44,130 nt of DNA from Propionibacteriaceae bacterium (GTDB lineage Bacteria; Actinomycetota; Actinomycetes; Propionibacteriales; Propionibacteriaceae), in contig JADGPA010000188.1 in assembly GCA_017882685.1 (NCBI GenBank), positions 1 through 44,130 on the forward strand. Reading direction: 5' to 3'. Position numbers and translations under genes: made by a program. The notes under the pieces are model-generated. The model made no database searches. It saw only the letters and a program-made list of their open reading frames with translations, and was not told where the DNA came from. Of the stretch, positions 1 through 44,130 are shown piece after piece. Each line of letters opens with the position of its first letter. Position 1 is the first letter of the stretch.

Positions 1-781
1 GGGCCAGGGTGTCGTTCGGCGACAGGATGCCGTCGAGGTCGGCCTTCTGGTAGAAGCCGGAGAGCACGGTGTCCATGCGCTTCTGGGCGTTCTCGGCCTT
101 CCAGCCCTGGGTGACGACCTGCTGGAAGTCGGTCTGCTTCGAGAGGACCGTCAGGGTGCCGTCGTCGATCTTCGGCTGCAGGACGCTCATGGCGCCGTCG
201 AAGAAGACCTTGGCGTTCGAGTCGTCGGGCGAGCCGGCGATCAGTTCGACGTTCCACTTCTTCTTGTCGCCCTTGCGAGCGGCGAGGCCGTCGAGCAGGG
301 CCTGGCCCTGGAGCTGGCCGACCTTGAAGTTGTCGAAAGCGACGTAGTAGTCGACGTCGGGAGTGTTGGTGAGCAGACGGTCGTAGGCGATCACGGTGAT
401 GCCGGCCTGCTTGGCGGCAGCGAGCTGGGTGCCCAGCTGGGAGCCGTCGATGGCGCCGACGATCAGGACCTTGGCGCCCTTCTCGATCATTGCGGTGATC
501 TGGTTCTGCTGCTCAGTGACGCCACCGTTGGCGAACTGGACGGTGCCCTTGTAGCCGGCGGTGGTAAGGCCCTCATTGAAGAGCTTCTCTGCCAGCACCC
601 AGTTCTCGGAGGTCTTCTGCGGCATCGCGACACCGATCACCGCATCCTTGGCGAAACCCGCCGCTGCGCCGGAGCCGCTGCCACTGGCGGCCGGGGTCTC
701 GGTGCGACCCCCGCCACAACCGGTCAGAGCCAGAGCGCCCGCGGCCGCGAGCACAACGGCGGCCTTTGCGAACTTCTTCAT
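1..781 (-). CDS. chvE: Multiple-monosaccharide ABC transporter substrate-binding lipoprotein (ChvE-like), 3' end missing
   Basis: This is the extracellular sugar-binding component of a CUT2-type importer. The leftward frame runs off the window edge after about 260 codons. It opens with a lipoprotein signal (KKF, hydrophobic Ala/Leu stretch, lipobox LTGC with Cys22), then a Ser/Gly/Ala linker and a periplasmic binding protein type I fold (IGVAMPQ near residue 50, IVGAIDG near 105, VIAYDRLL, DYYVAFDN). That wording resembles ChvE/MmsE multiple-sugar binding proteins rather than ribose RbsB. The start ATG is preceded by AAGGAG with a 5-nt gap. It is the third gene of the operon after the ATPase and permease, 88 nt behind the permease. 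The sugar cannot be read from sequence; xylose, glucose, galactose or arabinose are all possible. Confidence 0.88.
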   Translation of the reverse strand, partial: MKKFAKAAVVLAAAGALALTGCGGGRTETPAASGSGSGAAAGFAKDAVIGVAMPQKTSENWVLAEKLFNEGLTTAGYKGTVQFANGGVTEQQNQITAMIEKGAKVLIVGAIDGSQLGTQLAAAKQAGITVIAYDRLLTNTPDVDYYVAFDNFKVGQLQGQALLDGLAARKGDKKKWNVELIAGSPDDSNAKVFFDGAMSVLQPKIDDGTLTVLSKQTDFQQVVTQGWKAENAQKRMDTVLSGFYQKADLDGILSPNDTLA

Positions 782-869
782 ACCTACTCCTTCTTGTTCC
801 GGCAGCCGCCTTGGCTGTCCCGGATCGGCCCTGCCACCCCTGCGTGGCCGGGAAATACCTGTGATGCCC

Positions 870-2159
870 TCAGCGGAGTTCGCCGGGGTTTGCCGCCTGA
901 TCCTCGAGCAGGCTGCTCTCGGTCGGCGTTATGGACGTCACGGCTTTGCCCCTTGTGAGGAGGCCGGTGATCGATGCACGCCCTTGGGCCTTCTGCCACA
1001 CGTCGACGGCCACAGCGACCAGCAGCACGGCACCCTTGATCATCTGGGTGACGTCGGAGCCGGCGCTCATCAACTGCAGGCCGTTGTTCAGCACGGCCAT
1101 CACGAGGCCACCGATGATCGACCCGATCACGGTGCCGACACCGCCGGAAACCGCTGCGCCGCCGATGAAGACAGCCGCAATCGCGTCGAGCTCCCAGCCA
1201 ACGCCGTCGAAGGGGCCCGAAGCGGTCGAGCGCCCGACGAACATGATGCCGGCGAACGCGGACAGCACCGCCATGTTCAGCATGACAAGGAAGTAGATCT
1301 TGCGGGTGTTGACTCCGGAGAGCTCCGCAGCCAGCCGGTTGCCGCCCACGGCGTAGATGTGACGACCGGTCACCGTACGGCCGGTGACAAAGCTGTAGAT
1401 GATCACCAGGACGACAAGGATGAGTCCGGGCACGGGGAAGGACGAGCCGGGGCGTCCCGTCCCGAACATCCAGGTGAGCCAGCCGATGACAACGACCAGG
1501 AGCGCGATACGCACCATGGTCACCCAGAACGGCGGAACCTCAGCCTTGATCTTCACCAGCGCGCGCCGCTGCTGCAGCTGCATCCAGACCAGCACGGCGA
1601 TCGCGATCAGCCCCAGCAGCAGCGTGGAGTTGTTCATGCCGGTGTTCGGGCCCCACTCGGGCAGGTAGCCGGCGCCGAGGTACTGGAACTCCTTGGGCAC
1701 CGGGACGGTCAGCGACTTGCCGACGAACTGGTTCGCGCCGCGGAAGAACATGTAGCCGGCGAGGGTGACGATGAAGCCGGGGATGCCAACGTAGGCGACC
1801 CAGAATCCCTGGATGGCACCACAGATGGCGCCGATCACAAGTCCCAGCAGGATGCCCGCCCAGACCGGAAAGCCGAAGCCGCCGTCGGCCGGCGACCGCA
1901 TGGCGATGGCCACGACGATGCCGACGAAGGCCGCCACCGATCCGACAGACAGGTCGATGTGACCGATCACGATCACCATCACCATGCCGATGGCCAGCAC
2001 CAGCACGTAGCTGTTGCCGTTCAGCAGGTTCATCAGGTTGGTCGGCGTGATCACCAGCCCGCCGGTCATCAGGTGGAAGAAGATCGCCAGCCCGACCAGT
2101 ACGAACAGCATGCCGAACTGGCGCAGGCTGCCACCGAACAGATTCTTCAGAGCTTCCAT
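870..2159 (-). CDS. mmsB: Multiple-monosaccharide ABC transporter permease
   Basis: This is the membrane channel subunit of the sugar importer (429 aa, BPD_transp_2/RbsC-XylH family). It has about ten hydrophobic segments, the family motif IDLSVGSVAAFVG near residue 70, the IPGFIVTLAGYMFFRG segment, and a late GAAVSGGVGTVIGSIIGG loop. Length and the long central insertion before FVTGRTVTGRHIYAVGGN match MmsB/GguB/XylH more than RbsC. ATG is preceded by GGGAGA. It begins 19 nt after the ATPase stop, so the two are one operon. A hydrophilic 35-residue C-terminal tail ends NPGELR. Confidence 0.93.
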   Translation of the reverse strand: MEALKNLFGGSLRQFGMLFVLVGLAIFFHLMTGGLVITPTNLMNLLNGNSYVLVLAIGMVMVIVIGHIDLSVGSVAAFVGIVVAIAMRSPADGGFGFPVWAGILLGLVIGAICGAIQGFWVAYVGIPGFIVTLAGYMFFRGANQFVGKSLTVPVPKEFQYLGAGYLPEWGPNTGMNNSTLLLGLIAIAVLVWMQLQQRRALVKIKAEVPPFWVTMVRIALLVVVIGWLTWMFGTGRPGSSFPVPGLILVVLVIIYSFVTGRTVTGRHIYAVGGNRLAAELSGVNTRKIYFLVMLNMAVLSAFAGIMFVGRSTASGPFDGVGWELDAIAAVFIGGAAVSGGVGTVIGSIIGGLVMAVLNNGLQLMSAGSDVTQMIKGAVLLVAVAVDVWQKAQGRASITGLLTRGKAVTSITPTESSLLEDQAANPGELR

Positions 2160-2178
2160 GTCTATCTCCCTCGCCTGC

Positions 2179-3738
2179 TCAGGCCGCGTTCTTGGTAGTG
2201 GTCGGGATCAGCGTCATCAGGCGCATCAGGTCTTCCTGGGTGGCCTCGGCCACGTCCAGGCAACCGGTGATGGCGCCGCTGCTGACCGTGTAGATGCGGT
2301 CGCAGGTGCCCAGTAGCTCAGGCAACTCCGAAGAGATCATCATGATCGCCTTGCCCTGGTCGGCAAGGGCGTTCATGATCCCGTACATCTCGTACTTGGC
2401 CCCAACGTCGATGCCCCGGGTGGGCTCGTCGAGGATGAGCACCTCGGGCTCGGTGAACAGCCACTTGGCCACGACCACCTTCTGCTGGTTGCCGCCCGAC
2501 AGCTTGATCACCCCCTCGTTGACGCTCGGGGTCTTGATCCGCAGCTCCCTGCGGTACTTCTCTGCGGCGCTGAACTCGGCGTTGCGGTCGACCACGCCGT
2601 TCGGCGAGATCTGGTGCAACTCCGCGGCAACGACGGTGGTGCGGATGTCGTCCAGCAGGTTCAGGCCGAGCACCTTGCGGTCCTCTGTGACGTAGGCGAT
2701 GCCCAGCTCGATGGCCTGCTCCACGTTCTTCGGGGCGATCTCCTTGCCGTCGAGGAAGATCTGACCCTTGAGGTAGGTGCCGTAGGACTTGCCGAACAGC
2801 GACCGGGCCAGCTCGGTGCGACCCGCACCCATCAGGCCGGCGAACCCGACGATCTCGCCACGGCGGATGGTGAAGTTCGAGCCCTTGCACACCAGCCGGT
2901 CGGTGATCTCGGGGTGGCGGACGGTCCAGTCCTTCACCTCGAACATCACCTCGCCGATCGTCGGGGTGTGATCGGGATAGCGCGAGGTCAGCTCCCGGCC
3001 GACCATGCCCCGGATCAAGCGGTCCTCATCGACGCGCTCACCCTCGGGCACCTCGATGGTTTCGACGCTCTTGCCGTCGCGGATGATCGTGATCGAGTCC
3101 GCGATCGCGGCGATCTCGTTGAGCTTGTGGCTGATCATGATGCAGGTCATGCCGTGGCTCTTGAACTCGCGGATCAAGTCGAGCAGGTGCGTGGAGTCGG
3201 TCTCGTTCAGCGCAGCGGTCGGCTCATCCAGGATCAGGAGCTTGACGTCCTTGCTGATCGCCTTCGCAATCTCGACCAGTTGCTGCTTGCCGACGCCGAT
3301 CGTCTTGACCACGGTGTCCGGCTCATCCTGCAGGCCGACGCGGGCCATCAGCCCCTTCGCCCTCTGACGGGTTGCCGTCCAGTCGACGCCGAACCGGCCG
3401 CGCACCTCGTTCCCGAGGAAGATGTTCTCCATGATCGACAACTCGGGGATCAGCGCCAGCTCCTGATGGATGATCACGATGCCGGCGTGCTCGCTGTTAC
3501 GGATGTTGGCGAAGGTGGCCAACGCGCCGTTGTAGAAGATCTCGCCGGTGTAGGTGCCGTGCGGGTGGACGCCGGAGAGCACCTTCATCAGGGTCGACTT
3601 GCCGGCGCCGTTCTCGCCACAGATCGCGTGGATCTCACCACGGCGGACACGGAGCGAGACGCCATCGAGCGCCTTCACTCCCGGGAACTCCTTGGAGATG
3701 TCCCGCATCTCAAGGATCAGGTCGGACTCGCCGGGCAA
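2179..3738 (-). CDS. mmsA: Multiple-monosaccharide ABC transporter ATP-binding protein
   Basis: This is the tandem-ATPase subunit of a CUT2 sugar importer (519 aa from the start chosen here). The N-terminal nucleotide-binding domain has Walker [10 protein letters not shown] (about residues 41-49) and Walker [12 protein letters not shown]. The C-terminal domain has a degenerate Walker A (MGAGRTE), signature LSGGNQQK and Walker [13 protein letters not shown], the usual asymmetry of this family. The open frame extends to a TTG at 3813 with no ribosome site. I choose the TTG at 3738 because GGAGGAGG (3744-3751) sits 5 nt before it and the protein then begins just ahead of the conserved [17 protein letters not shown]. 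First gene of the operon, divergent from the ROK regulator. Confidence 0.9.
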
Positions 3739-3837
3739 ACGGGCCTCCTCCGAATCTGCGGTGGCTGCGCTGCCACCGGACGACGTCGTTGCGCAGGCAC
3801 GTTCCACCGACAAGGGAATTGAACCGGCCTGAACTGC

Positions 3838-3866
3838 AGACTATGGAGGCCCTTTAGGACTGTCAA
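3838..3866 (-). promoter_or_regulatory. Promoter of the mms sugar operon
   Basis: On the minus strand a perfect -35 TTGACA (3861-3866) is followed by a 17-nt spacer and -10 TAGTCT (3838-3843). Transcription would start near 3831, giving a leader of about 93 nt to the TTG at 3738. This is the most consensus-like sigma-70 promoter I found in the window. Confidence 0.65.
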
Positions 3867-3884
3867 CGTCCGTTTCCCGTCGTT

Positions 3885-3942
3885 ATCGAATCGTTTTACT
3901 TCCTTCATTGCGCAAATAATCGCCTGTGATCGATTGAATCGT
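3885..3942. promoter_or_regulatory. Two near-identical 10-nt repeats in the mms/ROK divergent region (possible operators)
   Basis: ATCGAATCGT (3885-3894) and ATTGAATCGT (3933-3942) lie in the same orientation 48 nt apart, between the mms promoter and the ROK start. Placement between a divergent regulator and its presumed target operon suggests regulator sites; this is inference only. Confidence 0.3.
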
Positions 3943-3957
3943 GCAACGAGGACACCT

Positions 3958-5127
3958 ATGCTCCTACCCATGTCGCCGTCGACGGCGCGCCCATCCCTGC
4001 GGGATCGGACACGGGAAGAGGTGTTCGCCCTTATCCGGGACTCGCGCGACCTCACCCGCTCTTCGCTGGTCGAACTGACCGGCCTGCCCAGCAGCACGGT
4101 CAGCCACGCCGTCACCCGGCTCCTGGCCGAGGGACGGGTGACCGAGTCCACCGCGCAGGGGAAGGGACCGGGGTCGGGCAGCGGCCGTCCGGGGCTGATC
4201 CTGAATGCCGTCGCCAGCGCCACCCGCACCGGCGCCATCGACTTCGGGCACCGTCACCTCAAGGTCGGGCTTGGCGACGACAGGGGCAATGTCGTGGACG
4301 AGGAGACCGTCGCCCTGAACGTCGACCTCTCACCGGTGACTGGCCTGGACGAAGCGGCGCGCCTTTTGCGTGCCCTGTGCGAACGCAACCATGTGGCCTC
4401 ACTCGCCTGCGTCGTCGGCGGGGTCCCGGGCCCGATCGAGGCGAAGACAGGCCTGGTCTGCTCCACGACGACACTTTCCAACTGGGCCGGCGTGTTCCCG
4501 GCACGGGAGCTGGAGGACCGCCTCGGCGTGCCCGCCCTCGTGGTGAACGACGCCAGCGTCGGTGCGGTCGGCGAGCTCTACCACGGCGCGGGCAGGGGCC
4601 ACCGCGACTTCCTCTACATCAAGGCGTCCCACGGCATCGGCGCCGGCCTCGTCGTCAACGGCCAGCCCTACCAGGGCGGGTCGGGGTTCGCCGGCGAGAT
4701 CGGCCACATCATCATCTCCGGGCGCCCCGAGCTGTGCCGGTGTGGCAACCGCGGCTGCCTGGAAGCTGTGGTCTCCGTGCCGTCGGTGCGCGAGCAGCTC
4801 AGCCACACCCACCCACACCTCGACCCGGACAGCATCGAGCTGGCCAGCCTCGACGACCCGATCTCCGCACGCATCCTCAACGAGGCGGGCCGCTCGTTGG
4901 GCGCGGTGCTCGCCGGGTTGTGCGACCTGGTCAACCCCACGCTGCTGGTGATCGGCGGCGAGCTGGGCTCCTCGGGCAAGTCGCTGATCGACGGCGTGCG
5001 GGCGTCGGTGAACCGTTTCGCGCAGCCGGCAACGTCCGCGGCGATCACCGTGCTGCCGGCCGGGCTCGGACGGCGGGCCGAACTGATGGGTGCCGCGCAG
5101 ATGGCCGGAGCGCTGGTCCACCGCTGA
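3958..5127 (+). CDS. ROK-family transcriptional regulator
   Basis: This is a sugar-responsive repressor/activator of the NagC/XylR type (389 aa). An N-terminal winged helix-turn-helix occupies about residues 12-60 (SLVELTGLPSSTVSHAVTRLLAEGRV). The ROK domain follows, with the nucleotide-fold motif AIDFGHRHLKVGLGDD, VVNDASVGAVGELYHGAG, and the zinc motif CRCGNRGCLE. The frame can extend to a TTG at 3934, but the ATG at 3958 has GAGG six bases upstream and starts at a usual distance from the HTH. It is divergent from the multiple-sugar transporter, which is its probable target, with the transported sugar as a likely effector. A bare sugar kinase is unlikely because of the HTH. Confidence 0.9.
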   Translation: MLLPMSPSTARPSLRDRTREEVFALIRDSRDLTRSSLVELTGLPSSTVSHAVTRLLAEGRVTESTAQGKGPGSGSGRPGLILNAVASATRTGAIDFGHRHLKVGLGDDRGNVVDEETVALNVDLSPVTGLDEAARLLRALCERNHVASLACVVGGVPGPIEAKTGLVCSTTTLSNWAGVFPARELEDRLGVPALVVNDASVGAVGELYHGAGRGHRDFLYIKASHGIGAGLVVNGQPYQGGSGFAGEIGHIIISGRPELCRCGNRGCLEAVVSVPSVREQLSHTHPHLDPDSIELASLDDPISARILNEAGRSLGAVLAGLCDLVNPTLLVIGGELGSSGKSLIDGVRASVNRFAQPATSAAITVLPAGLGRRAELMGAAQMAGALVHR

Positions 5128-5154
5128 CGCTTGGTGGGTCTTCGGAGCCGAACC

Positions 5155-6009
5155 TCAGCGGACAGCTAGCCCGCGGCGCTGCCGGATACGGGTGGCGACA
5201 GCGCTGAAGCCGGCATCAGCCAGCATGCCGACGGCAAGGATCACCAGCATGTAGGCCAGCAGGCCTGCCGCGTCCCCGAACTCCTGGGCGAAGGCCAGCC
5301 GGTTGCCCAGCGCGACGGCGCCCGGGATGACCACCAGCAACTCCCCTGCCATCAGGGAACGCCAGGCGAACGCCCAGCCCTGGTTGAGCCCACCGACGTA
5401 GGACGGCAGCGCTGCCGGAATGACGATGTAGCGGTACAGCCGCCAGCCCTCCGCACCCAAAACCCGGCCGAGCCGGAAGTAGGCGGGCGGCACCTGGTCG
5501 ACGCCGCTGAGCACGCCGTTCGCAACGCTGGGTGCTGCCCCGAGCACGACGACGAACATGATGGCCGACTCCCCCAGCCCGAGCAGCAGGATGGCCAGCG
5601 GGAACCACACCACGCTCGGCATGGTCTGCAGTCCGGTAACCAGCGAGCCGATCGCAGCGCGCAGCGTCCGGGAGCGTGCGGCGGCCAGGCCGATCGCCGT
5701 CCCGGTGAGCACGGCGAGACCGAAGCCGGCGACGGCACGCACGAGCGTGCGTCCGAGTGCCTGCCAGAACTCCGGTTGGGCGACGATCTGGCCCAGCTCC
5801 GCGAACACCGTCACCGGTCCGGGCAGCAGGTAGTCGGGACGCCAGCCGCTCCACACCACGATCTGCCAGCCGGCGAGGACGATCACCACGGCCAGCAGGA
5901 TCGGTATCGGGCCGCGCGCCCACGCCGAACCGCGGGACGGACGGGCGGGCGCTTCTGCGACCTCGTCGGCGGCGGGCATCTCAGATAGTGAAGTAGTCGG
6001 CGTCGTCAT
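5155..6009 (-). CDS. ssuC: ABC transporter permease, sulfonate/taurine type
   Basis: This is the inner-membrane subunit of an SsuABC/TauABC-type importer (284 aa). About six membrane segments start after a 30-residue hydrophilic N-terminus. The EAA-type cytoplasmic loop is seen as GRVLGAEGWRLYRYIVIPAALPSYVGGLNQGWAFAWRSLMAGELL, typical of SsuC. It overlaps the 3' end of the ATPase gene by 29 nt, so the two are translationally coupled. It ends 27 nt from the convergent ROK gene. Nitrate or taurine transport are alternatives, but the upstream Cys leader peptide points to sulfur acquisition. Confidence 0.88.
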   Translation of the reverse strand: MTTPTTSLSEMPAADEVAEAPARPSRGSAWARGPIPILLAVVIVLAGWQIVVWSGWRPDYLLPGPVTVFAELGQIVAQPEFWQALGRTLVRAVAGFGLAVLTGTAIGLAAARSRTLRAAIGSLVTGLQTMPSVVWFPLAILLLGLGESAIMFVVVLGAAPSVANGVLSGVDQVPPAYFRLGRVLGAEGWRLYRYIVIPAALPSYVGGLNQGWAFAWRSLMAGELLVVIPGAVALGNRLAFAQEFGDAAGLLAYMLVILAVGMLADAGFSAVATRIRQRRGLAVR

Positions 6010-6784
6010 GAACCGCCACCTCCTCCTTCAGTCGACGGGTGAGGTCGGCGGCCATCTCGACCAGGAGGTTCGAGTCCAGCCGGCGGGGACGTGGCAGGGT
6101 GTTGGGCTGGGCGTGGATCACCCGGCCCGGGCGGGAGCCCATCAGGATCGAGCGATCGGCTAGTCGCACCGCCTCGCGCACGTTGTGGGTGACGAAGACG
6201 ACGGTGAACCCCGCCTCCTGCCACACCGATTCGATCAGGTCGTGCATCTGGTCACGGGTCATGGCATCCAGCGCGCCGAGCGGCTCGTCCATCAGCACGA
6301 TCGCCGACTCCTGGGCCAGCACCCGGGCAAGGGCGACCCGCTGCCGCATTCCGCCGGAGAGCTCATGGGGCCGCTGGTCGACATGGCGCCCGAGGCGCAC
6401 CTTGGCCAGGAGTTCGCGGGCTCGCTGCCGGCGTTCGTCCTTGCCGACCCCGCGCAGCCGCAGCGCCAGCTCGACGTTCTGGGCTGCGGTGAGCCAGGGC
6501 AGCAGGGTGCTCTCCTGGAACATCAGGGCCACCCCGCCGTTGGCCGTGACAGTGCCGGTCGTGGGCTGCTCGAGCCCTGCGGCCAGGGAAAGCATGGTCG
6601 ACTTGCCACACCCGGAGCCGCCGACGACGGCCACGAACTCACCCGGGGCGATGTCGAGGTCGACCCCATAAAGGGCGAGGACTTGGGCGTCCCCGCGGCC
6701 GAAGACCTTGCTGACGCCGGAGAGGCGCAGCCGTCCCCTTTCCGAAACCACCGCGCCAGTGGCGGTCGATGCAGCGGCGGTCAC
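5981..6784 (-). CDS. ssuB: ABC transporter ATP-binding protein, sulfonate/taurine type
   Basis: This is the ATPase of the sulfonate importer (267 aa). It shows Walker A GGSGCGKST (near residue 55), signature LSGGMRQRVALAR, Walker B IVLMDEPLGALDAMT and the switch histidine in FVTHNVREAV, as in SsuB/TauB. The GTG start overlaps the ssuA stop as GTGA, and the 3' end overlaps ssuC, so the three genes are read as one unit. Confidence 0.92.
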   Translation of the reverse strand: MTAAASTATGAVVSERGRLRLSGVSKVFGRGDAQVLALYGVDLDIAPGEFVAVVGGSGCGKSTMLSLAAGLEQPTTGTVTANGGVALMFQESTLLPWLTAAQNVELALRLRGVGKDERRQRARELLAKVRLGRHVDQRPHELSGGMRQRVALARVLAQESAIVLMDEPLGALDAMTRDQMHDLIESVWQEAGFTVVFVTHNVREAVRLADRSILMGSRPGRVIHAQPNTLPRPRRLDSNLLVEMAADLTRRLKEEVAVHDDADYFTI

Positions 6785-7839
6785 GTGGTGACCTTCTGCT
6801 GGCCACGCGCGGCCAGCGCTTCATTGAGGGCCGTGACGTCCCACAGCTTCGCAAAGCCGTCGCTGGGCTTGTCCGGCAGCAGCCCGACGGCCGCGGCGTG
6901 GTCAGCCGACGTCTTCAGCGTGGAGGCCAACGGGTCGTCCGTGAACTCCAGGTTCACCCACGAGGCCTTGAGCACGTCGGCAGGGAGTTCCTGCTCGGTG
7001 ATCTTCTTGATCTGGATTGCGACTGCCGTCTGGGCGGCTGCGGGGTTGGCCTTGATCTCATCCAGCGCATCGAGGTGGGCCTCGATGAACGCGCGGACGG
7101 CGCCGGGGTGCTGCTGGACGAAGGCCGTGCGGGCGATCACATTGGTGGTGACGAACTTGCCGTCAGGCCACAGCGTCTTCTCGTCCACGAGAACCTTGCC
7201 GCCTGCCTTCGCCAGTCGCGTGGCGAACGGCTCGGGCACCCATGCGCCGTCGATCGAGCCGGCGGCGAACGCCTGGACGGCGGCCGAGTTCTGCTGCGGC
7301 AGGATCGAGACGTCGCCGCCGCCGTCCTGGGTCGCATTCAGCCCGTTCTGCTTGAGCCAGTAGCGCAGCGCGATGTCCTGGGTGTTGCCCAGCTGCGGAG
7401 TGGCGAGCTTCTTGCCGCGCAGTTGCTCGACCCCGGTGATGCCGGGCTTGACCACCAGCGACGCCCCACCGGAGGTCGAGCCGGCGATGACCCTGATGCC
7501 ATCGGAGTGTGACTGGACGTAGGCGGTAACCGTCGGGTTGGGCCCGATGTAGCTGATGTCGAGCGAGCCGCTGAGGATGGCCTGGATGACGTCCGGGCCG
7601 GCGTTGAACGACTTGGTGTTCACCTTGATGTTCAGCTTGCCGAAGCGCTCGGTGAACTTACCCTCGGCGTCGGCAACGAGGCCGGGCGCCTGGGTGAGGT
7701 TCGGGAAGTAGCCGATGTTCACCTGGTCGAGGGCTGGCGGGCCTGAGGCGGAAGCGGCGGCGCAGCCGGGCAGCAGCAGCGCAGCGAGCGTTGCCGCGAT
7801 GGCGGTGGTGGTGCCGATTCGGTGTTGCCTTCTGGACAT
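6781..7839 (-). CDS. ssuA: Aliphatic sulfonate ABC transporter substrate-binding lipoprotein
   Basis: This is the extracellular binding protein of the importer (352 aa; SsuA/NMT1 fold). A lipoprotein signal ends in LLPGC. The mature part has VNIGYFPNLTQAPGLVA, ILSGSLDISYIGPNPTVTAY, LRGKKLATPQLGNTQDIALRYWL and GSIDGAWVPEPFATRLA, all characteristic of SsuA-like proteins. The frame is open upstream to 8190, but the ATG at 7839 has AGGAGA six bases before it and starts exactly at the signal peptide. The exact ligand (alkanesulfonate, taurine or another organosulfur compound) is not determinable. Confidence 0.88.
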   Translation of the reverse strand: MSRRQHRIGTTTAIAATLAALLLPGCAAASASGPPALDQVNIGYFPNLTQAPGLVADAEGKFTERFGKLNIKVNTKSFNAGPDVIQAILSGSLDISYIGPNPTVTAYVQSHSDGIRVIAGSTSGGASLVVKPGITGVEQLRGKKLATPQLGNTQDIALRYWLKQNGLNATQDGGGDVSILPQQNSAAVQAFAAGSIDGAWVPEPFATRLAKAGGKVLVDEKTLWPDGKFVTTNVIARTAFVQQHPGAVRAFIEAHLDALDEIKANPAAAQTAVAIQIKKITEQELPADVLKASWVNLEFTDDPLASTLKTSADHAAAVGLLPDKPSDGFAKLWDVTALNEALAARGQQKVTT

Positions 7840-7892
7840 CTGGTCTCCTGACGATGTGCTGGGTGCCGCGCGCACAGGGAACCGGACAGGAG

Positions 7893-7913
7893 GCCGGGCC
7901 TGAACGGCCCGGC
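7893..7913 (-). promoter_or_regulatory. GC-rich hairpin between leader peptide and ssuA (candidate attenuator element)
   Basis: A perfect 8-bp inverted repeat (GCCGGGCC / GGCCCGGC) with a 5-nt loop lies 20 nt after the leader-peptide stop codon and about 53 nt before the ssuA start. There is no U-tract, so an intrinsic terminator is not obvious. It could act in a Rho-type or ribosome-stalling attenuator. The stem is seen; the function is inferred. Confidence 0.5.
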
Positions 7914-7933
7914 GGTGGTGGTTGCGGGCTCGA

Positions 7934-8014
7934 TCAGCTCCGGCAACACATCTGGACACGCACGTCACCGAGCGCGCCGATAACGGCTGCGACCCTGCTG
8001 TGGCGTCCGGACAT
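7934..8014 (-). CDS. Leaderless cysteine-rich leader peptide upstream of ssuABC
   Basis: This is a 26-residue open frame beginning Met-Ser-Gly-Arg-His and ending V-Q-M-C-C-R-S-stop. The tandem Cys codons three and four from the end are the hallmark of the actinobacterial polycysteine upstream ORFs, described in mycobacteria as cysteine-responsive attenuators of sulfur-assimilation operons. The ATG lies exactly 7 nt after a -10 hexamer, so the transcript would begin at the A of ATG, a leaderless start as in the mycobacterial cases. A shorter peptide from the in-frame GTG at 7963 (MRVQMCCRS) is an alternative. Inferred logic: slow decoding of the Cys codons when cysteine is short would expose the ssuA ribosome site. 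Confidence 0.75.
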   Translation of the reverse strand: MSGRHSRVAAVIGALGDVRVQMCCRS

Positions 8015-8021
8015 GGGCGAG

Positions 8022-8049
8022 AACCTAGCACGACTTGGGAGCCGAACAA
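8022..8049 (-). promoter_or_regulatory. Promoter of the ssu leader transcript
   Basis: On the minus strand -35 TTGTTC (8044-8049), a 16-nt spacer and -10 TAGGTT (8022-8027) are followed 7 nt later by the leader-peptide ATG at 8014. This places the transcript 5' end at or next to the start codon. Confidence 0.6.
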
Positions 8050-8172
8050 ACTCACCAACAGCGTTTCTGGATGCCTCGGGTGCGGACCGGCTTCGCGGCA
8101 CTGCGATCGTGAACGGTGACAAGAACCGTAGTCAGGCCGTGTTGCATGGAGGGCGAGGAAGCGAAAAGGAAA

Positions 8173-8211
8173 GGCTCCGACGCCCGGCAATTCAACGAGC
8201 GTTGCGGAGCC
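8173..8211 (-). terminator. Probable terminator after tRNA-Thr
   Basis: On the minus strand GGCTCCG (overlapping the last tRNA bases) pairs with CGGAGCC about 25 nt downstream, and the stem is followed by a pyrimidine/T-rich run (TTTCCTTTTC). It would insulate the tRNA from the ssu leader downstream. Confidence 0.55.
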
Positions 8212-8280
8212 GCCTTCGGGAATCGAACCCGAGACCTACGCTTTACGAGAGCGTCGCTCTACCGACTGAGCTAAGGCGGC
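8208..8280 (-). tRNA. tRNA-Thr (anticodon CGU)
   Basis: A 73-nt cloverleaf reads on the minus strand. A 7-bp acceptor stem GCCGCCT/AGGCGGC, D arm AGCTCAGTCGGTAGAGC, and a 5-bp anticodon stem ACGCT/AGCGT enclose loop CTCGTAA with anticodon CGT. The T arm contains GGTTCGATTCC. The CCA end is not encoded. CGU reads ACG threonine codons. Confidence 0.95.
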
Positions 8281-8306
8281 GCGGCCGGTCCATCGGCCGA
8301 GGCACA

Positions 8307-8312
8307 ACTATA
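8307..8312 (-). promoter_or_regulatory. Candidate -10 element of tRNA-Thr
   Basis: TATAGT on the minus strand ends 26 nt before the mature tRNA 5' end, a normal distance for a tRNA promoter. No good -35 hexamer is visible at 16-18 nt. Confidence 0.4.
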
Positions 8313-8399
8313 GGGGCAAGTGCCCTTTGGTACTGATTCGGGGCCCTTCGTGACGCCGGCCTCGTTCCTCGGACGGCTCCTCAGGGACCGTGATGGCGC

Positions 8400-9962
8400 T
8401 CAGCTGCAGCGCACGCCGTCGGTGGGCACCGCGCCGAGTACGAGGTAGGCGACAACGATCCGGTCGACGCAGGCTGACTTGCCGCCGTAGCTGCCGTGGC
8501 CCTCACCCTCATAGGTCACCAGCACGCCGGACGCGAGTTGCTCGGCCATGGAAACGGCCTGCTGGTAGGGGGTGGCGTTGTCGCCGGTGCCACCGATGAC
8601 CAGCAGCGGCTTCGCCCCGGTGCCCCTGATCTCCAGCTGGCGGGCAGGACGTACCGGCCACAGCGCGCAGCCATACTGCGGGCCGAAATACTTGCCGTAG
8701 ATCGGGGCCTTGCCCGTGTCCTCCTTCCAGACCCGGTCGGCGTCGATCACGCCCTTCTCCTGATCGGTGTCGAGGCAGCCGATGGCCTGCAGGGCGTAGA
8801 ACATCGAGCCGTAGTGTCCCTTGTCGTCACGGTCGACGAGGAAGTTCGAGGCCCGCAGCAGGATCGCACCGTTGCCGTCGATGCCGCTGGCCAGTGCCTT
8901 GACGAGGGTCGGCCACGCCTGCTTGCCTCCGTACAGCAGCGCTGCCGAGCCCTCCACGCCGAGGCTCTGGGTCAACGTCCGCCGTCCGCTGCGGAGGGGG
9001 CGGCTGTCGAGGCGGTCGAACAGGCCGGTGATCGTGTCGAGGACCTCCTGCTTCGACGCGCCGAGCTGACAGCTCTGGGAGGCACACCAGGCGGCGAAGT
9101 TTCCGAGCGCAAGGTCGAAACCCATTGCCTGGATGACGTCCTTGCTGTCGGTGATGTTCACGGCTGCGTCGAGCACGAGGCGCCCCGCGTTCGCCGGATA
9201 CAGCTCGGTGTACGTCGCCCCGATCTGGGTGCCGTAGGAGTATCCGAGGTAGTGCAGTTCCTTGTCACCCACCAACTGGCGGAGCAAGTCGAGGTCGCGT
9301 GCGGTCTCGACGGTGGAGATGTGCTCCAACAATGACCCGCTGTTCTCCCAACAGGACGTGGCCAGGTCGTAGGCTCCCTCGATCAGCGCGGTCCGCTCCG
9401 CGTCGGTATCCGGAGAGAAGTCCAGGTTGTTGTACGCCTCGGCCTGCGCGTCGCCGTAGCACTTCACCGGGGTCGAGTCACCCACCCCGCGCGGATCCCA
9501 ACCCACGATGTCGTACTGCTCGAGGCCCTTGTTGTCGAAGGTCGCCACCTCGTCCTTGCCGGACGCTCCGGGACCGCCCGGGTTGATGAACAGGGTGCCG
9601 AGCCTCGGGGTCTGGGTCGCAGCCTTCCGGCGCACCGAGAGGGTCACCGCCTTCCCGGAGGGGTCGGCGTAGTCCAGGGGCGCGAGGACCGAGGCGCATT
9701 GCGTGCCGTTCCGGCAGTTCGACCAGCTGAGTAACTGAGCGGCGTAGGCGGTCAGGTCGCCGCCGGGCAAACCCGCGACGAGGCCCGCGACGGTCGGGGT
9801 GACCTCGGGCAGAACAGGTCGGTCGACGCCGACGCCGGGAACAGCAGAAAGGTGGATCCGCGCGGCCGGCTGCCCCGTGGGCCCTGGTGTCGGCGCGTCA
9901 CAGGCGGTCAACACCAGTGCAGCAGCCAGCAGCAAGGCGCTCAGGCGGAAGGCGGACGGCAC
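8400..9962 (-). CDS. Secreted alpha/beta hydrolase lipoprotein with TAP-like C-terminal domain
   Basis: This is a probable exported peptidase or esterase of the SlpD/tripeptidyl-aminopeptidase type (520 aa). A lipoprotein signal peptide ends LTAC with Cys21. The alpha/beta-hydrolase core has the oxyanion segment NPGGPGASG (near 128), DPRGVG, and the nucleophile elbow GYSYG with Ser242. The C-terminal TAP-like part has the acid in IGGTGDNATP and the histidine in YEGEGHGSYG. The frame is open far upstream. I choose the GTG at 9962 because it starts the signal peptide and has TACGCT six bases before it with TTGGCT 16 nt further up, a leaderless arrangement. Substrate unknown. Confidence 0.85.
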   Translation of the reverse strand: MPSAFRLSALLLAAALVLTACDAPTPGPTGQPAARIHLSAVPGVGVDRPVLPEVTPTVAGLVAGLPGGDLTAYAAQLLSWSNCRNGTQCASVLAPLDYADPSGKAVTLSVRRKAATQTPRLGTLFINPGGPGASGKDEVATFDNKGLEQYDIVGWDPRGVGDSTPVKCYGDAQAEAYNNLDFSPDTDAERTALIEGAYDLATSCWENSGSLLEHISTVETARDLDLLRQLVGDKELHYLGYSYGTQIGATYTELYPANAGRLVLDAAVNITDSKDVIQAMGFDLALGNFAAWCASQSCQLGASKQEVLDTITGLFDRLDSRPLRSGRRTLTQSLGVEGSAALLYGGKQAWPTLVKALASGIDGNGAILLRASNFLVDRDDKGHYGSMFYALQAIGCLDTDQEKGVIDADRVWKEDTGKAPIYGKYFGPQYGCALWPVRPARQLEIRGTGAKPLLVIGGTGDNATPYQQAVSMAEQLASGVLVTYEGEGHGSYGGKSACVDRIVVAYLVLGAVPTDGVRCS

Positions 9963-10003
9963 CCGCCCAGCGTAGCCACCCGCCAGGGCGAGCCAACCGG
10001 AGT

Positions 10004-10819
10004 TCAGGCGTCCCGGGAGGCCGACGGCGCGCACAGCCGCCCCAGCGGGCAGGTGAAGCGCTGGGTCGCGACCTGGACGACCACGGCATCCAGGGGGACG
10101 CTGTGGCCGACGACTGTCCCGGTGCCGTCGGGGGTGCCAACCACCACGCCGACCCGCGGCGCCGTGGCGTGGAAGTCGGTGTAGCGCTGCTGCTCGTAGG
10201 CAAGGCAGCACATCAACCGTCCGCACGCGCCCAGCATCTGGCTGGGGTTGTTCGTGAGGTCCTGGTTTCGCGCCATCCGCAGCAACAGCGGGGTGCGCTG
10301 CGGGCCCATTGCCGAACAGCAGAGCTCGCGTCCACAGGCCCCGCAGCCGCCAATGATCGCTGCAGCGTCCCTCGCGCCGATCTGGCGGAGGTCGATGCGG
10401 GACTGCAGGGCTCGGGCCAGGTCGATCAGCAGAGCGCGGAAGTCCACCCGGCCCGGGGCGACGAAGTAGATCACCGCCTGCTGGTCGAAATCGTCGCTCT
10501 GATCGACGAAGTCCACGCCGACGACCCGCATCGCCAGTTCATGTCGGGCGATCAGGGTGCGCGCCACACCGGCGATCTCCACCCTGCGGATTCGGTTGGC
10601 GGTGTCCCTGGCCTCGTCAGCTGTGTCTGCCGGTCCCAGGCAGGCCGCCAGGTCCTGCGACCAGTCGAGCTCGGTCGGACCCCACACGCAGTGCGCCAGT
10701 TCCGCACCGTCCCCGGTGGGCACGAGCACGGTCTGGCCGAAGCTGAGCTCGAGGTCGCCGGCGTCGAAGTAGTACAGGCGACCGAGTGGCTCGAACGCTA
10801 CAGCGATCACCCGGGGCAT
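10004..10819 (-). CDS. ricT: PSP1 domain regulatory-iron-sulfur protein, RicT/YaaT-like
   Basis: 271 aa. A PSP1 domain carries the paired cysteine motifs GGCGACGRELCCS and GACGRLMCCLAYE (roughly residues 155-210), which mark RicT/YaaT. In Bacillus, RicT works with RicA and RicF on an Fe-S-containing complex affecting RNase Y; no RicA/RicF partner is visible here, so the job in an actinobacterium is uncertain. ATG start; it lies 41 nt from the hydrolase start and 53 nt from the DoxX stop, with the same direction as the holB cluster, where ricT homologues often occur. Confidence 0.88.
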   Translation of the reverse strand: MPRVIAVAFEPLGRLYYFDAGDLELSFGQTVLVPTGDGAELAHCVWGPTELDWSQDLAACLGPADTADEARDTANRIRRVEIAGVARTLIARHELAMRVVGVDFVDQSDDFDQQAVIYFVAPGRVDFRALLIDLARALQSRIDLRQIGARDAAAIIGGCGACGRELCCSAMGPQRTPLLLRMARNQDLTNNPSQMLGACGRLMCCLAYEQQRYTDFHATAPRVGVVVGTPDGTGTVVGHSVPLDAVVVQVATQRFTCPLGRLCAPSASRDA

Positions 10820-10872
10820 AGCCGAACCCTATGCCCGGGTCGCCTCGGCGTTGGGCGAATCCCCGGTTCGGG

Positions 10873-12003
10873 CTACGACGCTGAGGAAGCCCGTTCGGCC
10901 TTGTTCCGCGCACGACCGGAACGAATGCTTCGGTCGAGGCTCCAGCCACCGGCGCCGATGCACAGCAGCAGGATGCCGACGGCTGCGAGCAGCAGCTCGT
11001 AGTCACCTAGGAAGCCAGGGCGGTTGGGGATGAACGGGCTCCAGTTACCCCACTCGACGAAGGCGAGCGCGCCACCGCCGATGAGGGCGACGCCGAGGCC
11101 GGCCAGCCGGGTGAGCAGGCCGAGGACCAGCGACAGCGCGATCAGCAGTGCCGCCACCCCGGTGACGATCGCCATGATCGACGGGTAGGGGATGACGGTC
11201 TGGGCGAACTGCGCCTGGGCCGCGGGGATGTCGGTGAGGATGTTCAGGCCGCGGACGGCAAGGATCGCTGCCAGCACGAGCCGTAGCAGGAACAGGCCGA
11301 CCGAACCCCAGAACTTGTCGTTGGTGCGTTTGTGGACGATCACCGGCTCGGGTGCCGCCAGCGGCACGGGTGCAGTGGCTGCGAGGGCTGTGGCGCGGGC
11401 GTCACGGCGGGCTGCGCGCTCGGCGGCCAGCTTCTGCTCCTCATCGGTTACCTGCTCCACGCGGGTGGGCTCGAACTCCGGTCCCGAGCTCGGGCTGGGC
11501 TGCCGGAAGATCGAATCGGTCGGCACCGGCGGCGCGGGGAGCGGGAACGACACGGTCTCCTGCGGCACGACGGCGGCGGCCACGGTCTCCTCAGGTTCGG
11601 ACTCCAGCGCCACGGTCTCCTCGGCTGCGGGCTCGTCGGCGACTGGTTCGTCGGCGACAGGCTCCTCAACCGGTTCCTCGACCGCTGCGGGCTCTTCGAC
11701 GACCGGTTCCTCGGCAGCTGCGGGCTCGACGACCGGTGCTTCGGCAGCAGGTTCTTCTACCGCGGGCACTTCGGCGACGGACTCTTCTGCGGCAGGCTCC
11801 CCAACAGCCGCCGGCTCCTCGTCGACGACCCGCGCCGCCTCTGCCGCCGGCTCGGGCGTGTCGTGCGCCACATCGGTGTCCTCGTCCTCGATGCGGCGGG
11901 AATCGACCGGGTACCAGGTGGCGCCCTCGGGTGGTTGCTGCGGGATGGGTCGGGTGGCAACACCGTCATCCTGGGTGGTTTCGGTCTCGCGTGGCTCGGT
12001 CAC
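10873..12003 (-). CDS. DoxX-family membrane protein with long acidic disordered N-terminus
   Basis: 376 aa. About 200 N-terminal residues are low-complexity and acidic, dominated by repeated Glu-Glu-Pro-Val/Ala units (EEPVVEEPAAVEEPVEEPVADEP). A four-helix DoxX domain follows, from FWGSVGLFLLRLVLAAI to LLAAVGILLLCIGAGGW, then a short basic tail. Function is not established; DoxX proteins are tied to redox or quinone-related membrane complexes in some actinobacteria. The frame extends to a GTG at 12027, but the GTG at 12003 has AAGGAGAGG eight bases before it and is preferred. The repeat tract may be prone to length variation. Confidence 0.8.
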   Translation of the reverse strand: MTEPRETETTQDDGVATRPIPQQPPEGATWYPVDSRRIEDEDTDVAHDTPEPAAEAARVVDEEPAAVGEPAAEESVAEVPAVEEPAAEAPVVEPAAAEEPVVEEPAAVEEPVEEPVADEPVADEPAAEETVALESEPEETVAAAVVPQETVSFPLPAPPVPTDSIFRQPSPSSGPEFEPTRVEQVTDEEQKLAAERAARRDARATALAATAPVPLAAPEPVIVHKRTNDKFWGSVGLFLLRLVLAAILAVRGLNILTDIPAAQAQFAQTVIPYPSIMAIVTGVAALLIALSLVLGLLTRLAGLGVALIGGGALAFVEWGNWSPFIPNRPGFLGDYELLLAAVGILLLCIGAGGWSLDRSIRSGRARNKAERASSAS

Positions 12004-12113
12004 GGGGAAGTCCTCTCCTTGCAACACTCGTCAGCGTCCATGCTTACACCGCAGGCAGCCCACGGCCCTGAGCGACACGGCCCGGTTCCTGGACACGTGG
12101 AAAGTAGGAGTGA

Positions 12114-13277
12114 TCAGTCGAGTCCGGAAAGGCTCAACATCAGCGATTCCATCGCCAGCAGGGGCGCGACGTTGGTCTCCAGCGCGGTGCGGCAGGCGAG
12201 GATCGCGTCCAGCCGGCCGACGGTGGCCTCGGCAGTGGTGCCGCGCGCCAGCTGGCCGACCGGCTGCGCCAGCTCCGTGTTGATGAGTGCGACGCCGGCT
12301 CCGGTCTGCACGGTCAGCACGTCGCGATAGAAGGAGGTGAGTTCGGTCAGGACGCGGTCGAGCGCGTCGCGCTGCAGGCGCTTGCCGCGGGCTTTCTGCT
12401 GGTCCTCCAGGTCGCGCAGTGCGGCTTGGGCGTTACGCGGACGGGCGCCCTTGGTGGTGAACCCGAGCGCCTCGGACAGCTCGGTCTTCTCGCGCGCGTC
12501 CAGCTCACCGGTGACAGCCGCCGCCTCCTCCGAGGCCGCCTCGACGACGTTGGCCGCAGCGTCGAGGCAGGCGCCGAGGGAGACCAACTGGGTCGGAAGG
12601 CGCAGCACTTCCGCCCTGCGGATCCTTGCCCCCTCGTTGCGCGCCAAAGCCCGTGCCCGCCCGATGTGGCCCTGCGCGACGCGGGCGGCGAAGTTGGCAA
12701 GGCCGGGATCGATGCCGTCGCGTTGCTGCAACAGGGTCGCAACCGCTGCGGTGCTCGGCGTGCTGAGTTCGACCAGCCGGCAGCGCGAGCGGACGGTGGC
12801 CACCACATCGTCTGCGGTCGGGGCGCACAGCAGCCATACGGTGCGCGGCGCGGGCTCCTCGATGCTCTTCAGCAGTGCGTCGGCGCCGCGCTCGGTGACG
12901 CGGTCGGCGTCCTCGACCACCAGCAGCTGGTAGCGGCCCATCGTCGGCGACATCGCCGCTCGTCGCACCAGGTCGCGGACCTCGTCGACGCCGATGCTGA
13001 GTGCCTCCGTACGCACCAGCGTGACGTCGGGGTGGGCGCCGCTCAGCGCGGTGACGCAGCTGTTGCAGGAGCCGCACCCGCCGAACTGGCATTGCAGCGC
13101 TGCGGCGAAGGCCCTGGCGGCATTCGAGCGGCCGGAACCGGGCGGACCGGTGAACAGCCAGGCGTGGGTCATCGCGTGCCGGTTGCCCGCAGCAGAGGCG
13201 CCGAGCACTGCACGCTCCAGGGTTTCGATGACCCGTTCCTGACCGATCAGGTCGGACCAGACGCCGGTGGTGCTCAC
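12114..13277 (-). CDS. holB: DNA polymerase III subunit delta' (clamp loader)
   Basis: 387 aa. This non-ATPase clamp-loader subunit of the replisome has an AAA fold with P-loop FTGPPGSGRSNAARAF, where Arg replaces the Walker A lysine, in line with delta' not hydrolysing ATP. A zinc-binding cysteine cluster sits around CQFGGCGSCNSC, and VVEDADRVTERGADALLKSIEEP follows. It overlaps tmk by 4 nt (ATGA), giving a topA-tmk-holB order usual in actinobacteria. Confidence 0.93.
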   Translation of the reverse strand: MSTTGVWSDLIGQERVIETLERAVLGASAAGNRHAMTHAWLFTGPPGSGRSNAARAFAAALQCQFGGCGSCNSCVTALSGAHPDVTLVRTEALSIGVDEVRDLVRRAAMSPTMGRYQLLVVEDADRVTERGADALLKSIEEPAPRTVWLLCAPTADDVVATVRSRCRLVELSTPSTAAVATLLQQRDGIDPGLANFAARVAQGHIGRARALARNEGARIRRAEVLRLPTQLVSLGACLDAAANVVEAASEEAAAVTGELDAREKTELSEALGFTTKGARPRNAQAALRDLEDQQKARGKRLQRDALDRVLTELTSFYRDVLTVQTGAGVALINTELAQPVGQLARGTTAEATVGRLDAILACRTALETNVAPLLAMESLMLSLSGLD

Positions 13278-13921
13278 GGGTTCACTGTGCCAGCCGTGGC
13301 TGACAGTAGCGAGGCGACCCGTGCCCTCACCAGCGCGGCGATCTCCTCGGCCTCTGCGCGGGCAGGCAGCACCAGGTAATGGTCGGCGTCGCTGGCCGCG
13401 AGGTCGAGGAAGAACTGCCGCGCCCGGACGTGGAAATCGGCTCCGGCACCCTCGACGCGGTCCTTTTCCGCAATGCCCGCAACGCCCTTCGCGGGGTCGA
13501 GGTCGAGCAGGACGGTGAGGTCGGGCAGCAGGTCCTCTGTGGCCCAGCGGGCGATCTGCTCGACCCGCTCGGGCTCCAGCACGCGGCCGGCCCCCTGATA
13601 CGCGAGCATCGAGTCTACGTAGCGGTCGGAGATCACCACCGCGCCCCTGCGCAACGAGGGCAGCACCAACTGGTGCAGGTGCTGGGCCTTGTCTGCGGCG
13701 TACATCAGGGCCTCTGCGCGCGGCGACACGTCCCCCCAGGCGGGGTTGAGGACGAGGTCGCGCAGGGTGGCCCCGATCTCGGTGTCACCGGGTTCGTAGG
13801 TGAGCACCACCTCGCGTCCGAGGTACGACAGCCAGTCGGCCAGAAGCCGCGCCTGCGTCGACTTGCCGACGCCGTCGCCACCCTCGAACACGACGAAGAT
13901 GCCCTCGGGGTAGTCAGCCAT
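13274..13921 (-). CDS. tmk: Thymidylate kinase (dTMP kinase)
   Basis: 215 aa. It phosphorylates dTMP to dTDP for DNA synthesis. The P-loop is EGGDGVGKSTQARLL near residues 13-26; the dTMP-binding DR(Y/H) motif is VISDRYVDSMLAYQG; the LID region near residue 150 is KDRVEGAG. It starts 3 nt after the topA stop and overlaps holB by 4 nt, so all three are probably cotranscribed. Confidence 0.95.
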   Translation of the reverse strand: MADYPEGIFVVFEGGDGVGKSTQARLLADWLSYLGREVVLTYEPGDTEIGATLRDLVLNPAWGDVSPRAEALMYAADKAQHLHQLVLPSLRRGAVVISDRYVDSMLAYQGAGRVLEPERVEQIARWATEDLLPDLTVLLDLDPAKGVAGIAEKDRVEGAGADFHVRARQFFLDLAASDADHYLVLPARAEAEEIAALVRARVASLLSATAGTVNP

Positions 13922-13924
13922 TGC

Positions 13925-16663
13925 TTACTTCTTGCGGGTGGTCTTGGGCTTGGCCTTGGCCGCGGTCGCCTTCGGGGCTGCCCGTCGCGTGGTCTTCTTC
14001 GGCGCCGGGCCCTTGGCGCGCTTCTCGGCCAGCAGTTCGGCCGCCCGTTCGAGCGTCATCGTCTCCACCGAATCGTCGCGGCGCAGGGTGGCGTTGAACT
14101 CCCCGTCGGTGACGTAGGCGCCGAAGCGGCCATCCTTGATCACCACCGGCTTGCCGCTGACCGGATCGGCGCCCAACTCCCGCAGCGGGCCGGTGGCGCT
14201 GCCCGCCGAGCCTCCTCTGGCCTTCGGCTCGGCATAGATCGCCTCGGCCTCGGGCAGGGTGATGTCGAAGATCTGGTCCTCGCCGGCCAGCGAGCGGGAG
14301 TCGGTGCCCTTCTTCAAGTACGGCCCGTAGCGGCCGTTCTGGGCGGTGATCTCCTCGCCGTCGGCGCCGACGCCCACCACGCGCGGCAGGCTGAGCAGCT
14401 TCAGCGCGTCGTCGATGGTGACGGTGTCGGTCGACATGGACGCGAAGAGCGAACCCGTGCGCGGCTTTGCCGACTTAGGCGCGTCCTCACCGAGCACCTC
14501 TGTGACGTAGGGCCCGTAGCGGCCGGCCTTCGCAACCACCTTCAGGCCGGTGGACGGGTCGGTGCCCACCACACGCTCTGCCGCAACAGGCTGGTCGAGC
14601 AGCTCCTTGGCCGCCTCGAGGGTCAGCGCGTCGGGGGGAAGGTCAGGGTCGACGTTGGCGCGCCGCCCGTCGGCGTCCTCGACGTAGGTGCCGTAGCGAC
14701 CCACCCGTACGTCGATGCCGTCGCCGAGGCTGAACGTGGACAGCTTGCGGGCGTCGATCTCGCCGAGCTCGCTGACCAGCTTCTGCAGCCCCTCGTGCGC
14801 CGAGCCCTCCGGACCGAAGTAGAAATCCTTCAGCACCGCGACGCGGGCGGCGTTGCCGCCGGCGATCTCGTCGAGGGTGTCCTCCATCTCGGCGGTGAAG
14901 GCGTAATCGACCAGCTTGGCGAAGTGTTCCTCCAGCAGCCGGGTGACCGCGAAGGCCAGCCAGGTCGGCACAAGGGCGGAGCCCTTCTTGAACACATAGT
15001 CGCGGGACGTGATGGTGCGGATGATCGCTGCGTAGGTCGACGGCCGGCCGATCTCGAGCTCCTCGAGCTTGGCCACGAGCGACGGCTCGGTGTACCGCGA
15101 CGGCGGCCGGGTCTCGTGCGCTACGGCAGTGACCTTCTCAGCGTCCAGGTGCTGGCCGGTGGCCAGCTGCGGCAGGCGGGCCTGGGCGTCGTCGCCAGCC
15201 TCGTCGTCGTCTGTGGACTCGACGTAGGCCTTCAGGAAGCCGAGGAAGGTGATGGTACGACCGGACGCGGTGAACGCCGCCCGGCCGGACTCGCTGACCT
15301 CACCGGTGGCTGCGTCGGTCACTGACACCCGCTCGGGCAGGGTCGCGCCGATGCGGACGCTGACCGTCTCGCCTTCGGCGTCCTTCATCTGGGACGCGAT
15401 GGTGCGCTTCCAGACGAGTTCGTACAGTCGCAGGTGGTCACCGTGCAGGCCGGTCTTGGCGGGTGTCCGGAAGCTGCCACCGGCGGGACGGATCGCCTCG
15501 TGCGCCTCCTGGGCGTTCTTCACCTTCGAGGCGTAGGTGCGGTGCTTCTCGGGCAGGTACTGGCCGCCGAACATCTCCTTGACCTGGTCGCGCGACGCCT
15601 TGATGGCCGTGCTGGACAGCGTGACCGAGTCGGTACGCATGTAGGTGATGAAGCCCCGCTCGTACAGGTCCTGGGCCACCGACATCGTGCGCTGCGCGGA
15701 GAAGCCGAGCTTGCGGCCGGCCTCCTGCTGCAGGGTGGTGGTGCGGAAGGGGGGGTACGGCCGGCGGGTGTAGGCCTTCGCCTCGACCCCGGCGACCGCA
15801 TAGCCGGCCGACTCCAGGGCCGTGGCGAGAAGCTGTGCCTGATCCTCCCCCAGTTGCAGGAGGTCCTTGCCGCTGAGCTTGCCCACCGAGTCGAAGTCGC
15901 GACCCTGTGCGATGCGCAGCGTGCCGAAACTGGTCAAGCGGGCGCTGAAGGCGCGCGGCTCTGCGCCCTCGCCGGCGTCGAGGACGGCTTCGATATCTGC
16001 GTACGCTGCGGCGCGGAACGCGATCCGCTCCCGCTCGCGGTCGACGACAAGGCGTGTGGCCACCGACTGCACGCGGCCGGCCGACAGCCGTGGCATGACC
16101 TTCTTCCACAGCACCGGGGACACCTCGTAGCCGTACAGCCGGTCGAGAATGCGCCGGGTTTCCTGCGCGTCCACCAGGTCGGTGTCGAGCTCGCGGGTGT
16201 TCTCCACCGCGGCGAGGATCGCCTCCGGGGTGATCTCGTGGAAGACCATGCGCTTCACAGGGACCTTCGGCTTCAACTCGTCCAGCAGGTGCCAGGCGAT
16301 CGCCTCCCCCTCGCGGTCCTCATCAGTGGCCAGCAGGAGTTCGTCCGCGCTCTTCAGCTTTGCCTTCAGGTCGCGGATGGTGCCCTTCTTGTCCGCGGCG
16401 ACGACGTAGAGCGGCTCGAAGTCGTTGTCGATGTTCACGCCGGTGCGTGCCCACTTCTCGGCCTTGTACTTGGCGGGCACCTCCGCCGCGCCCGTCGGAA
16501 GGTCGCGGACGTGGCCGCGGCTGGACTCGACGACGTAGCCAGCGCCGAGGAACTTGGCCAGGCTGACCGCCTTGGTCGGCGACTCGACAATGACGAGTCG
16601 GCGTATCGCTTTTTTGGCCACTGTGGGTTTCTTCCTGGCATCGGGGGACGATCGGTCGCTCAC
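13925..16663 (-). CDS. topA: DNA topoisomerase I (type IA)
   Basis: 912 aa; relaxes negatively supercoiled DNA. The TOPRIM domain contains RLVIVESPTKA and the acidic LLLATDEDREGEA (residues 110-122). The catalytic tyrosine is Tyr341 in GFITYMRTDS. The C-terminus has at least four Gly-Arg-Tyr/Phe-Gly repeats (GRYGTYVED, GRYGPYVTE, GRYGPYLKK, GRFGAYVTD) and no zinc-finger cysteines. It ends in a Lys/Ala/Thr-rich basic tail, as is typical of actinobacterial TopA. The start is a GTG at 16663 with only a weak ribosome site. Confidence 0.97.
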   Translation of the reverse strand: MSDRSSPDARKKPTVAKKAIRRLVIVESPTKAVSLAKFLGAGYVVESSRGHVRDLPTGAAEVPAKYKAEKWARTGVNIDNDFEPLYVVAADKKGTIRDLKAKLKSADELLLATDEDREGEAIAWHLLDELKPKVPVKRMVFHEITPEAILAAVENTRELDTDLVDAQETRRILDRLYGYEVSPVLWKKVMPRLSAGRVQSVATRLVVDRERERIAFRAAAYADIEAVLDAGEGAEPRAFSARLTSFGTLRIAQGRDFDSVGKLSGKDLLQLGEDQAQLLATALESAGYAVAGVEAKAYTRRPYPPFRTTTLQQEAGRKLGFSAQRTMSVAQDLYERGFITYMRTDSVTLSSTAIKASRDQVKEMFGGQYLPEKHRTYASKVKNAQEAHEAIRPAGGSFRTPAKTGLHGDHLRLYELVWKRTIASQMKDAEGETVSVRIGATLPERVSVTDAATGEVSESGRAAFTASGRTITFLGFLKAYVESTDDDEAGDDAQARLPQLATGQHLDAEKVTAVAHETRPPSRYTEPSLVAKLEELEIGRPSTYAAIIRTITSRDYVFKKGSALVPTWLAFAVTRLLEEHFAKLVDYAFTAEMEDTLDEIAGGNAARVAVLKDFYFGPEGSAHEGLQKLVSELGEIDARKLSTFSLGDGIDVRVGRYGTYVEDADGRRANVDPDLPPDALTLEAAKELLDQPVAAERVVGTDPSTGLKVVAKAGRYGPYVTEVLGEDAPKSAKPRTGSLFASMSTDTVTIDDALKLLSLPRVVGVGADGEEITAQNGRYGPYLKKGTDSRSLAGEDQIFDITLPEAEAIYAEPKARGGSAGSATGPLRELGADPVSGKPVVIKDGRFGAYVTDGEFNATLRRDDSVETMTLERAAELLAEKRAKGPAPKKTTRRAAPKATAAKAKPKTTRKK

Positions 16664-16701
16664 TCTACTTCTGCGACCGCATGTTAACGCTCCGCACCCT
16701 A

Positions 16702-16734
16702 ACGCCCCGCACTGGTGTGATGGGTGCGGGGCGT
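16702..16734 (-). terminator. Hairpin terminator downstream of the HtrA-like gene
   Basis: A perfect 11-bp inverted repeat (ACGCCCCGCAC / GTGCGGGGCGT) with an 11-nt loop lies 34 nt after the protease stop codon and before topA. There is no U-tract, as is usual for actinobacterial terminators. Confidence 0.7.
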
Positions 16735-16768
16735 CGGTTGCCGGATGGCGAACCCGGCTGCTACTGCT

Positions 16769-18382
16769 TCAGTTGACCGGGCTGCTGCCCAGCGTCACCG
16801 TCGCGGTCCTGTGGGTGCCGTTGGGGGTTGTCCAGTCGATCGTCACCTGCTGGCCCGGCTCAAGAGCGCGGATGACGGTGGCCAGGTTGGCGCTCGCCTT
16901 GATGGTGGTGTCGCCCACCTTCGTCAGCTTGCTGCCGGAGACCACGCCGGCCTGGTCGGCCGGGCTGCCGGCAACCACCTGGGTGATGGTCTTGCCGGTG
17001 GTGCTGCCGGTCTCGGCGTCGGCGACCTTGATTCCGAGGTACCCGGCTGGCCCGACCCGGACAGTGCCTGCGTCCTGACCGGTCTCGATCTGGTCCACCA
17101 CGGCCAGCGCTGCGGCGATCGGGACGGCGTAGCTGGTGCGCTCCCTCGTGGAGCCGGCAGTGGTCATGCCCAGCACCTCGTTCTGGGTGTCGAACATCGG
17201 GCCGCCGGAGTCGCCAGGGACGGCCTTGGCGTTGGTCTCGACGAGGCCACTCAGATCCTCACTGCTGCCCCAGGGCGAATCGGAGGAGACGGTGAGGCTC
17301 TGGTCGGTGGCAGTCACCGAACCGGCGGCCTTCACCAGTTCACCCCCACCGGAAGCGTTGCCCACCGCTGCAATGGTGTCGCCGACAGCCACCGGGTCCT
17401 TGTCGACGGCCACGGTGGTCAGTCCGCTCGCGTTCTTCAGCTGCAGCAGCGCGACATCCTTGGCCTGGTCGAAGCCCATCACGGTCGCCGTGTAGGTGTT
17501 GCCCGAGTCGGCAACCGTGACCGAGACCTTGTCCGAGCCCGCGACGACGTGGTAGTTCGTGAGCACCTGGCCGTTTGCGGTGAGGATCATGCCGGTGCCG
17601 GCCGCGATCCCTGAGCCTGTCTCCGCCTCGATGAGAACGACGCCTGCGGACTGCGCGGCGGCCACGGAGTTGCCGGTCGTGGTGCTCCCGCCCTGCTGGC
17701 CCTGGTTGCGCGACGGGTCCGACGGCTGTGTCTGCGGATCGGTCGTTGCAGTGGAGGAGGACGAGGGCAGCGCGCCCCGGATCGTGCTGGTGGCAAAGCT
17801 GAATCCACCGGCGGCGAGAACGAGGGCGACGATGCCGGCGACGAGGGCCAGCGGCCACCGCCTCTTCGTCGCGACCGGTGCCGGCTGCTGGCCGTAGTAC
17901 TGGGTCGGGGTGTAGTAGCCCGGGTGCTGGTGGCCGACGAACGGGTCCTGCTGCGGCTGGCCGGGCTGGCCCGGTGCCTGCTGGTACTGCCCGTAGGCCT
18001 GTCCGGCTTGCTGACCGTACGGCTGCTGACCGTACGGCTGCTGACCGTACGGCTGCTGACCGTAGGGCTGCTGACCGTAGGGCTGCTGGCCCGGTTGCCC
18101 ATACGCCTGCTGGCCGTAGCCGTAGGGACCCGGCTGGGCGCCGTAGGACCATCCGGGCGGGAACTGGGCGGTGGGTTGGTTCGGACCGGCGGCTGGCGGG
18201 GTGGGAGGAGTGGTGTTCGATGCGGGCCACGTGCCGGGCGCCGGTTGCGCCCACGGGGCTTCCGGCAGCGGCATGGTCGGTTCGGCAGCGTCATCGCCGA
18301 CCGGAAGGACGCGCGTGGGCTCGTTCGCTTCCGGCGTATCGGGGCCACCCAGGGAGCGGGTGGGATCGGTTGGCTCGGCCAT
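16769..18382 (-). CDS. Membrane-anchored HtrA/DegP-like serine protease with C-terminal PDZ domain
   Basis: 537 aa. A long Pro/Gln/Gly-rich cytoplasmic N-terminus (residues 1-170) carries five PYGQQ repeats at residues 101-125. A single membrane helix at about 176-196 follows. The extracytoplasmic trypsin-like domain has His278 (TNYHVV), Asp309 (AKDVALLQL) and Ser392 (GDSGGP), a complete triad. A PDZ domain forms the last 100 residues ([23 protein letters not shown]). It probably acts in envelope protein quality control. ATG start; a separate hairpin terminates it. Confidence 0.92.
18008..18082 (-). repeat. 15-nt tandem repeat coding five PYGQQ units
   Basis: Five 15-nt units encode Pro-Tyr-Gly-Gln-Gln within the N-terminal tail of the HtrA-like protease; flanking units are degenerate. 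Nearly identical codons are used in each unit, suggesting recent copy-number change. Confidence 0.85.
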
Positions 18383-18466
18383 CTCTGACTCCGTTTCTGT
18401 GCTGCTCCCCAGTCAAGCCATTGACCCAGTGACCAGGCTGTCGGGTTCCTGTGAGTACCTGTGAGC

Positions 18467-19924
18467 TCAGCCCGGCAGGAGGTATCCGTCTGCAACCAGC
18501 CTACGCAACGGCTGCATGACCTCATCGCGCAGGGCTTCCGCGTCGACGTCGAGCAGCCCTGCCACCGCCCCGACCAGGACTCCGAGGGGCAGGTCACCGT
18601 CGCAGGCGCCGACGATCGCGGCGAGGGCGGTGCCAGCCTCGACTGCGCGTCCGAAGCCGTGCTGCTGCCGCAGCACCAGGTGCTGCGGGTCGGCGGCACC
18701 GGGTGCCCCGACGGTTTCCTGTACCAGTCCGGGATGTGTCCGCCAGGTCCGCGTAAGGAAGTCCGGTTCAGCCAGCCGCGACGGCTCGACCGCACCGAAG
18801 AAGTCCCCGAACGCCTGCCCGACCGGCTGGTGGACGGCGTGCGGCCAGTCGTCGAAGCGGAGCGAAGGGTGCTCGCGTCCGGCCTTGCGCAAGGCGATCC
18901 AGCCCATGCCGACGGCCTCGATGCCGGCGCCCGCGAAGTAGTCGAGCCAGGCCCGGTAACGGTCGAGGTATTGCGGGGTGCCGGCAAGGCCCGCGTCGGC
19001 GAGCCAGATCTCGATGTATTCGAACGGGTCGAGCAACTCGCGCTGGAGCACGAGGGCGTCGCAGCCGGTGGGACGGATCCATTCGGCCAGCCGCTCACCC
19101 CAGGGCTGTCCGGCGGTCAGGGCCCAGTTGCCGAGCACCGTCAGCGTCCCGCCGTCGGCGAGGTGGTCGGCGCCGCCGGTCACCACCTGTCGCACGAGGT
19201 CGTCGGCGGTGAAGCCGCCCTCGCGGTACACGAGGCGGGCGTCCCCCGGCGGGCTCATCACGTACGGCGGGTTGGTGGCGATCAGGTCGAAGCGTTCCCC
19301 GTCCACCGGTTCGTACAGGGAGCCCAGGCGCAGGTCGGCCGTTAGCCCGGAGAGCCCGAGGCTGATCCGGGCCAGGTCGAGCGCGCGCGGGTTCAGGTCG
19401 GTGGCGACGATCTGCGCAGCGTCCAGGTGCAGGGCCTGGATGCCGCAGCCGGTGCCGAGGTCCAGGGCGCGGCCGTACCGGCCCGGCGGCACCAGCTGGG
19501 AAAGCGTCGTGGACGCCGGAGAGGCGCCGAGGACGAAGTCCTCGCGGGGCTTGCCGACCCGGCCGTCGAGTGGGGTCGCGTCGGAGCAGATCCAGCCTTC
19601 GCTGCGGTCGGAGCCGTGGGGCTTGAGCTCGACGGTCGCGCGCAGTTCCGCATCGCCGACGAGCAGGCCGGCCGCGCGCAGGCCGGACAGGCTGGCCCAG
19701 CTCTTCAGGTCGTCTGCGGCCACCGGCTGCTGCAGCAGCCACAGCCGGATCGCCGACGACTGCGGGTCGCGACCATCGCCGAGGGCACGTGCCGCTGCCA
19801 CCGATGTGTTGCGGGCCAGCCCGGCCAGGGCTGGCTCACCCAGGCGGTCAGCGAGGTCGTCGATGGTGAACGCGGCGGCGAGCAGGTCGTCGCGGAGGCG
19901 TTCGATGTCGCTGGTGGAGAGCAT
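18467..19924 (-). CDS. Two-part class I SAM-dependent methyltransferase (DUF7059/DUF7782 type)
   Basis: 485 aa. An N-terminal helical domain (about 1-125) precedes a Rossmann methyltransferase core with SAM motif ALDLGTGCGIQALHL and the catalytic motif NPPYVMSP, as in N5-glutamine or N6-adenine methyltransferases (HemK-like). A C-terminal domain of about 150 residues follows, which in this family is a winged-helix-like extension. The substrate is unknown; release-factor, ribosomal-protein and nucleic-acid targets are all possible. ATG start at 19924, divergent from the ribbon-helix-helix-like gene across only 66 nt. Confidence 0.82.
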   Translation of the reverse strand: MLSTSDIERLRDDLLAAAFTIDDLADRLGEPALAGLARNTSVAAARALGDGRDPQSSAIRLWLLQQPVAADDLKSWASLSGLRAAGLLVGDAELRATVELKPHGSDRSEGWICSDATPLDGRVGKPREDFVLGASPASTTLSQLVPPGRYGRALDLGTGCGIQALHLDAAQIVATDLNPRALDLARISLGLSGLTADLRLGSLYEPVDGERFDLIATNPPYVMSPPGDARLVYREGGFTADDLVRQVVTGGADHLADGGTLTVLGNWALTAGQPWGERLAEWIRPTGCDALVLQRELLDPFEYIEIWLADAGLAGTPQYLDRYRAWLDYFAGAGIEAVGMGWIALRKAGREHPSLRFDDWPHAVHQPVGQAFGDFFGAVEPSRLAEPDFLTRTWRTHPGLVQETVGAPGAADPQHLVLRQQHGFGRAVEAGTALAAIVGACDGDLPLGVLVGAVAGLLDVDAEALRDEVMQPLRRLVADGYLLPG

Positions 19925-19949
19925 GGGGGCAGCTTTCCACGCTCCCTGG

Positions 19950-19990
19950 AGCGAGGCATTCTCGCCTCGCTACCGTGGTACCTTGGTACC
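19950..19990. promoter_or_regulatory. Divergent control region: palindrome plus triple GGTACC-type repeat
   Basis: AGCGAGGC-N6-GCCTCGCT (19950-19971) is a perfect 8-bp inverted repeat. It is followed by three 8-nt tandem units, GCTACCGT, GGTACCTT and GGTACCAT, running straight into the ATG at 19991. TACCTT (19979-19984) lies 6 nt before that ATG, so it can serve as the -10 of a leaderless transcript lying inside the repeats. Binding there would block the promoter, which suits autoregulation by the DNA-binding protein encoded next. Confidence 0.5.
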
Positions 19991-20251
19991 ATGACTGAGA
20001 ACATCTCGGTGGAACGTGTGCAGACCGGCGTGCGCCTGGAGAAGAGGCTGCTGAAGGTCCTCAAGGCCGTCGCCGACCTCCACGACCTCACCCTCGGCGA
20101 CCTTCTGGAGGGCATCGTCCTGCACGCCTTCGAGGGCAAGGCCCCTTTCGGCACCGAGTCGCTGGCGAAGATCGCCGAGTTGAAGGCGGTCTTCGGGCTT
20201 GACCTGTCTGCGGCCGCGAGCCATCGACTGGTGGAGGTGGGGCAGCCGTGA
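19991..20251 (+). CDS. Small ribbon-helix-helix-like protein (probable regulator)
   Basis: 86 aa. Near the N-terminus, GVRLEKRLLKVLKAVADLHDLTLGDLLEGIVLHAF reads as a short strand then two helices, the layout of ribbon-helix-helix DNA-binding proteins. The C-terminal half is helical. No ribosome site precedes the ATG, which fits a leaderless start. It overlaps the SRPBCC gene by 4 nt (GTGA), so the two are coupled, as small RHH/SRPBCC pairs often are in actinobacteria. The DNA-binding call comes from pattern alone. Confidence 0.7.
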   Translation: MTENISVERVQTGVRLEKRLLKVLKAVADLHDLTLGDLLEGIVLHAFEGKAPFGTESLAKIAELKAVFGLDLSAAASHRLVEVGQP

Positions 20252-20730
20252 CGGTTGTGGGCCGGCAACTCGTCCGTGAGTACCGCCAGCGCATCGACGC
20301 GACCCCCGAAGCAGTGATCCCGCTGCTGTGCCCCGTCCGCGAGGGCGAGTGGCTGGACGGCTGGGACGCACGTTGCACCCTGGTGTACTCGACGTCAGGG
20401 GTGGCCGAGGCCGGCTGCGTGTTCACCACTACTGCCCCGGCCCGGCCGGACACGACCTGGATCGTGACCCGACACGACCCCCGGCGCGGCGTCGTCGAGT
20501 TCGCACGGGTCTGTCCCGGGCTCGAAGCGGTGACTCTCGCGATCAGGGTCCGCGCGGAAGGCAAGGCGAGTGCGGTGGCGATCCGCTATACGATCACCCC
20601 TCTCCCCGGCGCCGACGTGGAGGTGGTCCAGCGGCGCTGGGACGGCGATGAGTTCGACGCAGACATGGCGTGGTGGGAGGCGTCCATGAACCACTACCTT
20701 GGCACCGGTATTCGGCTGCTGCCGTCCTAG
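20248..20730 (+). CDS. SRPBCC-family (START/Bet v1-like) protein
   Basis: 160 aa. It opens with the pattern of a polyketide-cyclase/AHSA1-type ligand-binding domain (VREYRQRIDATPEAVIPLLCPVREGEWLDGW), with alternating strands and a final amphipathic helix WWEASMNHYLGTG. Such proteins bind hydrophobic or small ligands; no catalytic site is evident. GTG start within the preceding gene's stop. A sensor partner for the RHH-like protein is an inference. Confidence 0.75.
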   Translation: MTVVGRQLVREYRQRIDATPEAVIPLLCPVREGEWLDGWDARCTLVYSTSGVAEAGCVFTTTAPARPDTTWIVTRHDPRRGVVEFARVCPGLEAVTLAIRVRAEGKASAVAIRYTITPLPGADVEVVQRRWDGDEFDADMAWWEASMNHYLGTGIRLLPS

Positions 20731-20792
20731 CTGTGTCGGCGTCGGCCCGTCTATCGGCCGGATGCGTCGGTGTCGGCGGCGAGTGGCACTCT

Positions 20793-23042
20793 GTGGGGGT
20801 GGCGGTACCGGAATGGCTGGCGACGGATCCGAGGATCCGCCATCACCACCACCGGCCGGCGTCGGTGGGCGCGACGTCGGACTTCCCGGAGTGGGTCGGA
20901 CAGCCGGTACGCGATGCCCTCGCCGGCATCGGGGTGACCCGCCTCTGGGAGCACCAGGCGATCGCGGCTTGTGCGGCCTTCGAGGGTCGTCACGTCGCCC
21001 TTGCCACCGGCACCGCGTCCGGCAAGACCGTTGGCTACCTGCTACCGGTGCTGGCGGCGACGGCGGAATCCCGGCTCGGCTTCGACGTGGCCCAGCGAGG
21101 CCCGCTGGAACTGGGCCGCGGTCATTCGGCGATCTATCTCGCGCCAACGAAGGCGCTGGCCCACGACCAACTGAGGGTGTGCGAGTCGCTCGGCCTGCCT
21201 GGCTGGCGGGTGAGCGCGCTGGACGGGGACTCCGACACAGTCGAGCGGCGCTTCGCCCGCGACTTCGGCCAATTCGTTCTGACGAACCCCGACATGCTGC
21301 ACCGGTCGGTGTTGCCCCGCCACCAGCAGTGGACGCGGCTGCTGTCGACACTGCGCTACGTCGTGGTCGACGAGGCGCACCGCTACCGCGGCGTGTTCGG
21401 CGCCCATGTCTCCGCCGTGCTGCGTCGGCTACGACGGCTGGCCAACCATTACGGGGCCGACCCGGTGTTCATCACGGCTTCGGCGACGGTTTCGGACGCC
21501 GGCCCGCTGCTGGAACGGCTGGTCGGCGTCCCTGACGCTGTCGAGGTGGGCAGCGATACGTCCGCCCGTCCGGCGCTGGACTTCCTGTTGTGGCAGCCGG
21601 AGAAGGACCCGCACCACGAGGCCGCCGACCTGCTGGCCAGGCTCGTTGCCGATGGACGCCAGACGCTGGCGTTCACGACGTCGCGAGTGCAGGCGGAGCT
21701 GGTCGCACTGCGGGCCCAGCGCGAGCTGCCCGCAGGATCGGTGGCCGCCTACCGCGGTGGCTACCTCGCCGACGACCGGCGCCGGCTGGAGGCCGGCCTG
21801 CAGACCCGCCAGCTCCAGGGAGTCGCCTGCACCAACGCCCTCGAGCTCGGGGTAGACATCTCCGGGGTGGACGCAGTGGTCACGTGCGGCTTCCCCGGCA
21901 CCCTCGCAGGTCTCTGGCAGCAGGCGGGACGCGCCGGACGCGCAGGCAGGGACGCCCTCGCCGTGCTGATCGCGCGTCCGGACCCGCTCGATGCCTACCT
22001 GTGCGCGCACCCCGAACTGATCTTCGACCGGCCGGTCGAACGCACTGTCCTGCACCCGGAGAACCCGCACGTCCTGGCTCCCCACGTCGCTGCCGCAGCG
22101 CAGGAGCTTCCGGTGACGCTCGCCGACACCCGGTACTTCGGGGACACCCTGCCGGCACTTCTGGACGGGCTGACTGCCGCAGGTCACCTGCGCCGCCGCA
22201 GCACGGGCTGGTTCTGGACGCGTCCCGACCGGGCTGTGGACGCGATCGACCTGCGCTCAGCCAACGGACGCTCGGTCGAGGTGGTCGAGGACGCCACCGG
22301 CCGGGTGGTCGGCCAGATGGATCCGGCGGCAGCCGATCGCACGGTCTTCGAAGGCGCGATCTACCTGCACCAGGGTGAGCAGTGGCTCGTGACCGGCTAC
22401 GACCGGGCCGGCCACACGGCGCTGGCCGTCCGGGAGCGCGCCGGCTACTTCACCCAGCCGCTGGCGGAGAGCGACGTGCGGATCGTTGCGCCACTGCGCA
22501 CCCGTGACCTCGGGGCAGCCATCGTCACGTTCGGCATGGTCGAGTTGTCCAGCCGGGTGACCGGGTTCCTGCGCCGCGACGAGGCCACCGGCAAGGTGTG
22601 GGACAGCCACCCGCTGGAGGCACCGCTGCGGCTCCTGCGCACCCAGTCGGTCTGGTACACCGTGCCCTCGGCGGCGCTGGCCGGGTTAGCGTCCCGTGAC
22701 CTGCCCGGCGCAGCGCACGCTGCAGAGCACTGCGCAATCGGCCTGCTGCCCGCCTTCGCCCCGTGCGACCGGTGGGACATCGGCGGGCTGTCCACAACGC
22801 TTCACCCGGACACCGGGGAGCTGACCGTGTTCGTCCACGACGGGCACCCCGGTGGCGCCGGCTTCGCCGAACGTGGCTACGAGGTGGTCGAGGGCTGGCT
22901 CGCGGCCACACTCGAGCGGCTGCGTACCTGCTCCTGCGCGACCGGCTGCCCTGCCTGTGTGGTCTCGCCCAAGTGCGGCAACGGTAACCAGCCGCTGGAG
23001 AAGGCCGCGGCTGCCGACCTGCTGTCGCTCATCATCGGCTGA
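20793..23042 (+). CDS. DEAH-box helicase with DUF1998/zinc C-terminus (MrfA/YprA-like)
   Basis: 749 aa. The first RecA domain has ATGTASGKT and the DEAH box VVVDEAHRY. The second has TRVQAELV, TNALELGVDISGVDAVV and QQAGRAGRAG. The C-terminal DUF1998-like region ends with a cysteine cluster CSCATGCPACVVSPKC, as in Bacillus MrfA, a mitomycin-repair helicase. In actinobacteria this gene is the 'helicase' of the helicase/secretion neighbourhood and converges on the Tad genes, 8 nt away. The frame opens to 20670, inside the previous gene. I take GTG 20793 (GTG 20799 equally possible); neither has a clear ribosome site. Confidence 0.87.
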   Translation: MGVAVPEWLATDPRIRHHHHRPASVGATSDFPEWVGQPVRDALAGIGVTRLWEHQAIAACAAFEGRHVALATGTASGKTVGYLLPVLAATAESRLGFDVAQRGPLELGRGHSAIYLAPTKALAHDQLRVCESLGLPGWRVSALDGDSDTVERRFARDFGQFVLTNPDMLHRSVLPRHQQWTRLLSTLRYVVVDEAHRYRGVFGAHVSAVLRRLRRLANHYGADPVFITASATVSDAGPLLERLVGVPDAVEVGSDTSARPALDFLLWQPEKDPHHEAADLLARLVADGRQTLAFTTSRVQAELVALRAQRELPAGSVAAYRGGYLADDRRRLEAGLQTRQLQGVACTNALELGVDISGVDAVVTCGFPGTLAGLWQQAGRAGRAGRDALAVLIARPDPLDAYLCAHPELIFDRPVERTVLHPENPHVLAPHVAAAAQELPVTLADTRYFGDTLPALLDGLTAAGHLRRRSTGWFWTRPDRAVDAIDLRSANGRSVEVVEDATGRVVGQMDPAAADRTVFEGAIYLHQGEQWLVTGYDRAGHTALAVRERAGYFTQPLAESDVRIVAPLRTRDLGAAIVTFGMVELSSRVTGFLRRDEATGKVWDSHPLEAPLRLLRTQSVWYTVPSAALAGLASRDLPGAAHAAEHCAIGLLPAFAPCDRWDIGGLSTTLHPDTGELTVFVHDGHPGGAGFAERGYEVVEGWLAATLERLRTCSCATGCPACVVSPKCGNGNQPLEKAAAADLLSLIIG

Positions 23043-23050
23043 GCCGGCCA

Positions 23051-23467
23051 TCAGCCCCTGTTGCTCACCCCCAGTCTGCCGGCATGCGAAGTGGCCGGCA
23101 CCCCGTCCGGCAGCAGCGGCAGCCGCACCCGGACGGGTTGCAGGACGGTGACGCTGACCACGAAGTCAAGGCTGTCGCCGCGCACCGTGCAGCGAACGAG
23201 CGAGGCGCCGTTGCGGTGCGCGACGTCCGCGGCCGTCCGGCAGCCGTCACCAAGTTGCGCCACCTTCGCTGCCGCCGAGATCGCCACCAGGTCGGCGGCG
23301 CCCCGCGCATGGTCCGCCGCGACCAGGTAGCTCCCGATCACGAGGATCGCCGCAGCTACCGCCATCAGCATCACAACGCTCCCGGCAACAAGAACCGTCC
23401 CCGACCCATGCTGGTCGTGCCGATCGCGCCCGGTGCGGCACGTGCCCCATCCACGCAGCGCCCTCAT
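23051..23467 (-). CDS. TadE-like protein of the helicase/secretion neighbourhood (Rv3654c-like)
   Basis: 138 aa. A basic N-terminus ending HDQHGSGT precedes one membrane helix (VLVAGSVVMLMAVAAAILVIGSYLV), then DHARGAADLVAISAAA and a small extracytoplasmic domain with two cysteines. The pattern matches the Rv3654c/TadE-like family of flp-type pilus loci. It lacks a glutamate five residues after the Gly cleavage position, unlike the two prepilins upstream. Start ATG overlaps the tadE stop (TGATG). Last gene of the pilus operon, convergent with the helicase. Confidence 0.82.
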   Translation of the reverse strand: MRALRGWGTCRTGRDRHDQHGSGTVLVAGSVVMLMAVAAAILVIGSYLVAADHARGAADLVAISAAAKVAQLGDGCRTAADVAHRNGASLVRCTVRGDSLDFVVSVTVLQPVRVRLPLLPDGVPATSHAGRLGVSNRG

Positions 23468-23838
23468 CACGCCGGCTCCTGCTCGACGGCCGCGGTAGCC
23501 GTCAACGGCACCGTGGGCAGCCATGCGGCCCAGGGTCGGGCGGCAAGCTCGACCCGCACCCGTACGCGGTCGCCGTCGTGGGAGATCGCCACCCTTGCGC
23601 GGTCGGGACGCTCGGCCAGCACCCGTGCCACGGCTTCCTTGTCACCGCGGGCCTCCTGCCTGGCCACCTCGACGGCCGTCGCCTGGCACCGCAGCAGCAG
23701 CCCTACCAGCGCTAGCACCCAGGCCAGCAGCACGCAGGCCAGCGCTGCGCCGATGCTGGCGAAGGCGAGCTCTGCCGTGACCATGCCGCGCTCCCCCCGA
23801 GGCGGCAGCGCCCGGCCACTTCCGATCCGCCCCACCAT
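23467..23838 (-). CDS. tadE: TadE-family pseudopilin
   Basis: 123 aa. A basic leader ending PRGERG is followed by MVTAELAFASIGAALAC, giving Gly/Met at the cleavage site and Glu at +5, the signature of type IVb prepilins processed by TadV-like peptidases. A hydrophobic helix and a 70-residue exported domain follow. I choose ATG 23838 so that the leader is included; ATG 23787 has a better ribosome site but would begin at the processed residue and lose the leader. Confidence 0.8.
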   Translation of the reverse strand: MVGRIGSGRALPPRGERGMVTAELAFASIGAALACVLLAWVLALVGLLLRCQATAVEVARQEARGDKEAVARVLAERPDRARVAISHDGDRVRVRVELAARPWAAWLPTVPLTATAAVEQEPA

Positions 23839-23884
23839 GTGCCCCGAACCGGCCGGGGCCCGCCCGGCCGGTCGGAGAAGCGGT

Positions 23885-24088
23885 TCAGCCGCCGGCGACC
23901 ACACGCAGGATCACCTGGATGATGGCCTTCACGATCTCCCAAAGGATCCTCGAGAAGTCCGGGTTGTTCAGAATGCCGATCAGCACCCCGACCATGCTCA
24001 CCGTTGCCACCGTTCCCACGGCATACTCAGCGGTCGTCATACCCCGCTGATCGCGCCGTGCGCCCACTTTCACCCATCCCACTGCCAT
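23885..24088 (-). CDS. flp: Flp-type pilin (DUF4244)
   Basis: 67 aa. The leader ends RRDQRG and the mature start is MTTAEYAVGTVATVSMVG, with Glu at +5 and Tyr at +6 as in Flp pilins. The mature protein is a single long hydrophobic helix ending VILRVVAGG. The frame opens to 24127, but the ATG at 24088 has AAGGAG five bases upstream. Probably the major fibre subunit. Confidence 0.88.
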   Translation of the reverse strand: MAVGWVKVGARRDQRGMTTAEYAVGTVATVSMVGVLIGILNNPDFSRILWEIVKAIIQVILRVVAGG

Positions 24089-24215
24089 GCCTGCTCCTTC
24101 CCTCGGCGCCCAGATGGACGCAGTCACACCTTCGGCAGGCCAGCGGGATCGCCGTCAGCCGCCGGCTCCGCCTGTGGATGACACTCCTCCGCCGCCCCGC
24201 CTGTGGACACCGGCA

Positions 24216-24941
24216 TCAGCCGAACAGGTGCCCGACGACCCCGCCGATGATGGGCACCACCCCGAGCAGCAGGAACGACGGCAAGAAGCAGGTCATCAGC
24301 GGCAACACCGAGCGGACGCCAACCCGCCGGGCCCGCACCTGGGCGATCGCCACCGCCTGTCGACGCGCATCGGCTCCGAGCGCCCGCAACGTTGCCGCCA
24401 GAGCGATCCCCGAGCCGACGGTCCGCGCCACCTCCCTTCCAAGGGCGGCCAGCGCCGGCTCCGTGTCCGCCAGTTCCGCCCAGGCACCGGCCTCGTCGGC
24501 ACCGAGCGCCACCGTCGTGGAAACCTCGACAAGCGCGGCACCCAGTGGGTCGTCCAGGACGCGCGCCACCTCGGCAGCGGCAAGGCGGAGCGGCTGTCCC
24601 GATTCCAGGCACACCGCCATCAGGTCGCAGGCCTGCGGCAGTTCGGCGATCAGCTGCTCGCGTCGGCGCACAACGCTGCCCGCCTCCAGCCGGCCGAGGA
24701 GGACGTGGCTCACCGCCCCGACAGCCGCTGCCGCGGGAAGGGCCCACAAGCCCAGACCGATCGCCAGCGGCAGGGCACTCATGGCGATCAGCGCAGACTG
24801 CTGCAGCCGCCGGCCGCGTGGCCGGGTGGGTCTCCTGTCACCGGCGGCGGCGCGCAGCCGTCCGTCCGGGCTTGCCCGCCAACAGAGGATCGCGAGGCCG
24901 GCGCCCAGTGCAGCCACCACCGACCAGGGCACGTCAGCCAT
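24216..24941 (-). CDS. tadC: Tad secretion inner-membrane protein (type II secretion F family)
   Basis: 241 aa. N-terminal helices are followed by the GspF/TadC domain (LIAELPQACDLMAVCLESGQPLRLAAAEVARVL) and two C-terminal helices (LPLMTCFLPSFLLLGVVPIIGGVV). Start ATG 24941 overlaps the tadB stop by 8 nt. With tadB it would form the membrane platform that assembles the pilus. A gap of 127 nt separates it from flp. Confidence 0.88.
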   Translation of the reverse strand: MADVPWSVVAALGAGLAILCWRASPDGRLRAAAGDRRPTRPRGRRLQQSALIAMSALPLAIGLGLWALPAAAAVGAVSHVLLGRLEAGSVVRRREQLIAELPQACDLMAVCLESGQPLRLAAAEVARVLDDPLGAALVEVSTTVALGADEAGAWAELADTEPALAALGREVARTVGSGIALAATLRALGADARRQAVAIAQVRARRVGVRSVLPLMTCFLPSFLLLGVVPIIGGVVGHLFG

Positions 24942-25734
24942 CGCCGGCGTCCGCAATGCGCTCGGTCCACAGCACGCCCGCACAGCCCAGCACGACGCCC
25001 AGCGCTAGGCTGACCTGCCCCGCGGCTGAGCCGGTGAGGAAGGCCACCGGGTCGCCACCCAGGCCGTAGCCGAGCAATAGCCCCGCCACCGGCAGCACCG
25101 CCAGCAACCGTCCGGTCGCGCGGGGCGCAGCCAGCTCTGCGCTAACCACGTCGGTCACCGCACCGGTTGCGGCCAGCCGCTCGGCAAGGGCGTCCAGGGT
25201 CGCACCGAGGGAAGCACCGGTGCGTTCGGCCACCTCCCAGGCCGCGGCCAGCTCCGCCAGGCCGCGCGCGCCCGGACGAGCTCCCAGCCGTCGCAGTGCC
25301 GGGGCAACAGCCCCGCCGACCCGCTCCACAGCCACGACCTCAGCCAGCAACGGACACTCCGTCGCGGCGACCCGCAGCGCCGAGGACGGCACATGCCCCA
25401 GTCGCAGCAAACCGGCAAGAAGCCGGCAGGCCGTCGCCACGGCGGCAGCGTTTGCCACCGCGCTCCGCCGGGCCCGGTGGCGACCCCACACCAGCAGTGC
25501 CGTGGCGAGAGGAAGTCCGACGGCGAAGCAGACCGCTGCCCCCGCAGCACCACCCAGCGCCGCACCGGACCCCACGATGGCTGCCAATGTGATCGGCGCG
25601 ATCATCCAGCGCCAACGCCGGGAGCGATTGGCAGGCTCCGGCCGGGCGCCGAGCCGTCGCAGCCGCGCCGCCCGCGAGCTGCCGCCAAGCACAAGGATGG
25701 CGACGAACACCGCGAGGCCGGCGAGCTGGATCAC
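24934..25734 (-). CDS. tadB: Tad secretion inner-membrane protein (type II secretion F family)
   Basis: 266 aa. Two N-terminal helices, a GspF-type cytoplasmic domain (ARGLAELAAAWEVAERTGASLGATLDALAERL) and a C-terminal membrane pair. GTG start overlapping the ATPase stop by 4 nt. Partner of tadC; unusually rich in Ala and Gly. Confidence 0.88.
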   Translation of the reverse strand: MIQLAGLAVFVAILVLGGSSRAARLRRLGARPEPANRSRRWRWMIAPITLAAIVGSGAALGGAAGAAVCFAVGLPLATALLVWGRHRARRSAVANAAAVATACRLLAGLLRLGHVPSSALRVAATECPLLAEVVAVERVGGAVAPALRRLGARPGARGLAELAAAWEVAERTGASLGATLDALAERLAATGAVTDVVSAELAAPRATGRLLAVLPVAGLLLGYGLGGDPVAFLTGSAAGQVSLALGVVLGCAGVLWTERIADAGDG

Positions 25735-26879
25735 CGCACCACCAACCTGGTGAGTTCGCCGTAGGCCTCGCCCTCAACGCTCGCTCGTCCGGGAACGAAC
25801 CGGATCGCTGGCACGCCCGCGCAGCGTCCGGTGGCAGGGTCGGCTCGCACGAGCCGCAGTTCGTCGACCCACCTCCGTCCATCCTGGAGGCGCCGCACGT
25901 GCACGAGGACCTGGAGAGCCGCGGCCAGTTGCGAGTGAAGGGCGTCGCGACCCAGCCCGCCGAGGGCCGCAAGGGCCTCCAGCCGGGCCGGCACATCGGC
26001 GGCAGAGTTGGCGTGCACGGTGCCGCAGCCACCCTCATGCCCCGTGTTCAGGGCGCTCAGCAGGTCCGCGATCTCCGCACCGCGCACCTCACCGACCACG
26101 AGCCGGTCGGGCCGCATCCGCAACGCCTGGCGGACCAGTTGGGTCAGGGTCACCGCGCCAGCACCTTCCGCGTTGGCCGGTCGCGCCTCGAGCCTGACGC
26201 AGTGCGGATGGTCGGGATGCAATTCCCGGGAGTCCTCGGCGATGACGATCCGCTCTTCCGACGGAACCAGCCCCAGCAACCCACCGAGCAACGTTGTCTT
26301 GCCCGACCCGGTGCCGCCGGAGATCAGGAAGGCACGTCGGCTCGCCACCACACCCGCCAGCAGGTCCGCCCCGTCGCTGCTGAGGCTGCCGCAGGCGACC
26401 CAGTCGTCGAGGCTGAGCCGTTGCCGGTTGGGCACCCGCAACGACAGGCACGTGCCTGCGTCGGCAACGCACGGCAGCACAGCGTGCACCCGCACCCCGC
26501 TGGGCAGCCGGGCATCGACGAACGGGGAGCCGTCGTCCAGCCTCCTCCCGACCGAGGCCGCCAGCCGGACGGCGAGCCGGCGCACCTCCTCCTCCCCACC
26601 GAAGGTGACCCCGGCGGGTTCGAGGCCGGCGCCACGGTCGACATAGACCCGGTCGGGACCGTTGACGAGGACGTCGGTGACGCCGGGAAGGTGCAGCAGC
26701 GGATCCAGGACTCCGGCACCGACGCTCTCCCGACGAAGTGCAGCAACCGTCTGGCGCACCACGGTGTCGCTGACCAGCAGCCCGAGGCCGCGCAGGGCAG
26801 CCCCGACCTCCACCGGCCCCGGCAACTGCCCACGCTGGCCAAGGTGGGCACGGACAGCCTCCAGGTCGACCTCAGCCAT
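25731..26879 (-). CDS. tadA: Tad pilus assembly ATPase (TadA/CpaF family)
   Basis: 382 aa; powers pilus assembly. An N-terminal helical region precedes the secretion-ATPase core: GVTDVLVNGPDRVYVDR, Walker A ISGGTGSGKTTLLGG, aspartate box IVIAEDSRELHPDHPHCVRLEAR, Walker B DRLVVGEVRGAE and His box LNTGHEGGCGTVHANSA. The frame stays open upstream to 27107, but ATG 26879 is the natural start and overlaps ssd by 8 nt. Confidence 0.93.
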   Translation of the reverse strand: MAEVDLEAVRAHLGQRGQLPGPVEVGAALRGLGLLVSDTVVRQTVAALRRESVGAGVLDPLLHLPGVTDVLVNGPDRVYVDRGAGLEPAGVTFGGEEEVRRLAVRLAASVGRRLDDGSPFVDARLPSGVRVHAVLPCVADAGTCLSLRVPNRQRLSLDDWVACGSLSSDGADLLAGVVASRRAFLISGGTGSGKTTLLGGLLGLVPSEERIVIAEDSRELHPDHPHCVRLEARPANAEGAGAVTLTQLVRQALRMRPDRLVVGEVRGAEIADLLSALNTGHEGGCGTVHANSAADVPARLEALAALGGLGRDALHSQLAAALQVLVHVRRLQDGRRWVDELRLVRADPATGRCAGVPAIRFVPGRASVEGEAYGELTRLVVR

Positions 26880-27909
26880 CGCCGCCTCCCGCCACCTCGG
26901 CGAGCAGCTTCGCCACCACCTTGCGGTACCCGCGACGCCCCCCTCGTGCGGGCGGTTCCCCCCGCTCGGCCGCGGCACGCAGCGCCCGTTCCTCGGGCAG
27001 CACGGCCACCACGGGGTGCCCGACGGCTTCGGCGACGAGGTCGGCCGGCAGCCCGCCCGGCCAACGCCGAAGCACCACCTCGGGGTGCTCCAACCCGAGC
27101 GCCGCAACGGTCTGGCGCGCCGCCGCCACCCCGCGAATGCCCCCGGCCACGACCAGGAGGTGTCTGCCCGCGAGCCGGACGGCCTCGCGGGCGGCCGGCG
27201 CCAGCGAACGCCCCGGGTCGACCACGACCACCGAATGCCACGACCGCAGGCCGCCGATCACTGCGGCGATCGGCTCCCTCGCCAGGTCGAGCGCCGCACC
27301 GCGCGCCATGGAGACCACCGACACCCCGTCGACGACCGGCAGCTGCGGACGCAGGTCGCCCAACTGGCCCTCAGCGGCGCGCAGGCCGGGCCAGCGCCAG
27401 CCCTGCACCTGCTCGGCACCGAGCAGCAGGTCGATCCCGCCGCCTGCCGGATCGACGTCGACCAGCGCGGCCCCGTCCGGCCGTTCGGCGCCGAGCTGGG
27501 CCAGAGCAGCCGCGAGCGTGGACGCGCCCACCCCACCCGAACCCCCCAGCACGGCGACCACCGGAGCCCGCGCTCGGGCGCTGCCGTCGGCCAGCACGGC
27601 ACCCAGCCAGGCCGAGCCTTCCGGCAATCCGATCACCTGGGCGGACAGCGGGGTGGACCAGGTCGCCAGTCGCCTGCTGTCCGACCCGATCAGATACACC
27701 CCGTCCCGGTGCGGGAGCGCACGCGCGGCCAGGCGTTCGGCCTGGTCGTCTGCCACCAGCACCACTCCGGCATCACGCCAGGGGACCGCGAGCGCATCCA
27801 GGTCGGTGACAACGGTCACGCCCAGCTCCTGGGCTGCGACGGCCGAAAGGATCACGTCCTGTGTCTCCCCCGTACCCGCGACCACCAGGACATCGCTGCG
27901 CTCCGCCAC
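26872..27909 (-). CDS. ssd: CpaE-like / septum-site-determining protein (Ssd), MinD superfamily
   Basis: 345 aa. An N-terminal receiver-like domain is followed by a MinD/ParA-type P-loop fold, GGSGGVGASTLAAAL, in which the P-loop lysine is replaced (GVGAST). The fold continues with VDVDPAGGGIDLLLG and VVVVDPGRSLAP. This matches the actinobacterial CpaE-like family of the helicase/secretion locus, whose mycobacterial member is called Ssd. GTG start with AGGTGGGG nearby; first gene of the Tad operon. It probably positions the pilus machine; nucleotide hydrolysis is doubtful. Confidence 0.87.
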   Translation of the reverse strand: MAERSDVLVVAGTGETQDVILSAVAAQELGVTVVTDLDALAVPWRDAGVVLVADDQAERLAARALPHRDGVYLIGSDSRRLATWSTPLSAQVIGLPEGSAWLGAVLADGSARARAPVVAVLGGSGGVGASTLAAALAQLGAERPDGAALVDVDPAGGGIDLLLGAEQVQGWRWPGLRAAEGQLGDLRPQLPVVDGVSVVSMARGAALDLAREPIAAVIGGLRSWHSVVVVDPGRSLAPAAREAVRLAGRHLLVVAGGIRGVAAARQTVAALGLEHPEVVLRRWPGGLPADLVAEAVGHPVVAVLPEERALRAAAERGEPPARGGRRGYRKVVAKLLAEVAGGGDG

Positions 27910-27960
27910 GTCCCCACCTTCGGCACGACAGGCCCGGATGCGTCACCCGACCCCCGGTCT

Positions 27961-27997
27961 GTGGACGACGCAGCCGACGAAGCCCGGTTGTCCACAG
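27961..27997. promoter_or_regulatory. Two DnaA-box-like sites in the ssd/methyltransferase divergent region
   Basis: TTGTCCACA (27989-27997) matches the actinobacterial DnaA box exactly. TGTGGACGA (27961-27969) is an inverted copy with one mismatch. They lie 19 nt apart in a 154-nt region between divergent starts. Two weaker sites sit at 24173-24181 and 24202-24210 between tadC and flp. Confidence 0.35.
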
Positions 27998-28063
27998 CCT
28001 TAACGGCGTGGCCGTGCGGTGGTGCACCTCGGCAAGCGCGACCGCAGCACCTACGATGCGAAG

Positions 28064-28822
28064 ATGACCAACGGGCGATCCGGGGCCTTCCCCTCGACGG
28101 CAGTCGACTGGCTCGCGCCCGCAGAACCCGGCCCTGTGCTGGCGATCGGCAGGGCGTCGGCCGCGACGGCGAACCGCCTGGCGCGTCTGGGCAATCCCGG
28201 CACCATCACAGACAAGGTGCCTTCTGCCGTGCGAGCAGCATGCCGCCGCTACCCCACCCTGCAAGGTGTGGTCGCCGCACCCGATGCGCTTCCCTTCGTG
28301 CCGTGCTCGTTCAGCGCCGTGCTCGTCGTCCAGGGCATGCACCTGCTGCCAACCGGCCTTGCCCTCGACGAGTTCGCCCGGGTGCTCGCACCCGGAGGCC
28401 GGATCTCCGTGCAGTTCACCGTCCGGGACGACTCCGTCCCCTGGGTGCGACGGCTGGCGAAGATCCTGCGCACCTACGACCCGGAGGCCATGACGAGCGG
28501 TGCTGAGCTCTACTCGGTGGCCGGCATCGCCGCCTCCCCGCACTTCCCTGTGCTGGAGCATCGATCGTTCCGGATGTGGGTACCGATCACCCGTGTTGGG
28601 ATGCTCGAGATGGTGAGCAGCTCCCCACGGCTGGTCGGGCTCGGGGAACCGGAAGTCGATGGCCTCCTCGCCGAGGTCGGAGCCCTGTACGACTCCTCAG
28701 CCCGCGAACCCGAGCCCCTGCTGCTGCCCTACTCGATACTGTGCTGGCGGGCGACCGTCGACCACAGTGAGTTGAGCGCAGAACTCCATCTTCCCGATGA
28801 CGGGCTGCAGATCAGCCTTTGA
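28064..28822 (+). CDS. Class I SAM-dependent methyltransferase (UbiE-like)
   Basis: 252 aa. The fold is that of Methyltransf_11, with a weak SAM motif (GPVLAIGRASAAT), VVAAPDALPFVPCSFSAVLVVQGMHLL for motifs II/III, and LDEFARVLAPGGRISVQFTV after it. The C-terminal 90 residues are unlike UbiE. Substrate unknown. ATG start has TACGAT six bases upstream, suggesting a leaderless transcript. Divergent from ssd. Confidence 0.78.
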   Translation: MTNGRSGAFPSTAVDWLAPAEPGPVLAIGRASAATANRLARLGNPGTITDKVPSAVRAACRRYPTLQGVVAAPDALPFVPCSFSAVLVVQGMHLLPTGLALDEFARVLAPGGRISVQFTVRDDSVPWVRRLAKILRTYDPEAMTSGAELYSVAGIAASPHFPVLEHRSFRMWVPITRVGMLEMVSSSPRLVGLGEPEVDGLLAEVGALYDSSAREPEPLLLPYSILCWRATVDHSELSAELHLPDDGLQISL

Positions 28823-28894
28823 CCCCACCAGTCCCCACCCGCCCGGGCGGGGCAGCCGTTAGGCTGACCACAACGAGCGCCGAAGGAGCGAGGA

Positions 28895-29362
28895 ATGGCC
28901 GACCAGACCGACATCGCCGAGGTGATCAAGAACATCCAGGCCGACGTCACCGCCATCGTCCGTGGAGAGCTCGAGCTTGCCAAGGCCGAGCTGATGCCCC
29001 AAGCGAAGGCTGCCGGCATCGGAGCGGGATTGTTCACGGTCGCAGCGGTCGTCGGCCTCACCGGCCTGACCGTGCTTCTGCTGGGGTTGTCCTTCTGGCT
29101 GTCCTTCGGGTTCCAGACCTGGTTCCACCTCGACCTGCTGCCCTCCCTGGCGTGGGGGTTCGCCACGATCGCCGTCCTCTTCTTCCTCGTCGCCGGAGCG
29201 CTGGCCCTGGTGGGCAAGAACCAGCTGAAGTTCACCGGCGCCAAGGAGACCGCGGCGAGCGCCGATGCCACGGTCGCCGCCGTGAAGGGCGCGGTCGAAC
29301 TGGGGCTGGAGGACGTCGAGGCCCTGTCGCTGACCGGACGGCGTCCCGAGCTCGAGGCCTGA
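28895..29362 (+). CDS. Actinobacterial phage-holin-family membrane protein (DUF1469-like)
   Basis: 155 aa. An N-terminal amphipathic helix (EVIKNIQADVTAIVRGELELAKAEL) leads to two membrane hairpin helices (AGLFTVAAVVGLTGLTVLLLGL and WGFATIAVLFFLVAGALALVG) and a hydrophilic tail. This matches the 'putative actinobacterial holin-X/superfamily III' group, which are chromosomal membrane proteins of unknown role rather than lysis proteins. Convergent with the GH13 gene, 11 nt apart. Confidence 0.82.
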   Translation: MADQTDIAEVIKNIQADVTAIVRGELELAKAELMPQAKAAGIGAGLFTVAAVVGLTGLTVLLLGLSFWLSFGFQTWFHLDLLPSLAWGFATIAVLFFLVAGALALVGKNQLKFTGAKETAASADATVAAVKGAVELGLEDVEALSLTGRRPELEA

Positions 29363-29373
29363 GCACACACCTT

Positions 29374-31059
29374 TCAGGCCAGCTTGTAGATCCTCGACTC
29401 CCACGCAGCCAGGTCGCCGGAGGTGACCTCGTGTGTTCCGAGGAGCACCTGCGCTCCGTCCAGCGACGGCAGGTCCGACGCGGGCAGCGGGACGGGTGCA
29501 GACGACCAGTTCGCCACGACCAGCAGCACCTCGTCCCCGAGGGTGCGGGAGTAGCAGAACAGGTGTTCGTCGTCGGGGAGCAGCAACGCGAAGCGGCCCT
29601 GCCGCACCACCTCGAGCCGATGGCGCAGGTCGATCAGCGCGCGGTAGTGGTGGAAGACCGAACCGGGGTCTGCGATCGCCGCGGCGGCGTTCACCTGGTC
29701 GTGGTTCGGGGTCACCCGCAGCCAGGGCTCGCCCGTGGTGAAGCCGGCCTTCGGCGTCGCGTCCCACTGCATGGGGGTGCGTGCGTTGTCGCGGCTCTTG
29801 AACGCGATCGCAGCCATCAGTTCGGCCGGGTCCGCGCCGTCGCTGAGAGCCTCGGTGTAGAAGCGCAGCGTCTCCAGATCGTTGTACTGCCCGATGTCGG
29901 TGAACCCGGCGTTCGTCATGCCGAGCTCCTGGCCCTGGTAGACGTAGGGCGTGCCCTTCAGCAGGTGCAGCGTGGTCGCCAGCGTCTTGGCCGACGCGAC
30001 CCGGAACTCCGGGCCGTCGTCGCCGAATCGGGACACCGAGCGCGGCTGGTCGTGGTTCTCGAAGTACAGCGAGTTCCAGCCACGCTCGGCCAGGCCGTAC
30101 TGCCACTGGGCGAGGTTCGCCTTGAGCGCGGGCAGGTGCAGCGGAATGACGTCCCACTTCAGGCCGGTCGGCCCGGAGTCGACGTTCATGTGCTCGAAGG
30201 TGAACACCATGCCGAGCTCTCTGGCGGCGGCGTCGGTGTGCGAGCGGGCCTGATCGGCATTGACCAGGATCATCTCGCCGACGCTGAACAGGTCGTTGGC
30301 GGAGATCCCGACCTCGCGGTTCATCTCCTGCAGGAATTCGTGCAGCCGCGGCCCCTCCACCACGAGGGATGGGTCGTAGCACAACCCGTCCGGACCGTTC
30401 ACCGGCCCGTCGGTCAGCGGGTAGGTCTTGGAGATCAGGTTGATCACGTCCATACGGAAGCCGTCGACGCCGCGGTCCACCCAGTCGCGCATCATCTGGT
30501 ACATCGCCTGCCTCACCGCGGGGTTCTCCCAGTTGAGGTCGGGTTGCTTGGGCGAGAACAGGTGCAGGTAGTACTGGCTGGTGGCCGGGTCGAACTGCCA
30601 GCCCGAGCCGGAGAAGAAGGAGCCCCAGTTGGTGGGCGCAGCGCCGGGGGTGCCGGGTTCGTGACCCTCGCGGGCCGCTCGCCACAGGTACCAGTCCCGC
30701 TTCGGCGAAGAGGTGTCGCGAGACTCGACGAACCACGGGTGCTCGTCGGAGGTGTGGTTCACCACCAGGTCCATCACGAGCTTCATGCCCCGGGAGTGCA
30801 GCCCGGCGATCAGCGCATCGAGGTCGGCGAGCGTGCCGAACAGCGGGTCGACGTCGCTGTAGTCGGAGATGTCGTAGCCGTTGTCGTCCATGGGCGAGCG
30901 ATAGACCGGTGACAGCCACACCACGTCCACGCCGAGGGCGCTCAGGTGGTCGAGGTGGGCGACGATGCCGGGGATGTCGCCGATGCCGTCACCGTCACTG
31001 TCGGCGAACGAGCGGGGGTAGATCTGGTACACCACTGCGCTGTGCCACCAAGGAGCCAT
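29374..31059 (-). CDS. GH13 alpha-glucosidase, oligo-1,6-glucosidase type
   Basis: 561 aa, cytoplasmic (no signal). It hydrolyses the non-reducing glucose of isomalto- or malto-oligosaccharides. A (beta/alpha)8 barrel starts at VYQIYPRSFADSDGDGIGDIPG. Nucleophile Asp204 lies in GFRMDVINLISK, acid/base Glu262 in SVGEM and transition-state Asp337 in ENHDQPRS. The residue after the nucleophile is Val, as in oligo-1,6-glucosidases, while alpha-1,4 enzymes usually have Ala or Thr. ATG 31059 has AAGGA seven bases upstream; an in-frame GTG at 31077 is less likely. Its ribosome-site region is one arm of a 22-nt inverted repeat. Confidence 0.92.
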   Translation of the reverse strand: MAPWWHSAVVYQIYPRSFADSDGDGIGDIPGIVAHLDHLSALGVDVVWLSPVYRSPMDDNGYDISDYSDVDPLFGTLADLDALIAGLHSRGMKLVMDLVVNHTSDEHPWFVESRDTSSPKRDWYLWRAAREGHEPGTPGAAPTNWGSFFSGSGWQFDPATSQYYLHLFSPKQPDLNWENPAVRQAMYQMMRDWVDRGVDGFRMDVINLISKTYPLTDGPVNGPDGLCYDPSLVVEGPRLHEFLQEMNREVGISANDLFSVGEMILVNADQARSHTDAAARELGMVFTFEHMNVDSGPTGLKWDVIPLHLPALKANLAQWQYGLAERGWNSLYFENHDQPRSVSRFGDDGPEFRVASAKTLATTLHLLKGTPYVYQGQELGMTNAGFTDIGQYNDLETLRFYTEALSDGADPAELMAAIAFKSRDNARTPMQWDATPKAGFTTGEPWLRVTPNHDQVNAAAAIADPGSVFHHYRALIDLRHRLEVVRQGRFALLLPDDEHLFCYSRTLGDEVLLVVANWSSAPVPLPASDLPSLDGAQVLLGTHEVTSGDLAAWESRIYKLA

Positions 31060-31081
31060 GGGCTCATCCTTGCCCACAAGC
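31060..31081. repeat. 22-nt inverted repeat, arm 1 (GH13 ribosome-site region)
   Basis: This 22-nt stretch recurs as an exact reverse complement at 31230-31251. It contains the Shine-Dalgarno of the GH13 gene. Confidence 0.9.
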
Positions 31082-31111
31082 CGGCGGCGCGGGAGGCCAA
31101 GCCGGACGAAC

Positions 31112-31231
31112 CTACGCGGAGGCGGCCTTCACCAGGAGTTGGTGGAGAACCTTCTGCTCGCCCGGGGTGAGTCGTCCAACCGATTCCGCGAGGACGTCTT
31201 CGAGGATGCCGGCGCCGTCGGCGTAGGCCGC
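31112..31231 (-). pseudogene. C-terminal remnant resembling a MarR-family regulator
   Basis: The minus strand reads about 39 codons to a TAG, including GILEDVLAESVGRL and LTPGEQKVLHQLL. This is the typical final helix region of MarR-type regulators (a 'LTPEE...L..LL' ending). No start codon or winged-helix domain precedes it, and reading beyond 31231 enters the inverted repeat. A regulator next to a sugar-hydrolase gene would be reasonable, so this may be what is left of one. Similarity is judged by eye over few residues. Confidence 0.45.
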
Positions 31232-31251
31232 TTGTGGGCAAGGATGAGCCC
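31230..31251. repeat. 22-nt inverted repeat, arm 2
   Basis: Exact reverse complement of 31060-31081. The arms enclose 148 nt that hold the MarR-like remnant and the upstream region of the GH13 gene. Confidence 0.9.
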
Positions 31252-31270
31252 GCAGCGGCGGACTGCTGCG

Positions 31271-31921
31271 TCAGAGCCGTTCGCTGAGGAACCGCGGCGG
31301 GATCTCGCTCGTCCGGGTCGCGTCCCAGGGCCGCGTCCAGCCCAGCAGGTCGAACATGCCGTCGAGAAGGTAGGCGGTGAAGCCCCAGATGTAGAGGTCT
31401 CCGAGCACGAAGACCGGGCCACTGAACCCGCGCGGGTGCACCCAGGTGCCACGGTTGGCCGGGTCGAGCAGGCTCGCCACCGACACCTGGTGGACCGCGC
31501 CCACCTCACCCAGGTCGACCGGCACCAGCGGCTTCGGGTCTCCCCACCAGCCCACCACGGACGTCACGTCGAACCCGCTGCGCTGAATGTGGGCGGCCGG
31601 GAGCACGCCCAGCACCATCACGGCGGACGGGTTGACGCCGACCTCCTCGTTCGCCTCCCGAAGGGCGGCGGCAACCGGGTCGACGTCGGTCGGCTCTATT
31701 CTGCCGCCGGGGAAGGCGACCTGCCCGGCGTGGGAACGCAGGTCGGCACGCTTCTCGATCAGAACGAGGTCGTAGCCCTCGGCTCCGGGGCCGAGCAGGA
31801 TCAGAACGGCAGCCCGTCGCGTGCCCTTCGGTGCCCGGGCGCCCTGGATGAACTCCAGCGCGTCGGGACGGGCGAACCGTGACTGGGCCGACTGGAGCTC
31901 CGCCGGAACGGGGACGCTCAT
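31271..31921 (-). CDS. Nudix hydrolase, coenzyme A pyrophosphatase type
   Basis: 216 aa. The Nudix region SHAGQVAFPGGRIEPTDVDPVAAALREANEEVGV has the NuCoA spacing and the REANEEVG core; it would split CoA or derivatives into phosphopantetheine and 3',5'-ADP. The C-terminal domain (GFSGPVFVLGDLYIWGFTAYLLDGMFDLLG) is also typical of CoA-type Nudix proteins. ATG start overlaps the stop of the thioredoxin-like gene (ATGA). Last gene of a five-gene operon. Confidence 0.88.
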   Translation of the reverse strand: MSVPVPAELQSAQSRFARPDALEFIQGARAPKGTRRAAVLILLGPGAEGYDLVLIEKRADLRSHAGQVAFPGGRIEPTDVDPVAAALREANEEVGVNPSAVMVLGVLPAAHIQRSGFDVTSVVGWWGDPKPLVPVDLGEVGAVHQVSVASLLDPANRGTWVHPRGFSGPVFVLGDLYIWGFTAYLLDGMFDLLGWTRPWDATRTSEIPPRFLSERL

Positions 31922-32541
31922 CCGCGCAGCCCCTTGTCGACCCACTCCTGCACGTTCTCCAGCGAGACGAACTGGCCAGGATGGCGGGCGATGATCCTGC
32001 CCTGGGTATCGACGAGGAATGTGTAGGGGATGCCGGTCACGCCCAGTGGACCCTTCAGGGTGTTCTCCTGATCCACGAGGTGCGCGTAGGTCATGCCGGT
32101 CTCCCGGGCGAACTCGATGGCGAGGCCTGTCTGCGGGTCGGAGTAGTCGATGCCCAGCACCGCCACCTTCTTCTGGGCGGTCGCGAACGCGGCCAGGTAC
32201 GTCGATTCGGAACGGCACGGCTCGCACCACTGTGCCCACAGGTTCACCAGCAGCGGCCCGCGAAGGGTGGCCAGCCGGACGCTCGCACCGCCACCCAGGC
32301 AGCCGAGGGTGAAGTCGGGCAGGCCGCCCGCCACGGGCTCGGCATCACTGCCGGCGGGGCAATCGGCGATGCCGGCAGCCTTTCGTGCAGCGGCCAGGTC
32401 CGGGGTCTGGCTGGTCGCCGGGGCCGCGGAGGACCCGCCGCCGGACTCGCCCACCCCCGGAAGGAAGCTCTGGGTACAGCCGGCGAGCACCAAGGTCAGC
32501 AGTACCCCGGCCACCGTCCGTGCCCGCGCCTGTCTGGTCAT
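31918..32541 (-). CDS. TlpA-like thiol-disulfide lipoprotein (thioredoxin fold)
   Basis: 207 aa. A lipoprotein signal (LLTLVLAGC) and a Ser/Gly linker lead to a thioredoxin/redoxin domain with the active site [11 protein letters not shown] and cis-Pro loop [12 protein letters not shown]. It probably works outside the membrane in protein thiol reduction or cytochrome maturation. Two further cysteines (ADCPAG, LGCLGG) come before the active site. ATG start overlaps the nth stop by 4 nt. Confidence 0.88.
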
Positions 32542-33239
32542 CCGCGCGGCTCCCGCACCAGCTTCGCCGCCACCTTCAGGTCGGTCGGCCCCTCCCCGAA
32601 GGACGGGCACAGTGCCGCCAGCGGGCAGGCGCCGCAGGCTGGACGGCGGGCGTGGCAGCGGCGGCGTCCGTGCCAGATCACCCGGTGGTTCAGCTTGATC
32701 CAGTGCTTGCGCTCGAACAGCGCGCCCACAGCGGCTTCGATCCCGGGCGGTGTCTGTTCATCGGTCCAGCCGAACCGGTGGGCGAGGCGGATGAAATGGG
32801 TGTCGGTCGTGATGCCGGGCACACCGAAACCATCGGTGAGTACGACGTTCGCCGTCTTGCGTCCCACACCCGGCAGGGTTACCAGCTTTTCGAGGGTGCC
32901 CGGCACAGCCCCGCCGAACTCGGAGACGACGACAGCCCCCAGCTTCAGCAGCGCGTCGGTCTTTGCCCGGAAGAAGCCGGTGGGCTTGATCAGCTCCTCC
33001 AGCGCTACCCGGTCGGCGGCGGCCAGGGCAGCCGGGTCGGGATAGCTGGCGAACAGCAGCGGCGTGACGGTGTTCACCCGGCGGTCGGTGGACTGCGCGG
33101 ACAGCACCGTCGCCACCAGCAGCTGCCACGGGCTGGTGTGGTCGAGCTCGCAGTGCGCGTCCGGGTAGAGCAGCGCCAGCTCGGCGTTCATCTTCCGGGC
33201 GCGCCGCACCAGGGCGAGGCGGGACTCGGTGGCGATCAC
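32538..33239 (-). CDS. nth: Endonuclease III (DNA glycosylase/AP lyase)
   Basis: 233 aa. It repairs oxidised pyrimidines. The helix-hairpin-helix [13 protein letters not shown] carries the catalytic Lys, and the catalytic Asp lies in [14 protein letters not shown]. The [4Fe-4S] cluster ligands are in [17 protein letters not shown] (spacing 6-2-5). I choose GTG 33239 because [17 protein letters not shown] is the conserved actinobacterial N-terminus; it is one nucleotide after the RidA stop. ATG 33191 would cut that region off. Confidence 0.93.
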
Positions 33240-33240
33240 G

Positions 33241-33732
33241 TCAGAACGACGCCGCGCTGGCTTCGACGACCAGTTCGACCTCGATCGGGGAGTCCAGCGG
33301 GAGCACCGCCACCCCGACCGCGCTGCGGGCGTGCAGGCCGCGCTGGCCGAACACCTGCTGCAACAGCACGGAGGCGCCATTTGCCACCTGCGGCTGGCCG
33401 GTGAACGACGGGGCGCTGGCCACGAACACCACCAGCTTCACCACCCGGCGGATGCCGTCCACCCCGCCGACGACGGACGCGGCCGCCGCGACGGCGTTCA
33501 GCACCGCGACGCGAGCCAGTTCGGCGGCGCGTTCGGGACTCACCGTCGCGCCGACCTTGCCAGTTGCCAGCAGCTTGCCGTCCACGAACGGAAGTTGCCC
33601 GGCGGTGAACACCTGGCCGGCAGAGACCACGGCCGGCAGGTACGCCGCGACCGGTGCAGGGACGGCGGGCAAGGTGATGCCGAGCTCGGCCAGACGCGTC
33701 GAGGCGGCGACCTCGGCGAGTTCCTCGTTCAT
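33241..33732 (-). CDS. RidA/YjgF-family protein lacking the canonical active-site arginine
   Basis: 163 aa. Trimeric chorismate-mutase-like fold with [40 protein letters not shown] and [20 protein letters not shown]. In canonical RidA the segment reads VARLPKD, with the Arg that binds the imine; here it is VAVLP, so the Arg is replaced by Val. That places it in the non-archetypal Rid subgroup common in actinobacteria, whose activity is unclear. It overlaps the DUF4177 gene by 4 nt. Confidence 0.85.
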
Positions 33733-33887
33733 TCGGCGACCGGCCGTTTCAGGTAGGCCACAAGGTTCTGCGCGTTGGGTCCGGGAACCACCTGCACGAG
33801 CTCCCAGCCGTCGGTACCCCAGGTGTCGAGGATCTGCTTGGTTGCGTGCACGAGGACGGGCACGGTCACGTACTCCCATTTCGTCAT
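33729..33887 (-). CDS. DUF4177 small protein
   Basis: 52 aa. It begins MTKWEYVTVPVL and contains DTWGTDGWELVQVVPG, the DUF4177 hallmark of two strands around a Trp-Glu-Leu-Val core. Function unknown. First gene of the coupled operon with ridA-like, nth, tlpA-like and Nudix. TATGGT lies six bases before the ATG and TTCACC 18 nt further up, so the operon transcript is probably leaderless. Confidence 0.8.
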   Translation of the reverse strand: MTKWEYVTVPVLVHATKQILDTWGTDGWELVQVVPGPNAQNLVAYLKRPVAE

Positions 33888-33957
33888 GGGTTCACCATAT
33901 TCAGCGGCAGTGACGCCGGTGAACTCCTGCCGCGGTCGCAGTGGTCCCGAGGCGGTG

Positions 33958-34242
33958 TCAGTGCACTTCGCCGACGCGACTCGCCTTCGGGCACAGGATC
34001 GAGGTCCAGGAGGTGATGTCGGTGCGCTGGCGCAGCAGTTGCCGGCGTTCGCGCTCGGTGAGGCCGCCCCACACACCCCACTCGATGCGGTTGTCCAGGG
34101 CCTCGGCAAGGCATTCATTGCGCACGGGGCAGGTGAAGCACACCGAGCGAGCCCGCTTCTGGTCCACACCCTCAGGGAACAGCTCATCCTGCAGACCACG
34201 ACATTTGGCCTGCAGTGTCCAGTCGTCGACTCCGAGCGTCAT
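33958..34242 (-). CDS. WhiB-family [4Fe-4S] transcriptional regulator
   Basis: 94 aa. Four cluster-ligand cysteines are present: one in LQAKCRGL, then CFTCPVRNEC (C-x2-C-x5-C). The GVWGG turn and a basic RERRQLLRQR tail form the DNA-binding end. A fifth cysteine (SILCPKA) lies near the C-terminus. The length and the redox-ligand layout resemble WhcA/WblE- or WhiB1-type proteins that contact the sigma factor. I choose ATG 34242, with GGGAAAGGA eight bases upstream, over ATG 34251, which abuts that site. Confidence 0.93.
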   Translation of the reverse strand: MTLGVDDWTLQAKCRGLQDELFPEGVDQKRARSVCFTCPVRNECLAEALDNRIEWGVWGGLTERERRQLLRQRTDITSWTSILCPKASRVGEVH

Positions 34243-34268
34243 TGCTCGCATCCTTTCCCGGGGTGGGG

Positions 34269-34319
34269 CCGCCTAGGCGGAATAGGTAATTGCTAGGCGT
34301 ACGGGGCAGGGTATGTCAA
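34269..34319 (-). promoter_or_regulatory. WhiB promoter with overlapping palindrome
   Basis: The minus strand has -35 TTGACA (34314-34319), an 18-nt spacer and -10 TAGCAA (34290-34295). A 12-bp perfect palindrome CCGCCTAGGCGG (34269-34280) sits just downstream at the predicted transcript start, a likely operator. The WhiB ATG is about 40 nt further. Confidence 0.5.
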
Positions 34320-34400
34320 GGAACCTGCTCATGGCTAGGGGGCAACGGTCGAAACTGGTGAGCTACGGGCCGCCTTTTCGGCCCGCTGGGGCTCGTGACG

Positions 34401-34413
34401 TACCCTAGAAGTC
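34401..34413 (+). promoter_or_regulatory. Leaderless -10 of the penicillin-binding protein gene
   Basis: TACCCT (34401-34406) lies 7 nt before the ATG at 34414. No ribosome site is present, so the transcript probably begins at the start codon. Confidence 0.5.
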
Positions 34414-36789
34414 ATGCGCATCGGGAAACGGCTGTACTCGCTGATGATGTTTATCGTCGTTGCCTTCCTCGGTGGGCTGCTGGCGGCGGGCCTCATCGTG
34501 CCTGTGGCAGGCATGGCCACAGCCACCGGAACGGCGGCGGTGGGAAGCCTGGACAACCTGCCCACCGAGCTGAAGACCCCGCCGCAGCCCGAGCGCTCAC
34601 GCCTCCTGAACGCCGACGGCAGTGTCCTGGCCTACTTCTACGACGAGAACCGCATCTACGAGACCCTGGACAAGATCGCCCCGATCATGCAGCAGGCGCA
34701 GGTGGCCATCGAGGACCACCGCTTCTACCAGCACGGCGCGCTCGACCTGACCGGCACGCTCCGCGCACTGGTCCGCAGCAGCCAGGGCAACACGCAGGGC
34801 GGGTCCAGCCTCACCCAGCAGTACGTGCGACTCGTGCTCGTGGAGATCGCAGAGGAGAGCAACGACGCGGCGGCGAAGGCCGCGGCCACAGAGAACACCA
34901 TCGCCCGCAAGATCCGCGAACTGCGTTATGCGATTGCCATGGAGAAGACGCTGACCAAGGACCAGATCCTCGAGGGCTACCTCAACATCGCCTACTACGG
35001 CGACGGCGCCTACGGCGTCGAGGCGGCAGCCAAGCACTACTTCAACACCAGCGCGGCCAAGCTGACACTCCCGCAGGCCGCGATGCTGGCGGGCCTGGTC
35101 CGTAACCCGGTGGCCACCAACCCGGTCGACCACACGCCGCAGGCCATCGAGCGACGCAACAACGTGCTTGACCGGATGGCTGAACTCAAGGACGCGAGCG
35201 ACAACCCGCTGATCACCGCCCAGCAGCTCGCCGATTCGAAAGCGGAGCCCTTCGACAAGTCCAAGGTCAGGCAGTCGCGCCTCGGCTGCGCCAACTCGAA
35301 GTTCCCGTTCATCTGTGACTACGCCCTAGAGGTGCTCAAGCAGCAGGCGACAGCTCTGGGCGCCACACCGGCTGAGCGGCTTAACTCCGTCTACCGCGGT
35401 GGTCTGACCATCACGACCCAGATCGACCCCAAGGCGCAGCGCCAGGCCCAGCGCGTGCTGAGCAAGCGGGTCTCTCCAAAGGATCCGGCGATCGGCGTCA
35501 TCGTGATGATGGAGCCGAATACCGGCCTGATCCGGGCGATGGCGCAGAGCCGTCCGGTGATGGGGTTGAACTGGCGTAAGGGCGAGACGTTCTACAACTA
35601 TGCGGTCGGCAAGTCCCAGCATGGTGGTGACGGTTTCCAGGGCGGGTCAACGTTCAAGGCCTTTGTCATAGCTGCAGCCCTCAACGACGGTTTCGGCACG
35701 GGCACCACGTTCAGGGTGGCTACCCACAAGAATTACATCGGTGAGACCTTCCCCAGCTGCAATGGCAGCGTGAAGGTCACCAAGAGGTGGACCGTCGACG
35801 GGCCGGAGCGCGGCAGCTACAACCTGTGGAACGGCACAGCGCAGTCTGTCAACAACTACTTCGTTCCGTTGGAGCAGGCTGTCGGGCTGTGCCCGGTGGT
35901 CAAGATGGCGAAGGCCGTCGGCCTGCAGCCTGCCAGCGGTGAGGACATCACCAAGCTCGCCTACCCTTCGTTCACCCTCGGTTCTGTCGAGATCACGCCG
36001 CTGTCGATGGTGACGGCCTATGGCACGTTCGCCAACCGCGGCGTGCGGTGCAACCCGACCATCATCAAGTCGATCAAGAACAAGGCCGGGAAGGAACTGC
36101 CCAAGCCCGAGGCCGGCTGCAAGAAAGTGATGGACCAGGGCGTTGCCGACGCGGTCAACAAGGTGTTGCAGGGTCCCTTCACGTCCGGCACCCTGACCGG
36201 GTCGCGGATCTACGGCACCACCCTCGCCGGCAAGACCGGCACCGTGCCCAGCAACAAGGCAGCCTGGACCATGGGTTACACCCCCGACCTGGTGACGGCA
36301 GCGGTGATCAGCTACGACAACGGCCCGCACTTCAAGAAGTTCTGGAAGGGCCATCGCGGGTTCCTGCACGGCATCAGGTTGCCGAAGTCGAAGACCTACC
36401 TGAGCGGTTTCGGCGCGGACGCCGGCCGGATGCTTTTCAAGCCGGCCATGACCTACGCCCTCAAAGACATCGGCAGGAACACACAGTTCAGCGACCCGCC
36501 TCAGTCGGTACTGAACGGCGAGAGCGTCAGCGTCCCCAGCTGTGCAGGGCGCGGGCCGTCCAGTTGTGCAGCGCTCCTGCACGCCGCAGGGTTCGGCACC
36601 TACTACTCCAAGCAGTATTCCGACACGGTGCCAGCCCGAGGGTTGATCGGTACCAGCGGAGCCGGTTCGGCCAGCAAGGGCACCCAGATCGCCATCTACG
36701 TCAGCCAGGGCCCTCAGCCCGTGCCGACACCCCCGCCCACTCCGTCGCCCACGCCCACGCCCACCAACCCCGGGCGCGGCGGCAGGTGA
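34414..36789 (+). CDS. Class A penicillin-binding protein (transglycosylase/transpeptidase)
   Basis: 791 aa. It polymerises and cross-links peptidoglycan. One N-terminal membrane anchor (MMFIVVAFLGGLLAAGLIV). The GT51 domain has catalytic Glu100 in AIEDHRFYQHG and GGSSLTQQYV. Penicillin-binding domain motifs: STFK with Ser412, SVNN near 478, and KTG at 607-609. A C-terminal PASTA-like segment (ESVSVPSCAGRGP...) and a Pro/Thr/Ser tail end the protein. An insertion ETFYNYAVGKSQHGGDGFQGG precedes the SxxK motif. It resembles actinobacterial PonA proteins and is coupled to the downstream phosphoesterase. Confidence 0.95.
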   Translation: MRIGKRLYSLMMFIVVAFLGGLLAAGLIVPVAGMATATGTAAVGSLDNLPTELKTPPQPERSRLLNADGSVLAYFYDENRIYETLDKIAPIMQQAQVAIEDHRFYQHGALDLTGTLRALVRSSQGNTQGGSSLTQQYVRLVLVEIAEESNDAAAKAAATENTIARKIRELRYAIAMEKTLTKDQILEGYLNIAYYGDGAYGVEAAAKHYFNTSAAKLTLPQAAMLAGLVRNPVATNPVDHTPQAIERRNNVLDRMAELKDASDNPLITAQQLADSKAEPFDKSKVRQSRLGCANSKFPFICDYALEVLKQQATALGATPAERLNSVYRGGLTITTQIDPKAQRQAQRVLSKRVSPKDPAIGVIVMMEPNTGLIRAMAQSRPVMGLNWRKGETFYNYAVGKSQHGGDGFQGGSTFKAFVIAAALNDGFGTGTTFRVATHKNYIGETFPSCNGSVKVTKRWTVDGPERGSYNLWNGTAQSVNNYFVPLEQAVGLCPVVKMAKAVGLQPASGEDITKLAYPSFTLGSVEITPLSMVTAYGTFANRGVRCNPTIIKSIKNKAGKELPKPEAGCKKVMDQGVADAVNKVLQGPFTSGTLTGSRIYGTTLAGKTGTVPSNKAAWTMGYTPDLVTAAVISYDNGPHFKKFWKGHRGFLHGIRLPKSKTYLSGFGADAGRMLFKPAMTYALKDIGRNTQFSDPPQSVLNGESVSVPSCAGRGPSSCAALLHAAGFGTYYSKQYSDTVPARGLIGTSGAGSASKGTQIAIYVSQGPQPVPTPPPTPSPTPTPTNPGRGGR

Positions 36790-37694
36790 TCGGCAGACTC
36801 GCCGGCCGGCTCGCGCTGGCCGGCGCGGCCTGCGTGGCCTACGGCACCTTCATCGAGGCCAACGCCTTCCAGGTGAGGCGGGTACGCGTGCCGGTGCTGC
36901 CGGCGGGTGCACGCAGGATTCGGGTGCTCCATTTCTCGGACATCCACCTGACCACGGGGAAGCGGACCCTGCGCCGGTTCGTTGCGGCACTGGCCGGCCT
37001 CGAGCCCGACCTGGTGGTGAACACCGGCGACAACCTGAGCGAAGCCGCAGCGCTCCGACCGCTCCTGGACGACTTCGGCCGGCTGCTCGACGTGCCGGGG
37101 GTGTTCGTCTTCGGTTCCAACGACTACAGCGCCGCCAAGGGCGCGAACCCGCTGGCCTATCTCGCTCGTTCGACCAGCCGGCACGGCACAGCCCCCGACC
37201 GGGCAGGGCTTCCGACCGACGAGCTCCGCGCCGGGTTGTCGGCCGGTGGCTGGAAGGATCTCAACGGCCATCGGGCCACGCTGCACGTCCTCGGGACACG
37301 GATCGAGTTCCGCGGCACCGACGACGCGCACCTGCACCGCGACGACTACCGGGTGGTGGCCGGCCCGATGTCGGACGACGCCGACCTGTCCATCGGCGTG
37401 ACGCATGCGCCGTACAAGAGGGTGCTGGATGCAATGACAGCCGACGGGGTGCCCCTGGTGTTCGCCGGCCACACCCACGGCGGGCAGGTGCGCGTTCCGG
37501 GCTGGGGCGCGGTCACCACCAACTGTGACCTGCCGCTCTCCCAGGCGAAGGGCCTCAGCCGTCACCGCACGCCCACCGGCTCCTCCTGGCTGCACGTTTC
37601 GGCCGGCCTCGGCAGTTCCCCGTACGCCCCTTACCGGTTCGCCTGCCCACCCGAGGTGACCCTGCTCACGCTGACTCCTGGCCCGAATGGCTGA
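36786..37694 (+). CDS. Membrane-associated metallophosphoesterase
   Basis: 302 aa. A hydrophobic N-terminal segment (LALAGAACVAYGTFIEANAFQVRRV) precedes a calcineurin-like domain: FSDIHL, GDNLSE, FGSNDY (the usual GNHD/E motif changed to SND), VTHAPYKR and GHTHGGQ. It is found next to class A PBPs in many actinobacteria and may act on cell-envelope lipid phosphates or UDP-sugar lipid, but this is inferred. GTG start in the PBP stop (GTGA). Confidence 0.9.
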   Translation: MIGRLAGRLALAGAACVAYGTFIEANAFQVRRVRVPVLPAGARRIRVLHFSDIHLTTGKRTLRRFVAALAGLEPDLVVNTGDNLSEAAALRPLLDDFGRLLDVPGVFVFGSNDYSAAKGANPLAYLARSTSRHGTAPDRAGLPTDELRAGLSAGGWKDLNGHRATLHVLGTRIEFRGTDDAHLHRDDYRVVAGPMSDDADLSIGVTHAPYKRVLDAMTADGVPLVFAGHTHGGQVRVPGWGAVTTNCDLPLSQAKGLSRHRTPTGSSWLHVSAGLGSSPYAPYRFACPPEVTLLTLTPGPNG

Positions 37695-37747
37695 CCAGCA
37701 GCAGTTCGGCTAAGCTGCCACTCGGCCCGGACCCAGTCCTGGCCGTT

Positions 37748-37883
<136 letters not shown>

Positions 37884-38123
37884 CCCCAAAACCGTGCGCT
37901 AACGAGTGGGTCGATCTGGCACTCACCGACTTGCGGGCCCGCGAGACGGCGGGCAACAAGATCCAACCAGCAGAGATCTTCAGGACGGTTTCTTGCCTTG
38001 ACCACGCGGACGTAGGGGCGGAGCCTCAAGCGTGGGAATCGCCCGCAGGAGGAAGCAATCGGAGTGCGGCACTGTGAAGTCGGCGTAACCGCCGACCCTC
38101 ACCAGATGGCGCCTGGTCGACAT
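37884..38123. other. Noncoding stretch between tRNA-Pro terminator and the toxin-antitoxin operon
   Basis: About 240 nt. I see no gene with a recognisable domain here; open frames across it are only by-products of the tRNA region. It ends in the palindromic antitoxin operator. Confidence 0.5.
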
Positions 38124-38143
38124 ATGGCTACACTTGTAGCCAT
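38124..38143. promoter_or_regulatory. Palindromic operator over the toxin-antitoxin promoter
   Basis: ATGGCTACA-CT-TGTAGCCAT is a perfect 9-bp inverted repeat. Inside it TACACT (38129-38134) stands 7 nt before the antitoxin ATG, so the -10 and start codon of a leaderless transcript are buried in the operator. This fits autorepression by a Phd/YefM antitoxin. Confidence 0.65.
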
Positions 38144-38426
38144 GTCAGTAGATCCGCAGATGGCCCTCAAGGACGTCAGGAACCACCTGTCCGAAGTGGT
38201 GGACCAAGTCGAGCGTGAGCACGACCGGGTCGTGATCACCAAACATGGTCGGCCCGCAGCTGTCGTGCTGAGCCTGAACGACCTGGAATCCCTTGAGGAG
38301 ACCCTCGACATCATGAGTCGGCCGTCCCTGGTCACCGCGATTCGCGACAGCCTCGCCGAACTCGTGAACGGCCAGGCCGAAACCCTGGACAAGGACGCCG
38401 CGCTCAAGCTGCTCGGCCGTGGGTGA
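38142..38426 (+). CDS. Type II antitoxin, Phd/YefM family
   Basis: 94 aa. The N-terminal DNA-binding half contains MALKDVRNHLSEVVDQVEREHDRVVITKHGRPAAVVLSL, the Phd/YefM pattern; the acidic C-terminal part (LVNGQAETLDKDAALKLL) would wrap the toxin. The frame opens to 38064, but ATG 38142 follows the -10 and is the conserved start. It overlaps the toxin by 8 nt. Confidence 0.9.
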   Translation: MSVDPQMALKDVRNHLSEVVDQVEREHDRVVITKHGRPAAVVLSLNDLESLEETLDIMSRPSLVTAIRDSLAELVNGQAETLDKDAALKLLGRG

Positions 38427-38688
38427 GCAGCCCTACCTGATCGCTTGGAGCCCTTCAGCCAAGCGCGCCCTCCAGAGGTTGCCAGATCGGGTCGGGCCAG
38501 CAGTGATCGAGTTCGTCTATGGCCCGCTCGCTGCAAACCCTCGCAGGGTCGGCAAGGCCCTGCGGTTCGAGCTGGAAGGTTTGCACAGTGCCCGACGTGG
38601 AGACTTCCGGATCGTGTACCGCATCGACGACGACAGCGTCGCCATTCTCGCGATCGACCACCGGGCCGACGTCTACCGCCCCCGCTGA
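38419..38688 (+). CDS. RelE/ParE-superfamily toxin
   Basis: 89 aa. It has LIAWSPSAKRALQRLPDRVGPAVIEFVYGPLAANPRRVGKAL, then LEGLHSARRGDFRIVYRIDDDSVAILAIDHRADVYR, matching the RelE fold. The basic residues in RRGDFRIVYR are those of mRNA-cleaving RelE members. GTG start. Confidence 0.9.
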   Translation: MGEQPYLIAWSPSAKRALQRLPDRVGPAVIEFVYGPLAANPRRVGKALRFELEGLHSARRGDFRIVYRIDDDSVAILAIDHRADVYRPR

Positions 38689-38774
38689 ACGAGCGGACGG
38701 CTGCAGTTCAGGACGTTCACTGCGGGAGACACGCATGCGGCGGCAGACTGGATGAGGAGCGGCGGAGGTGCTTC

Positions 38775-39080
38775 ATGATGCAAGTTGCGGCGAGGCGGAC
38801 TTCGAACCCTGCAGCGCCCTGGCTGGCCGCACCGGGATTCCTGGTTGGATTGCTCCTCTCTGATCTTTGGCCCGGCGTAGGCGCGTGGCTTGGCGTAGCG
38901 GCCTTGCTGGTCTTGGTTGTCTTGTTCGTCTTCCCGCAGTCGCCGCGGTGGGCAGCATGGCTCGCCATTGGGACGGCTGCCGGTGTGGTCACTTTGTTCC
39001 TGCTCGCCCTGGTGCAGGCCTTGAACCCGAATGCCACCCCAGGCAGCGGTGCTGGAAGCGGCTCGGCGGCGCCTCGCTAG
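38775..39080 (+). CDS. Small hypothetical membrane protein
   Basis: 101 aa. Three hydrophobic segments are visible (WLAAPGFLVGLLL, GAWLGVAALLVLVVLFVF, AAWLAIGTAAGVVTLFLLAL), with a Gly/Ser/Ala C-terminal tail. No family recognised. ATG has GGAGG six bases upstream; a second ATG follows at once. Confidence 0.7.
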   Translation: MMQVAARRTSNPAAPWLAAPGFLVGLLLSDLWPGVGAWLGVAALLVLVVLFVFPQSPRWAAWLAIGTAAGVVTLFLLALVQALNPNATPGSGAGSGSAAPR

Positions 39081-39282
39081 GTCGGAGAATCGACACACTT
39101 TGCGGCATAGGAGCATTGGACCCTAGTTATCGGTTCCGCCGCCACGATCCTCGACGCGGTCTGGATCTCAGGAGCTCTTCGATGCGGGACCAGGGGATTT
39201 CGCGGCGAACCGCGGCGCACTGGTCGGCGCCGTTCGTTTGGGACGCTCGCACGGCATCAATGGCGCGACGCGAGTGAGCTCC

Positions 39283-39786
39283 TCAGGTTGCCTCGCCGGT
39301 CTTGCTGTCACGAAGGATCGCATCAACGACGTGCCTGATGGGTGCGGTTGCGTCGATGGCGATGCCGCGTGTCGGGATGTCCTCTTTCGTGTGGTGCAAT
39401 CGCCTGATGAATTGCCGTTGCGTGGGTCGTCCGCCCCACTCATCTTCCGTCCTGGCGTCGAGCCGCCGGTCCAGCGTGTGGAGGTCGACCTCAAGGATGA
39501 AGACGCCGTCAAACAGGTCAATGAAGTCCGAGAAGTTCCTTGAACCCCCGCAGAAGTAGGTGACCGTCTGATCCCTATTGGCGACGAGGGCCCTTACTCT
39601 GTCCACGTCCCAGATGTGGTGCTCGTGGGCGAGTCCTTCCATCGGTTCACCCGTTGCCGGGTCGCCCTGGTAGGCCAGATCGGTGTCTCCATTGATGGCG
39701 TGGTAGCCGCGCCGTCGCAGTTCTTTGCAGACTGAGGTCTTGCCGCTGCCGGAAACGCCTTCGATCAGGTAGTTCTTGACGCCCAT
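39283..39786 (-). CDS. P-loop nucleotide kinase-like protein
   Basis: 167 aa. P-loop YLIEGVSGSGKTSVCKELRRRGY, then HAINGDTDLAYQGDP and the Arg-rich LID-like DRRLDARTEDEWGGRPTQRQFIRRLHH. It looks like a small AAA/adenylate-kinase-type nucleoside or shikimate-like kinase; substrate unknown. ATG start. Runs against its neighbours. Confidence 0.8.
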   Translation of the reverse strand: MGVKNYLIEGVSGSGKTSVCKELRRRGYHAINGDTDLAYQGDPATGEPMEGLAHEHHIWDVDRVRALVANRDQTVTYFCGGSRNFSDFIDLFDGVFILEVDLHTLDRRLDARTEDEWGGRPTQRQFIRRLHHTKEDIPTRGIAIDATAPIRHVVDAILRDSKTGEAT

Positions 39787-39885
39787 TTGCGCGATGGTAA
39801 CAAACCGCTGTACGTGCGGGGGGCGTTGTCGCGGAGGTTGCCGTCGGGGCTTGCTCCTGGGCGCCGAGTGGCATAGAAGAGACCT

Positions 39886-40728
39886 ATGGGTACGGGTCAG
39901 GACCTGCTCGCGGGGCGCGTCGCGGTCGTCACCGGTTCGTCGCGTGGGCTGGGCTTTGCGATGGCCGGTCTGCTGGGTCGTCACGGCGCTTCGGTGGTTC
40001 TGGCGTCCAGGTCGGACGCCGATGTCGCGGCTGCCGTCCAACGGCTGCGGGCCGACGGCGTCGAGGCGTCCGGCCTCCGCTGCGACATGGGAGAGTTGGC
40101 CGATGTCGAGGCGCTGCGTGAGGAGGCTCTCGCGCACGGGATGCTCGACATCTGGGTCAACAACGCCGGCGCCTCCGGCGTGTTCGGACCCACCGCGTCC
40201 ACGCCGGTCGAGGATTTCGCGCGGGTGGTGCGCACGAACATCCTCGGCACGTTCCACGGTTCCCGGGTCGCTCTGCCGGTGTTCCTCGGCCAGGGCCACG
40301 GTGACCTCGTCAACGTGTACGGCCAGGGTGACCGGGGACCGGTGGCGCTGCAGAACGCCTACGCGTCGAGCAAGCGCTGGGTCCGCCAGTTCACCGAAAC
40401 GCTGCGCGCCGAGACCAAAGGCACCGGCGTCCGGGTACACGGTATGAACCCGGGTCTGGTCATCACCGACCTGCTCGGGCGCGTCACGTCCCAGCGGGGG
40501 TACCAGCAGCGCCTCGGCGGACTGCAGGTCGTCGTCGGCCTGTGGGGCCAGACCCCGGACGTCGCCGCTGAACCCCTGCTCCGCCTCATCACCTCCGACG
40601 CCCCCGAGTTCCGGGACCTGACCGCGGCGACCCTGGTAGGACGCGGCATACGCAACGTGCTGGCCGGACGCCTCCGCCGCCGCAACCGGATGCCAATGAA
40701 CGTCACCGTCCTGGACGCGCACCCCTGA
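39886..40728 (+). CDS. Short-chain dehydrogenase/reductase
   Basis: 280 aa. Cofactor motif VTGSSRGLGFAM (TGxxxGxG), NNAGAS, and the catalytic Tyr-x3-Lys as NAYASSKRW. ASRSDADVAAA after the second strand is compatible with NADP. Substrate unknown. ATG start with no strong ribosome site. Followed by a hairpin right after the stop. Confidence 0.9.
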   Translation: MGTGQDLLAGRVAVVTGSSRGLGFAMAGLLGRHGASVVLASRSDADVAAAVQRLRADGVEASGLRCDMGELADVEALREEALAHGMLDIWVNNAGASGVFGPTASTPVEDFARVVRTNILGTFHGSRVALPVFLGQGHGDLVNVYGQGDRGPVALQNAYASSKRWVRQFTETLRAETKGTGVRVHGMNPGLVITDLLGRVTSQRGYQQRLGGLQVVVGLWGQTPDVAAEPLLRLITSDAPEFRDLTAATLVGRGIRNVLAGRLRRRNRMPMNVTVLDAHP

Positions 40729-40729
40729 A

Positions 40730-40749
40730 CCGTCCCACGAGTGGGACGG
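40730..40749 (+). terminator. Hairpin after the SDR gene
   Basis: Perfect 9-bp inverted repeat (CCGTCCCAC / GTGGGACGG) with a 2-nt gap, starting 2 nt after the stop codon. No U-tract. Confidence 0.6.
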
Positions 40750-41016
40750 CGCACGAGCGCACCGAACCGGGATCGACCGCTCCCTCGGCGGCATGGGAGC
40801 GCGTGTTCCGGACCTCTCCTGGTGAGCGGTGGGGCCAGAGTGCTCATGGTCACGTGCGGGTTGGGGGGGCAAGCTGTCGCCGGGTGTCTCGGTATTCTGC
40901 CGGGGCCCGACGGAGAGTCTGATGCCCCTGTTTGTCGCGGCCCATCTCTTGAAGATCTCGGACGATGGCGCGGGAAGGCGGCCTGAGGAGCTCCGGGCCA
41001 ACCTGGAGGAGGCGCA

Positions 41017-41412
41017 GTGCTCAGCAACAACAGAATCTCGGCAGTGCTTTGCAGCACCGACCTGGACCGCAGCCAGGAGTTCTACGAACACACGGTCGGA
41101 ATGACCCTTTCACCGGAGACAATCCCGAACCATTTGCTCTTCGAGGGGGCGGACGGAACGTCGCTGCTTGTCTACGGTCGGCCCGGCCCGAACCAGGCCA
41201 ACCACACCCAGGTCCGCTTCTGGACGAGCGATGTCGAGGTCACCGTCGCGGAGCTACTGGCTCGCGGGGTCGTGTTCGAGGACTACGACTTCCCGGCCCT
41301 GAAGACTGTGGACCACGTGGCAACGACCGCCGGCATTGGCAAGTCCGCCTGGTTCAAGGACCCCGATGGCAACATTCTCGCCCTGTTTCAACCGGCAGCA
41401 GCCACAGCCTGA
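41017..41412 (+). CDS. VOC-family (glyoxalase/bleomycin-resistance fold) protein
   Basis: 131 aa. Two beta-alpha-beta-beta-beta modules: STDLDRSQEFYEHTVGMTL ... LLFEGADGTSLLVYG, then TQVRFWTSDVEVTVAELLARGVVFEDYDFPAL ... GKSAWFKDPDGNILALFQP, the usual VOC ending with a metal-ligand Asp/Glu area. Function unknown. GTG start with GGAGGAGG four bases upstream. The 267 nt before it, back to the SDR hairpin, hold nothing recognisable. Confidence 0.88.
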   Translation: MLSNNRISAVLCSTDLDRSQEFYEHTVGMTLSPETIPNHLLFEGADGTSLLVYGRPGPNQANHTQVRFWTSDVEVTVAELLARGVVFEDYDFPALKTVDHVATTAGIGKSAWFKDPDGNILALFQPAAATA

Positions 41413-41965
41413 GTTCCCATAGCTCGGCGCACTGCCCGGCACGGGGCGCCAGCAGGATCAGCGCCTCCGGGCTCCTCAGCGAAATCCCTGGTGAACACGC
41501 TGAAAGTGCTTGTCGGAACACAGCTCGGAACCGGCCTGGGTGAGCAGTTTCAGTCCTGTCAGCCCGACCATGCGGAAAGCCGCTCCGACTAGGGTAAATG
41601 CCCGAAGTCGGAGTGGCTCTCCTGCTCGTGCATACACGTGGCTCACGAGGGCGCCCGCCAAATGGTTGCTGGCTTGGAGTCTCGACGCCAGCACAGCCGA
41701 TCGCTGCAGATGGGACATGCCGCGGAGTTACTTGCCGGCTCTGGAGCCGGATCGGGCCCTACCGGATTACAGCCTGATCCCCCTGCATACCGATTTCATA
41801 ACGGCTGCAACCCCCAACTGCGCTCCCACAAGGCTGGTAGCACCAGCTGCCGGGACTCGCGCAAATGTCCACACGCGATGAAGCATTGCGTTCGCGTGCT
41901 AGATTTCGCGGCTATGGACGGCTCGCCGCCCGTCGGAACATCGCGCTTCGGGAAGTAGGACCTGC
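41413..41965. other. Intergenic stretch with the degenerate tRNA-Pro repeat
   Basis: About 550 nt. It holds the right copy of the tRNA-Pro/terminator repeat (41544-41630) and, near the end, a 14-codon open frame at 41914-41958 (starts Met-Asp-Gly-Ser-Pro-Pro) that stops 7 nt before the permease ATG. TAGATT lies 8 nt before that small frame. I cannot support a function for it. The rest shows no gene I recognise. Confidence 0.55.
41544..41630 (+). repeat. Direct repeat, right copy: degenerate tRNA-Pro 3' end plus terminator
   Basis: Shares AGTCCTGTCAGCCCGACCA with the tRNA T arm/acceptor (few changes), and the following stem AGCCGCTCCGACT/AGTCGGAGTGGCT with the terminator. The anticodon arm is not present. 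It lies 3.7 kb to the right of the functional tRNA-Pro. Confidence 0.7.
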
Positions 41966-42961
41966 ATGGCAGAGACCGGTGTGGTGGAACCGCGCGAGGC
42001 TGTCGATGCACGCGATGGCGCGGTCGAGATCATCGGACGCACGCCCTGGGAGATCACCCGCTCCCGGCTGGGCCGCGACAAGGGGACGCTGATCGCCCTT
42101 GGTGCCGCGATTTTCTTCATCGTCCTGGCCCTGATCGCCCCCGTTCTCACCCACTTCGGCGTGATCGATCCGTACAGCTCCCACATCAACCTGCTCGGCG
42201 GCCTCGGTTCGCTGCCGACCGGTCCGATGGGTGGCGTTTCGGCCCAGCACTGGATGGGCGTCGAGCCCGGCACCGGCCGCGACATCTTCTCCCGGGTCGT
42301 CGCAGGCCTCACCGTCTCCCTTGTGGTTGCAACGCTGGCCGTGCTGGTCTCGGTCGTCATCGGCACGATCATCGGCATCATCTCCGGTACCGCCGGTGGT
42401 CGCGTCGACTGGTTCTTCTCCCGCGTGGTCGACTTCGTGCTGAGCTTCCCGCAAACGCTGATGCTGATCGCCCTCTCGACCATCGTGATCGACATCCTGC
42501 AGGCCGCAATGGGAACCGACCGCACGCCCGCGTCGATGGTCTTCATGATTCTTGTGATGGGCTTCTTCGGCTGGCCCTACTTCGCCCGCATCATCCGCGG
42601 CCAGGTGCTCTCGCTCAAGGAGCGCGAGTTCATCGAGGCCGCCAGATCGCTCGGCGCGAGCCCCCGCCGGATCTACTTCAAGGAGCTGCTCCCGCACCTG
42701 TGGGCGCCGATCCTGGTTTACACAACGCTGATCATGCCGCAGAACATCGCAACCGAAGCCGCGCTCGGCTTCCTCGGCGTCGGCATCCAGGCGCCCACCC
42801 CATCGTTCGGGTCGATCCTCAACGACTCCGTGCACTACGCCACGTCCGATCCGGCGTACTTCATTTTCCCTGGTGTGACCTTGTTCCTGGTCGTCTTGTC
42901 GTTCAACCTCCTCGGTGACGGCTTGCGGGACGCCCTCGACCCCAAGGCCGACCGCCAGTGA
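41966..42961 (+). CDS. Peptide/nickel-type ABC transporter permease (DppC/OppC-like)
   Basis: 331 aa. An N-terminal cytoplasmic tail, then about six membrane helices and the permease loop EAARSLGASPRRIYFKELLPHLWAPILVY. The extracytoplasmic region after the first helix is long, as in DppC/OppC. GGA lies five bases before the ATG. No DppB partner precedes it; the binding protein follows 50 nt later, so the rest of the transporter probably lies to the right of the window. Confidence 0.92.
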   Translation: MAETGVVEPREAVDARDGAVEIIGRTPWEITRSRLGRDKGTLIALGAAIFFIVLALIAPVLTHFGVIDPYSSHINLLGGLGSLPTGPMGGVSAQHWMGVEPGTGRDIFSRVVAGLTVSLVVATLAVLVSVVIGTIIGIISGTAGGRVDWFFSRVVDFVLSFPQTLMLIALSTIVIDILQAAMGTDRTPASMVFMILVMGFFGWPYFARIIRGQVLSLKEREFIEAARSLGASPRRIYFKELLPHLWAPILVYTTLIMPQNIATEAALGFLGVGIQAPTPSFGSILNDSVHYATSDPAYFIFPGVTLFLVVLSFNLLGDGLRDALDPKADRQ

Positions 42962-43011
42962 TGTACCCACCCCGAATAGATCTCCGCACCTACGAACAAA
43001 GGAGAGCGCCC

Positions 43012-44130
43012 ATGCAGCGCACAAGAATCGTCGCCGTCCTGGCGACAACCATGGGACTGGCCCTTGCGGTCAGCGCCTGTGGGTCGAATACCACTCCCAG
43101 TGCCACGACCTCGGCTGCAGGCCCCGCCTCCGCTGGTGGGACGCTGAGCATCCTCATGGGCACCGCCACAGAGCACTGGGATCCCCAGCGCGTCTACGTC
43201 GGTGTCAACATCGAGGCCGGCAACCGCCTGTTCACCCGTACCCTGACCACTTTCGGCCCGGTTGCCAAGGACGGCGACGCTGCGACGTTGGTCGCCGACG
43301 CCGCCACCGACACCGGCACCGTCTCCGCGGACGGCAAGGAGTGGAAGTTCACCATCAAGGACGGCGTGAAGTGGGAGGACGGCAAGGCCGTCACCTGCGA
43401 GGACTTCAAGTACGGCATCTCGCGCACCTTCGCCGTTGACGTGATCACCGGTGGCCCGAACTACGCCATCCAGTTCCTCGACATCCCGAAGAACAAGGAC
43501 GGCTCGTCCGCCTACGCCGGCCCGTACAAGAAGACCGGCCAGGACGCCTACGACAAGGCAGTCACCTGCTCCGTCACCACCATCACCTTCAAGATGGCGA
43601 AGCCGACCGGCGACTTCAACTCGGCAGCGACCATGACCGCTTTCGGCGCCTTCCGCGCCGACAAGGACCAGGGCGACAAGTCGAACTACGCGATCTTCTC
43701 CGACGGCCCGTACAAGCTCGACGGCACCTGGACCGCCAATAAGGGCGGCTCCTTCGTGCGCAACGACCAGTGGGACCCCAAGACCGATACGATCCGCAAG
43801 GCGCTGCCGGACAAGATCACCTGGGACGAGTCGCTGACCCAGGAGACCGAGTACGAGCGCCTCATCGCCGGCCAGGGTGACGACGCCAACGCCATCACCT
43901 TCGACCAGGCCCCGGTCACCGCGCTCGCCAACGTCGAGGGCGGCGCTCCTGGCCGCAACACGATCGTCGCTTCGCCGTACACCCGTTACCTGACGTTGAA
44001 CTTCAAGTCCAAGGTGATGAGCAACATCAAGGCCCGCGAAGCCCTCGCCCTTTCCACGGACCGCAGCGCCTACGTTGCTGCCGCTGGTGGCGACACCGTC
44101 GTGAAGGCAACCAACTCGCTGATCAACCCA
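43012..44130 (+). CDS. ABC transporter substrate-binding lipoprotein, family 5 (peptide type), 3' end missing
   Basis: The frame runs off the right edge after 373 codons. Lipoprotein signal MQRTRIVAVLATTMGLALAV ending SAC, then a Ser/Thr/Ala linker and the SBP_bac_5 fold: GGTLSILMGTATEHWDPQRVY, WKFTIKDGVKWEDGKAVTCEDFKYGISRTF, and IKAREALALSTDRSAYV. Family 5 proteins usually bind oligopeptides, though nickel or other ligands occur. ATG has AAAGGAGAG eight bases upstream. Forms a unit with the DppC-type permease. Confidence 0.93.
   Translation, partial: MQRTRIVAVLATTMGLALAVSACGSNTTPSATTSAAGPASAGGTLSILMGTATEHWDPQRVYVGVNIEAGNRLFTRTLTTFGPVAKDGDAATLVADAATDTGTVSADGKEWKFTIKDGVKWEDGKAVTCEDFKYGISRTFAVDVITGGPNYAIQFLDIPKNKDGSSAYAGPYKKTGQDAYDKAVTCSVTTITFKMAKPTGDFNSAATMTAFGAFRADKDQGDKSNYAIFSDGPYKLDGTWTANKGGSFVRNDQWDPKTDTIRKALPDKITWDESLTQETEYERLIAGQGDDANAITFDQAPVTALANVEGGAPGRNTIVASPYTRYLTLNFKSKVMSNIKAREALALSTDRSAYVAAAGGDTVVKATNSLINP

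Follow-up and report, generated by a model that had tools for sequence, protein, structure and literature searches.

How might an importer of sulfonates, which serve as a source of sulfur, be placed under the control of cysteine by a short reading frame lying in front of its genes? The question arises from the window, by which we mean the whole 44,130-nt stretch of DNA analysed here (contig C108 of a 2.99-Mb Propionibacteriaceae assembly in 215 contigs, 88.9% complete), where a cysteine leader precedes the sulfur gene ssuA on the same strand, its peptide ending in Met-Cys-Cys-Arg-Ser (MCCRS). From comparison with related genomes, we consider that this leader is very probably a cysteine-responsive leader-peptide attenuator acting on ssuABC, and we favour transcription attenuation or pausing at its downstream hairpin as the read-out only moderately.

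The ssu leader and its surroundings

Re-reading the window returned exactly the arrangement and coordinates of the original prediction, namely a promoter, a 7-nt gap, a 26-codon MCCRS frame, 20 nt from the leader stop to an 8-bp hairpin, and then ssuA, whose ATG lies 53 nt beyond the hairpin (Table 1). The promoter had been called good, and this was borne out in part: both hexamers were present on the minus strand with a 16-nt spacer between TTGTTC and TAGGTT, but a strict promoter scan of positions 7800-8320 reported none. A strict terminator scan of the same interval was also empty, so that neither the ssu promoter nor hairpin P2 is of textbook consensus. The -35 position was poorly conserved in the alignment, reading TTGTGC, TTGCCG and ATGTCG in three relatives. 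No Rfam cis-regulatory family scored above its cut-off between 7600 and 8500, where only the tRNA passed, and no NCBIfam family was found for the 26-aa leader peptide.

Table 1. Features of the ssu locus, in window coordinates
Feature	Position	Strand	Remarks
ssuC-like permease	5155..6009	-	Pfam BPD_transp_1; NCBIfam matches below cut-offs
ssuB-like ABC ATPase	5981..6784	-	Pfam ABC_tran; best NCBIfam match names sulfonate type, below cut-offs
ssuA-like lipoprotein, sulfonate-binding family	6781..7839	-	SsuA_fam TIGR01728; ATG at 7839
ssuA ribosome-binding site CAGGAG	7845..7850	-	GGAG 7848-7845; complementary CTCCTG at 7892-7887
P2 hairpin, regions 3:4	7893..7913	-	GCCGGGCC-GTTCA-GGCCCGGC; perfect 8-bp GC stem, 5-nt loop
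P2 core	CGGGC 7911-7907 with GCCCG 7899-7895	-	Complementary arms
P1 possible local hairpin, regions 1:2	7921..7947	-	Spans Cys codons, stop and GCAAC; predicted, weak in ssu
Region 2 GCCCG	7925..7929	-	Able to pair with region 3
Probable leaderless uORF MSGRHSRVAAVIGALGDVRVQMCCRS	7934..8014	-	26 codons + TGA; ATG 8014, TGA 7936-7934
Sensor codons TGT TGC (Cys23, Cys24)	7943..7948	-	Two codons separate them from the stop; invariant in alignment
Extended -10 TGC-TAGGTT	8022..8030	-	TAGGTT 8027-8022; ends 7 nt 5' of leader ATG
-35-like hexamer TTGTTC	8044..8049	-	Read from sequence; weakly conserved
tRNA-Thr(CGT) gene	8206..8280	-	Upstream of ssu leader, same strand

The product of ssuA scored 187.9 bits with the SsuA_fam profile TIGR01728 (cut-off 163.5). 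Among named records, the nearest SsuA loci came from Propionicimonas assemblies, so the window probably derives from that group, of the family Propionibacteriaceae. A tRNA-Thr(CGT) gene also lies upstream of the ssu leader, on the same strand, in one relative (G016; L032, 1278-1353), and none turned up in the stretches from G014 and G019; read-through from such a gene could yield a leadered ssu transcript.

Conservation of the leader and its sisters

SsuA of at least 79% identity was encoded in five of the 30 genomes of the genus, the window's own counted. One of these, G020, begins inside ssuA at a contig edge, which leaves four genomes with checkable upstream sequence, and the leader was present in all four (the window's and three same-genus relatives). 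In alignment A1 these leaders have in common the extended -10 region CGTGCTAG[GT]TTCT and an invariant block, TCCAGATGTGTTGCCGGAGCTGA; each places its ATG 7 nt after the -10 box and keeps an uninterrupted frame of 26 codons, without indel, that closes on an invariant MCCRS. A comparative search for conserved CC-R peptides ahead of ssuA homologues, suggested with the original prediction, recovered MCCRS in every checkable genome with a close SsuA. Loss of the Cys-Cys codons from close relatives retaining the promoter and ssuA had been named beforehand as evidence against the leader, and no such loss was seen, 4/4 having kept them.

The first bases of the frame were conserved and its middle had diverged, with pairwise differences of 17 to 31 of 54 nt over codons 1-18. 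Substitutions in these codons followed no consistent codon-position bias, a pattern that would make the upstream peptide sequence seemingly unimportant; the frame and its length appear to matter, while the peptide upstream of the sensor does not seem to. In the last codons even synonymous sites are invariant, which suggests a role for the RNA there as well. As judged from these alignments, conservation of the ssu leader is beyond chance.

The distribution of the leader is narrow. We scanned 48 SsuA loci (40 of 44 from one set and 8 from another) over about 450 nt above the estimated start, looking only for frames with CC or CxxC near the end: three loci of this clade carry an MCC leader and 45 do not, among them five same-genus loci at 50-54% identity. 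In four of the 45, some frame with CC or CxxC was present, and none was accepted as a leader. A DNA search of 146 relatives gave matches in eight genomes, four of which, with the window's own among them, belong to this clade; the remaining matches (L035-L038) spanned 38-51 bases and were taken for chance. Throughout the SsuA loci and class genomes searched, the ssuA-linked leader was seen only in this clade.

A sister leader precedes the NIR_SIR gene (sir), with PF01507 genes following. Sulfite reductase (PF01077) was found in 8/30 genomes of the genus and the cysH family (PF01507) in 13/30; in the window's genome the two occur together on contig C131. Fetched sir loci were scanned for leaderless Cys-rich frames, with neither Met nor CCRS required, and leaders ending in MCCAY, MCCAS or MCCAC appeared in five genomes, including the window's own. 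A MISASLACCF frame (L106) from the same scan was set aside as unrelated. Further MCC leaders were located in G014 and in G016, where the following gene begins like sir. The MCC leader is present in seven of the eight sir genomes of the genus, that is, the window's and six relatives, and six of these seven leaders have CGTGTTAGGGT as their -10 box. The eighth genome, G021 (L141), has a leader that starts 7 nt after a TACCGT box and ends in MCRAL. By its sequence it is a partial exception to Cys-Cys conservation, the pair being lost in one of eight sir leaders. This leader has two extra Cys codons earlier in the frame (VCRRC) and is a possible natural test of the number of Cys codons needed.

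In the 23-aa sir leaders (L138, L139, L140, L143, L144), third positions of codons 1-18 vary less than first positions in 10/10 pairs. Such constancy, the reverse of the normal coding pattern, hints at an RNA constraint inside the frame. In sequence terms, the ssu and sir leaders share one grammar, with the same MCC sensor end and the same pairing triple described below. This likeness bears on whether the conserved ssu block could instead be a DNA site for a repressor, the frame being incidental. Identity that reaches synonymous sites would suit a repressor site, but we hold it to be highly improbable, because frame and length were kept without indel across a diverged middle and because ssu and sir have codons and pairing triple in common with no common block.

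For a search of the family we used the pattern TAGGNT, 6-8 nt, NTG, 33-63 nt, ATG TGY TGY, two codons, TRA, which occurred at 10 places in seven of 198 genomes and nowhere in the reversed control. Three places lie before ssuA, six before sir and one before a DUF4395 gene. The last (L154, in G402 of another genus of the family) is a leaderless frame ending in RMCCRA before DUF4395 (PF14340), a gene that is a possible third target of cysteine leaders. Together with two G014 leaders, whose -10 boxes differ, these make 12 leaders. The -10-to-start gap was 7 nt in 11 and 10 nt in one, in a count that permitted only 7 or 10 and included two leaders retrieved by a pattern in which the gap was set at 6-8. 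Every one of the 12 has two codons between its Cys pair and the stop, a spacing that was built into the search for the sir_G016 and DUF4395 leaders. The first Cys codon is TGT in 12/12, and TGT is a minority codon in the GC-rich window, making up 28/135 Cys codons counted over 26 gene-like frames; the leaders being related, this constancy is only suggestive.

Met also precedes Cys-Cys in 12/12 leaders, nine of which were found without requiring it, and the G021 leader has Met before its Cys as well. The sensor might, on these grounds, be an arresting nascent peptide or respond to Met and Cys combined, rather than to plain starvation for Cys codons. We think this quite unlikely. MCC is all that ssu (VQMCCRS, LQMCCRS) and sir (RSMCCAY, GSMCCAC, GSMCCAS) have in common, which is little for an arrest peptide; the invariant third positions point to an RNA constraint, and the CCCC leaders of another genus, considered next, have Val in place of Met before Cys.

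Wider pattern searches were of uneven value. A loose pattern, TGYTGYCGNWSNTGA, was present in 30/30 genomes and too common to use. The -10/ATG/CCRS-stop pattern matched 3/391 genomes of the order, in each case at the ssu leader (window, G014 and G016; G019 was outside the sample), and its reversed control also gave three matches, so that the count proves little. A first search of the class, with a 21-51 nt gap that excludes the ssu and sir leaders (54-63 nt), gave nine matches and five control matches in 394 genomes; the sole in-frame match, L169, was not accepted as a leader. With a 45-75 nt gap there were 20 places in 18/335 genomes and four control matches. Seven of the 20 were in frame: the two leaders of the window's genome and five CCCC leaders (MQTASG...VCCCC; L178-L182) from five genomes of one other genus, g43. 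A similar gene follows all five, and in the one case tested it codes for the substrate-binding protein of a sulfate ABC transporter (166.6 bits with TIGR00971, cut-off 155.5). Judged by such frames, predicted leaderless Cys leaders upstream of sulfur importers are not confined to this family.

Pairing elements and the likely read-out

The comparison of RNA structure covered 11 leaders from ssu and sir loci; that of DUF4395, longer and of a different layout, was left out, and the G021 leader was found later. Region 2, GCCCG, lies 3-4 nt after the stop codon in ten leaders and reads GCCCCG in ssu_G016, and the linker from there to P2 varies in length and sequence. The 5' arm of P2 holds CGGGC, so a complementary triple GCCCG-CGGGC-GCCCG is common to the 11 leaders, and the G021 leader has the same three elements. 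A complementary triple of this kind appears in the account of actinobacterial trp attenuators in PMC1262725. The five pairs of the P2 core were present in 55/55 cells, in a count anchored on CGGGC and with the invariance of that arm partly by construction; further out, the type of pair varies, though pairing is often retained. CGGGC lies in or next to the 5' arm of the longest hairpin in 11/11 leaders vs 1.4-9.8% of shuffles (500 each), the leaders being related and the counts not independent. Against shuffles, the fold had z < -3 in five leaders, -1.0 to -2.0 in four and near 0 in two; this ordinary stability of P2 in two leaders, and mild stability in four, argues against an attenuator. P1 is possible in 7/7 sir leaders as GCGCGU/ACGCGC and belongs to the predicted best fold of five.

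The competing pairings 2:3 and 3:4 are present as sequence complementarity. In the folding model, forcing 2:3 cost 1.5-8.4 kcal/mol at equilibrium, the 2:3 helix being weak, and a switch would therefore have to be kinetic, taking place during transcription. The geometry is regular: region 2 starts 18 nt (sir) or 19 nt (ssu) downstream of the first Cys codon, counting from that codon's first base, and its end falls within 13 nt of the point where the stop codon begins. If a ribosome is assumed to shield some 13 nt, measured from the start of the codon in its A site, then one stalled at either Cys codon leaves region 2 free and one on the stop covers it; this would account for the constant distance between the Cys pair and the stop in the 12 leaders.

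We accordingly picture the attenuator as follows, on the strength of sequence features. Transcription would start on the A of the leader ATG or next to it, and a ribosome would load on this 5' end and read 21 loosely constrained codons before Met-Cys-Cys. With ample Cys-tRNA, it would reach the stop two codons on, its footprint over region 2, and regions 3:4 would form P2, presumably keeping ssuABC low. With Cys-tRNA short, the ribosome would stall on UGU or UGC and expose region 2, which could pair with region 3 (CGGGC), delay or prevent P2, and let the importer be expressed. P2 might act by termination, by pausing or through ssuA translation.

Points against this picture are that the sensor has only two Cys codons and that no U-tract follows P2 in the leaders inspected; the latter, together with the empty terminator scan, speaks against a classical transcription attenuator. 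Absence of the U-tract would suit termination by Rho, with reading or stalling in the frame deciding Rho access to the C-rich stretch past the stop. The linker after the stop is indeed C-rich, and a weak prediction of this sort was offered for mycobacterial cys leaders (PMC1262725). Rho control is nevertheless rather improbable in our estimate, for the linker is short and not conserved and the shared triple would be left unexplained.

Another route is translation attenuation of the mycobacterial type, in which the leader mRNA would hide the ssuA ribosome-binding site until a stall on the Cys codons breaks the fold; M. smegmatis cysteine genes are said to be so controlled (PMC13236596). Complementary segments that could mask the site exist in the window (CTCCTG/CAGGAG) and in G014 (GTGTCTCC/GGAGACAC). 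The Cys codons are able to pair with the ssuA start in the window and G016, but such pairing is not evident in G014 and G019. When 2:3 was forced, the unpaired share rose from 0.04 to 0.26 at the site in the window and from 0.04 to 0.55 at the start codon in ssu_G019. In the remaining ten leaders the site did not open, its unpaired share dropping in ssu_G019 (0.74 to 0.50) and staying within 0.05 elsewhere, and a modelled stall alone left it as masked or more so. The share of shuffles at least as masked ranged from 0.01 to 0.78 over the 11 leaders (0.24 for the window), and masking beat shuffles in 1/11 leaders at 0.05 and 2/11 at 0.10. Masking is thus unsupported by the shuffle comparison as a conserved feature, and we regard this route as possible but doubtful.

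The original prediction that the mycobacterial cysteine mechanism gates ssuABC was sustained in its sensor half, with Cys-Cys, the -10 box, the 7-nt gap and the link to ssuA kept in 4/4 genomes and the MCC end recurring before sir; a read-out of the mycobacterial kind is more doubtful, the ribosome-binding site being seldom better masked than in shuffled sequences. An extended form of the cysteine attenuator, which we put forward tentatively and think unlikely to hold as a whole, is a sulfur regulon of the genus in which leaderless Met-Cys-Cys leaders would be kinetic transcription attenuators, with a 2:3:4 switch lacking a U-tract, gauging both sulfur amino acids and coupling sulfonate import to sulfite reduction by a shared RNA grammar.

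Relation to known cysteine leaders

Two operons of one genome thus carry the same sensor end, a near-equal spacing from Cys codons to region 2 and a shared triple, and organic sulfonate import and sulfite reduction are placed under what looks like one cysteine signal. Propionibacterium acnes belongs to the same family as the genome of the window. Cysteine leader peptides were predicted in 2005 upstream of the cys operons in Mycobacterium and P. acnes and of cbs in Bifidobacterium longum (Seliverstov et al., PMC1262725). That paper describes the mycobacterial set as having no conserved terminator-like hairpins and calls its mode of regulation unknown. The present leaders resemble those predictions: they too are short, carry Cys codons close to the stop and lie before a sulfur operon. 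They differ from the mycobacterial ones, as described there, in the GCCCG-CGGGC-GCCCG triple shared after the stop and in the sulfonate importer as target. The triple gives the switch structure missing from the 2005 predictions a concrete, mutable form.

In 2015, leaderless uORFs rich in Cys were described upstream of cysA2, Rv0485 and nirA (Shell et al., PMC4633059), and a cysteine-responsive function in M. smegmatis was reported in 2020 (Canestrari et al., as cited in PMC9094748, PMC13236596). Like the mycobacterial polycysteine short ORFs, as far as these sources describe them, the ssu leader is a predicted leaderless uORF with terminal Cys codons and a sulfur gene downstream; unlike them, it has a single pair of Cys codons set two codons ahead of its stop, ssuABC as target and little support for masking. 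The CCCC leaders of g43 resemble the published polycysteine type, one of them preceding a sulfate importer gene. A literature search on ssu or sulfonate genes with leader peptides, polycysteine or uORFs returned nothing on point; the 2020 mycobacterial study could include such genes.

With classical attenuators (trp; M. tuberculosis ilvB, as outlined in PMC13236596) the leader shares control codons, competing pairings and a stop placed for cover of region 2, whereas it has no U-tract and a weak 2:3 helix. As far as the literature consulted tells, the kind is already known, and what the locus adds is ssu as a target, the spacing MCC-x-x-stop and a pairing triple common to the leaders.
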